This document shows positions 1 through 64,000 of a stretch of DNA of 64,000 nt, one piece after another. The notes under the pieces are model-generated. The model saw nothing but the letters and a program-made list of their open reading frames with translations. It was not told the DNA's origin and searched no databases. The position numbers and the translations under genes were made by a program. This stretch comes from Bernardetia sp. ABR2-2B (GTDB lineage Bacteria; Bacteroidota; Bacteroidia; Cytophagales; Bernardetiaceae): the NCBI RefSeq assembly GCF_037126435.1, contig NZ_CP147020.1:4663001-4727000 (forward strand), read 5' to 3'. Every line of letters starts with the position of its first letter. Within the stretch, counting starts at the first letter, position 1.

Positions 1-1
1 A

Positions 2-1771
2 AAAGGACTTTATGGGTATATTAATAAAAAAGGAGCATTTGAAATAAAACCACAATTTGAATTTGCCTTGCCTTTTAATGAAGAACGTGCAGTTGTATAT
101 CAAGATGCTAGACCTCTTGTTATAGACAAAAAAGGAAAAATAATAATTGATAATCCAAACTTTGCTCATATATCCAATTTTGAAAATAATCTAGCATTGA
201 TTACAACTTCTACAGGAAAGAAAGGGTTTGTAGATACAAAAGGAGATTTAGTTATTGATACTGTTTTTTCTAGTGTTAGAAATTTTGAAGATGGTTTAGC
301 TATTGTTTATGGAATATCCCCTAAAAATGAAGAAACGACATCAAAAATAGGTGTAATTGATAAAAATGGAAAGTTTATAGTTCCTTATGGAAAATATACA
401 GATATAAATTCATTCAATGAGGGATATGCTATTGCAGAAAAGGAGGAGGGAGAAAATAGTAAAAAAATCATTTTGAATAAGAAAGGAAAAGTTGTATTTG
501 AGTATATAGAAAAGAATCATATTAGTATGGGAGATTATGTAAACTCTGGTGTCATTAAAATGTCTATGTATAAGCATATGAAAAAAGAAAATACTGGTGT
601 TTCCTTTACTACTGAAAAAAAGTATATAGGTTATATGGACTTGAATGGTAATATTTTTATAGATGATATTCAACACAAATACGGAGAAGAGTATTCAGAA
701 AACAGAACATTTGTAAGCAAAGGAAGCTCTTATCACAAATATTATATATTAAACGAAAAAGGTGAAAGAGTTACTGATGAAGTATTTGCAAAAGTTGCCA
801 ATGAAGGTTTTAAGAATGGGTTTGCAGTAGTAGAAAAAAATGCTCGTTGGGGAATTATAGATAGGGAAGGTAAGTTTGTAGTCGAACCTATATTTAATGA
901 AATAAATACAGAAGTTGAAGATGCTTTGTTTCTATTTACTGGAGGGAAAAAAGATGGAGAATTTGATTTTAGTTTTCTGAAAGAAACGTATGGAATAGCA
1001 AACACAAAAGGCGAAATAATCTTAAAACCTATCTTAAAAGAATTTGACAGAAGAGGCTTTGTAAACGGTCTTTTGTTAGGTAGTTTGGATAAAGAAGGTA
1101 AAGAAATGGTTTATATAAATAAACAAGGAAAGATAGTTTGGAAGTCTTCACAGACAGAAAAAATAGTAAACCTTAATTTGGAATATTTCAATATCGATTA
1201 TATGAATAGAGGTTATTTTTATGCTAATTCTAATGAAACAGAAGGCATTGGAGGCTGGGGAGGTTCAGATAATTACTCAGAAAAAGATGTTCTTATTGAT
1301 ATAAAATCAAAAAAGACTAATCCTACTGACAGTATTCTAGTTTTTATAGATACAGATAGAGTTATCCCTATTGCAGGAAAATACAAAGGAAGGTATGTCT
1401 TTATTAGTAATGTTAGCGATAAAGGAATTACATTTGATGCCCAAGATAGTCGTTTATATGCAAAGATGCAGGCAATAAATAAAAAGGGAGAGTGGCAAGA
1501 TATTGAATATTTGCCTAGTAGTTGGTGTGGAAATAGTTATCATACAATGACTTTAAAGTCCAATCATACTTGGAAATTCCTCACACCTATCTATGAAGGA
1601 AACTTCAAAACACAGTTGAGGGTAGCACTAATCATAAAGAATAATCACAGAGACGAAAGCAAATCCATTATTCAATACAGTAAACCTGTTTATGGTAGCA
1701 TAAACTTGTCCCAGTTTTGGCGCAAACCTAGCTATTCTCCTCAAGGATTGATGGATCCTTATTTTGATTAA
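2..1771 (+). CDS. WG-repeat protein, 5' end cut by the window
   Basis: The reading frame is open from base 2, so the N-terminus lies outside the window; 589 residues are visible. The first half is built of WG repeats of about 45 residues, recognisable from elements such as YGYINKKG, KGFVDTKGD, IGVIDKNGK and WGIIDREGK, each followed by an 'F..G.A.V' strand. The last 200 residues lack clear repeats and contain a tryptophan-rich stretch (WCGNSYHTMTLKSNHTWKF) that resembles a beta domain I cannot name. WG-repeat proteins are common in Bacteroidota and mostly of unknown role. No C-terminal type IX sorting domain is seen. A second, larger WG protein lies at 53.2-56.5 kb. The TTG at 68 is not a credible start because the repeat pattern continues upstream of it. 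Confidence 0.85.
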   Translation, partial: KGLYGYINKKGAFEIKPQFEFALPFNEERAVVYQDARPLVIDKKGKIIIDNPNFAHISNFENNLALITTSTGKKGFVDTKGDLVIDTVFSSVRNFEDGLAIVYGISPKNEETTSKIGVIDKNGKFIVPYGKYTDINSFNEGYAIAEKEEGENSKKIILNKKGKVVFEYIEKNHISMGDYVNSGVIKMSMYKHMKKENTGVSFTTEKKYIGYMDLNGNIFIDDIQHKYGEEYSENRTFVSKGSSYHKYYILNEKGERVTDEVFAKVANEGFKNGFAVVEKNARWGIIDREGKFVVEPIFNEINTEVEDALFLFTGGKKDGEFDFSFLKETYGIANTKGEIILKPILKEFDRRGFVNGLLLGSLDKEGKEMVYINKQGKIVWKSSQTEKIVNLNLEYFNIDYMNRGYFYANSNETEGIGGWGGSDNYSEKDVLIDIKSKKTNPTDSILVFIDTDRVIPIAGKYKGRYVFISNVSDKGITFDAQDSRLYAKMQAINKKGEWQDIEYLPSSWCGNSYHTMTLKSNHTWKFLTPIYEGNFKTQLRVALIIKNNHRDESKSIIQYSKPVYGSINLSQFWRKPSYSPQGLMDPYFD

Positions 1772-1948
1772 TAATAGAAAATATTTTTTTAATGAGCAAA
1801 AATGTACAATCTGCTTTGGCTACTTTTCGCTGAAGATAAAAAGGTTTTTCTTCTAGCTAAATAGATGTTATTATGCTTTCGAAAAGGAAATTTAACTAGG
1901 ATAGTAAAACGTCCGATTGATGGATTGATAAAATGAAGTAAATAAAAA

Positions 1949-1975
1949 CCCTAAGAGTTTTAAAAATTCTTAGGG
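1949..1975 (-). terminator. CCCTAAGA hairpin between convergent genes
   Basis: Perfect 8-bp stem CCCTAAGA/TCTTAGGG with an 11-nt loop. On the minus strand it is followed by a run of five T (complement of 1944-1948), so it fits a terminator for the bshB1 transcript. The stem belongs to the same CCCTAA family as hairpins at 15385 and 62460. Confidence 0.65.
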
Positions 1976-1998
1976 ACTTAATTGCTTTTTTATAAAAT

Positions 1999-2736
1999 CT
2001 ATACCAAATCGGTAATATCTTTTACTCCTAATTGTGCTGTTTTTATAAATCCTTCTCCGTAATCTACTTGAATAGCGTGCCCAAACTCTTTTGCTCGTGC
2101 TTCCAAAAACTGTACAAAACGAGGCGAAGAAATAAAAGTTTCTTCTTCATCAGATTGGTAGTTTGGATTATGAAATTGCGATTCGAAAGCCATAACTGAT
2201 TTCATTTTTTGTTCCCAAAATGGCGTTACATCTACTACAAAATCAGGTGTAAGTATATTGCTTTGAATGTAATGATAGATGTGTTTTGGTCGCCAATGTT
2301 CTTGTTTGTGTCCTTCCCATTCTGTTTCTATTTTTATAAGTCCACTCAAAAAACAAGAAGTTTTCGAAAGTTCTGCGCCTTTTCCGTGGTCTGGGTGTCG
2401 GTCTGAAGGTGCATTTATCAAAACTATTTCGGGTCTGAATCTTCTGATAGCTTGAATTACTTTCATACGATGCTCATTATCATCATAAAAAAAGCCATCT
2501 CTAAACGCTAAATTTTCTCGTATATCAAGTCCTAATATTTTGCCTGAATTTTGAGCTTCTACATCACGAATTTCTGCACTTCCTCTTGAGCCTAATTCGC
2601 CTCTAGTAAAATCTACAATTCCTATTTTTTTTCCTTTGGCTGCTGCTGCTAAAAGAGTTCCCGAGCAGCTAAGTTCTACGTCGTCTGGGTGGGCTGCAAG
2701 TGCAAGAATGTCTAATTTTACGTCATTATTTGTCAT
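1999..2736 (-). CDS. bshB1: BshB1-type PIG-L deacetylase (bacillithiol biosynthesis)
   Basis: A 245-residue protein of the PIG-L/LmbE deacetylase family. The zinc-site motif AHPDDVE is at residues 15-21 and the second signature HPDHGKGAE near residue 118. Length and the sequence following the AHPDD motif (ELSCSGTLLAAAAKGKK) match BshB1, which removes the acetyl group from GlcNAc-malate in the second step of bacillithiol synthesis. Known from the family: many Bacteroidota make bacillithiol; inferred: this organism does so too, although bshA and bshC are not in the window. The ATG start sits about 40 bp downstream of a TAnnTTTG -7 box. It is transcribed alone, with a hairpin terminator just past the stop codon. 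Confidence 0.88.
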   Translation of the reverse strand: MTNNDVKLDILALAAHPDDVELSCSGTLLAAAAKGKKIGIVDFTRGELGSRGSAEIRDVEAQNSGKILGLDIRENLAFRDGFFYDDNEHRMKVIQAIRRFRPEIVLINAPSDRHPDHGKGAELSKTSCFLSGLIKIETEWEGHKQEHWRPKHIYHYIQSNILTPDFVVDVTPFWEQKMKSVMAFESQFHNPNYQSDEEETFISSPRFVQFLEARAKEFGHAIQVDYGEGFIKTAQLGVKDITDLV

Positions 2737-2776
2737 ATTAAATAGCTTTTATTTATTGGTTATTTGTACTGATTTG

Positions 2777-2784
2777 CAAAGATA
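2777..2784 (-). promoter_or_regulatory. -7 box TATCTTTG upstream of bshB1
   Basis: The minus strand reads TATCTTTGC, matching the Bacteroidota sigma factor -7 consensus TAnnTTTG, about 40 nt upstream of the bshB1 ATG. No clear TTG -33 element is seen at the usual distance, so this rests on the -7 box alone. Confidence 0.5.
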
Positions 2785-2822
2785 GAAATTTGAAAAGTAT
2801 TTGTAGGTACAATTATCTAGCG

Positions 2823-2854
2823 AACAATTACGAATTACGAATTAAAAATTACGA
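2823..2854. repeat. ATTACGA tandem repeat, copy 1
   Basis: Intergenic run made of ATTACGA/ATTAAAA units (AACAATTACGAATTACGAAT followed by TAAAAATTACGA). A near-identical block is found at 8555-8589, also between minus-strand genes. Short AT-rich units of this type recur between genes in related genomes. Confidence 0.6.
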
Positions 2855-2951
2855 CCTGTCAAAGCAGTGAAGCTAACTAATAGCTCAGTGGAGTCAATTT
2901 ATATTTTTAAATCGTTGAAAATCAGTTGGTTGGTAAATAAAAAATAGCAAC

Positions 2952-5072
2952 TTATTTAATTTTAATTCCTATTAAAGTTACGTCATCAATTTGTTTTTGC
3001 GAACCTTTCCAATTTTCAAAAAATGTTTCTAACTTTTCTTTTTGTGTATTCATGTCCTCCTTGTGATATTTATGAAGAAGGTTATAAAAAGGTCTAGTAC
3101 GTATTTTTTTATCATTTTCTCCTCCAAATTGGTCTTGATAGCCATCTGAAAATAGATAAATTGTTATTCCCTTTTCTAATTTAATAGTGTGAGTTTCATA
3201 CTTTCTTTTTTTATACTGACTTCCTCCAATCGGCATTGAAGAGCCTTTTATTTTGACAATTTCATCTTCTTGAATATACAGAAGAGGATTTTTTGCTCCT
3301 GCAAAGGCTAAATTTTCATTGTCTTTTATTACACAAACGACCATATCCATTCCATCTTGGTTTTCGGTTTGGTCTTGTTTGAGAGTATGGTAAACACCAT
3401 TATGAAGATTGATTAAAATTTCGCTTGGTTCTAAAATTTTTCTTTTTATTACTGTTTCATTCAAAAGCTCATTTCCTACCATTGACATAAATGCTCCTGG
3501 AACGCCATGTCCTGTACAATCTGCCACAACAATCACTTTTGTATCTCCTTCTTCAAAAAACCAATAAAAATCTCCACTTACAATGTCTTTTGGTTTGAAT
3601 AAAATAAAAGCATCATCAAAACTTTCTTTAATTTTACTAAGTGAAGGAAGCATTGCATCTTGAATCCGTTTAGCATAATTGATACTTGCCTTTGTATCAT
3701 CATTTTGTTTTTGAAGTGCAGCTGATGTTTCTTCCAGTCGTTGTGAAGTGATTGTAATCTCTTCGTTTTGTTGTCGGAGTTCTTCTTGTGTCTCTAGTAA
3801 GTCTTGTGTTCTGATAGCTACTTTACCTTCCAAATTTTTATTGGTTTTGTACCCAATCAGTAAAGAATAAAAAATTAGTTGTAAAACTAGGGAAACAGCA
3901 AAAGCCGTATCTAGTCTATAAAATAACTCTGCTTGTGTTTCACTATCAATATTTCCAAAAATATTATTGTATAAAACAATGACAAAAGCAATAAAACATA
4001 CTGCATAAAATATTGAATTTACGATAAGAAGATAAAATGCATGTTTTTGTCCTTGTTTAGAAAGACGAACGCAAATAATGATATTCGAAATTGTATTTAT
4101 AAGAAGAGTTACAGAGAATAAAATGAATAATATGTCAGAAGCTATCTCTATATTAAAAAACAAAAAACTGGTAAGACCTGAAAGAATAGCCAAAACTACT
4201 ATTTGTATTTTGTAGAAAGTTGCCCAGAAATTAAAATAGTCTTGGAGTTGTAAGAAATAATATATATATCCTGTGAAGATAGCATAACCAAATATTAATA
4301 CTGGAGGAACAATATTTTCTATATCTAACCAAAAACTGGCAGGAAACACCTTGTCTATATAAAGAATACTGAAACTAAGTAGAAAAACTACATAAAAAAG
4401 AATAGATTTGTCTCTAATTATGAGAAATAAGAAGAAATTGTAGATAGCCATTATAATTAAAATTACACTAGCTAAAAGAGATATGCTTGTATCTAAACTT
4501 ACAAAGTCTAGAAAAGCCTCTTTATTTATTAGGGCGAACGAAAAATAACTAGAATCCTCTGTACTACTTTCTGTTCTTATATAAAATGTTTTTGTTTGAT
4601 TTCTCTCTAAACGGATAAAAAAGCTATCATCATAATACGAATAAGAAGGATTCAAATCCAAAATTTTAGTATTCCAAGTAGTATCTTGCAAGGCTTCATA
4701 AAGTTCTATTTTATCAGCGTAATTATAATCAACATTTACATAATACTCCTGTATAGGAATATCATTCGCTTTTAGCGTAAACTTATACCACTTAACACTA
4801 GAAGGAACAAAAAGTGAATCTACATAAGGGATAAAGTCATCATTTTTGTTTTCTAAGACTTCCAAAAAAGTAAGGCTTTGACTTGTGTCAGACAGAACTT
4901 GAAGAAAAGGCTCTAGTTCAAAACGTTGGTGTGAATAAAACTGATCGTTGTCTTTAGCTAGTTGTGTAGGTAAAACAGCTACTTTATGAGAAAGAGAATC
5001 TGCCACTAATTTGGGAACTAAAAAACTAAAAAATAAAGCAGAAAAAATAAATGCTCGGAGCAGTAAGCGCAT
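2952..5072 (-). CDS. 7TM-DISM sensor with SpoIIE (PP2C) phosphatase output
   Basis: A 706-residue membrane sensor-phosphatase. A signal-anchor (residues 1-25) leads to an extracytoplasmic beta domain of the 7TMR-DISMED2 type, then seven hydrophobic segments (about 190-410), a Gln/Glu-rich coiled coil (about 420-470) and a SpoIIE/PP2C domain (about 490-706). Catalytic PP2C signatures are visible: GDFYW, DCTGHGVPGAFMS, QDGMDM, FAGAKNPLL and FSDGYQDQFGG, with metal-binding aspartates present. Known for the family: these proteins dephosphorylate serine/threonine on partner-switching proteins in response to a carbohydrate-like ligand; the ligand here is unknown. The linker and output domain are strikingly like those of the propeller protein at 42.3-45.7 kb. 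No anti-sigma or STAS partner is adjacent. Confidence 0.88.
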   Translation of the reverse strand: MRLLLRAFIFSALFFSFLVPKLVADSLSHKVAVLPTQLAKDNDQFYSHQRFELEPFLQVLSDTSQSLTFLEVLENKNDDFIPYVDSLFVPSSVKWYKFTLKANDIPIQEYYVNVDYNYADKIELYEALQDTTWNTKILDLNPSYSYYDDSFFIRLERNQTKTFYIRTESSTEDSSYFSFALINKEAFLDFVSLDTSISLLASVILIIMAIYNFFLFLIIRDKSILFYVVFLLSFSILYIDKVFPASFWLDIENIVPPVLIFGYAIFTGYIYYFLQLQDYFNFWATFYKIQIVVLAILSGLTSFLFFNIEIASDILFILFSVTLLINTISNIIICVRLSKQGQKHAFYLLIVNSIFYAVCFIAFVIVLYNNIFGNIDSETQAELFYRLDTAFAVSLVLQLIFYSLLIGYKTNKNLEGKVAIRTQDLLETQEELRQQNEEITITSQRLEETSAALQKQNDDTKASINYAKRIQDAMLPSLSKIKESFDDAFILFKPKDIVSGDFYWFFEEGDTKVIVVADCTGHGVPGAFMSMVGNELLNETVIKRKILEPSEILINLHNGVYHTLKQDQTENQDGMDMVVCVIKDNENLAFAGAKNPLLYIQEDEIVKIKGSSMPIGGSQYKKRKYETHTIKLEKGITIYLFSDGYQDQFGGENDKKIRTRPFYNLLHKYHKEDMNTQKEKLETFFENWKGSQKQIDDVTLIGIKIK

Positions 5073-5153
5073 AATTTAGTAGGGAATATTCTGTATAATA
5101 AAAGCTATCTCTGTTTTTCAGTAACTCACTAAAAATAAAATCCTATTTATTTT

Positions 5154-5192
5154 CCATAGAGTAGAGTTAGGTTTTTAAATCTAACTCTATGG
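5154..5192 (-). terminator. Bulged hairpin, possible terminator
   Basis: CCATA + GAGTTAG pair with CTAACTC + TATGG across a short T-rich loop, with a five-base bulge. It lies downstream of the minus-strand gene at 5509-5925, and a T-rich stretch follows on that strand. It is the only structure I see in the 436-bp gap 5073-5508; the rest shows no ORF or repeat. Confidence 0.35.
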
Positions 5193-5508
5193 AGAAATTT
5201 GTTTTACAAAAGCAACTGCGATAACCATTTAATGAGACAAACTAATTTAGCTAAAAAAATCGTAAATAATCGTATCTTTTAAACTTATTATAACTTCACT
5301 ATTTTTATACATACATGTTCTAGCCTGATAAACGATATTGTTTTATTGAAAGTATTTCAGATTTATTGAAGTATCAAAATAGAAGGTATTCAAAAAGCTG
5401 TTTTGGTATTCTAAATAATTACTAATGACCAAATAATCTATTATATTTAGTGTACCACTACTAAAAGGGTATAAATTGACTATCTGAAACGTTATAAAAA
5501 GACTTTGA

Positions 5509-5925
5509 TTAAGCATTTATATTCTTCCATTCCAAAAATCGCATATCTAATACTTTAGCTACTTTTTCATAGTTTTCCCACGTATCTTCTACTAGATACA
5601 TACAATCATGTTCTGGAAAAATTTTTCTATAATCTTCAATATATTTTCCAGTTGCATAATAGGCATCAGCAAATTTTTGAGCCTTTTCATTAAGCATTTC
5701 ATCAGAAATAACTCCGTCCCAAAGTTCACTAAAAATACAACAAGAAATAGAACGTTGTTCTAAATTTCTAATTTGCAGACCTGCTTCATCTTCAAAATCT
5801 TCACTAGTAAGGTCATTTTTTGCTATCCAAGTCAAGAAAATACCAATGTGAGTATGAGCGTGAATAATGGACAAATCCATAAATTCTTTTTTTTCTAAGT
5901 GGTCGTTGGCTTTATCGTAGAGCAT
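5509..5925 (-). CDS. Small cytoplasmic protein, DUF7832-like
   Basis: A 138-residue acidic protein with no signal peptide or membrane segment. The N-terminal pattern (YDKANDHLEKK, then HAHTHIGIFLTWIAKNDL) resembles a family of short soluble proteins, often found near toxin or immunity genes, that share an 'A..H....L....A..H.G..L.W' motif (DUF7832-like, from memory and not checked). The remainder is rich in aromatic and acidic residues (EDYRKIFPEHDCMYLVEDTW). No catalytic residues can be assigned. It stands alone, with 316-bp or larger gaps on its downstream side, and no toxin gene is next to it. Function is unknown; an immunity-like role is only a guess. Confidence 0.7.
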   Translation of the reverse strand: MLYDKANDHLEKKEFMDLSIIHAHTHIGIFLTWIAKNDLTSEDFEDEAGLQIRNLEQRSISCCIFSELWDGVISDEMLNEKAQKFADAYYATGKYIEDYRKIFPEHDCMYLVEDTWENYEKVAKVLDMRFLEWKNINA

Positions 5926-5995
5926 TTTTTATTAAAATCTAGAAGTAGTAAAAAGTAATATGATTAAAGTTTATGGGTGTATGTTTTGCTAACAG

Positions 5996-6038
5996 AAAAA
6001 GTGAGTATGAAATCGTTAAGGATAACATACTCACTTTT
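5996..6038. terminator. Strong bidirectional terminator
   Basis: Stem AAAAGTGAGTATG pairs with CATACTCACTTTT (13 bp) around a 16-nt loop, with A-tract and T-tract on either side. It lies 27 bp past the stop of the E1 gene on the minus strand and is the obvious end of that transcript. Confidence 0.8.
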
Positions 6039-6064
6039 GTACAAAAATCAATCTAAAAATACCC

Positions 6065-8536
6065 TTAATATAATTCAGGAAACTCTTGTGGATTAAATTC
6101 GTGCATTAAATTATAAGCTGCCTCTGTAATGTCTTCTGGATTTGGCTTAGAAAAATAATCTCCATCTGTTGCATAGGCTGGACGGTGGTCTTGTGCCGAA
6201 ATACACACAGGCTTAGAATCTAAGAATTGATACGCATTTTGTTCGTCTAATACTTTTTGCATCATATAGGCTGTTCCTCCACCAGAAACATCTTCGTCTG
6301 CAAAAATAACACGATTTGTCTTTTTGATAGATTCCAAAATAGCATGATGACGGTCAAAAGGAAGCAGAGTCTGAACATCAATAACTTCAATATTTACGCC
6401 TAACCTTTTAAGTTGTTCGGCTGATTCCATCACAATTCTACACATAGAACCATACGTAACCACCGTAACGTGATTTCCTTCTTGTAAAATTTCTGGAACT
6501 CCTAAAGGAACGGTAAATTCTCCTACGTTATCAGGTGTTTTTTCTTTCAAACGGTAGCCATTCAGACATTCAATAATCAAGGCTGGGTCATCAGATTTGA
6601 GCATTGTATTATAAAAACCTGCTGCCTGTGTCATATCTCTAGGAACTAAAACATAAATTCCACGAAGCGCACCCAAAATAGTTCCGATAGGTGAACCTGC
6701 GTGCCAAACTCCTTCCAAACGATGTCCACGAGTACGGATAATCATTGGTGCTTTCTGTCCTGCTTTTGTTCTGTAACGCAAACAAGCCAAATCATCTGAT
6801 AAAATTTGTAGTCCGTACAACAAATAATCTAAATACTGAATTTCTGCAATCGGACGTAAGCCACGCATTGCCATTCCAATTCCCTGTCCCATAATAGTTG
6901 CTTCACGAATACCTGTATCTGTAATTCTACTTTCTCCAAACTGCTCTTGCAAACCTGCAAAGGCTTGATTTACATCGCCAATTTTTCCGACATCTTCTCC
7001 AAAAGCAACGACTAAAGGATTTTTTTCAAAAGCATTTATAAAACACGCCTGTAAAACTTCTCTTCCATCAACTACTGGACTTTCATCAGAATAAGTTGGT
7101 TTTATTTCTTCTACTTTCAAAGCTGAAAGCTCTGTTTCAGAATATAAATGAGAGTTATAACGGTCGTGATTTTCAGTATTTGTGCGTTCTAAAAACATTT
7201 TCAAATTTACACGAACAGGATTTTCTAGGTCGTTTTTCAGTATTCTCAAAGCAGCTTTTACGGCTTTAATCGTATCCAAACGCATTGCATTGAGCGTGTT
7301 TTTTAAGGTAACATGAACGTCAACTAATTCATTTTGAACAGCTTTATTTGAAGACTGATGATTTGCTCTTTCAATTAAGTTTAAGGCTTCATCTTGGTCA
7401 GTTTTCATATCTTCATTAAATGCTTTCCAAGCATGATTTCTAGCATCTCTAGCTCTTGCAAATGATTCTTTTTCTATTTTATCTAATTCTGCTTCGTTTG
7501 CAATTCCTTCTTCAATAATCCATTTACGCATCTGAACCAAACAATCATGTTCTTTTTCCCATTCCAAACGCTCTTTTGGCTTATAACGAGAATGCGAACC
7601 CGAAGTAGAGTGTCCTTGTGGCTGTGTAACTTCTTCTACGTGTATCAAAATAGGCTGATGTTCGGTACGACAAAGGTTTGCTGCCTTTGCATATACTCTA
7701 CATAATTCTGCATAATCCCACGCTTTTACTTTTATAATTTCGTAGCCTTTATGATTTTCATCTCTTTGAAAACCTGCTAAGACTTCCGAAATACTTTCTT
7801 TTGTAGTTTGATATTTTTTAGGAACAGAAATTCCATAGCCATCATCCCAAACTGACATCAAAACAGGCACTTGCAAAACGCCCATTGCATTAATTGCTTC
7901 CCAAAAAAGACCTTCTGAAGTAGAGGCATCACCAATCGTACCGAAGGCTATTTCATTTCCATTTTTTGAAAAGTTGGTATATTCTGATAAAATATCAGCG
8001 TTTTGTCTATATGTTTTTGATGCTAGTGCCAAACCCACCAAACGAGGCATTTGTCCTGCTGTTGGAGAAATATCAGCACTTGAGTTATATTGTTCTGTAA
8101 GGTTTTTCCAGTTACCGTTTTCATCTATTGAGCGAGTAGCAAAGTGTCCATTCATCTGACGACCTGCCGATGCTGGGTCGACTTCTACGTCTGTATGTGC
8201 ATAAAGTTGTGCAAAATACTGCTCTAAAGTAATTTCTTCTAATGCCAACATAAAAGTTTGGTCTCGGTAATAGCCCGAGCGAAAATCTCCTTTTTGAAAC
8301 GCTTTTGCCATTGCAATCTGTGGAACTTCTTTTCCATCTCCAAAAATTCCGAATTTGGCTTTTCCTGCGAACACTTCCTTTCGTCCTAATAAACTTGCAT
8401 TTCGGCTTTCCCAACCAATACGATAATATTTCAAGACTTCTTTAGGCTCAAAACTAGTATTTTGATTGGCACTTGAATTTGTGTTTGAATTATTGTTTTT
8501 TGGATTTGACTCTTCTAGCGTTTCGTTTGTTTGCAT
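6065..8536 (-). CDS. Fused E1 alpha-beta 2-oxo acid dehydrogenase
   Basis: An 823-residue single-chain E1 component. Residues about 35-400 are the thiamine-diphosphate-binding alpha part, with FGTIGDASTSEGLFWEA and the WDDGYGIS segment of the ThDP motif. From about residue 485 the beta part follows (FGEDVGKIGDVNQAFAGLQ, then GIREATIMGQGIGMAMRGLRP, and a transketolase-C domain with VIDVQTLLPFDR). This arrangement is the usual Bacteroidota branched-chain 2-oxoisovalerate (or related) dehydrogenase E1, decarboxylating a 2-oxo acid and passing the acyl group to an E2 lipoyl enzyme. No E2 or E3 gene is adjacent. The first 30 residues are a low-complexity Asn/Ser linker. Substrate preference cannot be read from sequence alone. 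Confidence 0.9.
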   Translation of the reverse strand: MQTNETLEESNPKNNNSNTNSSANQNTSFEPKEVLKYYRIGWESRNASLLGRKEVFAGKAKFGIFGDGKEVPQIAMAKAFQKGDFRSGYYRDQTFMLALEEITLEQYFAQLYAHTDVEVDPASAGRQMNGHFATRSIDENGNWKNLTEQYNSSADISPTAGQMPRLVGLALASKTYRQNADILSEYTNFSKNGNEIAFGTIGDASTSEGLFWEAINAMGVLQVPVLMSVWDDGYGISVPKKYQTTKESISEVLAGFQRDENHKGYEIIKVKAWDYAELCRVYAKAANLCRTEHQPILIHVEEVTQPQGHSTSGSHSRYKPKERLEWEKEHDCLVQMRKWIIEEGIANEAELDKIEKESFARARDARNHAWKAFNEDMKTDQDEALNLIERANHQSSNKAVQNELVDVHVTLKNTLNAMRLDTIKAVKAALRILKNDLENPVRVNLKMFLERTNTENHDRYNSHLYSETELSALKVEEIKPTYSDESPVVDGREVLQACFINAFEKNPLVVAFGEDVGKIGDVNQAFAGLQEQFGESRITDTGIREATIMGQGIGMAMRGLRPIAEIQYLDYLLYGLQILSDDLACLRYRTKAGQKAPMIIRTRGHRLEGVWHAGSPIGTILGALRGIYVLVPRDMTQAAGFYNTMLKSDDPALIIECLNGYRLKEKTPDNVGEFTVPLGVPEILQEGNHVTVVTYGSMCRIVMESAEQLKRLGVNIEVIDVQTLLPFDRHHAILESIKKTNRVIFADEDVSGGGTAYMMQKVLDEQNAYQFLDSKPVCISAQDHRPAYATDGDYFSKPNPEDITEAAYNLMHEFNPQEFPELY

Positions 8537-8554
8537 AATTTTAGGTGGCTTTAG

Positions 8555-8589
8555 AACAATTACGAATTAAAAATTACGAATTACGAATT
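8555..8589. repeat. ATTACGA tandem repeat, copy 2
   Basis: Block of AACAATTACGAATTAAAAAT followed by TACGAATTACGAATT, the same units as at 2823-2854. It lies within 20 bp of the ATG of the E1 gene, so it would be in its leader. The remaining gap 8590-8919 (330 bp) is AT-rich and shows no ORF, hairpin or promoter box I trust. Confidence 0.6.
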
Positions 8590-8919
8590 TAATGCGCTTA
8601 TTTTCAATGACTTACATTAAATATGGTATGTATCAGCTTAATTTCTATTTCTTATTTTTGTGAATTTTATCTGTGTGTTTATTTAGACTTTAAGAATTAA
8701 TCATTAAGGTCTAGAAAATGTGTTTCTTACAAATTTAACAAACCAAAGGCAGATTTGGAAATTTAGTTTTTGTCAGAGAAAAGAACATTATAAGCTATTC
8801 ATTTTGAGTGATTTATAGTTTGCAATAAGTTTTATAACCTTTTAATACTATTTTCTTGGTTTTTGTTTTGGAGAAACTGGTAAATACGAAAGGAATTTTG
8901 AATTATAAAAAATGTAAAA

Positions 8920-9402
8920 TTATTCTTTTTTAGACTGATTTGATTTTACACTATCAATTTTATTTTGAATATCTTTTTTCCAATTTTCTCCATTTCTTAC
9001 TTTCAACTCTTTCCAAATAGTTGAGTTATAAATTCCTTTAGCTCTCACAAAATTAAATGTAGTTAAACAATCTGTCGTAATATCTACATATAAAAAGGAA
9101 TGGGTTAATGTGATTGAATCGTAATTCCCTACACCTTCTCTACTATTCAGACCCATTCCACCAGTAGAAAATAATATTAATGTATCATTTTTGACTGCTT
9201 GTAAAGCATTATCTTTTATTTTTTCAAAAAAAACTGTCGTATCACTTTTATAATCAAGAGCGATTAATAAAATATTAGCTTTTGCTTCTCTGACATATTC
9301 ATTTGAGAGCAATGATTTTCTTTTTTGGTCAATTTGATAATCTTGTGCAAAAGAACCAAAACTAACAAAAAGTAAAAGGAGAGTTATTTGTAAAGTTTTC
9401 AT
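8920..9402 (-). CDS. Secreted protein of unknown function
   Basis: A 160-residue protein with a clear Sec signal peptide (MKTLQITLLLLFVSFGSFAQ, cleavage after AQ). The mature part is a soluble mixed alpha/beta protein with YSTxxW-like elements such as GIYNSTIWKELKVRNG and a lysine-rich C-terminal helix. No cysteine pair, repeat, or sorting domain is visible and I do not recognise a family. It is transcribed divergently from gatB, with a shared upstream region of 170-220 bp. It is most likely a periplasmic protein restricted to close relatives. Confidence 0.75.
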   Translation of the reverse strand: MKTLQITLLLLFVSFGSFAQDYQIDQKRKSLLSNEYVREAKANILLIALDYKSDTTVFFEKIKDNALQAVKNDTLILFSTGGMGLNSREGVGNYDSITLTHSFLYVDITTDCLTTFNFVRAKGIYNSTIWKELKVRNGENWKKDIQNKIDSVKSNQSKKE

Positions 9403-9565
9403 AGCATATTTTTAAGAGTTTTATCTTCAAAACGATTTGAGTTTTTATAAATTGCAGAAGATATAAAACTGTGTTAGTATTGTGATGATAAAGTATGTAT
9501 TCATTAAACTATTGACAGCCTTCTAAAAGGACTTTCAAAGTCTAACAAATGTCAAAGAAAAAAAC

Positions 9566-9573
9566 TATCTTTG
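9566..9573 (+). promoter_or_regulatory. -7 box TATCTTTG upstream of gatB
   Basis: TATCTTTGC matches TAnnTTTG about 50 nt before the gatB ATG at 9622. The last three bases of the box (TTG at 9571) are in frame with gatB and could be mistaken for a start codon; their place in the promoter argues for the ATG instead. Confidence 0.6.
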
Positions 9574-9621
9574 CATCTTACTTTTGCTATAAAAAAAACT
9601 GAAAATATACGTTCTCTACAA

Positions 9622-11124
9622 ATGACAGCACAAGAATTACAAACCAAGCTAGACAAAGCACTAGAAAAATATGAAATCGTAATTGGTCTTGAAGTCCATG
9701 CCCAACTTCTTACACATACAAAAGCCTATTCTTCTGACCCAAACGAATATGGAAATGCGCCAAACACGAATGTAAGCGTAATCACACTTGCTCACCCTGG
9801 TACGCTTCCAAAATGTAATAAAAAAGTATTGGAGTATGCTATCAAAATGGGTGTTGCTTGTGGTTGTGATATTACAGAATACAATATTTTTGATAGAAAA
9901 AATTATTTTTATCCCGATTTGCCAAAAGGCTATCAGATTACACAAGACAAAACACCGATTTGTAGAGGTGGTTTTGTTCCAATTACACTTCCAAGTGGCG
10001 AAGAAAAAAAACTTGAACTGACACGCATTCACATGGAAGAAGATGCAGGAAAATCAATGCACTTAGCTGCCGAAGTTGATACACTCGTCGATTTGAATCG
10101 TGCAGGAGTTCCTTTGATTGAGATTGTTTCAGAGCCTTGTTTGCGTTGTAGTGAAGAAGCCTATTACTATTTGCAAGAAGTGCGTCGTCTTTTGCGCTAC
10201 TTAGAAATTTGTGATGGAAATATGGAAGAGGGTTCGATGCGTTGTGATGCCAATATTTCGGTGCGACTCAAAGGAGAAGAAACTTACCGTACAAGAGTAG
10301 AGGTAAAAAATATGAACTCATTTAGAAACGTACAACGAGCGATTGATTTTGAAGTAATTCGTCAAGTAGAGTTTTATGAAGACACAACTACAACAGGCGA
10401 AATTTATGGAGAAACTCGTATGTTTGATGCAAATACAGGAAATACATACAGCCTTCGTGCAAAAGAAACATTGAATGATTATCGTTATTTCCCAGAACCA
10501 GATTTGCAACCATTAGTGGTTACAGAGGAATATTTACAGACAGTAAAAGCCTCACTTCCTGCGCTTCCTCGTGAGCTAAAAACACGTTTTATGAAAGACT
10601 ATGAGCTTTCAGAATATGACACAAATATTTTGATTGATGATAAAGAAACAGCTTTATATTTTGATGAATTATGTCAGAAGAACAATAACTATAAAGCTGC
10701 TTCCAATTGGATTACTAATATTGTAAAGTCGTATTTGAATGAAAACAAACTCTCATTTGATGATTTTTCTTCAAAAATGGGTACAGATAAAATGGTACAA
10801 CTTATCGAATTAGTAGATTCAAATAAAGTAAGTTTTGCCTTAGCTGCTCAAAAACTTTTCCCTGCTCTATTAGAAGATACTACAAAATCGCCAGAAGAAA
10901 AAGCAAAAGAGTTGGATATGATTCAGAGTAGTGATGAAGATTCTATTTTGCCAATTGTGAAAGAAGTATTGAATCAATTTCCTGATAAAGTAGCTGCATA
11001 CAATGGTGGAAAAGTTGGTTTATTGGGAATGTTTATGGGACAAGTAATGAAAAAATCTAAAGGAAAAGCTGACCCAAAAGTAGCAAGTGCTTTGATAGAA
11101 CAAGAACTAGAAAAAATGAAATAG
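9622..11124 (+). CDS. gatB: Asp-tRNA(Asn)/Glu-tRNA(Gln) amidotransferase subunit B
   Basis: A 500-residue GatB. It begins with YEIVIGLEVHAQL, carries the kinase-like core signatures LAHPGTLP, FDRKNYFYPDLPKGYQITQ and RCDANISVR, and ends with a GatB/Yqey tail domain (VGLLGMFMGQVMKKSKGKADP). With GatA and GatC it amidates misacylated Glu-tRNA(Gln) or Asp-tRNA(Asn); the B subunit activates the carboxylate with ATP. Neither gatA nor gatC is adjacent, which is normal in Bacteroidota. I chose the ATG at 9622 over an in-frame TTG 51 bp upstream because that TTG is part of the promoter -7 box and the extra residues are not part of the family. Confidence 0.96.
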   Translation: MTAQELQTKLDKALEKYEIVIGLEVHAQLLTHTKAYSSDPNEYGNAPNTNVSVITLAHPGTLPKCNKKVLEYAIKMGVACGCDITEYNIFDRKNYFYPDLPKGYQITQDKTPICRGGFVPITLPSGEEKKLELTRIHMEEDAGKSMHLAAEVDTLVDLNRAGVPLIEIVSEPCLRCSEEAYYYLQEVRRLLRYLEICDGNMEEGSMRCDANISVRLKGEETYRTRVEVKNMNSFRNVQRAIDFEVIRQVEFYEDTTTTGEIYGETRMFDANTGNTYSLRAKETLNDYRYFPEPDLQPLVVTEEYLQTVKASLPALPRELKTRFMKDYELSEYDTNILIDDKETALYFDELCQKNNNYKAASNWITNIVKSYLNENKLSFDDFSSKMGTDKMVQLIELVDSNKVSFALAAQKLFPALLEDTTKSPEEKAKELDMIQSSDEDSILPIVKEVLNQFPDKVAAYNGGKVGLLGMFMGQVMKKSKGKADPKVASALIEQELEKMK

Positions 11125-11169
11125 CATTCTATCTTTCGACAATTATTCATCATCTAATTCAAAATCTAT

Positions 11170-11505
11170 ATGTTAGGATTTGTATTTATGTATTTCATCG
11201 GCAAGTATTTCTATGAACTTGCTCAAAAGGCTAACAAAACAAAGTCAATAATGTGGCTTTTTGCTGTTTTAGGTGTTATTTCTTATTACATAGGAACTTT
11301 TATTGGAGGAGTTGCCATAGGCTTTTTTGCTGTTATTTTTGATATAAACCTAACCTATTATCCAGACTTTGCTGTTAATTTAGTTGGCGTTCCTTTTGGG
11401 ATTTTGATGTGTTGGGGATTTTATATGATTCTCAAAAATGTTTGGAAGAAGAACGAAAGAGAAACTTATATTAAAGATGATGATATTTTAGATGCAAATT
11501 TTTAA
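11170..11505 (+). CDS. Small integral membrane protein
   Basis: A 111-residue protein with three hydrophobic stretches (about residues 1-18, 28-58 and 68-90) and a charged cytoplasmic C-tail (KKNERETYIKDDDILDANF). It follows gatB by 45 bp on the same strand and precedes a strong terminator, so it probably shares the gatB transcript. I do not recognise a family; similar short hydrophobic proteins ending in DxxLD tails occur widely in Bacteroidota. Confidence 0.75.
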   Translation: MLGFVFMYFIGKYFYELAQKANKTKSIMWLFAVLGVISYYIGTFIGGVAIGFFAVIFDINLTYYPDFAVNLVGVPFGILMCWGFYMILKNVWKKNERETYIKDDDILDANF

Positions 11506-11532
11506 ATTTTAGATTATCTATTTTTCGATAAA

Positions 11533-11585
11533 AACAAAGGGTTCAGAAATTACTTCACTTTAAAGTAACTTCTGAACCCTTTGTT
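11533..11585. terminator. Long hairpin terminator after the gatB unit
   Basis: Perfect 16-bp stem AACAAAGGGTTCAGAA/TTCTGAACCCTTTGTT, with a second pairing TTACTT/AAGTAA nested in the loop. Flanking A-runs allow it to act in both directions between convergent gatB-unit and proline dehydrogenase genes. Confidence 0.8.
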
Positions 11586-11605
11586 AAAAATTGCTCAAAA
11601 TGCCA

Positions 11606-11637
11606 TTGTTGGTGTTTTAGCAAACCGACACCAACAA
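11606..11637 (-). terminator. TTGTTGGTGT hairpin after proline dehydrogenase
   Basis: Perfect 10-bp inverted repeat TTGTTGGTGT/ACACCAACAA with a 12-nt loop, 8 bp past the proline dehydrogenase stop on the minus strand. The arm GCCATTGTTGGTGT is repeated with one mismatch, in inverse orientation, at 17919-17932, so it may be a dispersed palindrome recruited as a terminator. Confidence 0.5.
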
Positions 11638-11645
11638 CCAAATAA

Positions 11646-12905
11646 TTAAGAAATACGCCTCACTTGTTTTCTGCGTTCGATTTCTTTTTGTATCAATAAA
11701 TATTCTCGGCTAGTTTGTCCTGCAATAGCTGTATTTTCATCTGCTCTTCTAATAAGATAAGGCATTACATCTTTTACTGCGCCATAAGGAACATATTTTG
11801 CAACATTATATCCTGCTGCTGCCAAGTTATTCGACATATTATCGCTCATCCCATAAAGCTGTGCAAAGTGAAAATTAGAGTCATTTTTTTCAATATTGTA
11901 CTTGTCCATCAAAATAACAAGTGAATAACAACTAAGCTCATTATGCGTTCCTGCACAAAGCGCAATTCTTTCTCTATTTTCTACACAAAACTCCATACCT
12001 GCATCAAAATCTCTATCTGTGCTTAATTTATCTGGTTGAATAGGGTCTGGATAACCTTTTTCTTCTGCTCGTTTGCGTTCTTTTTCCATATATGCGCCAC
12101 GAACAAGTTTTGCACCGATATAATAATTTTCTTCAACGGCATTTTGATAAGCTGTTTTCAATTTTTCAAGCCTATCGATAGTGTACATTTGGTATGTATT
12201 GTAAATTAAAGGCTCTTCTTTGTTATATTTTTGCATCATCTGATACGTCAAATCATCTATGGTTTCTTGAAACCACGTTTCTTCCCCATCTATAAAAAGG
12301 CGAACTTTGTTTTGATGCGCTATTTCACAAATTTCATTCAGTCGCCTATTCAAGTTTGTCCAACCTTCTTGTTCTTGTGCATTTAGTGGCTCTTTTGCTT
12401 GTACTTTTTCTAAAACTATTGAGTGTCCAATTCCTGTAATCTTGAATACACAAAAAGGAATATTCTTATCTCCCTTTGCTCTTTCTATGGTTCTGATTAT
12501 TTCCTTTTTTGTTTTCTCAAATCCTTGTACAGATTTTTCTCCCTCTACTGAATAATCTAAAATTGTTCCTATACCTGCTTGTGTGAGTTGTATAACTGTT
12601 CTTTCACTTTCTTCAATCGTTTCACCACCACAAAAATGCTCAAAAAGAGTATTCTTTACGGCAGGTTTTACAAATGGAATTTTAATTTTGAAAGCCAGTT
12701 TTAAAAGAGGCGTTCCAGAATCTACGATAGTAGGCTTGTTCATTGTCCAAAAAAGCAAATTCATCTTTTTTAGGTCAAAATCCGAACGAGTAGCAAAGGC
12801 TATTTCAGTATCATCAAAAGAAACGTGTTCTTTTGCCATCTGAATAATCTCTAAGGCAGATAAATCAGACAGGCTTTGCTGATTTTGTGTAGAATTTGAA
12901 TCCAT
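11646..12905 (-). CDS. Proline dehydrogenase
   Basis: A 419-residue single-domain proline dehydrogenase of the FAD-binding TIM-barrel family, oxidising L-proline to pyrroline-5-carboxylate and feeding electrons to the quinone pool. Family signatures are FCVFKITGIG, RLFIDGEETWFQ, YIGAKLVRGAYMEKER, CAGTHNELS, FAQLYGMSDNMS, KYVPYGAVKDVMPYLIRR and the closing ENTAIAGQTSRE. The RR pair near the C-terminus binds the proline carboxylate in known structures. There is no fused P5C dehydrogenase domain, as expected for Bacteroidota, and no partner gene next to it. The AI-2E permease gene lies 66 bp upstream on the same strand and may be cotranscribed. Confidence 0.92.
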   Translation of the reverse strand: MDSNSTQNQQSLSDLSALEIIQMAKEHVSFDDTEIAFATRSDFDLKKMNLLFWTMNKPTIVDSGTPLLKLAFKIKIPFVKPAVKNTLFEHFCGGETIEESERTVIQLTQAGIGTILDYSVEGEKSVQGFEKTKKEIIRTIERAKGDKNIPFCVFKITGIGHSIVLEKVQAKEPLNAQEQEGWTNLNRRLNEICEIAHQNKVRLFIDGEETWFQETIDDLTYQMMQKYNKEEPLIYNTYQMYTIDRLEKLKTAYQNAVEENYYIGAKLVRGAYMEKERKRAEEKGYPDPIQPDKLSTDRDFDAGMEFCVENRERIALCAGTHNELSCYSLVILMDKYNIEKNDSNFHFAQLYGMSDNMSNNLAAAGYNVAKYVPYGAVKDVMPYLIRRADENTAIAGQTSREYLLIQKEIERRKQVRRIS

Positions 12906-12971
12906 ATTTTTTTACAGTTACCAGTAATCAGTTAAATACTTTTATTATGAATACGTATTTATAATTATTTT

Positions 12972-14072
12972 TTACCCTTTGCCAAAAATGCGATATTCTT
13001 TATATCCTTTCCAAAACTCTAAAACCATAACTCTCAAAATAGTATAGACAGGAATGGCGAAAATCATTCCGACAGCACCAGCCAAAGCAGCTCCCATAAA
13101 AACAACACTAAAGATTTCTAAAGGGTGTGCTTTTATACTTCTTGAGAAAATGATAGGCTGAAGAAGAAGATTATCAGAAAATTGAACTATCAAAAATACG
13201 ATAATTACTTTGATTGCTAAAATAGAAAATGCAGTATCTTGAGTTTGTTGAAGTTGAGTAGAAAGCGAAACAATAAGACCAAAAGAAGCACCCAAAATAG
13301 GACCTATATAAGGAATAAGGTTAGCAACAGCTGCAAAGATAGCAATCGTTAGGGCATATTTTACTTCTGAAACCATCAGACCAATTGAAACCAAAGTAAA
13401 AATAGAAAACATCTGAATTAGAAGTCCAAAGAGATAATTGGAAAGCAGCTTTTCAATTTTATAAATAGCACTTATCGAAACTTCAAAATAGGCATTTGGA
13501 ATCAAGGCAATGATATTTCTTCTAAAAAGACCCTTTTCATAGAGTAAAAAGAAAGAGATAAACATAACTGAAATTGTGCCTATAAAAATACCACTAGCTG
13601 TATCTACAATTTCCTTTACAATTTTTTCTACTTCTTTTTCATCAAAAAAAGATAGAAAGTATTTCTGTATGCTTTTTGTTATACTATCCATCAAAAAACC
13701 TTCTTCCTCTTTTGTCCATTTTTGTTCTATCAAAAAGTCCTCTATGTAGTCAATAGGTGAAACAATCGTATTGAATAAAGAATTATAATCTAAAACAGAA
13801 ATAAATTCTATCTGCTCAGAAACTAAAGGAATAAATAGTAAGACAAAAAGAGCGATAATACCAGCAAAAATAGAGAAAGAAAGCATTACAGCGATAGCAC
13901 GTGGCAACTGAATACCTGCAATCTGAATCTGACTAATATAATTAGTAGGCGTTTGAAGAACAGCACTAAAAACCATTGCAACTACAAAATAACCTACAAT
14001 AGTCGAAAAAAACCAACTAAAAACAACTGCAACAAGAATCCCTAAACAGAGAAGAATTAAGCGTTTACTCAT
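12972..14072 (-). CDS. AI-2E family (PerM/UPF0118) permease
   Basis: A 366-residue integral membrane protein with about eight hydrophobic segments: two at the N-terminus, one near residue 65, then a hydrophilic stretch (about 90-150, rich in EEK), and four to five at the C-terminal half. The signature LIPYIGPILGASFGLIVSL (about residue 250) and FAIPVYTILRVMV near the end are characteristic of the AI-2E/PerM family. Members have been proposed as AI-2 exporters, sodium-proton antiporters or general small-molecule exporters; the substrate here cannot be inferred. It stands upstream of proline dehydrogenase on the same strand with a 66-bp gap. Confidence 0.9.
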   Translation of the reverse strand: MSKRLILLCLGILVAVVFSWFFSTIVGYFVVAMVFSAVLQTPTNYISQIQIAGIQLPRAIAVMLSFSIFAGIIALFVLLFIPLVSEQIEFISVLDYNSLFNTIVSPIDYIEDFLIEQKWTKEEEGFLMDSITKSIQKYFLSFFDEKEVEKIVKEIVDTASGIFIGTISVMFISFFLLYEKGLFRRNIIALIPNAYFEVSISAIYKIEKLLSNYLFGLLIQMFSIFTLVSIGLMVSEVKYALTIAIFAAVANLIPYIGPILGASFGLIVSLSTQLQQTQDTAFSILAIKVIIVFLIVQFSDNLLLQPIIFSRSIKAHPLEIFSVVFMGAALAGAVGMIFAIPVYTILRVMVLEFWKGYKEYRIFGKG

Positions 14073-14250
14073 CTTTAGTTTATCAAATCAAAAGTTCATT
14101 TATTTTACAAAAATACAGATTAAATTAAGGCTAACTAATTAAATAATAAAAAAACTTTGAATAAAAACGGATGCGAAATACTAATGTTTCTGATTTGAGT
14201 GTTTTTTAAGTAATTTGTAGAAGTTATATACATCTAACCTTTTATCCGTG

Positions 14251-14409
14251 ATGAAAAATAATAAACAAAAATCTTCCATTTTATCTCAAAAAACTATTCG
14301 TACTTTAGCCTTACTTTTTGTGGCTTTGCTTACTGCTGGAACAGTTCTCATTTTGGGAGGTTTTGAAGTAAATTGGAAAGAAACTTGGGAAGCTTTATTG
14401 AAAATGTAA
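14251..14409 (+). CDS. 52-residue single-pass membrane peptide
   Basis: ATG at 14251 opens a 52-codon frame ending with TAA at 14407-14409. The product has a lysine/glutamine-rich N-terminus (MKNNKQKSSILSQK), one hydrophobic segment (LALLFVALLTAGTVLILGGF) and a short tryptophan-containing tail (NWKETWEALLKM). Codon use looks like its neighbours and the basic start plus one membrane helix is a sensible peptide. It lies 178 bp from the divergent AI-2E gene and 165 bp before the VWA gene. No family is recognised; it is small enough that expression would need checking. Confidence 0.6.
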   Translation: MKNNKQKSSILSQKTIRTLALLFVALLTAGTVLILGGFEVNWKETWEALLKM

Positions 14410-14574
14410 ATCTATAAAGAATAAAAGATATTTTCTATTACTTCGGATTGATTTTTGAATTAGAATTAGCTAAATTAAGTCAATTTTTTATTTGCAAAAT
14501 CCTAATTTTATATTAGATTGATAATTTATTTTTCTAATCTATTCCTATTTACCTACTAACTAAAAAACTATTCA

Positions 14575-15342
14575 ATGATTTATCCTAATTTATTTCAAAA
14601 ATCTATTCAGCGATTAGCTATTTTTTCATTATTGTTTTTTTCATTATTTCTAATAAATAATTTGTATGCGCAAGATGAAGAAGCAAGTACGGATACTGTT
14701 TCGACAGAAGAAGTAACAGAGGAAATTGTTTTAGAAGAACACATGGATATTATTTTGGCAATTGATGTTTCATCATCGATGCGAGTAGAAGACGTAATGC
14801 CAACACGTTTGGAAGCTGTAAAATCAGCAGCTCAACAACTTATGAGTGTACATCCAACAGCACGTTATGGTATTGTGCTTTTTGCAGGTGAATCTATGGT
14901 TTATGCTCCTTTGGGAGATGAATCACAAGATTTGTATCAACTTTTGGAACAAATAACAACAGATTTGGTAGATGGAACAGGAACAGTAATTGGAGAAGCT
15001 CTTGATACTTCAATAAAGGAATTTGAACGTTTGGATTCTAAGAATAGAAAAATTATTATTTTCAGCGATGGTGCAACTTCAGAGAGTGATAATATCTTTA
15101 AACGTGCTTTGTTATTGACCAGCAGAAGAAACGTAGAAGTTTATTCAATTGGTGTCGGACACAAAGGAGAGGCTGCCATTACCACACCTGACCAAGAGCA
15201 TATTACTATCAAAAGTCCGTATAATGATGATTCTTTGAAAAAAATCAGTGTTTTTACGAATGGAAAATACTATCACGCAGAAAGTTTTGAAGAAATGAGT
15301 AAGATAGCAGAAGAGATTTCTCTTATACTTAATTCAAAGTAA
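14575..15342 (+). CDS. VWA-domain protein, BatA/BatB-like
   Basis: A 255-residue protein with a signal peptide (hydrophobic residues 14-32) and a single von Willebrand A domain from about residue 60. The MIDAS metal site is intact: DVSSS (DxSxS) at about residues 66-70, a threonine in TGTVIGEAL, and FSDGATSE. The family resembles BatA/BatB proteins of the Bacteroides aerotolerance cluster, but the C-terminal membrane helix usual for BatA is missing and no MoxR or DUF58 gene is adjacent (a DUF58 gene lies far away at 63.6 kb). Likely a periplasmic metal-dependent binding protein. The acidic linker after the signal (EEASTDTVSTEEVTEEIV) is low-complexity. Confidence 0.85.
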   Translation: MIYPNLFQKSIQRLAIFSLLFFSLFLINNLYAQDEEASTDTVSTEEVTEEIVLEEHMDIILAIDVSSSMRVEDVMPTRLEAVKSAAQQLMSVHPTARYGIVLFAGESMVYAPLGDESQDLYQLLEQITTDLVDGTGTVIGEALDTSIKEFERLDSKNRKIIIFSDGATSESDNIFKRALLLTSRRNVEVYSIGVGHKGEAAITTPDQEHITIKSPYNDDSLKKISVFTNGKYYHAESFEEMSKIAEEISLILNSK

Positions 15343-15362
15343 AAAAAGTAGATTATTTTTCG

Positions 15363-15370
15363 TAATTTTG
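15363..15370 (+). promoter_or_regulatory. -7 box TAATTTTG
   Basis: TAATTTTGC fits TAnnTTTG, 76 nt upstream of the chaperone lipoprotein gene at 15446. A CCCTAAA hairpin lies between the box and the gene, so a transcript from here would carry it in its leader. Confidence 0.4.
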
Positions 15371-15384
15371 CGCTTTCTACATTT

Positions 15385-15418
15385 AAACCCTAAAGGTCTT
15401 TAAAGACTTTTAGGGTTT
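15385..15418 (+). terminator. AAACCCTAAA hairpin, terminator or leader structure
   Basis: Stem AAACCCTAAA/TTTAGGGTTT around the palindrome GTCTTTAAAGAC. It may end the VWA transcript, but the T-run after it is only four bases and a -7 box lies just upstream, so it could also be a 5' leader hairpin of the next gene. A very similar structure precedes porQ at 62460. Confidence 0.5.
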
Positions 15419-15445
15419 TGAGTTGAGTATAAGAAATAGAATATT

Positions 15446-16339
15446 ATGAATCATAGAATCTATAAAAAGAGCTTTCTTACTAAAAAAATAAATCTACTAC
15501 CATTTCTCATTTTATGGATTACTTTTTCTTGTCAAGAAGCTGAAACAGAAGAAGAAGTAACAGGAACGCCAGTAGCACAAGTAGGAGAAAGCTATTTGTA
15601 TCACGAAGAAATAACAGAACTTTTACCTCCCAATTATAGCCAAGAAGACAGCACGAATATTGTAAAAAGATATGTTGATAATTGGATAGAAAGAAAGCTC
15701 TTGCTCAAAGAAGCCGAATCTAAAAGTGGTATTGACCAAAAAGAACTACAAGAACGATTAGAAGATTATAAATATCAACTTTTGGTACACGCCTACAAGC
15801 AAAACTATGTCAATGAATATCTTGATACGCTTGTTACCGAACCTCAAATAAGTACGTATTACGAAGAAAATAAAGCAAATTTTGAGTTAAAGCAGCCTAT
15901 TGTAAGAGCTTATTTTGTAAAAGTAAAATTAAATACGCCCAAATCTCAATTAGATGACCTTCGCAAATGGATGCGTTCTGATTTAGAGCCTAGTTCGGAC
16001 GAAACTGAAAAGCTAAAATCGTATAGTTATGGATTTGCTGCGAGTTATTTTTTGCAAGACGACAAATGGTTGCCTATTTCAGAACTGGTAGCAAATACGC
16101 CTTTCGATAGAAACCTTTTACTTCAAAAAAATAAGTTTGTAGAAAGTGAGGACAAAGAATATTATTATTTCTTGAAGATAAATGAATTTAAAATTCAAGA
16201 CCAAATTTCGCCATTAGAGTATGTCAAAAATCAAATTATTAGTGTACTTCTGAATAAACGCAAAGTAGAATTACAAAAAGAACTTGAAACAAAAGTAATG
16301 GACAGAGCCAAAGAAAATCAAGATTATAAAATCTTTTAA
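15446..16339 (+). CDS. SurA-like chaperone lipoprotein without PPIase domain
   Basis: A 297-residue lipoprotein: basic N-terminus, hydrophobic segment and lipobox ITFSC with the acylated cysteine at about residue 29. The mature protein begins with an acidic linker and then a SurA/PrsA-type N-terminal chaperone domain (VAQVGESYLYHEEITELLP, then a helix with RYVDNWIERKLLLKEAES). The region where a parvulin rotamase domain would sit has no recognisable parvulin signature, so it is probably a chaperone only. It precedes a full SurA with two parvulin domains by 199 bp on the same strand. In Bacteroidota such SurA-family genes commonly occur side by side, working on outer-membrane protein folding in the periplasm. 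Confidence 0.8.
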   Translation: MNHRIYKKSFLTKKINLLPFLILWITFSCQEAETEEEVTGTPVAQVGESYLYHEEITELLPPNYSQEDSTNIVKRYVDNWIERKLLLKEAESKSGIDQKELQERLEDYKYQLLVHAYKQNYVNEYLDTLVTEPQISTYYEENKANFELKQPIVRAYFVKVKLNTPKSQLDDLRKWMRSDLEPSSDETEKLKSYSYGFAASYFLQDDKWLPISELVANTPFDRNLLLQKNKFVESEDKEYYYFLKINEFKIQDQISPLEYVKNQIISVLLNKRKVELQKELETKVMDRAKENQDYKIF

Positions 16340-16437
16340 AATCTTTTCGGTAGAATAAACTTCAAAATAAAACTATACTTTGCTACAAAATGAGATAATT
16401 TTACGTACTCTTTTTAAAGTTAGGAATAGAAATTAAT

Positions 16438-16497
16438 TAAACGAAATCCATAACTTTAGTTATGGGAAAATAAAAGTGTTTTTTCGTTTTGCTATCC
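16438..16497. other. Nested inverted repeat upstream of surA
   Basis: CCATAACT/AGTTATGG (16448-16465, two-base spacer) is enclosed by an outer AAACGAAA and its complement TTTTCGTTT. It lies in the 199-bp gap before surA and could be a terminator for the upstream gene or an operator; there is no clean T-tract. Confidence 0.3.
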
Positions 16498-16538
16498 TTA
16501 TCTAACAAATACTAAATATCAATTCACTAATTTTATAT

Positions 16539-17891
16539 ATGAACAATTTCAAAATCAAATTTTCTGCTTTCTTACTCTTAGTTGGGTTTTGTTTGATTGC
16601 TACGGCTAGTTTTTCACAGCAAGTAGCAGACAAAATCATTGTTAAGGTAGATAATTATATTATTCTAAAGTCAGAATTAGAACTTTCTTATCAAAATTAT
16701 TTAGGGCAACAAGAAGGAAGTGGAGACCCAAATGCAAGATGCGAAATATTGCGCCAACTCCTTTTCAATAAGGTAATGTATGCAAAAGCTGAAATAGATT
16801 CAGTTATCGTTTTGGACGAACAAGTAGAAAGTGAAGCTTCAAATCGTTTATCTACGATGGTACAACGTGCTGGTGGCGACGAGAAAAAGCTAGAAGAGTA
16901 TCTAGGCAAATCTTTGGCTGATATAAAAGAAGAACTTTTAGAGCCAATCAGAGAACAGCTAACTATTCAAAAGATGCGTTCTGAAGTTACAGCAGATGCA
17001 AAAGTAACTCCTTCACAGGTTCGTAAGTTTTATAAGGCTATACCAAAAGATAGTTTGCCATTTTTACCAGCAGAATATGAAGTAGCTCAAATGCTTGTCT
17101 ATGCAAAAGTAAGTAAACAGGAAAAAGATAGAGTTAGAAAGCAGCTTTTAGATATTCGTACACGCATAAAAGCAGGAGAAGATTTTGCAGCCTTGGCTAA
17201 AGAATTTTCAGTAGATTTGGGTTCGGCTGCACAGGGTGGAAATTTAGGTTATAGAGAACGTGGCGAACTCGTACCTGAATATGAAGCAATGGCATTTTCA
17301 CTCAAGCCTATGGAAATTTCAGAGCCAGTAGAATCAGAATTTGGCTTTCATTTGATTCAACTTTTAGAGCGACGTGGAAATTTGATTAATACTCGTCATA
17401 TCCTGATTCGTCCAAAGCCTAGCGCAGAAGATATGGTTTATACCAACAAGTTTGTGGATAGTCTTCGTACTCTGATTGTAAAGGATAGTTTGACGTTTGC
17501 AAAAGCTGTTTTCGAACATTCGGCAGATAGAAACTCAAAAAATAATGGTGGGCGTATTTTGAGTCAACAAACAGGAAGTGCAAAGCTGGTAGCCGAAGAT
17601 TTTGATTATAATACCTATTTGATTTTGGATACTATGAAAGTAAAATCGGTTAGTCAGCCGTTGCCATTTAGAAGTCCTGATGGAAAAGAAGCTGTTCGTT
17701 TGCTGTATTTTATAGACAAAACCAAACCTCACCAAGCCAACTTAAATGATGATTATGAAAAAATTTATCAAGCTGCCTTGAATGATGAACGTGCAAGAAT
17801 GCTTGATGATTGGTTCTATACAGCCATAAAAGAACTCTACATTGATATTGATGAAGATTATAATAAATGTGGTCTTTTGGAAGGAATTTAA
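16539..17891 (+). CDS. surA: SurA-type peptidyl-prolyl isomerase
   Basis: A 450-residue periplasmic PPIase. A Sec signal (residues 1-26, ending ASFSQQ) is followed by the SurA N-terminal chaperone domain (about 27-170, with ADKIIVKVDNYIILKSELELS), then parvulin domain 1 (about 178-280; FAALAKEFSVDLGSAAQGGN and GFHLIQLLERR) and a more diverged parvulin domain 2 (about 285-390; INTRHILIRPKPS, FEHSADRNSKNNGGR). It assists folding and delivery of outer-membrane proteins. The second domain keeps the HIL and NGG motifs, so it may still be active. It is followed by a terminator at 17953. The gene name is given by family resemblance. Confidence 0.88.
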   Translation: MNNFKIKFSAFLLLVGFCLIATASFSQQVADKIIVKVDNYIILKSELELSYQNYLGQQEGSGDPNARCEILRQLLFNKVMYAKAEIDSVIVLDEQVESEASNRLSTMVQRAGGDEKKLEEYLGKSLADIKEELLEPIREQLTIQKMRSEVTADAKVTPSQVRKFYKAIPKDSLPFLPAEYEVAQMLVYAKVSKQEKDRVRKQLLDIRTRIKAGEDFAALAKEFSVDLGSAAQGGNLGYRERGELVPEYEAMAFSLKPMEISEPVESEFGFHLIQLLERRGNLINTRHILIRPKPSAEDMVYTNKFVDSLRTLIVKDSLTFAKAVFEHSADRNSKNNGGRILSQQTGSAKLVAEDFDYNTYLILDTMKVKSVSQPLPFRSPDGKEAVRLLYFIDKTKPHQANLNDDYEKIYQAALNDERARMLDDWFYTAIKELYIDIDEDYNKCGLLEGI

Positions 17892-17952
17892 TTTTATATT
17901 TTTAGTCATCGGCAAGGACACCGACAATGGCTAGAGAGAGAAAAATGAACCT

Positions 17953-17993
17953 AAAAAATGGTTTTAAGTGTGTTGCTTGAAACCATTTTTTTT
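17953..17993 (+). terminator. Terminator of surA
   Basis: AAAAAATGGTTTTAAG pairs with CTTGAAACCATTTTTT, one mismatch, 7-nt loop, ending in a run of eight T. It sits 62 bp past the surA stop codon and is a standard intrinsic terminator. Confidence 0.8.
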
Positions 17994-18001
17994 ATGTGAC
18001 A

Positions 18002-18082
18002 CTCGTTGACGGCGAAGCTTCAACGACGGTTTGTTTACCCTATTTTTGTTTTGCAACCGTCAACGAGACGTTGCCGTCGTTG
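18002..18082. repeat. Interleaved palindromic repeat of CGTTGACGG/CAACGACGG
   Basis: Four GC-rich arms in an AT-rich gap: CTCGTTGACGG (18002-18012), CAACGACGG (18021-18029), CCGTCAACGAG (18057-18067) and CCGTCGTTG (18074-18082). Arm 1 is the exact complement of arm 3 and arm 2 of arm 4, an interleaved order. A nested fold is also possible using GACGGC/GCCGTC and GACGGTT/AACCGTC. It lies 13 bp beyond the stop of the TIR gene. Confidence 0.75.
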
Positions 18083-18095
18083 AGGATTTTGAATA

Positions 18096-19196
18096 TTACT
18101 TTATATCATCACAGACTTTTTGCAATCCATTATCAAAATTATCTCCACTTATATCAATACAAAGCGAGTTTCTTAAACGTCCTACTATTTGAGGAAGGTT
18201 ATTTTCTAACTCTCTGTATCTACTTAAATCATTTTGTAAATCCTCTATTCTACGGTTTTTGGATAGACGCTTTTGTATTGTTGTAGAAATATCTAAAATT
18301 TCTTCTTCGACTTTATCAAGTGCATCATCAGTAAAAGACCTTTTGAAAAAAGAATCATCTTCATAAACAGCAATAAACTCTTTATTAGCTAATTTTTCTC
18401 CTGCAAAAGTAAGTACGCTTTCCATTGCTACCCAAGCAGAAAGTAAACTATTTTTAGAAACCAAAGAAAGCGTAATATCATTTTCTCGCACACATTTTTC
18501 AATGAAGGTTTTTATGTCTTCACCTGCTTTCATTGCCTCCGAATCTATCGTAACATCAACTCCTTTTGTTCTCAAAAAGTCTTTTATTTTATTTGCTACA
18601 ATTTTGTCTTTGTGGTTGTAGGAAATGAAAGCAGAAGTCTTTTTTTCTTCCTTCAAACTCTCACTAATACCCTCTTGAACTTTTTGAGTTTTTGTATCTA
18701 AATCTTTTAATTCAGAATTAGAAGGGTTTTCGCCTTTTAGTTTTTGGATTTTCTGACGGTATGTTTCAAGCTCTGTTTCTAATTGTTGCAATTGCTTTTT
18801 GAGTGAAAATTTTTGATTTCCACTTGCTATTCCTAGCTCTTCTGATAAAAATTCTTGTTTCTCTAAAAGTAAATCAATCGCTTTTTTGATTCCTTTTATT
18901 TCTGTTTCCGTTCCATACGCCATAGTTTCAGTAGTTTTTTGGATGGTGGTTTTATTATTTTGTTCAATAATTGGAACAACTTCTTTGATTTTAGAACTGT
19001 TTAAAAATAACAAAAAGCTCTGTACTTGCATCGGATTAGGAGGATTTCCAATAGACATCTGAAATGAAATATTTTGCTTCAAGTTGGAATATTGATAATA
19101 TGGGTTTTCTTCAAAATACAAATCTAAATAATCGAATACTTCTTGAAACTTTCCTGCTTCTACTTGCTTTTTGAGTTGCGCTATTTTTTCTGTCAT
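18096..19196 (-). CDS. TIR-domain protein with coiled coil and possible effector-associated N-terminus
   Basis: A 366-residue soluble protein. Residues 1-70 form a short helical module (LKKQVEAGKFQEVFDYLDLY) that looks like an effector-associated domain; residues about 95-185 are a long coiled coil; residues about 187-366 are a TIR domain. TIR motifs visible: FISYNHKD at 190-197, DSEAMKAGEDI at 218-228, and SAWVAMES at 253-260, whose glutamate E259 matches the catalytic glutamate of NAD-cleaving TIRs. Known: bacterial TIR enzymes of this type act in antiphage or cell-suicide signalling. Inferred: this may be an NADase effector or an adaptor that recruits one by its N-terminal module. No recognisable partner gene is adjacent; neighbours are surA and tyrS. 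Confidence 0.85.
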   Translation of the reverse strand: MTEKIAQLKKQVEAGKFQEVFDYLDLYFEENPYYQYSNLKQNISFQMSIGNPPNPMQVQSFLLFLNSSKIKEVVPIIEQNNKTTIQKTTETMAYGTETEIKGIKKAIDLLLEKQEFLSEELGIASGNQKFSLKKQLQQLETELETYRQKIQKLKGENPSNSELKDLDTKTQKVQEGISESLKEEKKTSAFISYNHKDKIVANKIKDFLRTKGVDVTIDSEAMKAGEDIKTFIEKCVRENDITLSLVSKNSLLSAWVAMESVLTFAGEKLANKEFIAVYEDDSFFKRSFTDDALDKVEEEILDISTTIQKRLSKNRRIEDLQNDLSRYRELENNLPQIVGRLRNSLCIDISGDNFDNGLQKVCDDIK

Positions 19197-19248
19197 TATT
19201 TGGTAAGTTATATTTCTCTAAAATACTGCTTTTATTTTAAAAAGCGTA

Positions 19249-19288
19249 AAAAAACGGTTTCAAATGCTATGATTTAAAACCGTTTTTT
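19249..19288 (-). terminator. Terminator of tyrS
   Basis: AAAAAACGGTTT pairs with AAACCGTTTTTT with ATTT/AAAT continuing in the loop. On the minus strand the T-tract follows the stem, 27 bp past the tyrS stop codon. Confidence 0.8.
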
Positions 19289-19314
19289 ATATTATTTTCT
19301 AAAAAGAATAGAAG

Positions 19315-20649
19315 TTATTTATTCACACAAATCAAATAATAGTTTTTCTTTCCTCGCTGAACGAGTAAATATTTATCTTGCAAAAGAGCAAAATCAACTT
19401 CCATAACTGGGTCAGCAATTTTTGATTTATTGATGCTTACTCCTCCACCTTTTATCATTTTTTTTGCTTCACTTTTAGATGCAAAAATTTCATCTTTAGA
19501 AACTGTCGATAAAAGTTCGGTTACGTTTCCAGCTTGATGATATTCGTCTAAAGAAATATCAATATTCGGAACTCCTTCAAAAACTTCTAAAAGTGTTCTT
19601 TCATCTGTTTGTTGAAGTTGCTTTACTACATCCTTCCCAAACAAAATTTGTGAGGCTTCAACTGCATTGTCGTAGGCTTCTTGTCCGTGTACTCTTACAG
19701 TAACTTCTTCGGCAAGTGCTTTTTGAAGAATCCTTGCTCCTCTATTTTTTTCGTGTTCAATTTCTAGACTTTCAATCGTTTCTTTATCCAAAAGAGTAAA
19801 AACACGAATCAAACGAGGCGCAACATCATCGTCTGCATTGAGCCAAAACTGGTAAAATTTGTAAGGCGAAGTAAGATTTGGGTCTAACCAAACATTTCCA
19901 CTTTCAGACTTTCCAAATTTTGAGCCATCTGCTTTGGTAACTAATGGACAAGTAACAGCAAAGGTGTGTTCTCTCTCGTCGTTCTCTCCATCATTATTAT
20001 CACTTTCTGCATTGCTTATTTTTCGGATAAGCTCTGTTCCAGAGGTAATATTTCCCCATTGGTCAGAACCTCCCATTTGAAGTTTGACACCGTGATTTTT
20101 GTATAAATGATAAAAATCGTAAGCTTGTAGTAATTGGTAAGAAAATTCTGTAAACGAAATTCCTGTTTCAAGGCGTGTTTTGACAGAATCTTTTGCCATC
20201 ATATAATTGACTGACAAATGCTTTCCGACATCTCTCAAAAAATGTAAAAAGCTAAATTCTTTAAACCAGTCATAATTATTTACTAAAACGGCTGCATTTT
20301 CGCCTTCAAAATCTAAAAATTTTTGAAGCTGTTCACCAATGCACTTTTCATTGTGGCGAAGTGTTTTTTCATCTAAAAGATTGCGTTCGGTAGATTTTCC
20401 TGAAGGGTCGCCTACCATTCCTGTCGCACCACCAACGAGCGCATAAGGCGTATGTCCTGCACGTTGCAAATGAACCAAAAGCATAATGGTTGCAAGGTTT
20501 CCGATATGTAACGAATCGGCAGTAGGGTCAAAGCCAATGTAACCAGAAATTCTGTTCTCTAACAAGTATTTTTCTGTATCTGGAGTGCTGTCTTGTAACA
20601 TTCCACGCCAGCGAAGTTCTTCTATAAGGTTGGGTATTTGTTTTTCCAT
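19315..20649 (-). CDS. tyrS: Tyrosyl-tRNA synthetase
   Basis: A 444-residue class I synthetase charging tRNA(Tyr). The HIGH-type motif is DSLHIGNL in [17 protein letters not shown] (about residue 45), the tyrosine-binding region is [14 protein letters not shown] and [19 protein letters not shown], the KMSKS-type loop is KFGKSESGN, and a C-terminal S4-like RNA-binding domain covers the last 65 residues ([28 protein letters not shown]). A low-complexity acidic insertion ([17 protein letters not shown]) precedes the KFGKS loop. Its ATG lies only a few bases downstream of a TATTTTTG -7 box, suggesting a very short or absent leader. Confidence 0.96.
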
Positions 20650-20653
20650 ACTA

Positions 20654-20661
20654 CAAAAATA
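20654..20661 (-). promoter_or_regulatory. -7 box TATTTTTG at the tyrS start
   Basis: The minus strand reads TATTTTTG ending five bases before the tyrS ATG. If used, transcription would begin at or next to the start codon, giving a nearly leaderless mRNA. No TTG -33 element is seen, so confidence is limited. Confidence 0.35.
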
Positions 20662-20772
20662 GAAATTCGTTTAATTAAGTTCCTATTTTTTTGAAAAGAA
20701 TAGAAAATATTTTAAGGAAACTTCTGTTTTAAGCGAAACACCTGTTTAATCATTAATTGAAATAGCATATAA

Positions 20773-20916
20773 AATGCTTTCACAGAGAAAGAAAATGTTT
20801 TATCTTTAGAAAATAAAATACGCCCGAATTTATCTTTTGATGAAAATAGAGAAGAATATATCGTTTGGTCTGAAGTTTATGTAACCCAGTTAGAATGAAT
20901 GCTATTGGTTTTAGGA
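20773..20916 (+). repeat. Duplicated coding fragment, copy 1
   Basis: A stretch whose frame 20773-20898 (41 codons, no start) reads ...SLENKIRPNLSFDENREE then YIVWSEVYVTQLE and stop. The same fragment recurs at 21839-21961; over the shared 35 codons I count about 13 base differences in 105, several of them silent or conservative. DNA identity continues past the stop (ATGCTATTGGTTTTAGG). The 303-bp gap between tyrS and the next gene holds nothing else. Confidence 0.7.
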
Positions 20917-20952
20917 AAAAGTAAAAACTTTATTTCGACTGATTATAAAAAC

Positions 20953-21669
20953 CTACTTTTTTAATGTTTCTAACAATGACGTATTTGTTTGCATAATTTT
21001 ACTTTCTAAGTGGTGCATATCTTCCATCACAGAAAGTAACCCTGCTTGATTATTTGTATAAATCATCTGTAAAGCATTTTCACTCGTTTTTGTGTAGGTG
21101 TCTATTAGTGAATTTAGAATACTTAATTTTTCTACCAATTCTATATCCATCTTTATAATAGTATTTGTTGCTTGTGCCAAGTCCCAAGAGCGATTACTAA
21201 GGTCTGGAGTTTTGAGTTGTATATTACCAATCCCAAAAAGTTTTATAGAATCATCTTCAACCTTCAAATCAAATATACTTTTATCCAAAATTAACACACG
21301 AGCATCTTGTTCTTGTATGATTTCTATTTTATCATAAAACTGTTTCTGACCAAAGATTAATGACGTTTTGAAAAATATAGCTAAAGCCTCATTATCCATC
21401 ACATCAACTGGCAAATCAGTAATTTTAGCTGCCAAAATCAAATGTTCATTAGCATAAAAACTATTCAGTAATTTTTTTCGGTAGGTATAAGAAATATGAA
21501 TGAGAGAGTCATTTCTAAGAATTTCTTTTTTGATAGATTCTTTTACTCTTGTTAGGTTTGTGTTTAGGCTTGAAGATTCTCGCCAAGCATTCAAGAAAAG
21601 AGCAAGAACTACAGCAAAAACTACAGACACAAATTCTATCACTAATTGTTGTCGGTTGATGTTTTTCAC
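20953..21669 (-). CDS. Membrane-anchored protein of unknown function
   Basis: A 238-residue protein with one N-terminal membrane helix (LVIEFVSVVFAVVLALFLNAW) that ends in the 'NAWRE' pattern typical of a Bacteroidota family of anchored helical proteins (DUF6090-like in layout). The rest is predicted helical and probably periplasmic, rich in Leu and Asp/Glu, with a C-terminal coiled coil. The start is GTG at 21669 (no ATG in frame upstream or nearby), and KNINRQQ follows. It is flanked on both sides by copies of a decayed coding fragment that read on the opposite strand. Function is unknown. Confidence 0.75.
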   Translation of the reverse strand: MKNINRQQLVIEFVSVVFAVVLALFLNAWRESSSLNTNLTRVKESIKKEILRNDSLIHISYTYRKKLLNSFYANEHLILAAKITDLPVDVMDNEALAIFFKTSLIFGQKQFYDKIEIIQEQDARVLILDKSIFDLKVEDDSIKLFGIGNIQLKTPDLSNRSWDLAQATNTIIKMDIELVEKLSILNSLIDTYTKTSENALQMIYTNNQAGLLSVMEDMHHLESKIMQTNTSLLETLKK

Positions 21670-21724
21670 AATAAAAGAATATTTTAAGTTTTGTTAGTCT
21701 GTCATAATATTTTTCCAAAATTAG

Positions 21725-21943
21725 TATTTTTATAAATATTGTGAATCAAACCATACAATAAATTACTTTAATAGTTTTGTGATTGGCTGGTTATCATTAT
21801 ACGTTTTAAAATACTTTCTCTGTTTTTTACCAAAAAAAAATGCTTTATCTTTAAAAAATAAAATGCGTCCAAATTGCTCTTTTGATGAAGACAGAGAAGG
21901 GTATATCGTTTGGTCAGAAGTTTATGTAACCCAGCTAGAATGA
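21725..21943 (+). pseudogene. Remnant of a short gene, duplicate of the fragment at 20.8 kb
   Basis: An open frame of 72 codons with no usable start, ending in TGA at 21941-21943. It includes a hydrophobic stretch (FVIGWLSLYVLKYFLCFL) and then SLKNKMRPNCSFDEDREG followed by YIVWSEVYVTQLE, nearly the same as copy 1 at 20794-20898. The shared part is 21839-21961. The hydrophobic part is not matched in copy 1. Probably two decayed copies of one C-terminus; a functional parent is not in the window. Confidence 0.45.
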
Positions 21944-21982
21944 ATGCTATTGGTTTTAGGGAGAAATAGTTCTTGATAAGTC

Positions 21983-22000
21983 GCTCGTGAGAACACGAGC
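21983..22000 (-). terminator. GCTCGTG hairpin
   Basis: Perfect 7-bp stem GCTCGTG/CACGAGC with loop AGAA, 12 bp past the stop of the minus-strand gene at 22012-22602. The T-tract is weak, so it may be a dispersed repeat used as a terminator. It is GC-rich against its surroundings. Confidence 0.45.
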
Positions 22001-22011
22001 AATACTTATAT

Positions 22012-22602
22012 TTAATTTTTCAACAAACTGTAAAAAGGACGATTCTGTGCTTCTTTTATGAATAACTTTGGTTTTGCACTATCAGGAGTGCTTGTTTGAT
22101 TGTAACGAAAAGTAAAGTAAAATGTATATTTTAACTCTTCTAAATATACTGAATTTATATAAAAAAAAGAGTTCTGATTTTGAGTGATTTCAAAATAATC
22201 TACTTTACCGAAAGCACTTTTTACTTTTTCTTTTCCATATTTTAGAATTAATGTTTGAACTTCTAAAGAATCTAATTCATCTGTTCCTCCTCCATAACTT
22301 TGTTTTTTTGCTGAATCCAATAATATTAACAATTCATCATATTTTTTTTGTTTGGTCAGTAATTCATACTCTAATAAAGTTATTACTCTATCTGTCATTA
22401 TAGCTCCCAAACCACAATACCCTCCACTACTATTTTTAGCTTTTTCGATGTGTTTTTTTGTTTTGCCATAATTATCGTTAGCTAAATTTTTCTTGGCTTT
22501 TTTAATAAATCTTTGTCCAGCTTCATAGCTATATTTTTTTTGTGCAAATCCGAAAACAGGGGTTGAGAGAAGAACAAAAAGTAATATGTATTTTAATTTC
22601 AT
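22012..22602 (-). CDS. Secreted protein of unknown function
   Basis: A 196-residue protein with a Sec signal peptide (MKLKYILLFVLLSTPVFGFA, cleaved near AQ). The mature protein is lysine-rich and helical at first (KKAKKNLANDNYGKTKKHIE), resembling a tetratricopeptide-like start, then has beta-rich segments with many aromatic residues (FYINSVYLEELKYTFYFTF). I do not recognise a family. It is transcribed divergently from the aromatic amino-acid decarboxylase gene, with 155 bp between start codons. Confidence 0.75.
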   Translation of the reverse strand: MKLKYILLFVLLSTPVFGFAQKKYSYEAGQRFIKKAKKNLANDNYGKTKKHIEKAKNSSGGYCGLGAIMTDRVITLLEYELLTKQKKYDELLILLDSAKKQSYGGGTDELDSLEVQTLILKYGKEKVKSAFGKVDYFEITQNQNSFFYINSVYLEELKYTFYFTFRYNQTSTPDSAKPKLFIKEAQNRPFYSLLKN

Positions 22603-22757
22603 ATTTCAGTTAGTTTTAAAATAATAGAAAGTGAAGCCTCAAATTTAGCCGATTCAATTTAATGATTTATATTTACCTAATTTTAAAACAGGACGGAAAA
22701 AACTCACTGTCTGTTGCTTTTATCTTCACAAGCAACCAAAAAACCACACAATAAAAA

Positions 22758-24197
22758 ATGCTAGAAAGAGAAAATTTCAGAGAATACGCCCACAAAGTAG
22801 CCGATAAAATGGCTGATTATTTAGAAAATGTCGAAGAATATGATGTGCTTTCAAAAGTAAAACCTCGTCAGATTTTTGACGAGTTGCCTTTGTCTGCACC
22901 AAAAGAAGGCGAGTCTATGGACGTTATTTTGAAGGATTTTGACGACATTATTTTGAAGGGAATGACACACTGGCAACACCCACAATTTTTCGGCTATTTT
23001 CCTGCTAATAGTTCTCCTGCTTCTGTACTTGGCGAAATGCTTACGGCTACGTTGGGAGCGCAATGTATGATTTGGCAAACCTCTCCTGCTGCTGCTGAAT
23101 TAGAAGAAAAAACAATGATTTGGTTAGGCGAATGGTGTGGATTGCCCAAAGATTGGCACGGAGTAATTCAAGATACAGCTTCGGCAGGTACGCTCTGTTC
23201 GATTCTGACAGCACGAGAAAAAGCGACAAATTTTCAGAGTAATACAAAAGGATTAGCTTTTTTTGATGAAAAATTTAGAACGTATTGTTCTGACCAAACA
23301 CATTCTTCGATTGATAAAGCCGTAAGAATTGCAGGAATTGGAAGTGATAATTTGATAAAAATAAAGACAGATTCTAGTTTTTCTATTGATATAAATGCTT
23401 TTGAGGAACAAGTAAAAAAAGATATTCAAGAGGGTTGTACGCCACTTTGGGCAGTTGCTAATTTGGGAACGACAAGCAGCACAGCCTTTGATAACGTAAC
23501 CGAAATGGCTAAAATCTGTAAAAAATATGGCATTTGGCTTCATATTGATGCAGCCTATGCAGGAACAGTAGCTATTTTACCAGAAAAACGTTATTTATTT
23601 GAAGGAATTGAAGAGGGCGATAGTTATGTTTTTAATCCTCATAAATGGATGTTTGTCAATTTTGATTGTTCGGTGTATTATGTGAAAGATAAGGGCGCAC
23701 TTATCCGAACGTTTGAGATTTTACCTGAATATTTGAAGACTGGTTTTGAAAGCAAAGTAAATAATTATAGAGACTGGGGCGTTGCTTTGGGAAGACGTTT
23801 TAGAGCTTTAAAACTTTGGTTTGTGATGCGAAACTTTGGATTGGATGGCATTCAAGAAAAACTCCGTTTGCACTTATCTTTAACCGATTATTTTACTCAA
23901 AAAATCATTACTCATTCTGATTTTGAATTAATTACAAACCCAGAAGTTGGCTTGGTCTGTTTTAGGTATTTTGATGCGAATAAATCAGACGAAGAATTAG
24001 AAAAAATAAATACGCAAATTCTCAAATCACTCAACGAGACAGGAAAAGTATTTTTATCGCATACAAAATTAAATGATAAATACGTTTTGCGTCTTTCTAT
24101 CGGACAGACTTACGTAGAGAAAAAACATATTGATGGTTTTTGGGAACTGCTTTTGTCAGTTAGTAGTGAGCAGTTATCTATTGAAAAAACCTTATAA
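22758..24197 (+). CDS. Aromatic L-amino-acid decarboxylase family enzyme (PLP)
   Basis: A 479-residue group II PLP decarboxylase. Signatures are all intact: SDQTHSSIDKA with the PLP-stacking histidine H182, the coenzyme-binding LHIDAAYAG with D264, and FNPHKWM with the Schiff-base lysine K296. The N-terminal motif HWQHPQFFGYFPANSSPAS is typical of DOPA/tryptophan/tyrosine decarboxylases. Known for the family: decarboxylation of aromatic amino acids to amines; the exact substrate cannot be decided from sequence. It precedes a lipoprotein by 27 bp, probably in one transcript. A second, more divergent group II decarboxylase lies 2 kb downstream on the other strand. Confidence 0.92.
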   Translation: MLERENFREYAHKVADKMADYLENVEEYDVLSKVKPRQIFDELPLSAPKEGESMDVILKDFDDIILKGMTHWQHPQFFGYFPANSSPASVLGEMLTATLGAQCMIWQTSPAAAELEEKTMIWLGEWCGLPKDWHGVIQDTASAGTLCSILTAREKATNFQSNTKGLAFFDEKFRTYCSDQTHSSIDKAVRIAGIGSDNLIKIKTDSSFSIDINAFEEQVKKDIQEGCTPLWAVANLGTTSSTAFDNVTEMAKICKKYGIWLHIDAAYAGTVAILPEKRYLFEGIEEGDSYVFNPHKWMFVNFDCSVYYVKDKGALIRTFEILPEYLKTGFESKVNNYRDWGVALGRRFRALKLWFVMRNFGLDGIQEKLRLHLSLTDYFTQKIITHSDFELITNPEVGLVCFRYFDANKSDEELEKINTQILKSLNETGKVFLSHTKLNDKYVLRLSIGQTYVEKKHIDGFWELLLSVSSEQLSIEKTL

Positions 24198-24224
24198 TAC
24201 AAAACCTATTAAAACTCAAAAAGT

Positions 24225-24977
24225 ATGAATATCAATTTTTGCTCAAAAATACATCTTATATTTTTTATATGTTTACTTACTTTTACATTAAGTTGTCAGT
24301 TTTCACAGGAAAAAAAGAAAGGCAAGAAGACAGAAAAAAATATCATTGATAAAAAAAGTGACGATTGTTTTAGTCCTAATGATGGAGTATATAAGTTTCA
24401 ACATTTAGAAGGAGATACTTTAGTACAAAAAATTTATCAATTTTATGAAACATATAATATCGCTATAACAGAACAAGAAAAAACTAAGATTAAAGAATGG
24501 TTGAATAATGAAGTTTTTAGCAATAAAAAACCACTTGGTGCTTTAGAATGGTATATTGATGATGATGAACTTTGTAGAAATATAAAGGTAGTGAGTTATG
24601 ATGCAACTGGTGTAGTTATAGATACAACTTATTCTAGGGTTTGTAATTCAATTCTTGAAACTGGTATTTCTAATCAAAATGCATGGTTATTAGAAATAGA
24701 TGAAACACTCTTGATATTATCTTATTGTAACAACATAAATAAGAAATTGAATAGAGCATATAACCATGCTGTAATTGAGGATAATAAAGGGTTGTACAAT
24801 GCATATCAAGTTACCACTAAATATAGTTCTGAAATTGTTGTATATCTAAAATTAGAAAATCCTAATGTAAATATTACAGATATTATAGCGACTGATAGTG
24901 GGTTTGTATTTACAAAAATTTATGGAGCTTTAGAACAAGAAATGGGGTATCAAGGTTCTACAGAAATAATAGACTGA
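24225..24977 (+). CDS. Lipoprotein of unknown function
   Basis: A 250-residue lipoprotein; signal residues 1-23 end in the lipobox LTLSC-type sequence TLSC with the acylated cysteine at about 24. After a lysine-rich linker (EKKKGKKTEKNIIDKK), the mature domain contains an even number of cysteines (DDCFSP, ELCRN, RVCNS, SYCNN) that could form disulfides, and beta-rich segments. No family is recognised. It lies 27 bp after the decarboxylase and ends in a hairpin at 24994-25021. Confidence 0.75.
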   Translation: MNINFCSKIHLIFFICLLTFTLSCQFSQEKKKGKKTEKNIIDKKSDDCFSPNDGVYKFQHLEGDTLVQKIYQFYETYNIAITEQEKTKIKEWLNNEVFSNKKPLGALEWYIDDDELCRNIKVVSYDATGVVIDTTYSRVCNSILETGISNQNAWLLEIDETLLILSYCNNINKKLNRAYNHAVIEDNKGLYNAYQVTTKYSSEIVVYLKLENPNVNITDIIATDSGFVFTKIYGALEQEMGYQGSTEIID

Positions 24978-24993
24978 TAAAATATTTTCTTCA

Positions 24994-25021
24994 GTAGGAA
25001 AAAAACTCGCCTTTTTCCTAC
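24994..25021 (+). terminator. GTAGGAAAAA hairpin
   Basis: Perfect 10-bp stem GTAGGAAAAA/TTTTTCCTAC with an 8-nt loop between the lipoprotein gene and the HAD gene. No T-run follows, so efficiency is uncertain. Confidence 0.5.
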
Positions 25022-25038
25022 AATAATATTTTGTATAA

Positions 25039-25515
25039 ATGATGCTTATGAAAAACGCAATTATTTTAGATTTAGATGGTGTTTTGATTACAACTCCTAC
25101 TTGGAAAGCTGATGAAATGGATTTTGATAGTTATTCTGCATTCAATAAAAAATGTGTAGAAAATTTTAATCAACTAACTGAAAACTTAGAGTGTGAATTA
25201 TGGCTTTCTTCAACGAGAAGAATAAATAAAACTTTACAAGAATTTAGAGAAATATTTATCAATCGGAATATAACAAAAGAGATAACAGGATTTTTACCAA
25301 AAGGAGATTATCAAATTTCAAGGCTGACAGAAATAGAAGCCTTTCTATCACATGAACCAATAGAAAATTTTCTTATTTTAGATGATGATTCTAGTTTGCA
25401 TAATCTTAAACAAAAAGATAAAAAATATTGGGTTCAAACAAGACTAACTATAGGTTTTAATTCAGAAAAATTAAAGGAAGCACAAGAAATTATTGACACT
25501 TTTTGGAAAGATTAA
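25039..25515 (+). CDS. Small HAD-fold protein
   Basis: A 158-residue HAD-like protein. Motif I is ILDLDGVL (nucleophile and acid DxD near residue 13), motif II is WLSSTRR with the serine/threonine, and motif IV is LILDDDSSL. It most resembles the compact HAD domain found alone or in RNA-repair proteins; probably a phosphatase of unknown substrate. The first three candidate starts (ATG at 25039, 25042 and 25048) are close; the longest is given. It ends 2 bp from the convergent gene on the minus strand, so no separate terminator exists between them. Confidence 0.8.
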   Translation: MMLMKNAIILDLDGVLITTPTWKADEMDFDSYSAFNKKCVENFNQLTENLECELWLSSTRRINKTLQEFREIFINRNITKEITGFLPKGDYQISRLTEIEAFLSHEPIENFLILDDDSSLHNLKQKDKKYWVQTRLTIGFNSEKLKEAQEIIDTFWKD

Positions 25516-25517
25516 AT

Positions 25518-26156
25518 CTATCTACAATCCTCTACGATTTTATCATCAAAAATAACTTTTCCATCTTCACTTAAAAATCCTATTCGTATAATTCTTTCAC
25601 AAAAAAGACTGTCTGTTAGATTTGTATTTTCTGTATTCGATTCAAACTCTCTAAATCTTTTGCCTTTTGTGATGTTTAAGAGTGTAATTTCTGTACCTCT
25701 TTCAGATTTTGATAAACTTACTGTACTTGTTTGATAACTTATTTCAACTTCTTCAAAAATATACAGATTGTCTGTCAAACAAATTAATTTATCTTGTAGT
25801 AAATTTCCTTTTTTATCGAAGCTAATCATTTTAGGATAAAGGACATCTCCAATTCCATAACACAAAAAATGATAGTAATTACTTGTATCTGGTAATATTC
25901 CTAAGACTGGAGTAATATCACTTTCACCTCTTATATTTGGATTGATAATTTTTCCTAAGCCAGTTAGGTTTGCATATTTTTCAGAATTATTAATATCTAA
26001 AAATAGGGGAAATTCTAAAATTTGAGTTTTAGAAACTAATTCTCTTAGCTTCTGTTCTTTGTCAAAAACATTAATTTCTTTTTTTTGAGAGAATTGAAAA
26101 CTTAGGAAGATAAAACCTGCAAAAATTAGTAAATAGAAACTTCGTTTTTTCATCAA
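25518..26156 (-). CDS. Membrane-anchored or secreted protein of unknown function
   Basis: A 212-residue protein with a basic start and one hydrophobic segment (MMKKRSFYLLIFAGFIFLSF) acting as signal or anchor; then a hydrophilic beta-rich domain with several cysteines (FLCYGIGD, KLICLTDN, LFCERIIR, VEDCR). I do not recognise the family. Its ATG overlaps the stop of the upstream decarboxylase gene by 4 bp (26153-26156), which indicates translational coupling in the same transcript. Confidence 0.75.
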   Translation of the reverse strand: MMKKRSFYLLIFAGFIFLSFQFSQKKEINVFDKEQKLRELVSKTQILEFPLFLDINNSEKYANLTGLGKIINPNIRGESDITPVLGILPDTSNYYHFLCYGIGDVLYPKMISFDKKGNLLQDKLICLTDNLYIFEEVEISYQTSTVSLSKSERGTEITLLNITKGKRFREFESNTENTNLTDSLFCERIIRIGFLSEDGKVIFDDKIVEDCR

Positions 26157-27601
26157 AAAGTAATTCTAAAATTTAAAATAATCTGATTCATTTCCTCAAA
26201 AACTAAATCTACATCTTCTTTTTCTGTTCTCCAATTTACAAAAGAAGCTCTAATTCCTTTTCTACTTCCATAAAAAGTAGGAGTCATAAATACTTTTCCT
26301 GTATCATTTAGCTTTTTCAAAAAAAGTGTAACTTCATCTTGATTATCTTCATTGTTACTTTTCTTCAATGAAAAACAAATATTATTCAAATGAATTGGTG
26401 CTAATAACTCCAAATCATTGCTATCCGTAATTTTCTGACCAAAATAGTTTGCCAAATCAATACAATTTTCTACTATATCTCTATAACCCTCTTTTCCATA
26501 CGCCATAAGTGTAAACCAAGCAGGAAGAGCTTTCAAACGCCTAGAGTTTTCAGGCAATACATTGAGATAACTAAAATTTTCAAATGGGTTTCCTAAATAA
26601 GGTGCATTCGAATTTTGAAATGCTTCAGTTTGTAAAATGCTATATTCTTTTTTTACTAAAAAAATTGCACTTTCATAAGGAACGTTTAGCCATTTATGGC
26701 AATCTATGGTAATACTATCTGCATTCTCCCAACCTTTTACCAAATGTTTTGTCTTCTCTGAACAAGCTGCAAAACCACCAAAGGCAGCATCAATATGCCA
26801 CCAAAAATTATATTTCGTTTTTAGTTTATTTATGGCTTCAAAGTCATCAAAATCAACTGTATTTACTGTTCCTCCACTTGAAAGCAAAATAAAGGGTTTT
26901 CCATTTAGAGATTCAATAACTTTTTTTAAATCTGGAATTGAAATCGTTTCTCTATTTCCTTCTAGTGTTTTGACAGAAATAATTTTTGTACTTCCCATTC
27001 CTAATAAAGAAATTGCTTTGATAGCTGATGAGTGTGGAGTAGCTGACAAAACTGCAATTTCTTCTCTAACTCCTTCTTTTGCTATATCTTTCGGTGAATT
27101 ATTTCCTTGATTGTCTTTGTAATTTTTGCCTATCCATTGTCTTGCTACTGCCAAACACGTAAAATTAGACATGGTTGCTCCTGTTACAAAACCACCTAAA
27201 AACTCTTTTGGAAGCTCAAATAACTCTAGTAATAAATTGATAGTTTCTAATTCAATATTTGCAGAAATATCTCCATTCCCATTTGTAGCTTGTGTATTTT
27301 GGTCATAAATAGTTGCCAACCAATCGCCTACAAGAGATGCAGGTGTAGAGCCCCCTGTTACATATCCCCAAAATCTTGAACCCGAAGAAGCTACCATCGT
27401 AGATTCGAATCGTTGATTAAATAACTCTAATGCTTGTATTGTTCCTAAACCTTGCTCATCAAGATTTAACTTTTCCTTTGAGTCAAACTTACTTGAAGTT
27501 GGTCTGTCGTTAATATTTTTGAGATAATCTGTTCCTTGAGAAGCTACTTTTTGTAGGATTGATTCAATGTTTTCTGAATCTGATTGTAAGATATTATTCA
27601 T
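26153..27601 (-). CDS. Group II PLP-dependent decarboxylase, second paralogue
   Basis: A 482-residue PLP enzyme of the pyridoxal-dependent decarboxylase family. The key residues are present: TPHSSAIKA with H190, WWHIDAAFGGF with D271, and DCHKWLN with the lysine K303. The early GSRFWGYVTGGSTPASLVG and CLAVARQWIGKN regions set it apart from the aromatic decarboxylase at 22.8 kb and closer to 'aspartate aminotransferase-like' decarboxylase paralogues. The substrate is unknown. Downstream it overlaps an unknown secreted protein by 4 bp; upstream it overlaps a small membrane protein (27594-27878) by 8 bp, making a three-gene unit. Confidence 0.9.
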   Translation of the reverse strand: MNNILQSDSENIESILQKVASQGTDYLKNINDRPTSSKFDSKEKLNLDEQGLGTIQALELFNQRFESTMVASSGSRFWGYVTGGSTPASLVGDWLATIYDQNTQATNGNGDISANIELETINLLLELFELPKEFLGGFVTGATMSNFTCLAVARQWIGKNYKDNQGNNSPKDIAKEGVREEIAVLSATPHSSAIKAISLLGMGSTKIISVKTLEGNRETISIPDLKKVIESLNGKPFILLSSGGTVNTVDFDDFEAINKLKTKYNFWWHIDAAFGGFAACSEKTKHLVKGWENADSITIDCHKWLNVPYESAIFLVKKEYSILQTEAFQNSNAPYLGNPFENFSYLNVLPENSRRLKALPAWFTLMAYGKEGYRDIVENCIDLANYFGQKITDSNDLELLAPIHLNNICFSLKKSNNEDNQDEVTLFLKKLNDTGKVFMTPTFYGSRKGIRASFVNWRTEKEDVDLVFEEMNQIILNFRITF

Positions 27602-27878
27602 GGTTTGAAATTGATAAATTAATGTTGTTTTTCTGTTCTTGTATTTCTTTTTTAGAATTTTTACTCAAGTAAATTGCACTTCCAAGTAATGTAATAAAAG
27701 TTAGAATAAAAAGTGTTATATTTCTTCCAAATTGATCAAATAAATGACTGTATGAATATCTACCCAAGAAAAATAACCAACGAATAGCTGCACCGATTGA
27801 GTTGAAAAAGGTTTTGAAAATAACTTCTACCAAAAACTCAAATATACCTTCTATCAAGCCTTCTAGGATACTTTCCAT
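27594..27878 (-). CDS. Small membrane protein
   Basis: A 94-residue protein: an amphipathic, Phe-rich N-terminal region (ESILEGLIEGIFEFLVEVIF), a short RWLFFLGRY segment, and one membrane helix (ITLFILTFITLLGSAIYL) followed by a polar tail. It heads the unit with the second decarboxylase, overlapping it by 8 bp. No family assigned; similar short proteins with this E/F-rich start are seen in Bacteroidota. Confidence 0.65.
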   Translation of the reverse strand: MESILEGLIEGIFEFLVEVIFKTFFNSIGAAIRWLFFLGRYSYSHLFDQFGRNITLFILTFITLLGSAIYLSKNSKKEIQEQKNNINLSISNHE

Positions 27879-27999
27879 TATTTTTTATTTATGAGAAACA
27901 GAAATAGTATTCCTAACGGTAAAAATAGTTTGTAGTTTCAATAAAAAGCAAAAAGTTCCTGTGGTATACACAACAGAAAGTTTTATCACTACTACTTAC

Positions 28000-28232
28000 T
28001 AACTGAAGTTACGCATTTGAAAAAAGCACCTTATTTTACTTAAAATAGATATTTTTGATTTTTATAAAAGACTCAATCCACAAAAACCTATTAATTGATA
28101 AAGATATGAGATTTTTTATCTTAGATTTTCAAATTTTAGTATCCTTATTTGCTTAAATAAAGTGTATTGCATATATTCAATTATAAATTTATATTTTGAT
28201 AAATATGGAGTCCTCATGCGTAACTTCAGTTA
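28000..28232. mobile_element. MITE-like element with 17-bp terminal inverted repeats
   Basis: Left end TAACTGAAGTTACGCAT (28000-28016) is the exact inverse complement of the right end ATGCGTAACTTCAGTTA (28216-28232). The 199 bp between them are AT-rich with no coding frame. Size, perfect terminal repeats and no transposase fit a non-autonomous miniature element. A clear target-site duplication is not evident. It lies in the 497-bp gap between two divergent genes (27879-28375), whose other parts show nothing. Confidence 0.65.
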
Positions 28233-28375
28233 CTAATAAGCATAACCAAGTTATAAAACAGTCTAAAATTATATCAAAAGACGATAAAATATAATAAAAA
28301 TGTGACTTCAATCTAAATTAAAGATTATGTTCATTAAATAAACAATAATCACTTTCTTACCATAATCTAATTTAG

Positions 28376-29182
28376 ATGAACCATAAAAATAAACACCGAA
28401 TTAAAAATAATCAGACAAAAACTGTCTTTTTATTATTGACTTTATATTTGTTGACTGGAGTTTCTTTTACAGGAGCTACTACCAATACTATCTACCAAGA
28501 AAAAAATGATACTATCAAGTATTCTACGCCTAATAGTACAATACTTCTAGATTCTACCAAAAAACATGTTACTGATATTTTGTATCTTCTTAAAGATGAT
28601 AAGAATGATATAGCTCATCTTATTATACAAATGGATACTATGGTTAGACTTGGTGTCATAAGACCTTTTAAAAATATCTCCTTATTAGAGAGAACAACAA
28701 AAGAAGATTATAGAAATGCTTGGGGAAAATTAAAATTATCTCATGAAGAAATTAAAGAGAATGAAAAATTGATAGCTCAACAAATTGGAGTGGAAATGAA
28801 AACCTCTTTAGTTATAGATGAACATCAAGTTTTATCTCTTTGTAATAATTTGATTACTCATAATCATATACCTTATGCAGGTGTAGCCATTTCTTTTTAT
28901 ATAAAATCGGACTTTTCTAAATCTGGAAAAAGAGAACATCTTTACACTTTGAGTACAGTTGAAATATATACAAATGTTATCGAATATAATTCATTATTAA
29001 AAAAGTGGGAGGATAAATTCAAACATAACGATTTTGATTTGGAGCTTTATGGTTACATTCATCCCACTACAGATGAAAAAATCATATATACTAAAAAGAA
29101 GAGTTTATTGCCTCTAAAAAAACATCTCAATATGACTAAAGGCATAGAGGATTTAATTATAATTCCTAATTTAACTAAGTAG
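28376..29182 (+). CDS. Secreted or membrane-anchored protein of unknown function
   Basis: A 268-residue protein with a polar, basic start (MNHKNKHRIKNNQTK) then a hydrophobic segment (VFLLLTLYLLTGVSFTGA) that looks like a signal peptide with a long n-region. The remainder is hydrophilic, lysine-rich, with no repeats or motifs I recognise. It lies alone between the MITE-like element and the convergent oligopeptidase gene, in a locally AT-rich stretch. Likely exported; function unknown. Confidence 0.7.
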   Translation: MNHKNKHRIKNNQTKTVFLLLTLYLLTGVSFTGATTNTIYQEKNDTIKYSTPNSTILLDSTKKHVTDILYLLKDDKNDIAHLIIQMDTMVRLGVIRPFKNISLLERTTKEDYRNAWGKLKLSHEEIKENEKLIAQQIGVEMKTSLVIDEHQVLSLCNNLITHNHIPYAGVAISFYIKSDFSKSGKREHLYTLSTVEIYTNVIEYNSLLKKWEDKFKHNDFDLELYGYIHPTTDEKIIYTKKKSLLPLKKHLNMTKGIEDLIIIPNLTK

Positions 29183-29246
29183 GAATGTTAGATTTTGTTG
29201 ACTTATATTCTCACAAGGAAGTATATTTTTAGATGAAAAAAACAAC

Positions 29247-29282
29247 AACCTCCTATCTTACAAATAAGCAAAATAGGAGGTT
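29247..29282 (-). terminator. Terminator between convergent genes
   Basis: AACCTCCTAT/ATAGGAGGTT stem of 10 bp with CTTA/TAAG in the loop. On the minus strand a T-rich tract follows (complement of 29236-29246), so it mainly serves the oligopeptidase gene. Confidence 0.7.
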
Positions 29283-29310
29283 GGTTTATAAAGTTGAATA
29301 TTTTAATTAT

Positions 29311-31500
29311 TTACTCTGTTTTACCCACCAAATCCAACATAAAAGCATACTCTAAAGCTGTTTCTTTGATAGCTTCAAAGCGTCCAGAAGCTCCACCATG
29401 TCCAGCATCCATATTAGTTTTGAAATAAAGCTTATTATTATCAGTTTTTATATCACGAAGTTTTGCTACCCATTTTGCAGGTTCCCAGTATTGAACTTGT
29501 GAATCGTGCAAACCTGTTGTAACAAGAATATTTGGGTAATCTTGAGCTATTACGTTATCATACGGCGAGTAACTCATCATATAGTCGTAATATTCCTTAT
29601 TTTTAGGATTTCCCCATTCGTCAAACTCATTGGTAGTAAGTGGAATAGACTCGTCTAGCATCGTTGTAACTACATCAACAAATGGAACGGCAGCCAAAAC
29701 ACCTTTATACAAATCTGGTCGCATATTCATAACTGCACCTACTAAAAGACCACCAGCACTTCCACCAATAGCAAAAGTAGTTTCTGGGCTTCCAAAACCT
29801 TCTTTTTGTAAAAATTCTGTACAGGCGATAAAGTCTTCAAAAGTATTTTTCTTTTTCAAAAGTTTTCCATCTTCATACCATTGCCTTCCCATTTCTTCTC
29901 CTCCACGAATATGAACGATAGAATAAACAAAACCACGTTCCAAAAGGCTCAATCTTGCAACACTAAAATAAGCATCCATTGATGCACCATAAGAACCATA
30001 GCCATAAACAACTAAAGGATTTTTTCCATCTTTTTTAGTTCCTTTTTTATAGACTAACGAAATAGGAATTTTTGTCCCATCTTTTGCTGTTGCATATACT
30101 CGCTCTGAAACGAAATTAGAAGCATCATAACCTCCTACAATTTCTTGCTGTTTTTTGAGTTCTTTTTCTTTGGTTTCCATATCATAATCATAGACCGAGT
30201 TTGGAGTAGTCATAGAAGTATAGCCAAAACGTAGCATTTTTGTATCAAATTCAATATTTTGAGCCGTATAAGCCATATAAGCAGGGTCATCAAACTCAAT
30301 GTAATGTTCAGAATTATCTTTTTGGTTTCTGACACGAAGATTCAAAAGTCCTTCTTTACGTTCACTCAAAACCATAAAATCACTAAACATGTCAATGTCT
30401 TCTAACAAAACATCTTGACGGTGTGGAATTACTTCTTCCCACTTGCTCTTATCGTTTTGCTCTCCTACTTTTACTTTCATCAAACGAAAATTTTGCGCTT
30501 CCCAGTTGGTAACTACATAAAAATAATCGTCTTTGTGTGCTATGCTGTATTCGTGCTTTTCTTCTCTCTCCAAAAATACAGTTGGTTTTGAGCTTGGCTT
30601 ATCAGCATCAATCAGATGAACTTCTGTATTTAGCGTACTGCTCAAATAAATCATTACATATTTTTTGGATTTAGATTTTCCAATGTATGTATAATAGGAT
30701 TCGTCTTTTTCTTCATAAACTAGCTTATCTTCTTCTGGATTCGTACCCAACGTATGACTCCAAACTTGATGAGAACGCAATGTTTCTGGGTCTTTTTTTA
30801 CATAAAAAAGTGTTTTGTTATCATTTGCCCAAACAAGTGAAGGTTCTACATTTCGGATAGTTTCTGCCAAAATTTCGCCAGTAGCTAGATTTTTGAAACG
30901 AACTGTGTATTGTCTTCTTCCTGTAGTATCTTCTACAAAAGCCATCATATTTTCACCTTCGCTAACTTTTATTCTACCCGAATAAAAATCATTTCCTTCT
31001 GCACGTTCATTTCCATTGAGTAAAATTTCTTCTGCTGCTTCTAAACTACCTTTTTTTCTTGCATAAATCGGATATTCTTTTCCCTCTTCGTAGCGAGTAT
31101 AATACCAGTAGTTTTGATATTTGTAAGGAACAGAAGCATCATCTTCTTTTATCCTTCCTCTAATTTCTTTATAGATTTTTTCTTGAAGCTCATCTGTATG
31201 CGCCAAAGATTTGGTAGTATAATCATTTTCTGCTTCAAGGTAAGCAAGCATTTTCGGATTGGTACGGCTATCATCACGAAGCCAGTAATAATTATCAATG
31301 CGTGTCTGTCCGTGCTGCTCTAGTTTTTGAGGCACTTTTAAAGCCATAGGAGGCGTAAGTGTGTCTGTCATAGTTTGGTTTGAAGTATATTCTGAATTAT
31401 TTTGAGAATTAGTTTTGTCTCCACAACTAAATAGAAATGAAGAAATTATAATTGCTATCGAAATAGATTTTAGATAGAGTTTTGAAAGTTTTGTTTGCAT
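29311..31500 (-). CDS. Prolyl oligopeptidase family (oligopeptidase B-like) lipoprotein
   Basis: A 729-residue S9 serine peptidase. The N-terminus is a lipoprotein signal (SFLFSCGDK, acylated cysteine at about 26), then a Ser/Asn/Thr linker, a seven-bladed propeller (about 50-460) and the alpha/beta-hydrolase peptidase domain. Catalytic residues are in GGSAGG (Ser near 581), GLHDSQV (Asp near 666) and DAGHGGASGRFE (His near 701). The signature HIRGGEEMGRQWYEDGK is typical of oligopeptidase B/protease II, which cleaves short peptides after basic residues. Membrane anchoring through a lipid suggests a role in periplasmic peptide turnover. It is a single-gene unit. Confidence 0.9.
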   Translation of the reverse strand: MQTKLSKLYLKSISIAIIISSFLFSCGDKTNSQNNSEYTSNQTMTDTLTPPMALKVPQKLEQHGQTRIDNYYWLRDDSRTNPKMLAYLEAENDYTTKSLAHTDELQEKIYKEIRGRIKEDDASVPYKYQNYWYYTRYEEGKEYPIYARKKGSLEAAEEILLNGNERAEGNDFYSGRIKVSEGENMMAFVEDTTGRRQYTVRFKNLATGEILAETIRNVEPSLVWANDNKTLFYVKKDPETLRSHQVWSHTLGTNPEEDKLVYEEKDESYYTYIGKSKSKKYVMIYLSSTLNTEVHLIDADKPSSKPTVFLEREEKHEYSIAHKDDYFYVVTNWEAQNFRLMKVKVGEQNDKSKWEEVIPHRQDVLLEDIDMFSDFMVLSERKEGLLNLRVRNQKDNSEHYIEFDDPAYMAYTAQNIEFDTKMLRFGYTSMTTPNSVYDYDMETKEKELKKQQEIVGGYDASNFVSERVYATAKDGTKIPISLVYKKGTKKDGKNPLVVYGYGSYGASMDAYFSVARLSLLERGFVYSIVHIRGGEEMGRQWYEDGKLLKKKNTFEDFIACTEFLQKEGFGSPETTFAIGGSAGGLLVGAVMNMRPDLYKGVLAAVPFVDVVTTMLDESIPLTTNEFDEWGNPKNKEYYDYMMSYSPYDNVIAQDYPNILVTTGLHDSQVQYWEPAKWVAKLRDIKTDNNKLYFKTNMDAGHGGASGRFEAIKETALEYAFMLDLVGKTE

Positions 31501-31546
31501 TTTGTTTTTTTGAGAGTTAGTAAGTAAAGTTAGAAATGTGTTTTGA

Positions 31547-31876
31547 TCACTTATCTTCTGGAAAGTCTAGATACTGTAAGTTAATAGTTTTATTTTTCTT
31601 GAAAAATGTTGTGTAGATTTTGCGTACTCCAAATATGATTAAACCTACATTTATTATATTTAAAAACCAGATAAATACTATTGCTGTTTGTCCAATAGTG
31701 TCACAACTCTCCCAACTATCAGGCACTATCCCAGTTTCTTCATAAGTAGTTTTGGTAAGCCGTATAGTAAAAAATATTGCAACTGTATAAAGTACAAATT
31801 CAATGAAACAAATAGAGCATACAATTAAAATTGTTTTAAGCAATTTGATTAGAACTTTCTTATTTTCTTTAATCAT
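31547..31876 (-). CDS. Small membrane protein, tandem paralogue A
   Basis: A protein of about 109 residues with two membrane helices (about 10-35 and 60-85) separated by a short loop with one cysteine, ending in the tail INLQYLDFPEDK. The ATG at 31876 is chosen rather than one 15 bp upstream because it overlaps the upstream paralogue's stop in an ATGATTAA junction. The next gene upstream (31869-32183) ends in the near-identical tail TNLQYLDYPEDD, so the two arose by tandem duplication. Function is unknown. Confidence 0.7.
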   Translation of the reverse strand: MIKENKKVLIKLLKTILIVCSICFIEFVLYTVAIFFTIRLTKTTYEETGIVPDSWESCDTIGQTAIVFIWFLNIINVGLIIFGVRKIYTTFFKKNKTINLQYLDFPEDK

Positions 31877-32183
31877 CTTCTGGATAGTCAAGATACTGCA
31901 AATTAGTATTTTTTCTTTTAAGGAAGTAGATTATGATTCTATAAATAAGATATACAAGAATGACAATATTAAGCAGAACTAAAACATTGAAAGCAATATA
32001 GACAATTTGCTCGTCAAGCTCCATGCTTTCTAAACTGAAATACTCACCCTCACTCTCTTGGTAAAAATCATCATATTTCATCATATATACCCCTAAAAAA
32101 ATATACAAAACAAAGTCTAAGAATAAAATCAAAACTCCAATAAGAATATTTTTTAATGTGAGTATTTTGGATATAGGTTTCAT
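31869..32183 (-). CDS. Small membrane protein, tandem paralogue B
   Basis: A 104-residue protein with two membrane helices (about 9-30 and 62-85), an acidic loop (QESEGEYFSLESMELDEQ) and the conserved tail NLQYLDYPEDD. It overlaps the downstream paralogue by 8 bp, so translation of the two is probably coupled. Sequence similarity between the copies is strongest in the second helix and the tail. No family is recognised, and no other gene shares the unit. Confidence 0.7.
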   Translation of the reverse strand: MKPISKILTLKNILIGVLILFLDFVLYIFLGVYMMKYDDFYQESEGEYFSLESMELDEQIVYIAFNVLVLLNIVILVYLIYRIIIYFLKRKNTNLQYLDYPEDD

Positions 32184-32309
32184 AGTGCGATAGTTATTAC
32201 AAATAATTAGAATTAATGTTTTATAAAAAACATAAAGTACAATGAGCTGTTGGGAAATTGTATAAAAGCTGAATTTAATACAATTTTTTAATCTAAATTT
32301 TTAATTTTT

Positions 32310-32828
32310 ATGTCAAACAGAATCAAACCTAGAGAAAAAACTCCCAACTTAGATGTTCGCCTCATCAATGACTTGAAATGGTCTTTAGAAGAACAAGAAC
32401 CCAAAAACTTTACGATGATTATTTTTTACAGAGGATTGCACTGTCCTGTTTGTAAGAAATATTTGGAAGACTTAGCTACCAAACTTGATGATTTTGCAGA
32501 CCGAGGAATAAAAATGGTCGCTATCAGTACAGATACAGAAGAAAGAGCCAAAAAAGCTGGCGAAAAATGGAATATTCCTAATTTACCTATTGGTTTTGAT
32601 TTTTCCATTGAAAATGCTAAAGAGTGGGGACTTTATATTTCGGAAGCTATCAAAGATGAAGAGCCAAAACACTTTTCAGAACCTGCTCTTTTTCTTATTC
32701 GTCCAGACCAAACCCTTTATTTTTCTTCTGTTCAGACGATGCCTTTTGCTCGTCCAAGCTTCGATGAACTTTTGAAAGGAATTGACTTTATTTTAGAAGA
32801 AGATTATCCTGCTAGAGGAAAAGTATAG
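32310..32828 (+). CDS. Peroxiredoxin-like (AhpC/TSA) protein
   Basis: A 172-residue thioredoxin-fold protein of the peroxiredoxin-like group. The active-site region is FYRGLHCPVCKKYLEDL with a CxxC pair (about residues 49-52), preceded by MIIF. Other features are the helix and MVAISTDTEE strand, and the late FSEPALFLIRPDQTLYF segment. The CPVC motif resembles alkyl hydroperoxide-reductase-like proteins sometimes called PRXL2 or AhpC/TSA-family. It probably reduces peroxides or disulfides in the cytoplasm, as no signal peptide exists. It ends in a hairpin overlapping the convergent hydrolase gene. Confidence 0.85.
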   Translation: MSNRIKPREKTPNLDVRLINDLKWSLEEQEPKNFTMIIFYRGLHCPVCKKYLEDLATKLDDFADRGIKMVAISTDTEERAKKAGEKWNIPNLPIGFDFSIENAKEWGLYISEAIKDEEPKHFSEPALFLIRPDQTLYFSSVQTMPFARPSFDELLKGIDFILEEDYPARGKV

Positions 32829-32844
32829 AGCATTTATTATCAAA

Positions 32845-33711
32845 TCAATAAGGAGTTTTTTCTAATAGAAGCTCCTTTATTTTTTCTAAAAAAATAGGAT
32901 TACGATGAATCGCTCCGTGTCTTTGATTCTCTAAGGTAATAAAATAAAAATTACCTGATTTGTTATTTTTATCTACATACTCCTTTATCATTCCTAAAGA
33001 TTCGTAAGGAATCACTCTGTCATTTGTTCCGTGAAAGATAGTAGTAGGAACATTTGTTTTGGCTAAAAATTCGGCTGTATTGAATTTATATTTCAATAAA
33101 AAAGTTGGAATAATGGGATACCTTCTTTTGGTCATGTCAGTAATACTGAAATAAGGAGCTTGAAGAATAAGAGCCTTTGGGTTATTTTTACTTGTAAGCA
33201 TTGCAGCAGATGCTGTTCCGACGGAATAACCAACAACTATGATGCTTTTCTCATCATAACTTTTCTCTTTTCTTACAAAATCATAAGCTGTCTGAACATC
33301 ACTAAAAAACTGCTCTTGGCTATAAATATTACCTTCACTTTTTCCATAACCACGATAATCCAGAATAAATAAATCATATCCTAAATTAGTATAAACATCA
33401 GCGATACTTTCCCAAGAACTAACAGCTCCGACATTTCCGTGAAGATAGAAAGCGAGTTTTTTAGGTTCAGAAATAGAAGTTTCTACGTTTTTTGAATGAA
33501 ACAAAACACCGTGAAGGTTGATGTGGTCGTTTGTTGGAATAATTACTTCTTCATAACGTTTTTCAAAGTTGAAAGTATAACTCTGTTCTAATTTTTGAGG
33601 AAAAAACAATAACTTTTCTTGGGAAAAATATACAGAAATGCAGATAAGAAAGTATAGGCTAAATAGAACTCCAATTAACCAAAGCGATATTTTTTTAAAC
33701 TTTTGCATCAT
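32845..33711 (-). CDS. Membrane-anchored alpha/beta hydrolase
   Basis: A 288-residue serine hydrolase with an N-terminal membrane anchor (ISLWLIGVLFSLYFLICISV). Fold signatures are HGNVGAVSSW (oxyanion region), VVGYSVGTASAAML with the nucleophile serine in GYSVG, HGTNDRVIPYES with the aspartate, and QRHGAIH with the histidine. It resembles the Bem46/ABHD17-like group of small hydrolases that are often anchored to membranes. The start ATG abuts the stop of the PNPOx-fold gene (TAA ATG ATG), so it is the third gene of a unit running from 36036 to 32845. Confidence 0.85.
   Translation of the reverse strand: MMQKFKKISLWLIGVLFSLYFLICISVYFSQEKLLFFPQKLEQSYTFNFEKRYEEVIIPTNDHINLHGVLFHSKNVETSISEPKKLAFYLHGNVGAVSSWESIADVYTNLGYDLFILDYRGYGKSEGNIYSQEQFFSDVQTAYDFVRKEKSYDEKSIIVVGYSVGTASAAMLTSKNNPKALILQAPYFSITDMTKRRYPIIPTFLLKYKFNTAEFLAKTNVPTTIFHGTNDRVIPYESLGMIKEYVDKNNKSGNFYFITLENQRHGAIHRNPIFLEKIKELLLEKTPY
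32847..32886 (+). terminator. Terminator inside the 3' end of the convergent gene
   Basis: AATAAGGAG pairs with CTCCTTTATT (one bulged T), with TTTTCT.. /AGAAG in the loop, followed by a T-run to 32886. It terminates the plus-strand peroxiredoxin-like gene, while its sequence is also the last codons of the minus-strand hydrolase gene (stop at 32845-32847). Confidence 0.6.
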
Positions 33712-34164
33712 TTATTTTGAAAGGTATTGTTTTTTTGCGTCTTCTATTTGCTCGGCTTCAGTAGTATCTGGATAAAGCATATAACTTGGCGCAATTATTT
33801 TTTTGAGAGTCTCTATATTGATTTTGATAATCATTGAAAAAGGATATTTACTTTTCGTCATTTTTAGTAACGGTTCTTCTAGGCTTTCAAACTCTGAATC
33901 TGTCTGTTTTATAATTCTTGCTCTGCCTTTCAATTGAAAGCCTTTTTGTACAAAAACATCAACAAAACTTACACATACATTTGGGTTTTGCATAATATTA
34001 TGAACGCTTTGTGGCGAGGCAATATTTGCAATGATAATATATTTGTCTTGATAAAAAGTAAACACTTCTTTTGGAGAAACGTTGGGCATATTTTCATTAT
34101 CAGCCGTAGCAAGCCAACACAAAACACTTTTTTCGATGGAATTTTTGATTTCTTGATTGAGCAT
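33712..34164 (-). CDS. Pyridoxamine 5'-phosphate oxidase-like (split-barrel FMN) protein
   Basis: A 150-residue protein of the FMN-binding split-barrel family. Typical elements are VLCWLATADNENMPNVSPKE at the N-terminus, YIIIANIASPQSVHNI, NVCVSFVDVFVQKGFQLKGR, and a late FSMIIKINIE strand. Such single-domain members bind FMN or related cofactor F420 and reduce small organic molecules; many are called general stress or heavy-metal-resistance proteins without evidence. Cofactor and substrate are unknown. It is the middle gene of a tight three-gene unit, 3 bp downstream of the duplicated hydrolase-like gene. Confidence 0.85.
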   Translation of the reverse strand: MLNQEIKNSIEKSVLCWLATADNENMPNVSPKEVFTFYQDKYIIIANIASPQSVHNIMQNPNVCVSFVDVFVQKGFQLKGRARIIKQTDSEFESLEEPLLKMTKSKYPFSMIIKINIETLKKIIAPSYMLYPDTTEAEQIEDAKKQYLSK

Positions 34165-34167
34165 ATT

Positions 34168-36036
34168 TTATAATAGGTTTAATAAAATCATTCTTATTAA
34201 TCGCTCTTTATCTACTTGCTCCCACGTAAAAGTTGGATTTCTTCTACCTTGTCTTTCTAGTTTGTTTATAATAAAAAGCTCCGTATCATAATTTTCTAAC
34301 AAACGCAATTCTGTTATCAAACCTGCCATATCAGGTGCATTCATATCGTAGTATCCCTTGGCTTTGTTGTTAATCCACCAATTTACATCAGGTTCAGAAT
34401 ATGCCCAAACTATTTTATTTTTTAAATATTTTAGACTTTCAGTAGTATCTTTTGAGTGACTGTAAGGTGAATAATCTTCAAGCATTTTTTTATTATCCTT
34501 ATTGCCTTTACTTATTTTTTGTTCTAATAAATAAGTGAGCCACTTGGCTTCTCCTACCGAACTTTCAGCGTAGTTGTCTTTCATTGCTTTTTGACTCTCT
34601 TCCCACATTCTAACCATATCTAATGCTGAATCAAAAATAGCAATTCCTCTAACTCGTTTATAAATGGTTTCATTTTTTTTGTTGAGATAACTCATAAACC
34701 GAAGTCCTCTCGTACCAGACAAATTCTGTCCTAAAATAAAAATTGGCTGTTGAGTGAGTTGATGTTTTTCTAAAGCATTTTTCAAAACTTCATAAATTAC
34801 CTCCAATCGCTGTTTGTTTTCCAAGAAATCTAAAGGTTCTCCAGATGAAATATGCAAAACAGCCAACTTATTTTGAGTAGCTTGTGGATAAATGAGCTGA
34901 TTGATAGGCGTATTTTTTTTATCAAATTCTTTATCATTTATTGTCAGAACTACTCCTTTTATAGTTTTTGTTTCTTTAGGAAGAATAAGTGTATATCCCT
35001 TTTTATGACGAGGAACAGATAAACTATTATCGGCAGAAAGAGAAAGCGAACCTGCAAGTTGTTCGTGTTCTTGATAAAAAATTGGCTTATTAAAAGACTT
35101 CAAAACCCATTCAATACACTCTGTTTCATCTACCACTGACCACGAATGAGTATGGCGCATTCCATTACTTCTTACACCTTTTTCTTTCGATTGTATAAAT
35201 TCAGCTTCTTGATTTCCGTGTAAAAGCAGTTTATTGATAAGCATAGAAGTAGTATAATAATTATTGTCTCTAACACTTCTACGACGCTCTCTAAGCTGCC
35301 AAACTACATCTACATCGTGATAAGCACGAACAGGGATTTCCAATAAATACTTTGCATTCAGTAACGAATCAGCCTCTCCCACAAAAGGTGAATGATAATA
35401 ATAAGATTTAGGATTTTCTTTGGGTGTTCCTCCTAACTCATTTTTCATTAGTTGAGAAACATAATTTGCTTCTCCTACACCTGCTGGAGAATAGTTTTTG
35501 ACAAGCTCTCTTTGAAAATAATTCCATATTTCGAACAAATCAGTAGGAGAATCTACAGCAAAGGCAGCCGAAGGTAAAATAGGATATTGACTTGGACTTT
35601 CCCTACACAACTCCACATAACGCAAACCAACAGTTCCTCCAGCCGAAAAACCTCCCAAAACAACTTTAGTAGAATCAAAATGATAATTTTTCTTTACATC
35701 TTTTATTACTGTATTCAGATGGTTTTGTGTTTCTTTATCAGCATATAATTTTCTTCCAAAAGGAATCATTACTGTCAGAATATTGCGTTTTGCAGCTTCA
35801 TAAGGCAATTCAGATTCTTCAAAAATAGTCTTTGCAGCTTGTCCAAAACCTGGTAATAAAATCAAAACTCCTTCTAAATTCTCTATTCCTTCTTCTGGAG
35901 TCATTACTAAATAATTTTCTAAATAAGGGTATTTTGCTTTTACCTTAAAACTTTCAATAGTTTGAGCAAAGACGGAGGAAATAGAGAATGATAAAAGCCA
36001 AAAAGCTGTAAATATAATTTTGAAATAAGCCTTCAT
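34168..36036 (-). CDS. Exported protein with two tandem alpha/beta-hydrolase-like halves
   Basis: A 622-residue protein with a Sec signal (residues 1-25, SISSVFAQ). The first half has an esterase-type fold with ILLPGFGQAAKTIFE and VLGGFSAGGTVGLRY, the nucleophile being S131. The second half repeats the layout at about residues 355-620 but the elbow reads LGQNLSGTRGLRF, so the surroundings of the active-site serine are altered. Parallel segments NYSPAGVGEANYVSQL and NYAESSVGEAKWLTYL show the two halves came from a duplication. It probably acts on a polysaccharide or peptide outside the cytoplasm, but this is inference. First gene of a unit with a PNPOx-fold protein and an alpha/beta hydrolase. 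Confidence 0.8.
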   Translation of the reverse strand: MKAYFKIIFTAFWLLSFSISSVFAQTIESFKVKAKYPYLENYLVMTPEEGIENLEGVLILLPGFGQAAKTIFEESELPYEAAKRNILTVMIPFGRKLYADKETQNHLNTVIKDVKKNYHFDSTKVVLGGFSAGGTVGLRYVELCRESPSQYPILPSAAFAVDSPTDLFEIWNYFQRELVKNYSPAGVGEANYVSQLMKNELGGTPKENPKSYYYHSPFVGEADSLLNAKYLLEIPVRAYHDVDVVWQLRERRRSVRDNNYYTTSMLINKLLLHGNQEAEFIQSKEKGVRSNGMRHTHSWSVVDETECIEWVLKSFNKPIFYQEHEQLAGSLSLSADNSLSVPRHKKGYTLILPKETKTIKGVVLTINDKEFDKKNTPINQLIYPQATQNKLAVLHISSGEPLDFLENKQRLEVIYEVLKNALEKHQLTQQPIFILGQNLSGTRGLRFMSYLNKKNETIYKRVRGIAIFDSALDMVRMWEESQKAMKDNYAESSVGEAKWLTYLLEQKISKGNKDNKKMLEDYSPYSHSKDTTESLKYLKNKIVWAYSEPDVNWWINNKAKGYYDMNAPDMAGLITELRLLENYDTELFIINKLERQGRRNPTFTWEQVDKERLIRMILLNLL

Positions 36037-36159
36037 AAACTATAATTGGTTAGATAAATTTGATTGATTCGATTCACTAAAAATAGGAAAGCTAAGTTTT
36101 CTCTACTAATTTTTAATTTTTTCTAACTTTCTTTAGCTTAAATTTACTCATTATTAAAA

Positions 36160-37044
36160 TTACAAACTCTCCTCAATTGCCTTTTCTAGCCTTGGATACT
36201 CAAACTCAAAACCTTCATCTTGCAACCTTTGAGGGATTACCCAACGGCTTTTTAGCAGTAATTCGGTTTCTGTACGAATCATAAAAGCTCCAATTTCTAA
36301 TAAAAACTTTGGTGTAGGAATCCCAAAAGGCATTTTTATTTTCTCTCTAAAAATCTGCATCAGTTCTTTATTCTTGACAGGATTTGGGGAAGAGCAATTA
36401 AAAACACCCTCTAAATTTTCATTTTCTTGAAGGAATAAAATTATTCTATACAAATCGTAAATATGTAACCAACTAAACATCTGATTTCCGTTTCCTTGCT
36501 TTCCTCCCAAACCAAGACGGACAATGTTTGCAAGAGGAGGAATAGCACCTCCATCTTTTCCCAAAATAATTGCCATTCGTAGTGCAATTTGCCTTGTATT
36601 TTCTAGCTCAAAATTAAAAAACTCCTTCTCCCATGCTGTGGCAACTCCAACAGAAAAACCAGTTCCGATTTCTCCTTCTTTTTCTGTCATGGGTCGGTCT
36701 TCTGCATGTCTATAAATAGTGGCTGTGCTAGAATTGAACCATATTTTGGGTGGAAATTTACATTTTTGAATGGCTTCTCCTAAAATCTTTGTTGTCTCAG
36801 TTCTGGAACGTAAAATCTCGTTCTTGTTCTTTTCATTATACCTACAATCAACAGATTTTCCTGCCAAGTTTATCAACATTTCAGAATGCTCTAAGGCTTC
36901 TGTTATTTCATCTAGACTTTTCCAGTTTACAGAAGTATTTCGTGCAATTACGATTACTTCATAACCCAAATCTGAAAACTTCTTTTGAAAATACTTTCCT
37001 ACAAAGCCTGTTCCTCCTGCTAAAATTACTTTTTTGTTTTTCAT
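36160..37044 (-). CDS. TIGR01777-type NAD(P)-binding epimerase
   Basis: A 294-residue atypical SDR of the TIGR01777/YfcH family. The Rossmann motif is GGTGFVGKYF at residues 10-19, followed by NLAGKSVDCRYN, FNSSTATIYRHAEDRP (with the serine and tyrosine of the catalytic region), and the C-terminal DUF1731 domain (PFGIPTPKFLLEIGAF, LLLKSRWVIPQRL). Members are annotated as nucleoside-diphosphate-sugar epimerases, but substrates are unproven. It lies 11 bp after a small membrane protein (37056-37448), and the two are likely cotranscribed. Confidence 0.88.
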   Translation of the reverse strand: MKNKKVILAGGTGFVGKYFQKKFSDLGYEVIVIARNTSVNWKSLDEITEALEHSEMLINLAGKSVDCRYNEKNKNEILRSRTETTKILGEAIQKCKFPPKIWFNSSTATIYRHAEDRPMTEKEGEIGTGFSVGVATAWEKEFFNFELENTRQIALRMAIILGKDGGAIPPLANIVRLGLGGKQGNGNQMFSWLHIYDLYRIILFLQENENLEGVFNCSSPNPVKNKELMQIFREKIKMPFGIPTPKFLLEIGAFMIRTETELLLKSRWVIPQRLQDEGFEFEYPRLEKAIEESL

Positions 37045-37055
37045 TTTTTTGATGA

Positions 37056-37448
37056 TTAGACTGATGATAGTTTATATTTTTTAACTCCAATAAAACCCAA
37101 AACTCCAATGGGTAATAATAAAATAAATTGAGGAGCAAGAATTTGATTAATTATACTTACACCAATAAAAGATAGAGAAAACAGAAAATAAACATAACTG
37201 ATAAATTGAATAATTGCTCTACATTCTTCTCTAGGAGCAAAGTAATTTTTGATAAAAACAGCAGAAGTAAAAAAGAGGAACAGCGTTATCATATGCCAAA
37301 CACTAAGCAGTTCAGTTTGAATTTGATTGTCTAAATTACTTGAAAACAAAGGGTTTATTAATTCTATTTGTCCTCCAAATGTATGAAGTAATGCTGTAAA
37401 TAAATTTAAAATTCCTGCGAGTAGCCAAAATATATTTCTATTTTTCAT
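37056..37448 (-). CDS. Four-helix membrane protein of unknown function
   Basis: A 130-residue integral membrane protein from the ATG at 37448 (an upstream TTG at 37463 would add five residues and is less likely). Four hydrophobic segments: IFWLLAGILNLFTALLHTFG, MITLFLFFTSAVFI, IIQFISYVYFLFSLSFIGVSI and FILLLPIGVLGFIGV. A histidine in the first helix (LLHTFGG) and a WHMI in the second are reminiscent of small heme- or quinone-associated membrane families, but this is weak. It is just upstream of the TIGR01777 gene in the same direction. Confidence 0.75.
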   Translation of the reverse strand: MKNRNIFWLLAGILNLFTALLHTFGGQIELINPLFSSNLDNQIQTELLSVWHMITLFLFFTSAVFIKNYFAPREECRAIIQFISYVYFLFSLSFIGVSIINQILAPQFILLLPIGVLGFIGVKKYKLSSV

Positions 37449-37580
37449 AAAAAACGAATTCAATTGTTTACTGATTTTTTAATCTAATTGAAACAAATGT
37501 ACACAAAAAAACAAAACTTTCAAATTAAATTGAAAGTTTTGAAAGTTAATAGTGAAATTTGATTTGCTTGAAGATTTTAT

Positions 37581-37805
37581 TTAATCCTCCTCTTCTAATT
37601 CGAAAATCTCATTGACAGGTTTTTCGAAAAGTTGAGAGAGTTTGAGAGCCAAAACAGTAGAAGGAACGTATTTATTTTTTTCTATTGAACTAATCGTTTG
37701 CCGAGAAACACCTATTTTTTGGGCAAGTTCCTCTTGTGTGATATTCAAAATAGCCCTTTGTACTTTTATGGTGTTTTTCATTTCTATATCTATTTGTAAT
37801 TCCAT
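37581..37805 (-). CDS. XRE-family helix-turn-helix regulator
   Basis: A 74-residue DNA-binding protein consisting of one Cro/C1-type HTH domain: RAILNITQEELAQKIGVSR (helices 1-2), QTISSIEKNKYVPS (recognition helix) and LALKLSQLFEKPVNEIFEL. It lacks any effector domain, as in small regulators that control an adjacent membrane protein. The start is ATG at 37805; a second ATG eight codons in (MKNTIK) is a plausible alternative. It lies 40 bp downstream of the membrane protein at 37846-38286 and probably shares its transcript. Confidence 0.85.
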   Translation of the reverse strand: MELQIDIEMKNTIKVQRAILNITQEELAQKIGVSRQTISSIEKNKYVPSTVLALKLSQLFEKPVNEIFELEEED

Positions 37806-37845
37806 TTTTTTAGAATTTTGGTAAATGTTTTATGTATGAATAAAT

Positions 37846-38286
37846 TTAAGACTGTGTCTTTTTGAGCAGTTGAAAAAAGGCAATTTGGATAGCCAACATA
37901 AACCAAAGCACAATTCCAGAACTCATTTCAGAATAACTTGTATCCATATTGATTACAAAATCAACTAAAAAATCAATCACAGGCATACCCAGCGCATAAA
38001 TTACTCCCATCACAAAGGCAATAGAATAAGATTGTACTCTCAACTTACTTATCATTTCATCTTCTATTTTTTCTTCAGAAACAGAAATTAGTAGCATAAA
38101 AACTAAAACCATTTTTGCAGAAACAGAAAGCAAAATAGCAGCATCGTTCATTGCAAAACGAAAAAATAAAACAGCCAAAACAGAGATAATTAGTCCAGCA
38201 AAACCAATTTTTTTGAAAGCATAAGGTAACAACTTGAAACGGTTTAGAGCTTTTTGTTCTTTTTCACAGATTTGAGTAAGGTTCAT
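37846..38286 (-). CDS. Membrane protein paired with the XRE regulator
   Basis: About 146 residues with four hydrophobic segments (about 28-50, 55-75, 95-120 and 125-145). The ATG at 38286 is chosen because the longer frame would start with a TTG 42 bp upstream. The pairing of a short XRE regulator with a four-helix membrane protein is common in Bacteroidota and Firmicutes, where the regulator controls the pair; no function is known for this type. No metal or transport motif is visible. Confidence 0.75.
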   Translation of the reverse strand: MNLTQICEKEQKALNRFKLLPYAFKKIGFAGLIISVLAVLFFRFAMNDAAILLSVSAKMVLVFMLLISVSEEKIEDEMISKLRVQSYSIAFVMGVIYALGMPVIDFLVDFVINMDTSYSEMSSGIVLWFMLAIQIAFFQLLKKTQS

Positions 38287-38414
38287 AATAATAAAGGTTT
38301 TTAATTTGTAAAATAAATTCAATGACAATTCTTGATTGTAAAGTTATAACGTCAAAAAGTAAAATTTAGTTGTCTTTTTGTAAAGTTTTTTTTACATTTT
38401 TGATTAAAATAAAA

Positions 38415-38434
38415 CCCACGAATTTATTCGTGGG
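38415..38434 (-). terminator. Terminator of the DUF4249/TonB unit
   Basis: CCCACGAAT pairs with ATTCGTGGG (9 bp, two-base loop); the minus strand then reads a T-rich tract. It lies 9 bp past the stop codon of the DUF4249 gene. Confidence 0.75.
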
Positions 38435-38442
38435 TAAAAAAA

Positions 38443-39420
38443 CTATTCTACTTCTGTAATAACCTCGCCAGTAATATAAGCTCCAAAACAACCTATTCCA
38501 TTTTCAATATTTGAATGAATAATGATAGGTTCGCCAAACGGATTATCTCCATTGTAATAAGAGTCTTCAACTGTTTTGTGGTAGCGATAATAATTTTCAT
38601 CAGCTTTCATTAAGTAAGTTGTAAGATAAGGATTTGGAGTAGGACTATCTGGAAAATTAGGAATTGAATAGTCATCAAAATAAATTTTTTCTTGAGGATT
38701 ATAATTAATGATACTTCTTCCCTCCTGTGTTTTAAAATAATTTTCATAAAAATAAGTAGGACGTGTATGCTTAGTCACTCCGATTGGCTCACCTGTGTTA
38801 GAATTATAGTTTGTGGAAAAAGACGTTGTATAGGCTTCTATTCTATAATAATTTGTTTTTGTCAAATCATCTTCATCTTCCCATTCTGCTGAATACTTGT
38901 ATTCTTGTTCATTCAACTTTGTGAGCTCTACCTTTGGCAAAACCCTTCCAGTAGGGACAATACAACTTGCATTCAATTTTGCCCCTTCATCAGTTTCTAT
39001 TTCTAAAAAATATGTTTTTCCTTCACTCACATTCAAAATAGCATTTTCTAACTGAAACGTATATTCAGGCTGACCAGAATAGTAATTATAATAACCATTT
39101 CCCAAATCTTGGGAGTAATAAGGATTTGCTCCATAACTCATATTATAGCTGCTTTGTCCATCAGAAATACGAACTGTCGCATTTTGAATGTAATTTATTC
39201 CATCTGTTTCTCGTTCTTTTCCTATTCCTACTGCTCTAAAAAGCGTAATCTGAATAAGCGAATCATCTGGAGAAATAAAACCAACTACCACAACTTGGTC
39301 ATCACCTTCTACATCTACATCTTCCAAGAATTTACCACAACTTGAAAGAACAAGAAGACTAACTGAAATAAAGAGAATAAATTTAATTGTATTTTTCATT
39401 TTATTTTTTGAGTTTGACAT
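38443..39420 (-). CDS. DUF4249 lipoprotein, TonB-receptor partner
   Basis: A 325-residue lipoprotein of the DUF4249 family (lipobox LSSCG, cysteine at about 28). The mature domain is beta-rich with many Tyr and Asp/Asn residues and repeated 'YYN' motifs. In Bacteroidota, DUF4249 lipoproteins sit beside a TonB receptor with a carboxypeptidase-regulatory N-terminal domain, as here, and are thought to form a surface-exposed lid for its uptake, comparable to SusD; the ligand is unknown. An ATG seven codons into the frame (39399) is a reasonable alternative start. It follows the receptor by 27 bp. Confidence 0.88.
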   Translation of the reverse strand: MSNSKNKMKNTIKFILFISVSLLVLSSCGKFLEDVDVEGDDQVVVVGFISPDDSLIQITLFRAVGIGKERETDGINYIQNATVRISDGQSSYNMSYGANPYYSQDLGNGYYNYYSGQPEYTFQLENAILNVSEGKTYFLEIETDEGAKLNASCIVPTGRVLPKVELTKLNEQEYKYSAEWEDEDDLTKTNYYRIEAYTTSFSTNYNSNTGEPIGVTKHTRPTYFYENYFKTQEGRSIINYNPQEKIYFDDYSIPNFPDSPTPNPYLTTYLMKADENYYRYHKTVEDSYYNGDNPFGEPIIIHSNIENGIGCFGAYITGEVITEVE

Positions 39421-39447
39421 TTTTAGAATAAACAGAGATAAAACCTT

Positions 39448-41889
39448 TTAAAACTTAAAATTATATGTAATAGAAGGAATAATAGGAAAAAGAGCCACTT
39501 TCTGAACTGTATCTATATTTTCTCCAGCTTCATTTTGTCCATTGAGAATATAGAAAAATGGATTCATACGGCTATACGCATTGTAAGCACCTATTTCCCA
39601 CGTTCTTGTTCCCCATTTTTTCTTTTTACTAAACTGAACAGCGATATCTAATCTATGGTAATTCTGCATTCTAAAGCTATTTTTTTCTCCATAATTGGCT
39701 ACCGAATTTATAAAACTACTGCCTCCTTCTCCTCTGTTGGGTGAGTGTGTAAATGGATTGAAAGAATTTTTTGGCATCGTAACAGGTGCACCTGTACGGA
39801 AAACCCAGTTGGCAGAAAGGTTAATTTTATCATTAAATTTATAGCTTCCTGTAATTGAAAAGTCGTGGCGAATATCAAAACGAGGAGAAAACCATCTTGC
39901 ATTATTCAAATCATCAAATTGTTGCTCTGTTTTGGCAAGTGTGTAACCTACCCAGCCTGTAAACTTTCCTTTCTTTTTCTGTAATAAAAATTCCAATCCA
40001 TACGAACGTCCTTTTCCACGAGTAATGGCATCTTGCCAATCAAAAGATTCAGAACTGTAAGGGTCATCTATCAAAAGAAAATTTGCTCCTTCTTTATAGC
40101 CAATTACGTCTTTAGAAATTTTGTAATATGATTCTACTGAAAAAGTAAGACCTGTCTCTTTGAAATCTTTTGCTATTCCTACTGCCACTTGTTGAGACTG
40201 TTGAGGGCGAACTCTTGCCGTAGAAGGTACCCATAAATCTGTTGGAAGTCCGATTCCAGTATTTGAAAGCTGATGAATATACTGATTCATTAGCGCATAA
40301 GAGCCTTTTAGAGCAAGTGTGTTTGTCAAACGATAAGCTGCTGCCAAACGTGGTTCGAAGCCAAAATAATGTTTGGTTTCTTCGTCTTCATTTTTTTTGC
40401 TTATATCTATTAAATTACTCAATCTCAAACCTCCATTGAGTCTGAATTTATCATTAATCTCCCAATCATCTTCTACATAAAGAGCCGATTCTATCACGTC
40501 ATATCTTGAGTTTTTGGAAGGGTCGTATTCAAAATCTGGCTCTTTTATTACAAATGCACTTGGTGTAAAACGGTGAAGTGTGCTTTGCATTCCGAAACGA
40601 ACAGTATGATTTGGAGAAGGGTAATATGTCCAGTCGTATTTTGCACTATAATCACGAATATTTGATGTATATTTTAGATAATAATTTTCATCATTATAAT
40701 TATCTTCACTAAAAATCTGAAATTGATAGTCGCTAAAAATCAGAGATAGATTGCTAAAGAGTTTGTTGTTATATAAATGATTCCAACGAACAGTTGTGGT
40801 TGCATTTCCCCAGTTTATACCAGATTCAAAACTCTCATTTTGATTGTTGAAGCTATAATTATCTCTTGCATAGAACTTGTCTCTTCCAAAATATCCAGAG
40901 ACAAACAGCTTATCTTTTCTACTAAAATCATAATTGAACTTAGCATTCAAATCATAGAAGTAATAGCCGACTGTAAAGTCTTGTGGCATAAAAGGGCGAG
41001 TAAGTACATCTAAATACGTTCTACGACCAGAAATAATGAGCGAAGACTTATCTTTGACAATAGGAGCTTCTAGCAAAAGCCTTGAAGAGATAAGACCAAT
41101 TCCTCCTTCTCCAGAAACTTTATTTTTGTTTCCTTCCTTCAAACGCATATCCAAAACTGACGACAAACGACCACCATAACGAGCAGGAAAACCACCTTTT
41201 GTAAGCTCTACTTGTTTGATAGCATCGCCATTGAAGACTGAAAAGAAACCGAATAAATGAGAAGCATTATAAACAGGAGCTTCATCTAAAAGAATTAGAT
41301 TTTGGTCATTATTTCCTCCACGCACATAAAGTCCAGAACTTCCTTCTGTTCCTCCTTGTACACCAGGTAAGAGTTGAAGAGCTTTAATGACATCTTTTTC
41401 ACCCAAAAGCGCAGGAATATCTTTTATTTGTTCGACAGGAATGCTCACTTGACTCATCTGTGTTTGTTCACTAATTGGCTCAGAATCTTTATCAGCTACA
41501 ATTACAACAGCCTCAAGTGCTTCATCAAAATCTAATGAAATATCAAGGTTTATATCTTTATTCAAAATAATTTTGTGAGCCTGTGCTTCATAACCGATAT
41601 AAGAATAAATCAATGAGATAGTATCTTCTTGCAGCGTTATTGAATAAAATCCGTAGCTATTAGTAACCGTTCCTTGTTTTGTGGCAGGATTGTAAATGCT
41701 TACACCAATAAGCGTTTCAGAACTTTCGGCTTCTCTGACATATCCACTAATCGTATATTTTTTCGAAGTAGTAGTAGTTTGGGCAAACGAAGTAAACCCA
41801 ACAAGGCTTAAAATCAGTAAAAAGAAGATTCTTTTGATAAAATAAGAAAAGTCGTAAAAAACTTCTCTTAAATAAGAATTAAGTAGCAT
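39448..41889 (-). CDS. TonB-dependent outer-membrane receptor (CarboxypepD_reg type)
   Basis: An 813-residue receptor: signal peptide (residues 18-40, ending GFTSFAQ), a CarboxypepD-regulatory domain (about 45-125; YTISGYVREAESSETLIGVS), a plug domain (about 135-270; PALLGEKDVIKALQLLPGVQ, YVRGGNNDQNLILLDEAPVY) and a 22-stranded barrel ending with a C-terminal phenylalanine (SITYNFKF). It imports a substrate with TonB energy together with the DUF4249 lipoprotein encoded 27 bp downstream. Substrate cannot be deduced. No sigma/anti-sigma pair is next to it, unlike many SusC-like receptors. A TAnnTTTG box lies about 170 bp upstream. Confidence 0.92.
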   Translation of the reverse strand: MLLNSYLREVFYDFSYFIKRIFFLLILSLVGFTSFAQTTTTSKKYTISGYVREAESSETLIGVSIYNPATKQGTVTNSYGFYSITLQEDTISLIYSYIGYEAQAHKIILNKDINLDISLDFDEALEAVVIVADKDSEPISEQTQMSQVSIPVEQIKDIPALLGEKDVIKALQLLPGVQGGTEGSSGLYVRGGNNDQNLILLDEAPVYNASHLFGFFSVFNGDAIKQVELTKGGFPARYGGRLSSVLDMRLKEGNKNKVSGEGGIGLISSRLLLEAPIVKDKSSLIISGRRTYLDVLTRPFMPQDFTVGYYFYDLNAKFNYDFSRKDKLFVSGYFGRDKFYARDNYSFNNQNESFESGINWGNATTTVRWNHLYNNKLFSNLSLIFSDYQFQIFSEDNYNDENYYLKYTSNIRDYSAKYDWTYYPSPNHTVRFGMQSTLHRFTPSAFVIKEPDFEYDPSKNSRYDVIESALYVEDDWEINDKFRLNGGLRLSNLIDISKKNEDEETKHYFGFEPRLAAAYRLTNTLALKGSYALMNQYIHQLSNTGIGLPTDLWVPSTARVRPQQSQQVAVGIAKDFKETGLTFSVESYYKISKDVIGYKEGANFLLIDDPYSSESFDWQDAITRGKGRSYGLEFLLQKKKGKFTGWVGYTLAKTEQQFDDLNNARWFSPRFDIRHDFSITGSYKFNDKINLSANWVFRTGAPVTMPKNSFNPFTHSPNRGEGGSSFINSVANYGEKNSFRMQNYHRLDIAVQFSKKKKWGTRTWEIGAYNAYSRMNPFFYILNGQNEAGENIDTVQKVALFPIIPSITYNFKF

Positions 41890-42058
41890 AAAAATAAGTT
41901 ATATAATGATTTAAAAATGGTTTATTTTGAATTAAAAGATATGAATAAAGCTTTTTTTGATAGTTTATGAAGGTTTTTAGTCTTAATTTAGTATATAAAT
42001 TTTAGTGTAATCTTTTATGTACTTTTAGAGTACGTAAGCAAGTGATTTTTTGCAGCAA

Positions 42059-42066
42059 CAAAAGTA
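42059..42066 (-). promoter_or_regulatory. -7 box TACTTTTG upstream of the TonB receptor
   Basis: The minus strand reads TACTTTTG, about 170 nt before the receptor ATG at 41889. The gap 41890-42294 (405 bp) between the divergent genes holds no ORF I would support; the 235-codon minus-strand frame starting in it overlaps the propeller gene antisense. Confidence 0.4.
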
Positions 42067-42294
42067 AAGTTATTTATTGATTTTTTATATAAAGTTTAAA
42101 GTTTATCAAACAAAATACCTCAACACTTATAAAAATATAAATATTGATCCTTTTCATTGTTTATCTGTCTTGAAAGTGTTATTTTGCTATATATCCAAGC
42201 ATAAAATGTAGATAATATAAATACTCCTATTCTAAATAAAATAAATTCTATAATTGAAGTAAAACAAGTCTTGGTATTTACTAAAAAGGATTCT

Positions 42295-45200
42295 ATGAAA
42301 AATTTATACGCTTTTCTTCTTATTTTACTAACTAGTGGTTGTTTTTGGCAATCCTCTAATTTACTTGCACAACAGTATTCGTTTAGAGAGTTTGGCTTAG
42401 ACCATGGTTTGCCACAATCTGAAGTGCCGACACCACAAGCTGGTATGATAGATTCAAGAGGAAGGATTTGGGTCGGAACAAATGGAGGAGGAATCGGACT
42501 CTTAGAGCAAGAAAAATATAGGGTTTTTGGAGTAAAAGATGGGTTAAACAGTAATCTGATTAGCAGTATTGTAGAAGATAGTAGGGGAGATATTTGGGTA
42601 CTTTCACAAAATAAAAATATTTCAAAATATGATGGTGTAAATTTTACTTCCTTCCCAGAACTCAATGGAACAATGTCTTTAGGAGGAATTTTGTCTATTG
42701 ATAAGTGGCAAAACGTGTGGGTATTGGCTGCAGGAGCAGGAGTAGGGGTAAATAATACGCTATATTGGAAACCAAAAGACGAGAAAATATTTAGAGAATA
42801 CAAACAAACTGATTTAGGAGAACTCAAAACTTTAGGAACTGTAATAACACATACTGCTGATTTTGAAACATATCTTTCTCATAATGGCAAACAATTTCTA
42901 TTCAATGGTAAAAAATTTGAAGATGTTGATTACCCTAAAACACAGCTAAGTGATTCACTTTTTCAAGATAAAACTTTATTATTAGCACATAAAGATAGAA
43001 ACAAAAATCATTGGCTTTGGGCAACTAATCCAACAACCCGTAGAGGAAATCTTGTGTTCTTTGATACAGAAAAAAAGGAGTACGAAGAAATTATATTTCC
43101 ACCAAATCAGTTAGCAGGAGCTATACCAAATGCAGGTTGGCAAATTTATGTTACTTTAGATAACAGACTCTATGTGGTAGCACATAATATAAATACGGTA
43201 TTTATCTTTGATAAAAATAGAAATTTCGTAATTAGTTATACTAATGCCAATGGGCTGAATGGTTTTTTAGCTGCTAGTGGAGCTGTATTTGAAGATATTT
43301 ATGGCACTGTTTGGGTAGGTACTCGTGGCAAAGGAATGTTGCAGTTACCTGATGGGAAATTTACTAATTATACTGTAAAAGATGGTTTGCAAGGAGAAAT
43401 TATATTTTCTATTCACGAAGACACTAAAAATAGAGTTTGGTTAGGAAGTTCGGTAGGTGGAATTACAATATACGAAGATGACGTATTTAAAAAAGTTGTA
43501 CCTGCTTTGAGTAGGTTTGGTAGAATGTCAGGCTTTTTACAGATAGATTCCATAACTACTTATATTTCTGCTGGAACAGGTGTGTTAGAAATAAAAGAAG
43601 ATAAAGACAACAAAACATTTACAGCAAATCTTATAAATCCAAAATTTGGATTTGCTACCCCTACTTTTGCTAGGTGTATAACAAAAATAGATAGCGTTAT
43701 TTGGGTAGGAACACAAGGAACTGGAGTAGTAGGATATGATTTGAAAGACGATAGTCTAAAATATATATTTGGTCAAAATGAGCTAGGAGCAACTGCTGTA
43801 CTTGATACCAAAAAAGACTCAAAAGGAAATTATTGGTTTGCGACGTTTTCAGGGTTGGTAAAGTGGGACGGAAAAGGAATAGAGAAAGCTAACTTCAAGC
43901 GTTTTACAATTGCTGATGGATTAGGAGATAATTTGCTTCTTCAACTTTATATTGATAAAAAAGATATTGTTTGGATTATTGCTTATTCAGGTGGACTGAA
44001 TCGTTTTGATGGAAAAGAATTTCAAGTTTATCAAACTCCTCAAGGGCTTTCATCGGATATAGTTTATTCTATTCTACCTGTCAAAAATCAATTAGACCAG
44101 TTTTGGATAGGAACGCAGAGAGGACTCAATAAAGCTTATTTCAGAAATGATGGAAAACTAATGCGAGTAGAAGAGTATGGAAAAGAAGAAGGCTTTTTTG
44201 GAGATGAATCTAACTCAAAATCTATTTTAAGAGATTATAAAGACAATATTTGGGTAGGACATCTCAATGGAGTTACAAAAGGCGATTTTTCACAAGATAA
44301 AAAAACTATTCCTCCCACAACTTTTATTAGTGAAGTAAATCTAGGTTTGATACAAACTAATTGGAGTGATTCGGTTTACATCGATAATTTTGATTCACTT
44401 TCTAAATGGAATAATTTACCACAAAACTTAGAACTCGCTGCTGACCAAAATACAATAAATTTTGATTTTTATTCAGCCGATTTTTCTAACCCAAAAGATA
44501 TACAGTACCAATGGTGGTTAGAAGGTTTTAATAAGGATTGGCTTGTACCAACAAATAAAACAGAGGCTAATTATTCTAATCTCCCTGCCAAAAAATATAC
44601 TTTTCATGTCCGTTCAAGAGTAGGAGAAGAAGGAGAGTGGGGCGAAGAATCTACTTTTGATTTTAGAATAAGACCTTATTGGCATCAGACTTGGGTTGCA
44701 AGAATTGTAGGAATATTACTAATTTTTGGTGTCGTTTTAGGAGCGATAAAGCTAAGAACAAGTAGTTTAGAAGCTAGTAGGAGGCGTTTAGAGCAACAAG
44801 TAGAAGATCGAACTATTGAAGTTAGGAAACAAAACAATGAAATTTTAGATAAAAATCAAGAGTTAGAAGCACAACAATTACAACTTGCTCATGCTTACGA
44901 GGATATTCAAGAAAAAAATAAAAATATTACAGCTAGTATTACGTATGCAAAGCGCATTCAAGATGCCATGCTTCCTTCTGATGAGCGAATTAAAAGAATT
45001 ATAGAAAACTGTTTTGTATTCTTTAAGCCTCGTGATATTGTAAGTGGCGATTTTTATTGGATTACAGAGGTAGAAAATAAGACGGTTATTGCTGCTGTAG
45101 ATTGTACAGGACATGGCGTTCCAGGGGCATTTATGTCAGTCATTGGAAGTAATCTTTTATATGAAATAATTGAAAGTCAGCGTATTCTTTCTCCAGCCAA

Positions 45201-45678
45201 AATTTTGGATGCGCTCAATGAAAACGTACGTCGTCATCTAAATCAAGATCAAACTAATAATCGTGATGGAATGGATATGGCTATTTGTGTAATTGATAAA
45301 GAAACCAAAATTTTGACATTTGCAGGGGCAAAAAACCCTCTTCTTCATGTTCATGACGACAAATTTGAAATCATAAAAGGTGACCGTTTTCCGATTGGAG
45401 GCTTTGATAAGCACAAACAAAAACCTTTTACAGAACATACTATTATTCCTAGAAAAGATAGTGTCTTTTATATTTATTCTGATGGCTTTCAAGACCAGTT
45501 TGGAGGTTTGGAAGGACGAAAATATATGTCTAGGCGTTTTCAAGAATATCTAAAAACTATTTCTTCATTATCTACCGAAAAGCAAAAAGAAGAAATAACA
45601 CAAGAGTTTAGAGAATGGAAAGCCTCTGGGGAGGAGCGTCAAATAGATGATGTTTTAGTTATTGGTTTTAAGGTTTGA
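42295..45678 (+). CDS. Beta-propeller (Reg_prop)/Y_Y_Y sensor with SpoIIE phosphatase output
   Basis: An 1127-residue protein from the ATG at 42295, preceded by an AAGGA ribosome-binding site; an upstream TTG is unlikely. After a signal anchor, two seven-bladed propellers of two-component-regulator propeller repeats (e.g. GRIWVGTNGGGIG, GTVWVGTRGKGM, NRVWLGSSVGG) fill residues about 30-690; a Y_Y_Y domain follows (about 700-790), then one membrane helix (VARIVGILLIFGVVLGAI, near 800), a coiled coil, and a SpoIIE/PP2C domain from about 905. Catalytic signatures GDFYW, DCTGHGVPGAFMS, RDGMDM, FAGAKNPLL and YSDGFQDQFGG are intact. In hybrid two-component systems this sensor usually ends in a kinase and regulator; here it ends in a phosphatase, so it may feed a serine/threonine partner-switch. 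Confidence 0.9.
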   Translation: MKNLYAFLLILLTSGCFWQSSNLLAQQYSFREFGLDHGLPQSEVPTPQAGMIDSRGRIWVGTNGGGIGLLEQEKYRVFGVKDGLNSNLISSIVEDSRGDIWVLSQNKNISKYDGVNFTSFPELNGTMSLGGILSIDKWQNVWVLAAGAGVGVNNTLYWKPKDEKIFREYKQTDLGELKTLGTVITHTADFETYLSHNGKQFLFNGKKFEDVDYPKTQLSDSLFQDKTLLLAHKDRNKNHWLWATNPTTRRGNLVFFDTEKKEYEEIIFPPNQLAGAIPNAGWQIYVTLDNRLYVVAHNINTVFIFDKNRNFVISYTNANGLNGFLAASGAVFEDIYGTVWVGTRGKGMLQLPDGKFTNYTVKDGLQGEIIFSIHEDTKNRVWLGSSVGGITIYEDDVFKKVVPALSRFGRMSGFLQIDSITTYISAGTGVLEIKEDKDNKTFTANLINPKFGFATPTFARCITKIDSVIWVGTQGTGVVGYDLKDDSLKYIFGQNELGATAVLDTKKDSKGNYWFATFSGLVKWDGKGIEKANFKRFTIADGLGDNLLLQLYIDKKDIVWIIAYSGGLNRFDGKEFQVYQTPQGLSSDIVYSILPVKNQLDQFWIGTQRGLNKAYFRNDGKLMRVEEYGKEEGFFGDESNSKSILRDYKDNIWVGHLNGVTKGDFSQDKKTIPPTTFISEVNLGLIQTNWSDSVYIDNFDSLSKWNNLPQNLELAADQNTINFDFYSADFSNPKDIQYQWWLEGFNKDWLVPTNKTEANYSNLPAKKYTFHVRSRVGEEGEWGEESTFDFRIRPYWHQTWVARIVGILLIFGVVLGAIKLRTSSLEASRRRLEQQVEDRTIEVRKQNNEILDKNQELEAQQLQLAHAYEDIQEKNKNITASITYAKRIQDAMLPSDERIKRIIENCFVFFKPRDIVSGDFYWITEVENKTVIAAVDCTGHGVPGAFMSVIGSNLLYEIIESQRILSPAKILDALNENVRRHLNQDQTNNRDGMDMAICVIDKETKILTFAGAKNPLLHVHDDKFEIIKGDRFPIGGFDKHKQKPFTEHTIIPRKDSVFYIYSDGFQDQFGGLEGRKYMSRRFQEYLKTISSLSTEKQKEEITQEFREWKASGEERQIDDVLVIGFKV

Positions 45679-45786
45679 GAGTAAAAGAGCAAAACCAAAC
45701 TAATTTGTATAAAAAACGTTCTGTTAGCAAAGTAAATTCATTAAATTATTTTTTAGCCCAAAAACACTTTTCAATTTTATATAATT

Positions 45787-46284
45787 ATGGCAGTCAGCAG
45801 AGTTAAACTCGTAACATTATCAACGATAGGCATTATCTTACTTCTATTTTTCGGAGTAGGTAGTTTTTTTTATTTTGGTTCGTATAGTTCAGGAGATAGA
45901 GCAGGAGTAGTTATCAAAGTGAGTGAAAAAGGGTATATCTTCAAAACATGGGAAGGCGAAATGAACCTCAACGACCAAGGAAATACGATAGAAAAATTTG
46001 AGTTTTCGGTAGAAGAAGAAGAAACAAAAGTAATAGAAGACCTAAAAGATGCAGCCCTTACAGGTGAGCGTGTCAGAATTTCTTATGTAGAAAGGTATTA
46101 TACCTTTGCTTGGCGTGGAGATACAAAATATTTTATTACAGAAGTTGTTCGTAAGAAAAATAATGACTTGAGAAATGATAAAGAAGAAAGCCGAACAGAT
46201 TCTTCCATTACCGAAACAGAAGAAAGTCAGAATATAGAAAAAGAAGAACCCATAAGCACAGACACTACCATCCGTGAAATGTAA
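45787..46284 (+). CDS. Small membrane-anchored protein (often misnamed 6-phosphogluconate dehydrogenase)
   Basis: A 165-residue protein with an N-terminal membrane helix (LSTIGIILLLFFGVGSFFYF) and a soluble domain beginning YSSGDRAGVVIKVSEKGYIFKTWEGEMNL. This 'RAG.V.K.S.KG..FKTWEG' pattern marks a Bacteroidota family that databases sometimes label 6-phosphogluconate dehydrogenase, but there is no NADP-binding or sugar-phosphate domain, so the label is unjustified. The C-terminal 30 residues are low-complexity Glu/Ser/Thr. Probably an envelope protein of unknown function. Next gene follows at 15 bp. Confidence 0.75.
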   Translation: MAVSRVKLVTLSTIGIILLLFFGVGSFFYFGSYSSGDRAGVVIKVSEKGYIFKTWEGEMNLNDQGNTIEKFEFSVEEEETKVIEDLKDAALTGERVRISYVERYYTFAWRGDTKYFITEVVRKKNNDLRNDKEESRTDSSITETEESQNIEKEEPISTDTTIREM

Positions 46285-46299
46285 TCTTTTAGATATTTT

Positions 46300-46776
46300 A
46301 TGAAAACTCTTTCATTATTCTCGCCACGAAAAAAAATAGCCTTTAGTCTCTTCTTAGAAAAAATAGATTTCTCTACTTCTGAAAAAACTAAAGGCTATCA
46401 TACTATCAAAAAGACAGATATTGATTGTACTTATAATTCAATGTTTGATGAAAGAGAAGTCTTTTTAAATTGCGTATATAATTTTATATCAGCAAACCAG
46501 TTTGAAGAAAATACACATATAGAAGATGCTTTCTACAACTTAGAAGAGTTAGTTTATTTGATCCAAAAAGGCGTTAGAGTTGATGTTATTTTTATTCTCT
46601 CCGAAAGAAATAGAGTAATTACTCGTAATAAAGGAATTGAAGAGTACAAAATGCACAGCCGTTGGGTAGATATTTCGCCAGAAAGAATTTTAGAGACCTA
46701 TACTAAGTTTGAAAAAAAAATAACACAAATAAAAGACTATTGTGCTACACAAGCCATAAAAATAATAGAAATTTAA
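46300..46776 (+). CDS. Cytoplasmic protein of unknown function
   Basis: A 158-residue hydrophilic protein without signal or membrane segments. It has an aromatic and charged middle (DAFYNLEELVYLIQKGVRVDVIF) and a helical, lysine-rich C-terminus (ILETYTKFEKKITQIKDYC). I do not recognise a family. It follows the small membrane-anchored protein by 15 bp in the same direction, and ends 21 bp before the convergent kinase gene with no visible terminator. Confidence 0.65.
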   Translation: MKTLSLFSPRKKIAFSLFLEKIDFSTSEKTKGYHTIKKTDIDCTYNSMFDEREVFLNCVYNFISANQFEENTHIEDAFYNLEELVYLIQKGVRVDVIFILSERNRVITRNKGIEEYKMHSRWVDISPERILETYTKFEKKITQIKDYCATQAIKIIEI

Positions 46777-46797
46777 TATTAGAAATATGTTTGTGTA

Positions 46798-48192
46798 CTA
46801 TTTCTGATAGCCTACATTTTCATTTTCTTCATTTTCCTCTGTTTCTACGTGCTTAGGCAAGAAGATACTAAAATCTGTATATTCTCCCTCTTTAGAATCT
46901 ACTTGTATTTCTCCTTTATGAATATTTCTAACAATGTCATAACAAATAGAAAGTCCTAAACCTGTTCCCTCACCTGCTGGTTTGGTAGTGAAAAATGGAT
47001 TGAAGATTTTATCCATCATTTCTTGTGAAATTCCTGTTCCATTATCTCTAAAAACAATTTCTATATTATCCTCATGATTGATAGTTTTGACATTGAGCAT
47101 AGGCTCAAAGCTATCTCCTAATTTACGTTTTTTGTTGTAGAGTGCATACAAAGAATTACTAACAACATTCAAAAAGACACGCCCCAAATCTTGTGGAATA
47201 ATTTTGATGCTCTCAACCTTTGCATCAAGATTTGTATCAATCTTAGCTGCAAAACCTTTGTAATTATTGATTGTACTGTGATAGGCTAAACTAATATATT
47301 CTTGTAACATCGTATTGATGTGTGTTTCTTGATACACTCCTTTTCGATCTTGAGAGTGCATAAGCATATTATTAATGATGCTATCGGCACGTTTTCCATG
47401 TTCATGGATTTTTTCAGAGTTTTCATTCAAATTTTGAAGAATATCTTTAATATCTTCCACATCATCAGGCGTAATATCCTTCAAACTTCCCTCAACAATA
47501 TCTTTTCCTACATTGGCAAAAGTATCATTGAGTTCTACAATCATTTCTTTTGATAACTCCGAAAAATTAATAATAAAATTCAGAGGATTCTTTATCTCGT
47601 GTGCAATTCCCGCTGTTAGTTCTCCCAAGGAAGCTAGTTTCTCTTGAGCAATAACTTGCTTTTGAGCGTTTTTGAGTTTGCTAAGTGTTGTTTCTAACTT
47701 AAAGTTAGTTTCTTTTATTTGAGAAAGAGCCTTTTTGAGTTCTGAAGTTCGCTCTTCTACTCTGCGTTCTAGCTCTGATTTATGACTTTTTTCTAATTTT
47801 ATAATACTCAAATACGCATTGATTCGGCTTGTAAGCTGATAATCATCAATCGGTTTGGTCAAATAATCGGTTGCACCTAGTGAAAAACCTTTTTCTTTAA
47901 ATTCCTCTGATTTATAAGCTGCTGTAAGGAAAACAATCGGAATATTTTTTGTTTTCTTACGGCTACGAATAAGTTTTGCTGTTTGGAAACCATCCATTTC
48001 AGGCATCTGAATATCCAAAATAATAAGGTCAACGGGTTCACGCATCAAAACCTCTAAGGCCTCAATACCCGAATTTGCCTCTACAATTTCGATTTCTTCA
48101 AAATGTTCTTCCAATAATGCACGAAGAGTAAATAAATTACTCGGAACATCATCTACAATAAGTACCTGAATAGGAGAGAGTTGCTCAGACAT
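46798..48192 (-). CDS. REC-histidine kinase hybrid (cytoplasmic)
   Basis: A 464-residue two-component protein without membrane segments. An N-terminal receiver domain (about 8-125) has the phosphate-accepting aspartate D60 in LIILDIQMPEMDG and the lysine K113 in YLTKPIDDY. A coiled coil (about 130-185) leads to the HisKA region AGIAHEIKNPLNF with the phospho-histidine H198, and a HATPase_c domain with NSLYALYNKK, DNGTGI, NPFFTTK and GTGLGLSICYDIV. Such REC-first kinases usually act in phosphorelays, taking phosphate from another kinase or tuned by a cognate regulator. No response-regulator partner is adjacent. The upstream intergenic region holds a perfect 10-bp inverted repeat. Confidence 0.92.
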   Translation of the reverse strand: MSEQLSPIQVLIVDDVPSNLFTLRALLEEHFEEIEIVEANSGIEALEVLMREPVDLIILDIQMPEMDGFQTAKLIRSRKKTKNIPIVFLTAAYKSEEFKEKGFSLGATDYLTKPIDDYQLTSRINAYLSIIKLEKSHKSELERRVEERTSELKKALSQIKETNFKLETTLSKLKNAQKQVIAQEKLASLGELTAGIAHEIKNPLNFIINFSELSKEMIVELNDTFANVGKDIVEGSLKDITPDDVEDIKDILQNLNENSEKIHEHGKRADSIINNMLMHSQDRKGVYQETHINTMLQEYISLAYHSTINNYKGFAAKIDTNLDAKVESIKIIPQDLGRVFLNVVSNSLYALYNKKRKLGDSFEPMLNVKTINHEDNIEIVFRDNGTGISQEMMDKIFNPFFTTKPAGEGTGLGLSICYDIVRNIHKGEIQVDSKEGEYTDFSIFLPKHVETEENEENENVGYQK

Positions 48193-48256
48193 GCGTCTTT
48201 TTTTAGATTAATTATTTTAATTTGTCTTCTGATTTTGTAATGATAAAAATCAATTT

Positions 48257-48283
48257 AAACTACTAAACGGTGCTTAGTAGTTT
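48257..48283. other. Perfect inverted repeat upstream of the kinase gene
   Basis: AAACTACTAA/TTAGTAGTTT with a seven-base loop ACGGTGC, 65 bp upstream of the kinase start on the minus strand, enclosed by GATAAA/TTTATC. It could be an operator or a structured leader; I see no T-tract. The rest of the gap 48193-48510 holds no other feature. Confidence 0.4.
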
Positions 48284-48510
48284 ATCAAACCAATTATAAA
48301 TATACAATTTTATAAATACCTTTACAATTTTACATCTTTCTTTGCAATAATACAACCTTATTCAACTACTATTTTGTTTAACATTCATTTTTTAGACAAA
48401 AATAGAGTTTAGTTCTATGAATGAGTTAAAATTAAATCAGTTTATTTCAAAAATACTTTAGTTATCTTTATAAATTCTATCAAAAATGAATTTGAAAAAA
48501 AGAGTATGTT

Positions 48511-49356
48511 ATGGCTTATCACTTAAACGAAAAAGTAATTTTAATCACAGGAGCTTCTGGAGGAATTGGTTTTGCGTGTGCAAAAGCTTTTTACGAACAA
48601 GGAGCAAAATTAGTTTTGACAGATTTATCTACTGAAAATCTGAAAAAGCAGGTTAAAGAAAATAATTTTGATGAAGATAGAATTTTACTTTTAGAACTCA
48701 ATGTAATAGACAAAAAACAGACAAAAAGTGTAATAGAACAAACAATTACTCACTTTGGAAAGCTAGATATTGTTTTTGCCAACGCAGGAATTGCAGCCAG
48801 TCCACCCAAAACATTTTTGAAAATGAGTGAAACAGAATTTGAACACGTAGTAGAAGTAGATTTATTCGGCGTTAGTAGAGTTATAAAAGCTAGTTTGCCA
48901 GAGATTATCAAAAATAAAGGACAAGTTATTATTACTTCATCGGCGTACTCTTTTTTTAATGGAATTTTTAATACGCCTTATGCGACCTCTAAGGCAGCGA
49001 TAGAGATGTTGGGGCGTTCACTTCGTTCTGAATTAGCTTACACAGGTGCAACAGCAATGGTTTTGTATCCTGGTTGGGTAGATACTCCGATTACAAAAGT
49101 TGTTTTTGGTGGAGATGATACAGCTACAAAACTAGCAAATTTGGTTATTCCATCTTATTTTTTGAATCCTGTTCCTCCCAAAATCATAGCAGAAGCTCTT
49201 TTAAAAGGAATCAAAAAGCGTTCTCATCGTGTCTTTAGTCCAAAGCGATGGGGTTTTATGTGGTTTATTCAAACTATTCTGACCATTTTTGGAGATAGTA
49301 GTTTAGGAAAAAACAAAAAAGTACAGAAACTGATTGAAGAATCCGACAGAAAATAA
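48511..49356 (+). CDS. Short-chain dehydrogenase/reductase
   Basis: A 281-residue classical SDR. Cofactor-binding motif TGASGGIG at residues 13-20, NAGIA at 91-95, and the catalytic triad serine (about S144 in ITSSAYSF), Y157 and K161 in PYATSKAAIEML. The acidic D38 in LVLTDLS suggests NAD preference. The C-terminal 60 residues hold an extra helix-rich segment (WGFMWFIQTILTIFGDSSLG). Substrate is unknown. It is followed 15 bp later by a phosphatase-like gene on the same strand, so they may share a transcript. Confidence 0.9.
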   Translation: MAYHLNEKVILITGASGGIGFACAKAFYEQGAKLVLTDLSTENLKKQVKENNFDEDRILLLELNVIDKKQTKSVIEQTITHFGKLDIVFANAGIAASPPKTFLKMSETEFEHVVEVDLFGVSRVIKASLPEIIKNKGQVIITSSAYSFFNGIFNTPYATSKAAIEMLGRSLRSELAYTGATAMVLYPGWVDTPITKVVFGGDDTATKLANLVIPSYFLNPVPPKIIAEALLKGIKKRSHRVFSPKRWGFMWFIQTILTIFGDSSLGKNKKVQKLIEESDRK

Positions 49357-49371
49357 AAATCAATAAAATTT

Positions 49372-49698
49372 ATGCAAGAAAGACCAAAATTTTTAGTAGT
49401 CTGTGGAAAAAATAAAAAACGCAGCCGAACAGCCGAATCTATTTTCAAAAATGATGATCGCTTTGCTATTCGTTCGGTGGGTGTAAGCCCAAAGAGCAAC
49501 CGAAAAATCACAGAAAAGGATATTGAATGGGCAGATTTGATTTTGGTAATGGAAAATGACCTCAAACAAAAAATCAAAAAAATCTATTCTCATTTAGAAA
49601 TTCCAGAAATTGAAGTTTTGAATATTCCAGATGAATATGAATTTATGGATGAAGAACTTATCGGACTTTTGATAGAAAAAATTAGCTCTTTTTTATGA
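49372..49698 (+). CDS. Low-molecular-weight protein-tyrosine-phosphatase-like protein
   Basis: A 108-residue protein with the phosphate-binding loop VVCGKNKKRSRTAESIF near the N-terminus, i.e. Cys-x5-Arg-Ser (C11, R17). An aspartate in LNIPDEYEFMDEE matches the general acid position of the low-molecular-weight family. It is shorter than the canonical 150-residue enzymes, as in the YfkJ-like short group. It may dephosphorylate tyrosine or arsenate-type substrates; activity is not proved. The stop overlaps the start of the next gene by 4 bp. Confidence 0.8.
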   Translation: MQERPKFLVVCGKNKKRSRTAESIFKNDDRFAIRSVGVSPKSNRKITEKDIEWADLILVMENDLKQKIKKIYSHLEIPEIEVLNIPDEYEFMDEELIGLLIEKISSFL

Positions 49699-50414
49699 AA
49701 AAAAACAAATTTTTAATAATTATTTTTGCTTTCTCTCTTCTTATAGAGGTAAATAGTTCTTTTGCACAAAGTTTAAATGACCAAGAACAAGTTGAAAAAT
49801 ATTTAGAGCAACTCAACAACCAAAAATTTGATGAAGAAGATTTTGGAGAAGACTACGAAGAGAAATACTATGAAGGAAAAGTAATTTATTCGCCAGATTC
49901 TTTATTTAAGATTTTTACGTTTAGTGGAGATGCTTATTTTGCTTATTTTACAAGTATTTCAAAATCTTATATCCATATTCTAAATTCAGAAGGACAGACA
50001 AAGAAGGTAATAGAAGAAATTAATTTTGATGGAATAATAGGAATCTATAAGCTTTCAGAAAGTAATTATTTGGTTTTAGAAAAGAGGGAAAACAAAGTTT
50101 CTTCTGTTAATTATGTATCTTACATGATGGCGAGTTGGTTAGTTTTAGATATAGAAAATGGGTCAATAGACTTCAAGCAGATTGACATAGAAAAAGACGA
50201 ACAAAAACTAACTTATTCTACGCAAGAATATAACCTTGACTATACTTTACAAGCCGATATTTTTTATTCTACTCAAAATAATCAACTTGTTTTTGAATAC
50301 AGTATAATAGAAGAAGATAATCAAGAACCTTTACATTTTATAAGAGTTACTTATGAATGGAAAAATGATTTTTTTATTTTAATGAGAGAAGAGAAACGTG
50401 CTTATAAAAAATAA
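49695..50414 (+). CDS. Exported protein of unknown function
   Basis: A 239-residue protein with a Sec signal (FLIIIFAFSLLIEVNSSFAQ). The mature part begins with an acidic, Glu/Asp-rich stretch (QLNNQKFDEEDFGEDYEEKY) and continues with beta strands rich in tyrosine and serine (YKLSESNYLVLEKRENKVSS). It overlaps the phosphatase-like gene by the ATGA at 49695-49698, so translation is coupled. Function is unknown and I recognise no family. Confidence 0.7.
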   Translation: MKKNKFLIIIFAFSLLIEVNSSFAQSLNDQEQVEKYLEQLNNQKFDEEDFGEDYEEKYYEGKVIYSPDSLFKIFTFSGDAYFAYFTSISKSYIHILNSEGQTKKVIEEINFDGIIGIYKLSESNYLVLEKRENKVSSVNYVSYMMASWLVLDIENGSIDFKQIDIEKDEQKLTYSTQEYNLDYTLQADIFYSTQNNQLVFEYSIIEEDNQEPLHFIRVTYEWKNDFFILMREEKRAYKK

Positions 50415-50507
50415 CATAAAGTCAATTTTTTCTTGACAATACGTATAATACCTTTTAGAAAAATTAGAAAAATAACCTCACAAATTAGGCAAATATCAAA
50501 AAATAAG

Positions 50508-50515
50508 TACCTTTG
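50508..50515 (+). promoter_or_regulatory. -7 box TACCTTTG upstream of topA
   Basis: TACCTTTGT fits TAnnTTTG, giving a leader of about 125 nt before the topA ATG at 50646. The leader holds no clear hairpin or riboswitch. Confidence 0.5.
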
Positions 50516-50645
50516 TTTTTTCTATATCTTATTTTTATTCGTTAAAATAGCCTAACATTTTTTCAACTTTATGCGTTAGGCAGGTAGAAAAAGATATTGA
50601 AAAGCTCATAAATTAGACAAAAAAGCCAAATTTATATAAAATAAC

Positions 50646-53114
50646 ATGTCAAAAAATCTCGTCATTGTAGAATCTCCAGCCAAAGCAAAAACCATTGAAA
50701 ATTATCTTGGAAAAGACTTTACGGTTACTTCCAGTTTCGGACACGTTCGGGATTTAGTGAAATCTAATGATGCCATTGATGTCGAAAATAATTTTGCGCC
50801 TACTTATATTGTTTCTAAAGACAAAGAAGATGTTATTCGTTCTCTTCGCAAACTCGCTAAAGGTGCAGAAACAGTATGGTTAGCGACAGATGATGACCGA
50901 GAAGGAGAAGCTATTTCGTGGCACTTGAAAGAGGCTTTGAATCTGGATGAGAAAAACATAAAGCGTATTATTTTTAGAGAAATTACCAAAACGGCTATCT
51001 TAAATGCTATTCAGAATCCTAGAACAATTGATGATGATTTGGTAAACGCACAACAGGCGAGGCGTATTTTGGATAGATTGGTAGGTTTTGAGCTTTCGCC
51101 AGTGCTTTGGAAAAAAGTAAAATATGGTCTTTCAGCAGGGCGTGTGCAGTCGGCTGCTGTTCGTGTAGTGGTAGAAAGAGAAAGAGAAATTGACAAGTTT
51201 AATGCAAAAGGATTTTATAAAGTAGATGCTATTTTTGATGTAGAAGACGGAAAAAAACTAAATGCAGAGCTTTCAAAACGTTTAGACGAAAAAACGAAAG
51301 CACAGCAGTTTTTGGAAAGTTGTGTAGCTGCAAATTTCAAAATTGATAACTTAGAGAAAAAACCAGCCAAAAAATCTCCTGCTGCTCCCTTCACTACCTC
51401 AACATTGCAACAAGAAGCAAGTAGGAAGTTGGGTTTTTCGGTTTCTCAAACAATGATGGTAGCCCAAAGATTGTATGAAGCAGGTCATATTTCGTATATG
51501 CGTACTGATTCGGTCAATCTTTCAGAAGAATCTCGCCAGAATGCAGCCAATGAAATAATAGCTTCATACGGAAAAGAATACGCTAAAAACCGTACATATA
51601 AAACAAAATCAAATTCAGCTCAAGAAGCTCACGAAGCTATCAAACCAACTAATTTTTCAAACCGTCAGCCTGTTTCGGATAATCAACAGCAACGACTTTA
51701 TGATTTGATTTGGAAACGTGCCATTGCCTCTCAAATGTCAGATGCAAAATTAGAAAGAACTCTTGTAACGATAGGAATCACAAAAGATGATGAGAAATTA
51801 AAAGAAACACTCAAAGCAACAGGCGAAATAATCATTTTTGAAGGATTTTTAAAGGTCTATTTGGAATCAAAAGATGATGATGATGACGAAGAAAGTAGCG
51901 AAACAAAAGGAGTTTTGCCTCCTCTCAAAATTGGACAAGGTTTAGATTTAGAGCTCATGACAGCTACCGAACGCTTTACTCGTCCGAAGGCTCGTTTTAC
52001 GGAAGCCTCTTTAGTAAAAGAATTAGAAGACAAAGGCATTGGTCGTCCTTCTACGTATGCTCCGACTATTTCGACGATTCAGAAAAGGGAATATGTAGTC
52101 AAAGAAGCTAGAGATGGCGTAAAAAGAGAGTATTCTGTTCTTACTTTGAAGAATGACAAAATCACGAACAAGACAAAAACAGAAACAACAGGAGCAGAAA
52201 AAAACAAACTTTTTCCAACTAATATGGGAATGGTTGTAAATGATTTCTTGGTAGGGAATTTTCCAGATATTGTAGATTTGACTTTTACAGCACAGGTAGA
52301 ATCAGAGTTTGATAAAATTGCTGATGGAAACTTAGAGTGGGAAAAGATGCTCAAATCTTTCTACGGACAATTCCATCCACAGGTAGTAAAAGTAGGAGAA
52401 GATGGAGAATATGCCAATACAGCTAGAGAACTCGGAAAAGACCCAAAAACAGGGCGAGTAATACAGGCAAGAATGGGACGCTATGGCGCACTCGTAGAAA
52501 AACTACCTTTAGACCCTGATGACCCAGAACAAAAACCAGATTTTGCTTCTCTTTTAAAGGGACAATATTTGGATAAAATCACACTTGAAGAAGCATTAGA
52601 GCTTTTCAAACTTCCTCGTGATGTTGGAATGTTTGAAAATAAGAAAGTGGTGGCTGCTATTGGTCGTTTTGGTCCTTATATTCGTCATGATAGTAAGTTT
52701 GTTTCTATTCCGAAAGAAGAAGACCCACTTACAATAAATGAAGAACGAGCAATAGAACTTATCAAGGAAAAACGAGAAAAAGATGCTAAGAAAATAATCA
52801 AGCTTTTTCCAGAAAATGAAGAAGTGCGTGTTCTTAATGGGCGTTGGGGTCCTTATATTGCTGTTGGAAAGCAGAACGTAAAGATTCCGAAAGATTTGGA
52901 TATTGAACCTGCTGATTTGACTTTAGAAAAATGTTTAGAACTTGCCGAAGCTGCACCTGAGAAAAAAGGAGGTAGATATGTAAAGAAAACTGCCACTAAA
53001 AAAGCTCCTGCAAAGAAGAAAGCAACGACTAAGAAAACAACAGCGAAAAAAACTACCACAGCAAAAAAAACAGCTGCAAAGAAAACAACGACAAGAAAAA
53101 AGAAAACAGATTAA
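50646..53114 (+). CDS. topA: DNA topoisomerase I
   Basis: An 822-residue type IA topoisomerase relaxing negative supercoils. The Toprim domain (residues 1-145) has the glutamate E9 in VIVESPAKAKT and the acidic triad in ATDDDREGEA (80-89). The active-site tyrosine is Y284 in GHISYMRTDSVNLS. After the core come topoisomerase C-terminal repeats of the 'RMGRYGALVEK', 'IGRFGPYIRH' and 'GRWGPYIAVG' form, in place of Cys4 zinc fingers. The last 45 residues are a Lys/Ala/Thr-rich, histone-H1-like tail (KKAPAKKKATTKKTTAKKTT), likely to bind DNA non-specifically. The gene is a single transcript with its own promoter and terminator. Confidence 0.96.
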   Translation: MSKNLVIVESPAKAKTIENYLGKDFTVTSSFGHVRDLVKSNDAIDVENNFAPTYIVSKDKEDVIRSLRKLAKGAETVWLATDDDREGEAISWHLKEALNLDEKNIKRIIFREITKTAILNAIQNPRTIDDDLVNAQQARRILDRLVGFELSPVLWKKVKYGLSAGRVQSAAVRVVVEREREIDKFNAKGFYKVDAIFDVEDGKKLNAELSKRLDEKTKAQQFLESCVAANFKIDNLEKKPAKKSPAAPFTTSTLQQEASRKLGFSVSQTMMVAQRLYEAGHISYMRTDSVNLSEESRQNAANEIIASYGKEYAKNRTYKTKSNSAQEAHEAIKPTNFSNRQPVSDNQQQRLYDLIWKRAIASQMSDAKLERTLVTIGITKDDEKLKETLKATGEIIIFEGFLKVYLESKDDDDDEESSETKGVLPPLKIGQGLDLELMTATERFTRPKARFTEASLVKELEDKGIGRPSTYAPTISTIQKREYVVKEARDGVKREYSVLTLKNDKITNKTKTETTGAEKNKLFPTNMGMVVNDFLVGNFPDIVDLTFTAQVESEFDKIADGNLEWEKMLKSFYGQFHPQVVKVGEDGEYANTARELGKDPKTGRVIQARMGRYGALVEKLPLDPDDPEQKPDFASLLKGQYLDKITLEEALELFKLPRDVGMFENKKVVAAIGRFGPYIRHDSKFVSIPKEEDPLTINEERAIELIKEKREKDAKKIIKLFPENEEVRVLNGRWGPYIAVGKQNVKIPKDLDIEPADLTLEKCLELAEAAPEKKGGRYVKKTATKKAPAKKKATTKKTTAKKTTTAKKTAAKKTTTRKKKTD

Positions 53115-53150
53115 TCTCTGAACCTTTTTTATAGACTCAAGCAAACAGAG

Positions 53151-53197
53151 AAACCACCTTTAAAACTAAATTAAAAGTTTTGAAGGTGGTTTTTTTA
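53151..53197 (+). terminator. Terminator of topA
   Basis: AAACCACCTT pairs with AAGGTGGTTT, AAAACT/AGTTTT continues inward, and a T-run follows. It lies 36 bp past the topA stop and 32 bp before the stop of the convergent WG-repeat gene, whose transcript it could also end. Confidence 0.8.
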
Positions 53198-53228
53198 TTA
53201 CAACAGCTTTCAAATAACCAGTAGCATT

Positions 53229-56200
53229 CTACCAATCTCCATTGCTTTCATCAAAAAAGTCTAGCTCATTTTTTTGCTTTTCTTTCCTACCACTTTTATT
53301 GATATAATAACGTTCGCCATCTTTTTCTACTAGAGCCTGTCCAGTAGTTCCGAATGCTTCAGCAAAGTCATAGATAAGAGGAATAATTATCTTTCCTGCT
53401 TTATCTACATATCCCCATTTATCGCCTTTTCTGATTGCAATTGGACTTTCTTCTGTTGTTCCAACATCATCATATTCTGTACTGATTACTTCTTCTGCAT
53501 CTTCATTCACAAATCCTTTTTTACCATCTTTAGCTACTTCTAAAAGACCATTAATAAAAACAGAGCTTACCGAAGAGTAATAATTTGGATTTATTTTTTT
53601 CTCTCCATTCGTACGCAAGTCTAAGAAGCCATAATTCATAACACCATTTATATTTTCAGCTATAATTATAATGTTGTTATTGTTAGTAAAACGAATTTGG
53701 TCGTAAATAATAGGAACAATCTCTTCCCCTTTATGATTAATAATTCCCCATTTACCGTTTTTCTTTACTTCTGCTCGTCCGTTTTTAAAATTTCCTGCCT
53801 GTTCGAATTCGATGGGAAGAATTATTTTAGAATCTGTACTGACATATCCACTTTTTCCGTTTAGAGTAACTTTTGCAAACCCTTCTGAAAAGTTATCAAT
53901 TTGGTCGTAAATAATAGGAACTAGTATCTTTCCTTCCATATCTATGATTCCCCACTTTCCATTCTGTTCTACCTTTGCATAACCAGCAAGAGGCTCTACA
54001 TCTTCTCCAAAACCAGAGCTTTGAGGATAAATGTAAAAGAAAGATTCAGCATTATCATATTTTAGAGGAATAGCTAGAGTTTCAGTTTTTGTATTGAAAT
54101 AACCATATTTTCCTTCTTTTTTTACTCTTTTTAGAATAGCATTATTTGCCATCAGCATATAATCAACATTATCAAAATTATATTCAATGATTTCATTTTT
54201 GCTATTGAGATAGTTCCAATGCCCTGCTCTTTCTAAGAAAATTCTGTTTCTTCCTACTGTTGAGCTGATTTTATCATAGGCAAAAGGCATTATATTTTCA
54301 TTCTCAACGTGAAGACCCATTTTTCCATTTGTTTCATCCTCTGTCCACATAAATGGTATTTCATCTATATCAATAAAAATATCCGAAGCCGAAGCCACTT
54401 GTAGATAACGATTTCCAAACTTGTCGATAGATTGCCAGTCGTCGCCATATTTTACCCAGCCTTGTTCGTCTAAGAAAGGCAATGCACCATCATAATTAAA
54501 TTCTATAAACGGACTTCCACTAATTGAAATATAGCCCCATTTTCCATCTTGCTTGACGGCTGCAAAACCTTCTGAAAAGGAATAAGCTTCCTCAAATTTT
54601 GGTGGAATAAGCCAGTTTCCATCTGCAGATAAATACCCATATTTTGATTTTTTGTTGCCTTCTTTTTCATACTCTTGAGCTAGTGCAAGTCCGTTCTGAA
54701 ATGATTCTACCTGTTTGTATTTGGGTTCTATCAGCCATTTTCCTTTTTTATCGATAAAACCCCATTTTCCATCTTGCTTTACGGCTGCAAAATCAGAAGA
54801 AAAAGATTTTGCATCTTGATACTTTTTCTTCATTTTCTTTCCTTTTTCGTTGATATAAGTATATGTTCCGTCGTGGTATTTTGCCAACAAGAATCCATCA
54901 GAGTAAGGATAAATATAATCCCATCTGAACTTGCTAAGTGGTTTGCCTTCTCTTTTTATGATACCAAAGTTTCCATTGATACGAGCTACTGCATCTCCTC
55001 TAAAAAACTGTCCTATCTCATCATAGGTAATAGGAACAGTAACTTTGCCCTTCGAATTCATTAATCCAATTTTTCCATCTTGATATACTTTTAGATAATC
55101 ATTACTTAGCTTTTCTATTTTATCAAAAGTGGGTTTTTGTAGAATTTTTCCAGTTGGGCTAATTGCTCCCCAGTGTTTGTTTTTCTTTACCAAAATAAGG
55201 TTGTCTTTATAAAAAATATCAACTTCATCATATTGAGTTGGAGCAATAATTTTTCCATTTTCTCCCATAAAACCATACTTATTTAGCTTTCTTATCCACG
55301 CCAAATTTTCTGTAATAAAATGAATCTCGTCGTACTCTAAAGGGACAATGAGTTCTCCTTTTTGATTGATTGCGCCCCAATGGTCGTTCTTTTTAACGTG
55401 CGCAATTCCATTTTCAAAATCATCTATTTCTTGATAAATAATAGGAGTAATTAATTTTCCTTCTTTGTTCATTAATCCAAAAAGATTGTCTTGATGTACT
55501 TTAGCCAATCCATCAATGAAAGGTTCATAAACTGGATAAGGAGATTTTAATACTTGATTTCCTTTTTTATCAATAAAATACCAAGCTGTATCTTTTCTAA
55601 CTGCACCTAATCCTTCTGAAAAATATTTTGCTTCATCATAAAGAAAATCTACAATGGTTTCGCCTTTTTCGTTGATATAACCCCACTTATTCGTATTGTT
55701 TTTTGAGCTTTCTTCTGTTCTGACTTCTGCTACTCCTTCATAAAAAAAAGGAATATCTTTATAAATTACTTTTACTACTTCTTTTCCCTCTTTGTTTATT
55801 TTTCCCCAAAGGTTATTTTTCTGAACTAATGCTGTTCCTTTTTCAAAGTCTTTTGCATTCTGATAAATAAATGGAATAATTTCTTCTCCTTTTTTATTAA
55901 TAAAGCCATATTTACCCTCTTTTCTGACATAAGCCAACTCTTCTGAAAAATTATAAGCATCATCATACTTCAAATCAATGACTAAATCTCCTGCTAAGTT
56001 TACAAAACCAACAAGATTATTCTTTTGTACTCTTGCCATTCCATCTTTAAAAGGATAAGCGTATGAATATTCAAAAGGCACAATAGATACGTTTTGAACA
56101 TCAATAAAACCTGCTCTTCCCTCCAAACGGGCAACTGCTCTTCCTTCTTTGAATGAACCTAACTCTTGATAGATAATTGGAATAAATTCTTCTCCTTCTT

Positions 56201-56501
56201 CGTTGATATAACCCCAACGACCGTTTTTCTTAACTCTAGCTACATTGATAGTCTTGTTTTCTGCATTCTTGATTTGCTCAAAGTCCATCGCTTGACTATA
56301 GTGAGCAGCAATAAGAATCATTCCTGTTTTTTTATCTTTATAGCCATATTTTTGTGTTTCTCCATCATCATTACTTTGATGAAAAGGAGTCAAATCTTGA
56401 CTATATAAATCAACTGAAAAGAAGAAAAATAAAATAAATAAGGTCAAAGCTGTAAGTAGTTGTTGGCAGACAGAAGAAAGACGTGTTAGATAAATATTCA
56501 T
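53229..56501 (-). CDS. Large WG-repeat protein, exported
   Basis: About 1090 residues from the ATG at 56501; a TTG 78 bp upstream is less likely. A signal peptide (LLTALTLFILFFFFSVDLYS) precedes more than twenty WG-type repeats of about 45 residues, recognisable as WGYINEKGE, YGFINKKGE, WGKINKEGK, FGLMNKEGK, WGAINQKGE, WGFIDKKGKW, WGYISISGS and so on, each with an 'A.V....G.FG' or 'V.F.YDE' strand. Repeats are regular to the end and there is no sorting domain. Known: WG-repeat proteins are abundant in Bacteroidota and Firmicutes and of unproved function. The protein probably forms a long beta-rich solenoid in the periplasm. Related to the partial protein at the window start. Confidence 0.9.
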   Translation of the reverse strand: MNIYLTRLSSVCQQLLTALTLFILFFFFSVDLYSQDLTPFHQSNDDGETQKYGYKDKKTGMILIAAHYSQAMDFEQIKNAENKTINVARVKKNGRWGYINEEGEEFIPIIYQELGSFKEGRAVARLEGRAGFIDVQNVSIVPFEYSYAYPFKDGMARVQKNNLVGFVNLAGDLVIDLKYDDAYNFSEELAYVRKEGKYGFINKKGEEIIPFIYQNAKDFEKGTALVQKNNLWGKINKEGKEVVKVIYKDIPFFYEGVAEVRTEESSKNNTNKWGYINEKGETIVDFLYDEAKYFSEGLGAVRKDTAWYFIDKKGNQVLKSPYPVYEPFIDGLAKVHQDNLFGLMNKEGKLITPIIYQEIDDFENGIAHVKKNDHWGAINQKGELIVPLEYDEIHFITENLAWIRKLNKYGFMGENGKIIAPTQYDEVDIFYKDNLILVKKNKHWGAISPTGKILQKPTFDKIEKLSNDYLKVYQDGKIGLMNSKGKVTVPITYDEIGQFFRGDAVARINGNFGIIKREGKPLSKFRWDYIYPYSDGFLLAKYHDGTYTYINEKGKKMKKKYQDAKSFSSDFAAVKQDGKWGFIDKKGKWLIEPKYKQVESFQNGLALAQEYEKEGNKKSKYGYLSADGNWLIPPKFEEAYSFSEGFAAVKQDGKWGYISISGSPFIEFNYDGALPFLDEQGWVKYGDDWQSIDKFGNRYLQVASASDIFIDIDEIPFMWTEDETNGKMGLHVENENIMPFAYDKISSTVGRNRIFLERAGHWNYLNSKNEIIEYNFDNVDYMLMANNAILKRVKKEGKYGYFNTKTETLAIPLKYDNAESFFYIYPQSSGFGEDVEPLAGYAKVEQNGKWGIIDMEGKILVPIIYDQIDNFSEGFAKVTLNGKSGYVSTDSKIILPIEFEQAGNFKNGRAEVKKNGKWGIINHKGEEIVPIIYDQIRFTNNNNIIIIAENINGVMNYGFLDLRTNGEKKINPNYYSSVSSVFINGLLEVAKDGKKGFVNEDAEEVISTEYDDVGTTEESPIAIRKGDKWGYVDKAGKIIIPLIYDFAEAFGTTGQALVEKDGERYYINKSGRKEKQKNELDFFDESNGDW

Positions 56502-56735
56502 GCAAATAGTGGTTAGGCTCAAAACAATTTTCTCATTTCTAAAACTATAATTGAACAGAAAAATAGCAAGGTAAGTCAAATTTAGGACTTCATAAAACTA
56601 ATTTATAGTAGTTTGGGCAAAGAAACAAATCAAAATCCTTTTTTACTTTTTTATTTAATGATAGTTTGTGTTTTTATTACTACATTCAAACTAAAATAGT
56701 ATATTTACTTTCTTACTTTATAGACTATAAAGCTG

Positions 56736-56743
56736 TACCTTTG
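56736..56743 (+). promoter_or_regulatory. -7 box TACCTTTG upstream of the type IX cargo gene
   Basis: TACCTTTGTA fits TAnnTTTG, 35 nt before the ATG at 56778. Confidence 0.5.
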
Positions 56744-56777
56744 TAACATCAAAATTATTATAATTAAATTAAAAAAT

Positions 56778-58244
56778 ATGAAATTAAGATTACTTACAGC
56801 AAATGATAGTTTGTTCGGGATTTGTTTCGCTCTTTTATTAGCTTTCTTTCCATTATTTGTATTTGGACAAGTAAATCCTCCTGTTGCAAATTATTCTACG
56901 TATTGCAAAGGAGAAAGTATGCCTATTTCAGCTACTTCTTCTACTCCAAACGCACAGATAGAGTGGTATATGGATGCTAATATAAATAATACTCAACCTT
57001 TTACAGTTTCTCAAAATGGAGAAGTATTTCCTTTGGATTCTATAATTACTTTTGGCTTAGGAACAAATACAGTTTACGCTGTTGCTTCACTTGGTAGCTC
57101 TAAAAGCAGTAGTATAGAAGTTCCTATTACAATTAATAAAGCTCCTGTTGTTATTGCTATTGAATCTGATAATTGCATGTTGTACGAAGGAGATAATGTT
57201 GTTTTTTCTCCTATTTTGGAAAACCCAAATGAAAACTATACATACGAGTGGCGTAAGATAAAAACGAAAGCTCTACAAGAAATTACAAACCCTCAAGTTT
57301 TGAGTACGAATAAAGATTTTTCTAAATCTTCATTATCGGATAATGATGCAGGAGTTTATCAGCTTACTGTATGGAACGAAACTCGTACTTGTGCTGCTAA
57401 AATAGAATCTCCTCATCTCATTCTACGTGATGGATGTAACGAAGATTACCCTATTCCAGTAGGAATAGATGAAGGTGGTAACCATGCTGTACTAACTCAA
57501 AATTTGAGTAGTAGCTATTATATTAATGATGAAAATGGAAGTTTTAATTTTGTATTTGAGGAAAGATACAGAGCAGGTATATTAACAGCATATTTATATA
57601 GTTGGCAACGTTGTAAATTAGGCAGTTTTACATTAAACAAAAAATTAGGAAGTAATTGGTATTCACTTTATATAGGAATGCTTGCAATACCTGAGGCATC
57701 TTATGTTCTTGAAGTATTTGATGAAAACGGAACTCGTACAGTAGCCAAATTTAAGTTCAAGGTAAAAGATTTACAAGCTTATATAATAGAAATACCTTCT
57801 ACTTACTGTAAAGGTTGGAATACTCAATTTGAAGGATTCATAAGAGGTGGAATTGCGAATTATACAACCATATGGTACACTACGACTACTCCAGATAATT
57901 CTCCTCCTTCTCAAAATGCGAATTGGGAGATTTTGGGTTGGAATAAAACAGAACGTAGTAGAAGACCTAAGATGGAATTTAATACTAATCTATCTAAAAC
58001 TCATTGGGTCAAAACTAAGGTAATTGATTCTAGAGGATGTTCAAGCGAAAGTACCATATATAAAATAGAACCTGAACTATCACAAGAACCCATTATAGAT
58101 TTGAATGATGGAAGAGAGCGTTTGTCTAAAGCCGAGTATTTTCAAACAGAATCTAATTCTTCTCTTCTAAAAGGTGTAAATATTGACTCTTATTATTTTA
58201 AAGTAAATAGAGATACTACTTCTGATGTTGTATATCTATTTTGA
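56778..58244 (+). CDS. N-terminal fragment of secreted Ig/PKD-like protein
   Basis: 488 residues with a Sec signal (FALLLAFFPLFVFGQ) followed by Ig-like or SprB-like units: two 'YCKGES' cysteines near residue 40 and a further 'TYCKGWNTQFEGFIRGG' unit near 345, the type of domain found in adhesins of gliding Bacteroidota. It has no sorting domain of its own, because it stops at TGA 58242-58244 in the middle of an AEYF-type repeat unit whose continuation is in the next frame. As it stands, it would not be exported by the type IX machinery. Confidence 0.7.
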   Translation: MKLRLLTANDSLFGICFALLLAFFPLFVFGQVNPPVANYSTYCKGESMPISATSSTPNAQIEWYMDANINNTQPFTVSQNGEVFPLDSIITFGLGTNTVYAVASLGSSKSSSIEVPITINKAPVVIAIESDNCMLYEGDNVVFSPILENPNENYTYEWRKIKTKALQEITNPQVLSTNKDFSKSSLSDNDAGVYQLTVWNETRTCAAKIESPHLILRDGCNEDYPIPVGIDEGGNHAVLTQNLSSSYYINDENGSFNFVFEERYRAGILTAYLYSWQRCKLGSFTLNKKLGSNWYSLYIGMLAIPEASYVLEVFDENGTRTVAKFKFKVKDLQAYIIEIPSTYCKGWNTQFEGFIRGGIANYTTIWYTTTTPDNSPPSQNANWEILGWNKTERSRRPKMEFNTNLSKTHWVKTKVIDSRGCSSESTIYKIEPELSQEPIIDLNDGRERLSKAEYFQTESNSSLLKGVNIDSYYFKVNRDTTSDVVYLF

Positions 58245-59638
58245 AACCAGATGGAATTAATAATGCTCCCAAAACAGTTCTGAAATCTCTTCGATTTACG
58301 GCTTCTGAATTTCAAGACCTACAACTCAAAAAGGAAGATTTTTTACTTAATCAATTAACAACAGTTCCTAATAAATTCTATATTGGTGTAAATTCTAATA
58401 CTAATAGTCTCTTTGTAAAAAGGGGTTGTAACTATACTATAGAAGATAATACGGCTTGGGAAACAGCAGAAGGAAAATGGCAACCTCTCTCTACACCTGT
58501 TTCAGAGGGAGGTTTAGAAATACCTACATCATTTGCAATACGTCCAGTTTTTCATACAAAACCCAAAACAGATTTTATAGCTGATTTGACTTTAGCTTTT
58601 CTAAATGAAGAGATAGAGTTTAGAGATATTTCGGAAGCCGATCCTGAAAACTATGAATGGAATTTGGAAGGTGCATCAGTTACTCAATCTACAAACTCTA
58701 CCTTTACGACCAAGTATAGTCAAGAAGGAGATTATGATGTTTCACTCATAACAAGTAATGTTTCTGGTATAGATACGCTCACAAAATCAAATTACATTAA
58801 AGTAATAGAAAAGTATTCTAAACTAATTAATACAGAAGGAACAAAGAAAGCATCAAAAAATAATGATGGTTTTATAGCAGGGCATAACTCTAAAAAGGAT
58901 AAAGCTAAGGCTGAGTATTTTTCTAATTATGAAGACAAATTTCTGCAAGGAGCAGAAATCTATTTGGGAGGAATTGATATACAAGGAAAACAGAAAGGTA
59001 AATTTGTTCGTATTTATGTTATGTCTGCTAGTTCTGACGACCAATCCCCAGACTTAATCTTAGATTCTGTCTATGTGCCTCTTGATAAAGTTACAGGCTC
59101 AATAAGCAAACATGGTTTTCTTAGAGTTTCTTTTGATGCAGCTATCGAAGTGCCAAAAGATTTTTATATAAGTGTTGGTTTTGATTACTACTCCTATGAT
59201 GATTTTGCCAAATTTGAGTTTGCTGTTCTTACCACTCCTGCTACTGCTGAAAACGGCAATACTGCATGGGAACAATTAGCAAATGATACTTGGCAACCTT
59301 ATTCAAAACCAGAATCAGAAGGTGGAAGAGGGATTTCGGCAGCACATGCTATTTATCCAATCTTGACAGCCGATAGAGTTTTATCTTCAGAAGAAGAAAA
59401 TAGCTATGCAGAAAATATAAAACTATTTCCTAATCCAGCTTCTGATTTTATCAAAATAGAAACAAAAGAGATTCAATTAGAAAATTATTCTATTGTGGAT
59501 GTAATTGGAAAAACTATCAAAAATGGAGATTTATCAGAAAACACAACAGTACAAATTAATAGCTTGACAAAAGGACTTTATTTTATTCGTTTCAAGACAA
59601 ATAAAGGAATGATTACAAAGCGTTTTGTAGTGAAATAA
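58241..59638 (+). CDS. C-terminal fragment with type IX sorting domain
   Basis: 465 residues starting at a TTG that overlaps the previous stop by 4 bp; there is no signal peptide, so it depends on the upstream frame. It holds the end of one beta unit, a PKD domain (TKPKTDFIADLTLAFLNEE... YDVSLITSNVSG), a second AEYF unit, and the C-terminal sorting domain: KLFPNPASDFIKIETKE, VDVIGKTIKNG, TKGLYFIRFKTNKG and KRFVVK at the end. This type A domain directs passage through the type IX secretion system, of which porQ is encoded 3 kb downstream. Confidence 0.75.
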   Translation: MKPDGINNAPKTVLKSLRFTASEFQDLQLKKEDFLLNQLTTVPNKFYIGVNSNTNSLFVKRGCNYTIEDNTAWETAEGKWQPLSTPVSEGGLEIPTSFAIRPVFHTKPKTDFIADLTLAFLNEEIEFRDISEADPENYEWNLEGASVTQSTNSTFTTKYSQEGDYDVSLITSNVSGIDTLTKSNYIKVIEKYSKLINTEGTKKASKNNDGFIAGHNSKKDKAKAEYFSNYEDKFLQGAEIYLGGIDIQGKQKGKFVRIYVMSASSDDQSPDLILDSVYVPLDKVTGSISKHGFLRVSFDAAIEVPKDFYISVGFDYYSYDDFAKFEFAVLTTPATAENGNTAWEQLANDTWQPYSKPESEGGRGISAAHAIYPILTADRVLSSEEENSYAENIKLFPNPASDFIKIETKEIQLENYSIVDVIGKTIKNGDLSENTTVQINSLTKGLYFIRFKTNKGMITKRFVVK

Positions 59639-59675
59639 AAGAGGTTTTTTTTCAAGATTTTTGCTAGAAAATGAT

Positions 59676-59706
59676 AAAGTGTAGTTCTTTGTAGCTACGC
59701 TTTTTT
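59676..59706 (+). terminator. Terminator after the type IX cargo gene
   Basis: AAAGTGTAG pairs with CTACGCTTT (one G-U pair) across a 10-nt loop, then a run of six T. It is 38 bp past the stop codon and separates the cargo gene from folB. Confidence 0.7.
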
Positions 59707-59737
59707 ATTGAACATCATTCAAAATAATTAAATCAAT

Positions 59738-60100
59738 ATGGGAAAAATAGCCTTAGAAGAATTAGAGTTTTTTGCCAAACATGGCGTACATGAAGAAGAA
59801 CGAATTATTGGAAATCGTTACAGAATTGATGTTGAGGTAGAAGCAGATTTAGAACAAGCCTCAGAAAGTGATAATGTAAAAGATACCGTAGATTACGGGC
59901 ATTTATACAAAATTGTAGAGCGAGAAGTAAATACACCAGCCAAACTTTTGGAACACCTAGCAGGAAATATTTTGAAAGGTGTTTTAGAAGAAATATCAAA
60001 AGTAGATGCTGCAAAAGTGGTCGTACACAAATATAACGCACCGATTGGAGGTGTTTGTAAATGGTCTAAGGTTACCTTGGAAAGAAGCAGGAAGAAGTAG
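59738..60100 (+). CDS. folB: Dihydroneopterin aldolase
   Basis: A 120-residue FolB. It starts with KIALEELEFFAKHGVHEEER, has NRYRIDVEVEAD, DTVDYGHLYKIVEREVNTPA with the conserved tyrosine and glutamate of the active site, LLEHLAGNIL, and VVHKYNAPIGGVCKWSKVTLE with the catalytic lysine. It converts 7,8-dihydroneopterin to 6-hydroxymethyl-dihydropterin in folate synthesis, as a homo-octamer. It has no adjacent folate genes and seems to be a single-gene transcript. Confidence 0.93.
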   Translation: MGKIALEELEFFAKHGVHEEERIIGNRYRIDVEVEADLEQASESDNVKDTVDYGHLYKIVEREVNTPAKLLEHLAGNILKGVLEEISKVDAAKVVVHKYNAPIGGVCKWSKVTLERSRKK

Positions 60101-60114
60101 AGGAAATAACAAGA

Positions 60115-60543
60115 TTAGCTATTTTTATTTTCTATGAAAATAGCTGCTTTCTGTAACATTTTACAAAAACTCTGTTCAAAAAACTCAAATTCTTCATTCT
60201 GAAATTTGATTTCTTCTTCTGATAGATTTTCCAAATCATATTCATCTAAAATAGGAGGAAAATAAAGATGACGAATGCGTTTGAGAGAAAGAGAATCTGT
60301 AGAAAAAATATTTTCTTCATCTTTCAAATGTACGCCATCCATAAAACCAATAATTAAATTATGTTTTTTAGGATTAAGAAACAGAAGAGGTCTGTTTTGA
60401 TAATCATAAAAAGGAATTTTCCATTTTATAGATTCTTTTACAGTTGGTAACTTCTCAAAAATGAGTTTACGAAGATAGAAAAGTTCGTTTTGATAATATT
60501 CTTGATTAAAAATATACTGACTTACGTATTCTGATTGCTGCAT
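60115..60543 (-). CDS. DUF1801 (YdhG-like) protein
   Basis: A 142-residue cytoplasmic protein. The core KESIKWKIPFYDYQNRPLLF is the signature of the DUF1801/YdhG fold, followed by KKHNLIIGFMDGVHLKDEE. DUF1801 proteins have a compact alpha/beta fold of unproved role; some relatives are linked to iron or DNA-damage responses without strong evidence. A perfect 14-bp hairpin lies 16 bp upstream and separates it from frr. Confidence 0.85.
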   Translation of the reverse strand: MQQSEYVSQYIFNQEYYQNELFYLRKLIFEKLPTVKESIKWKIPFYDYQNRPLLFLNPKKHNLIIGFMDGVHLKDEENIFSTDSLSLKRIRHLYFPPILDEYDLENLSEEEIKFQNEEFEFFEQSFCKMLQKAAIFIENKNS

Positions 60544-60558
60544 AATTTTTTTATCAAA

Positions 60559-60592
60559 AAAGTCTTTTCTAAATAAAATTAGAAAAGACTTT
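60559..60592 (-). terminator. Perfect hairpin upstream of the DUF1801 gene
   Basis: AAAGTCTTTTCTAA/TTAGAAAAGACTTT, 14-bp stem, six-base loop ATAAAA. On the minus strand it is followed by a T-rich stretch (complement of 60545-60558), so it terminates transcription coming from frr. It is so close to the DUF1801 start that it could also regulate it. Confidence 0.6.
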
Positions 60593-60661
60593 GTACACGA
60601 TTAAATTTTCTTTATGACTAAGTTACAGAAAGTAAATTAAAATGTATATGATTTTGTGTTT

Positions 60662-60743
60662 AGAGCTTGTTTAAGTTTTTATTTTGATAGTGAAAGTGAA
60701 ATTACTCACTTGAAGCCGAAAGTAAAAAAATTAAACAAGCTCT
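60662..60743. repeat. AGAGCTTGTTTAA inverted-repeat pair
   Basis: Arms AGAGCTTGTTTAA (60662-60674) and TTAAACAAGCTCT (60731-60743) are exact complements 56 bp apart, with an inner GTGA..TCAC pairing. It lies 37 bp past the frr stop codon on the minus strand. It may be a terminator, but the wide spacing suggests a dispersed palindromic element. Confidence 0.5.
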
Positions 60744-60779
60744 TACTTCTGACTTCTAAAATCTAATTTCATACTTTAT

Positions 60780-61337
60780 TTATACCGTAGTGATGTCTTT
60801 TTCTTTTGCATCAAAAAGCTCATCAATTTTTTTAGTATAATCATCTGTAAGTGCCTGTACTTTATTTTCTGCTCCTTTTACCATGTCTTCAGGCGCTCCA
60901 TCAATGGCACGTAGCGAATTATTAGTGTTTTTACGAGCATTACGAATTCCTATTTTTCCTTCTTCTGCTTCTGCTTTTGCACGTTTTACAAGCTCTTGAC
61001 GACGTTCTCCTGAAAGCGCAGGTACATTAATACGAACCAAATCAGCTTCTCCCATCGGATTAAAGCCCAAATTACTATCACGAATTGCACGTGTAATCTC
61101 GGCAACCATACTTTTTTCCCAAGGCTTAATCATTACCGTTTTTACATCAGGAATAGAAATATTGGCTACTTGAGCAAGTGGTGTTTGTGCGCCATAATAA
61201 TCAACCATAACACCATCAAACATAGAAGCTGTTGGTTTTCCTGCACGGATTTTACTAAATTCTGAAATAGTATGTTTGACAGCTTTGTCCATTTGTTCTT
61301 TTGCATCATCAAGATACATATTGATTTCCTCTTGCAT
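60780..61337 (-). CDS. frr: Ribosome recycling factor
   Basis: A 185-residue ribosome recycling factor, the normal family length. It starts MQEEINMYLDDAKEQMDKAV, has SKIRAGKPTASMFDGVMVDYYG, PDVKTVMIKPWEKSMV, and the conserved tail SGERRQELVKRAKAEAEEGK. It separates ribosomal subunits after termination together with EF-G. The ATG at 61337 is chosen; a longer frame starting at a TTG (61409) would place its start within the promoter -7 box and add 24 residues not in the family. Confidence 0.96.
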   Translation of the reverse strand: MQEEINMYLDDAKEQMDKAVKHTISEFSKIRAGKPTASMFDGVMVDYYGAQTPLAQVANISIPDVKTVMIKPWEKSMVAEITRAIRDSNLGFNPMGEADLVRINVPALSGERRQELVKRAKAEAEEGKIGIRNARKNTNNSLRAIDGAPEDMVKGAENKVQALTDDYTKKIDELFDAKEKDITTV

Positions 61338-61406
61338 AATTTCTATTAATTTGAATGATTTTGAATAAAGTTTGTATTCAGATTGTAGTTCTAGTACATT
61401 AAATAC

Positions 61407-61414
61407 CAAAATTA
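61407..61414 (-). promoter_or_regulatory. -7 box TAATTTTG upstream of frr
   Basis: The minus strand reads TAATTTTGG, 70 nt upstream of the frr ATG. Its TTG coincides with the in-frame false start at 61409. Confidence 0.55.
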
Positions 61415-61598
61415 CTAAATTACTCTAAAAAGATACTAACTATTTTGAGAAAAATTAGTTTTATAAAATAATGTTAGAAAAACTATGTTTTTTTATAAAT
61501 ATTGACTCCATTGGACAGAAATAACTTTATTTTTCAATAACTTCGGTTTTAGAAATAGCTCATTTTTATTTTTCACTTTTTCACTTTTTTCTTATTTT

Positions 61599-62039
61599 AT
61601 GCTAGAGTTTAGAGTTATCGAACACAATTCAAAAGATTATTGGGATACTGTTCATTTGAGAGAGCGTGTGTTGCGCCAACCTTTAGGTATGCGTTTTTCC
61701 TCCGAAGAATTAGAACTAGAAAACAATAGTTATCATATTGCAGTCTATGATGAAAGTCATAAAATAATTGGTACTGCCATGTTTGTTACTTTGTCTTCCT
61801 CCAAACTCAAAATGCGACAAGTAGTAATAGCAGAAGATTGGCAAGGAAGAGGAATTGGGAGAGAGTTAATTGAGTTTGCAGAAAATTTTGCTCAATCAAA
61901 AGATTATAAGGTCATTGAAGCCAACGTTAGGCAAACAGCCATTGGCTTTTATGAGAGTTTGGATTATCAAAAACTAGGAAAAGAATTTACTGAAGTTGGA
62001 ATCCCTCACATGAAAGTAGAAAAACATTTAAAGCCTTAA
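61599..62039 (+). CDS. GNAT-family N-acetyltransferase
   Basis: A 146-residue GNAT enzyme. The acetyl-CoA-binding signature RGIGRELIEFAENFAQS (WQGRGIG, the Q/RxxGxG motif) is near residue 85, followed by VIEANVRQTAIGFYESLDYQ, a typical beta-alpha segment. The substrate could be a small amine or protein N-terminus; it is unknown. It is 20 bp before cutA and probably cotranscribed. Confidence 0.9.
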   Translation: MLEFRVIEHNSKDYWDTVHLRERVLRQPLGMRFSSEELELENNSYHIAVYDESHKIIGTAMFVTLSSSKLKMRQVVIAEDWQGRGIGRELIEFAENFAQSKDYKVIEANVRQTAIGFYESLDYQKLGKEFTEVGIPHMKVEKHLKP

Positions 62040-62059
62040 CTCTATAAAACTATATTATT

Positions 62060-62368
62060 TTGCCAAAACTTTTACTTTTTTATGTCCCTTGTAAAGATGA
62101 AGCAGAAACTTTACATTTATCGAAGCTACTTTTAGATAATAAATTAGTTGCTTGTACTAATTCTATGCCTATAAAAAGTTGCTATTTTTGGCAGGGAAAT
62201 ATTGAAAATGATAATGAGCATGTTTTGATTGTCAAGACATTACCTGAAAAGGCAAAAGAAGTTAGTCTTTTTATAGAACAACATCATTCTTATGATATTG
62301 CTTGTATTGCTTTTTGGAAAATAAAAGTGAATGAACACTATTTTGAATGGGCAAAAAATCAGCTTTGA
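62060..62368 (+). CDS. cutA: Divalent-cation tolerance protein CutA
   Basis: A 102-residue CutA. It shows the family pattern VPCKDEAETLHLSKLLLDNKLVA, C in NSMPIKSCYFWQG and the closing HSYDIACIAFWKI, and probably forms the usual trimer. Known roles for CutA range from copper tolerance to structural scaffold; none is firmly established for bacteria at large. The start is TTG at 62060, because an in-frame stop lies 15 bp upstream and no ATG is available near the N-terminus. It follows the GNAT gene by 20 bp. Confidence 0.88.
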   Translation: MPKLLLFYVPCKDEAETLHLSKLLLDNKLVACTNSMPIKSCYFWQGNIENDNEHVLIVKTLPEKAKEVSLFIEQHHSYDIACIAFWKIKVNEHYFEWAKNQL

Positions 62369-62421
62369 AATTGATTTCTAAAATTATAGATTTTTTAGAG
62401 TGCTTTTTTTATAAAAACGAG

Positions 62422-62429
62422 TAAATTTG
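62422..62429 (+). promoter_or_regulatory. -7 box TAAATTTG upstream of porQ
   Basis: TAAATTTGT fits TAnnTTTG, about 90 nt before the porQ ATG at 62520, with a CCCTAAGG hairpin between the two. Confidence 0.45.
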
Positions 62430-62459
62430 TAGAGATTGTAGATTATTTGTGAAGTTTTT

Positions 62460-62492
62460 AAACCCTAAGGGTCTTAAAGAACCTTAGGGTTT
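62460..62492 (+). terminator. AAACCCTAAGG hairpin in the porQ leader
   Basis: AAACCCTAAGG/CCTTAGGGTTT, 11-bp perfect stem with an 11-nt loop (TCTT/AAGA). Only three T follow, so as an intrinsic terminator for cutA it is weak. It lies between a -7 box and porQ, like the hairpin at 15385. Confidence 0.5.
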
Positions 62493-62519
62493 GGACAGAC
62501 TATAAAGCCACTTTGAGAA

Positions 62520-63587
62520 ATGTATAAATTATTTTTTCTAACTTCTTTTTTTATTTTACTTCTGTTAGCTCAAAATTTAACTTTTGCACAAGTTGGGGGA
62601 AAGACATCTTTAGAGTTTATAAATCTCCCTACACATGCACGAGTAATTGGACTTGGAGGGGCAAATATTACTTCTCAAGATGCAGGAAGTCAGCAAGATA
62701 TAAATATGCACATCGAAAACCCTGCTTTATTGACAGAAAAAACACACGACCGTTTTTCTTTGGCTTATTATGGCTATTCAGCAGGAATTAGCAATGTAAA
62801 TTTGGCTTATGGACACAATTTCAAGAAGTTAGGAGCTTTCTCAAACCTTGCTTTTTCATTTCAATATCTTGATTATGGAAATATCGAAAGTTATGATGCC
62901 CTAGGAAATTCTTTAGGAGAAGTAAATGCAAGTGAATATAGTTTTGGTGTTAGTCATTCTCAAAAATTTGATGCCTTTCGTGTTGGTGGAACGCTCAAAA
63001 TCGCAGGTTCGCAGTTAGCTGGGTTCAATGCAACAGGTGTTTATTTAGATTTGGGAGGAACGCTCACACATCCAGACAAAGATTTGCGTTTTGGGTTAGT
63101 TATGAATAATTTAGGTTTTCTGATTAGTAACTATTCGCCTACTTCGGAGTATGAGATGCCAATGAATATTCTTTTGGGAGCTTCTTTAAAGCCTGAAAAG
63201 ATGCCAGTTCGGTTTTCATTAACTTTACACCAACTATTTAGAAAAAATATTGCTTATAACGACCCTGCAAGAAGCACAACATTAGACGCTAACGGACAAG
63301 TTGTGGTAGAAGAAACAAGTGCCATCGATAAAGCATTTCGAAGAGTTGTTTTGGGAGCAGAAATAATTTTTAGTAAGAATTTTAATCTTCGTGCAGGATA
63401 TAATTTTTTGCGTCGTCGTGAATTAGTTGTAACAACTAGACCTGCCTTTGTAGGATTCTCATTTGGTGGAGTGGTGCGTATTCGTTCTTTTGAGTTTGCA
63501 TATTCTCGTTCTTTGGCACATATTGCAGGTGGAACAAATAACTTTACACTGACATTAGATACAAAAAAGTTATTTCGAAAAAAATAA
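62520..63587 (+). CDS. porQ: Type IX secretion system protein PorQ
   Basis: A 355-residue outer-membrane beta-barrel protein. Signal peptide (FILLLLAQNLTFAQ) is followed by the PorQ N-terminal signature GGKTSLEFINLPTHARVIGLGG and then repeated amphipathic strands (FSLAYYGYSAGISNVNLAYGH, FKKLGAFSNLAFSFQYLDYG), ending in FTLTLDTKKLFRKK. In the known system, PorQ sits with PorU, PorV and PorZ at the surface and takes part in attaching or processing cargo that carries a C-terminal sorting domain. The other por genes are not in the window. A cargo gene lies 3 kb upstream. Confidence 0.85.
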   Translation: MYKLFFLTSFFILLLLAQNLTFAQVGGKTSLEFINLPTHARVIGLGGANITSQDAGSQQDINMHIENPALLTEKTHDRFSLAYYGYSAGISNVNLAYGHNFKKLGAFSNLAFSFQYLDYGNIESYDALGNSLGEVNASEYSFGVSHSQKFDAFRVGGTLKIAGSQLAGFNATGVYLDLGGTLTHPDKDLRFGLVMNNLGFLISNYSPTSEYEMPMNILLGASLKPEKMPVRFSLTLHQLFRKNIAYNDPARSTTLDANGQVVVEETSAIDKAFRRVVLGAEIIFSKNFNLRAGYNFLRRRELVVTTRPAFVGFSFGGVVRIRSFEFAYSRSLAHIAGGTNNFTLTLDTKKLFRKK

Positions 63588-63643
63588 CTTTGCCTTTTAC
63601 TCCTTTAGGAGTTTCATATTGATAATTTTTAAATAACATTTTC

Positions 63644-64000
63644 ATGTTAAAAGATATAATTAGTAAACTTCGTAAATATGAGGTTTTGATTCGTAAGGCA
63701 GTCAATACGAGTATGCAAGGCGAAAGTCATTCAGTTTTTAAAGGCTCAGGATTAGAGTTTGATGATGTCCGTCAGTACAATTACGGCGATGATATTCGTA
63801 CTATCAACTGGAATATTTCGGCAAAAGGACAAGGAACATATATCAATACCTACAAAGAGGAAAAAGAACAAAATGTATTTTTCGTGCTTGATGTGAGTGC
63901 TTCGCAGCGTGTGGGTGCAAAAGGACTGCAAAAACTAGATATTGGAAAAGAAATTTGTGGTGTCTTGACGATTTCTGCTTTGAATGAACAGAGTTCGGTA
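63644..64000 (+). CDS. DUF58 protein, 3' end cut by the window
   Basis: An open frame from the ATG at 63644 to the window end gives 119 residues without a stop. It begins MLKDIISKLRKYEVLIRK, contains SVFKGSGLEFDDVRQYNYGD and DIRTINWNISAKGQGTYINT, and enters EKEQNVFFVLDVSASQRV, a VWA-type metal site (DVSAS). This is the DUF58 family found in Bacteroides aerotolerance (bat) clusters together with MoxR ATPases and VWA proteins. It is 57 bp after porQ, with a small ACTCCT/AGGAGT hairpin between them. The rest of the cluster, if present, lies past the window. Confidence 0.85.
   Translation, partial: MLKDIISKLRKYEVLIRKAVNTSMQGESHSVFKGSGLEFDDVRQYNYGDDIRTINWNISAKGQGTYINTYKEEKEQNVFFVLDVSASQRVGAKGLQKLDIGKEICGVLTISALNEQSSV

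Follow-up and report, generated by a model that had tools for sequence, protein, structure and literature searches.

The window, i.e., the whole 64-kb stretch of DNA analysed here (64,000 nucleotides of Bernardetia sp. ABR2-2B), carries a small gene-less element at 28003-28229 between two divergent open reading frames, one of 94 amino acids at 27594-27878 on the reverse strand and one of 268 amino acids at 28376-29182 on the forward strand. Both frames lie outside the element, neither has a Pfam match, and counterparts of both occur in G002, a genome of the same genus (the own genome is referred to as G000, a further genome of the same genus as G001 and a genome of the same family as G009). 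The element is separated by 124 bp from the start of the 94-aa frame and by 146 bp from that of the 268-aa frame, both distances taking in the flanking target duplications.

Borders and composition of the element

The original prediction described a 233-bp element with perfect 17-bp terminal inverted repeats. A perfect 17-bp inverted repeat is indeed present (TAACTGAAGTTACGCAT at 28000-28016, with its exact complement at 28216-28232) but only 14 bp of each arm belong to the element. A 7-bp direct repeat, TTACTAA, flanks the element on the left (27996-28002) and on the right (28230-28236), and the outer three bases of each arm are, therefore, target sequence. These bases (TAA/TTA) are complementary because TTACTAA is palindromic except for its centre; the direct repeat likewise explains why the arms extended to 21 nt at 95% complementarity in a repeat search. 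The element is consequently 227 bp long, and its termini are the perfect 14-bp repeat CTGAAGTTACGCAT at 28003-28016 (forward strand) and the exact complement at 28216-28229 (reverse strand); both copies in G001 have the same borders. The near-palindrome AACT-GA-AGTT, assigned earlier to the arms themselves, does exist but extends across the border into target sequence. No other perfect 17-bp inverted repeat with a span of ≤400 bp occurs within the window, and 100 first-order Markov resamplings of the window contained 0.02 such repeats on average and never more than 2.

As predicted, the interior is AT-rich, with a GC content of 22.9% for the element against 31.9% for the window, though the flanks are just as AT-rich (25.8% and 20.1%). 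No stop-free stretch exceeds 42 codons, and there is no transposase gene, in line with the earlier reading that the element holds no gene. An effect on the promoters of the divergent neighbours, which had also been suggested, is unsupported: sigma-70-like sites are not enriched (4 vs. 4.8 expected), and a search for a terminator-like site gave none. The Bacteroidota-type promoter motif is a -33/-7 pair; such pairs were found only with one mismatch, three inside the element and three outside, a distribution that carries no weight either way. Elsewhere in the window, a 23-bp inverted repeat at 11533-11585 (96% complementary, 7-nt loop) is perhaps a terminator or a repeat.

Empty site and copies in related genomes

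The orthologous site in G002 is empty. When this genome was compared with a 1501-bp probe, the part to the right of the site (847-1501) was 96% identical and the part to the left (1-555) 81%, and at the site itself TACTACTTACTAATGAAG is continuous, the element being absent and TTACTAA present once. The intergenic region of G002 is not identical to that of the window because it contains an extra 91-aa gene between the flanks, which by eye resembles the 94-aa protein; the empty-site junction nevertheless aligns base by base. The uneven identity on the two sides (compared over 27400-28900 of the window), together with the extra gene in G002, possibly reflects recombination of the right-hand segment.

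Among 291 genomes sampled from the order, the full-length element occurs in two, once in G000 and twice in G001 (C1:2962360-2962585 and C1:3857783-3858008). Compared with the copy in the window, the G001 copies show 95.6% and 94.7% identity; between themselves they reach 98.2%, and each has a 7-bp duplication of its own (TAAATAA and TTATTCA), so that all three full copies share this duplication length. Short matches alone, of at most 79 bases among the matches listed, were obtained for 31 other genomes; these we take for chance similarity in AT-rich DNA. The plasmid collection gave no match at an E-value of 1e-5. For the first site in G001 (L063), an unoccupied counterpart in G006 can be aligned with the two flanks joined, although the orthology of this counterpart is uncertain since a second G006 match to the same flank is nearly as good (74% and 73%); L182, L184, and L190 gave weaker alignments to the same joined flanks. 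At the second site (L068), alignments of the flanks with several relatives reach close to the insertion point, but with the flanks joined no alignment spanned the junction in any of six loci. The overall pattern is thus not that of a single copy present in every relative with no transposase sharing its ends; copies stand at several places and a relative has an empty site, although the own genome has only one full copy.

A dispersed repeat of about 150 bp was also encountered in the locus of the second G001 copy (L068:1745-1900). It has the inverted ends GGTGGTGTT / AACACCACC, and G004 contains at least 20 matches. The hairpin inside it, GTTGTTGGTGTTTTAGCGAAGCGACACCAACAAC, recurs in G000, G002, G005, and G006, and a variant lies in the window at about 11604-11640. 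It is possibly another family of miniature inverted-repeat elements (MITEs) or a REP-like family.

Partner insertion sequences and elements with similar ends

A complete insertion sequence with the ends of the element, the presence of which the original prediction had proposed to check, is present in G009 and was not found in the own genome. It is 1216 bp long (C207:8868-10083) and flanked by the duplication TTATTTA, and both its ends agree with the terminal 13 bp of the element in 13 of 13 bases. Its one open reading frame, on the reverse strand, encodes 365 amino acids from an ATG; the protein scores 273.2 bits against the NCBIfam model NF049921 (transpos_IS701_2; cut-off 250), matches Pfam DDE_Tnp_1 and DDE_5, and is also present in identical form in JAFIER010000230.1 (MAG: Bernardetiaceae bacterium). 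In G001 a transposase that is 48% identical to that of G009 (303.2 bits to NF049921) is flanked by the ends CTCAAGTTACGCA and CTGAAGTTACGCA, which agree with the element end in 13 of 13 bases on one side and 12 of 13 on the other; this insertion sequence has no matching target duplication, and G001 carries a second, partial transposase copy. G002 contains three 1136-bp copies, which end in CTGTAGTTACGCA and CTGGAGTTACGCA and are flanked by 7-bp duplications; the transposase there reaches 292.5 bits.

The own genome, G000, gave no match to the G009 transposase at E≤1e-3, and none of its 22 matches to NF049921 attains the cut-off of 250 bits. One of these, a fragment scoring 34 bits, shows no recognisable ends, 16 are copies of another DDE insertion sequence (28.9 bits, open frame of 376 amino acids; on C1, e.g., 497280-497852), and the five others are weak as well. 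As no intact cognate transposase was found and the element is single-copy in this genome, the copy in the window is probably stranded there.

Ends of this type also enclose other interiors. Elements with exact 7-bp duplications and interiors unlike that in the window were found in G000 (161, 140, and 250 bp), G002 (164, 102, and 71 bp), and G009 (two of 133 bp, with a third 133-bp element whose flanks differ at one position); the second end of a 382-bp pair in G000 is poor, and this pair may be due to chance. For loci L001-L101, we collected inverted end pairs with ≤2 mismatches placed 40-1500 bp apart. In 15 of the 28 distinct pairs the predicted border is marked by an exact 7-bp duplication, as compared to 1 of 448 shifted borders, and in 13 it is not; duplication lengths from 4 to 10 other than 7 were never seen in more than one of the 28 pairs. 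The 15 duplications conform to TTANTAA, and because the targets are so alike, flanks compared across elements also agree in 6 of 210 cases. The duplication counts are strong, yet not independent of this target preference. The tally of sister elements is not exhaustive, as 30 of the 104 end-like places at ≤2 mismatches were made into loci; a control with the reversed pattern gave 76, indicating that most two-mismatch places are due to chance. Inside several sister elements (L005, L006, L022, and L073) there are two hairpins, one of the type CCCACGATT..AATCGTGGG and one of the type CCCATAACT..AGTTATGGG, whose order varies. The window has hairpins like these standing alone at 16446-16466 and 38415-38434.

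Origin and affiliation of the element

The element is real and, as the original prediction had it, a MITE; it is a genuine one, of an ordinary kind. It is short, AT-rich and gene-less, has a target duplication and ends in common with a full insertion sequence, and its site is empty in a relative, all of which is typical of bacterial MITEs; it differs from them in its few copies (one in the own genome, two in G001) and in an interior that could not be traced to any insertion sequence found. We consider it very probable that it was moved in trans by the DDE transposase of an insertion sequence that shares its ends; the present copy is probably now stranded. Movement in trans is the most likely mode judging from the common ends and the duplication length. 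An insertion sequence of ca. 1.1-1.2 kb with CTGANGTTACGCA-type ends, located elsewhere, would supply the DDE transposase; this enzyme would bind both 13-14 bp ends and move the 227-bp segment, which would be joined to an AT-rich TTANTAA target with a 7-bp stagger; repair of the gaps would then produce the 7-bp duplication. Some observations count against this scenario, i.e., the interior matches the insertion sequences by 11-15 bases only, the ends aside, the own genome yielded one full copy and, besides five further weak NF049921 matches, no intact transposase of the group, one end of the G001 insertion sequence is mismatched and its flanks show no matching duplication, 13 of the 28 end pairs are without an exact duplication, and the targets are much alike.

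Alternatively, the element could have started as a full insertion sequence from which an internal deletion removed the transposase gene, and not be a MITE with a foreign interior. The 13-14 bp ends shared with the insertion sequences of G009 and G001 are compatible with this, and an unsampled insertion sequence may have been the parent. However, a short-word blastn comparison with three insertion sequences and two degraded relatives revealed only matches of 11-15 bases beyond the ends, on which grounds we reject an origin by plain deletion from any of those insertion sequences, and the whole 226-227 bp are common to the three copies. A deletion origin therefore seems improbable. It is still less probable that the MITE was moved by the DDE insertion sequence resident in the own genome in 16 copies, despite its 376-aa open frame and its (28.9-bit) similarity to NF049921: the three copies read share a block of about 1.18 kb with other ends, CTCAGTCCTCTGACAAAA and CTTACTCCATTGACAAAA, and contain no site within three mismatches of the element end, and we reject this candidate on its differing ends. 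That the repeat is not mobile at all, and is instead an inverted repeat due to chance or structure or an intergenic hairpin with a regulatory role, has a negligible likelihood, since its folding (better than shuffled sequences, z -3.8, 0 of 200) would be produced by the terminal inverted repeat alone, no Rfam match exists over 27800-28500, neither terminator-like nor enriched sigma-70-like sites occur, and the empty site in G002, the copies in G001 with their target duplications, and the Markov resampling contradict it.

We compared the partner group of insertion sequences with the published families. From the 80 named loci kept, 33 near-full-length relatives were picked by hand, and 32 of these have ends of the element type on both sides (within 150 bp, ≤3 mismatches in 12). 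An exact 7-bp duplication was seen in 9 of the 30 named relatives with seven bases available on both sides, compared to 6 of 870 cross-locus pairs; the remaining 21 lack it, some of them showing other lengths by eye. In the transposase alignment, Y275, R278, E282, and K289 are invariant in 10 out of 10 sequences, i.e., the Y-2-R-3-E-6-K motif is complete.

The definition of the IS4 family is a single open reading frame with Y-2-R-3-E-6-K, as given in PMC2266710, and this is what the partner insertion sequence has; the three NCBIfam IS4 models that match, however, score far below their cut-offs. The G009 transposase exceeds the curated cut-off of the IS701_2 model (273.2 vs. 250). IS701 elements, in contrast, are described as 1400-1550 bp long, with a 4-bp duplication and an incomplete YREK motif (PMC2266710), whereas the partner group measures 1079-1216 bp, has a complete motif and, in the complete insertion sequences of G009 and G002, 7-bp duplications. 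For ISGka1 and ISGka2, which have been placed in IS701, duplications of 4-9 bp are reported in PMC8024623. The IS4 subgroup ISPepr1, which we compared by its published description, is characterised by 5'-CT ends with the consensus YT-AA-YTT---A, 7-8 bp duplications, AT-rich targets, a complete YREK motif, and a length of 1500-1600 bp (PMC2266710). The partner group shares the 5'-CT ends, the 7-bp duplications, the AT-rich targets and the complete motif, and the consensus agrees with CTGAAGTTACGCA at 7 of 8 fixed positions and with CTGATGTTACGCA at 6 of 8, although the partner insertion sequences are shorter. The partner group, therefore, is IS701 by its NCBIfam name but resembles IS4/ISPepr1, as described in print, more closely in motif, ends, and duplication. 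A further reading, which we regard as possible but rather doubtful, is that these insertion sequences form a coherent group spanning several phyla (1.08-1.2 kb, ends CTSAN-TTACGCA, 7-bp TTANTAA duplication, complete YREK) that is poorly served by the division into IS4 and IS701 and that may repeatedly have taken up unrelated interiors, giving rise to several MITE families in the Bernardetiaceae, some with two inner hairpins.

Titles and abstract openings in the literature, mostly outside subscription journals, contained no description of the element, nor any of IS701-linked MITEs in the Bernardetiaceae; three papers contain both "IS701" and "MITE". Within the same scope CTGATGTTACGC did not occur, and its complement appeared only in one unrelated virus paper. 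Our results largely represent ordinary genome biology of low general interest, apart from the following points. The empty site and the copies elsewhere document a small mobile element in a little-studied family of the Bacteroidota. This element is tied to a group of insertion sequences with a 7-bp TTANTAA target, and this partner group fits poorly under the IS701 name that automatic annotation gives it.
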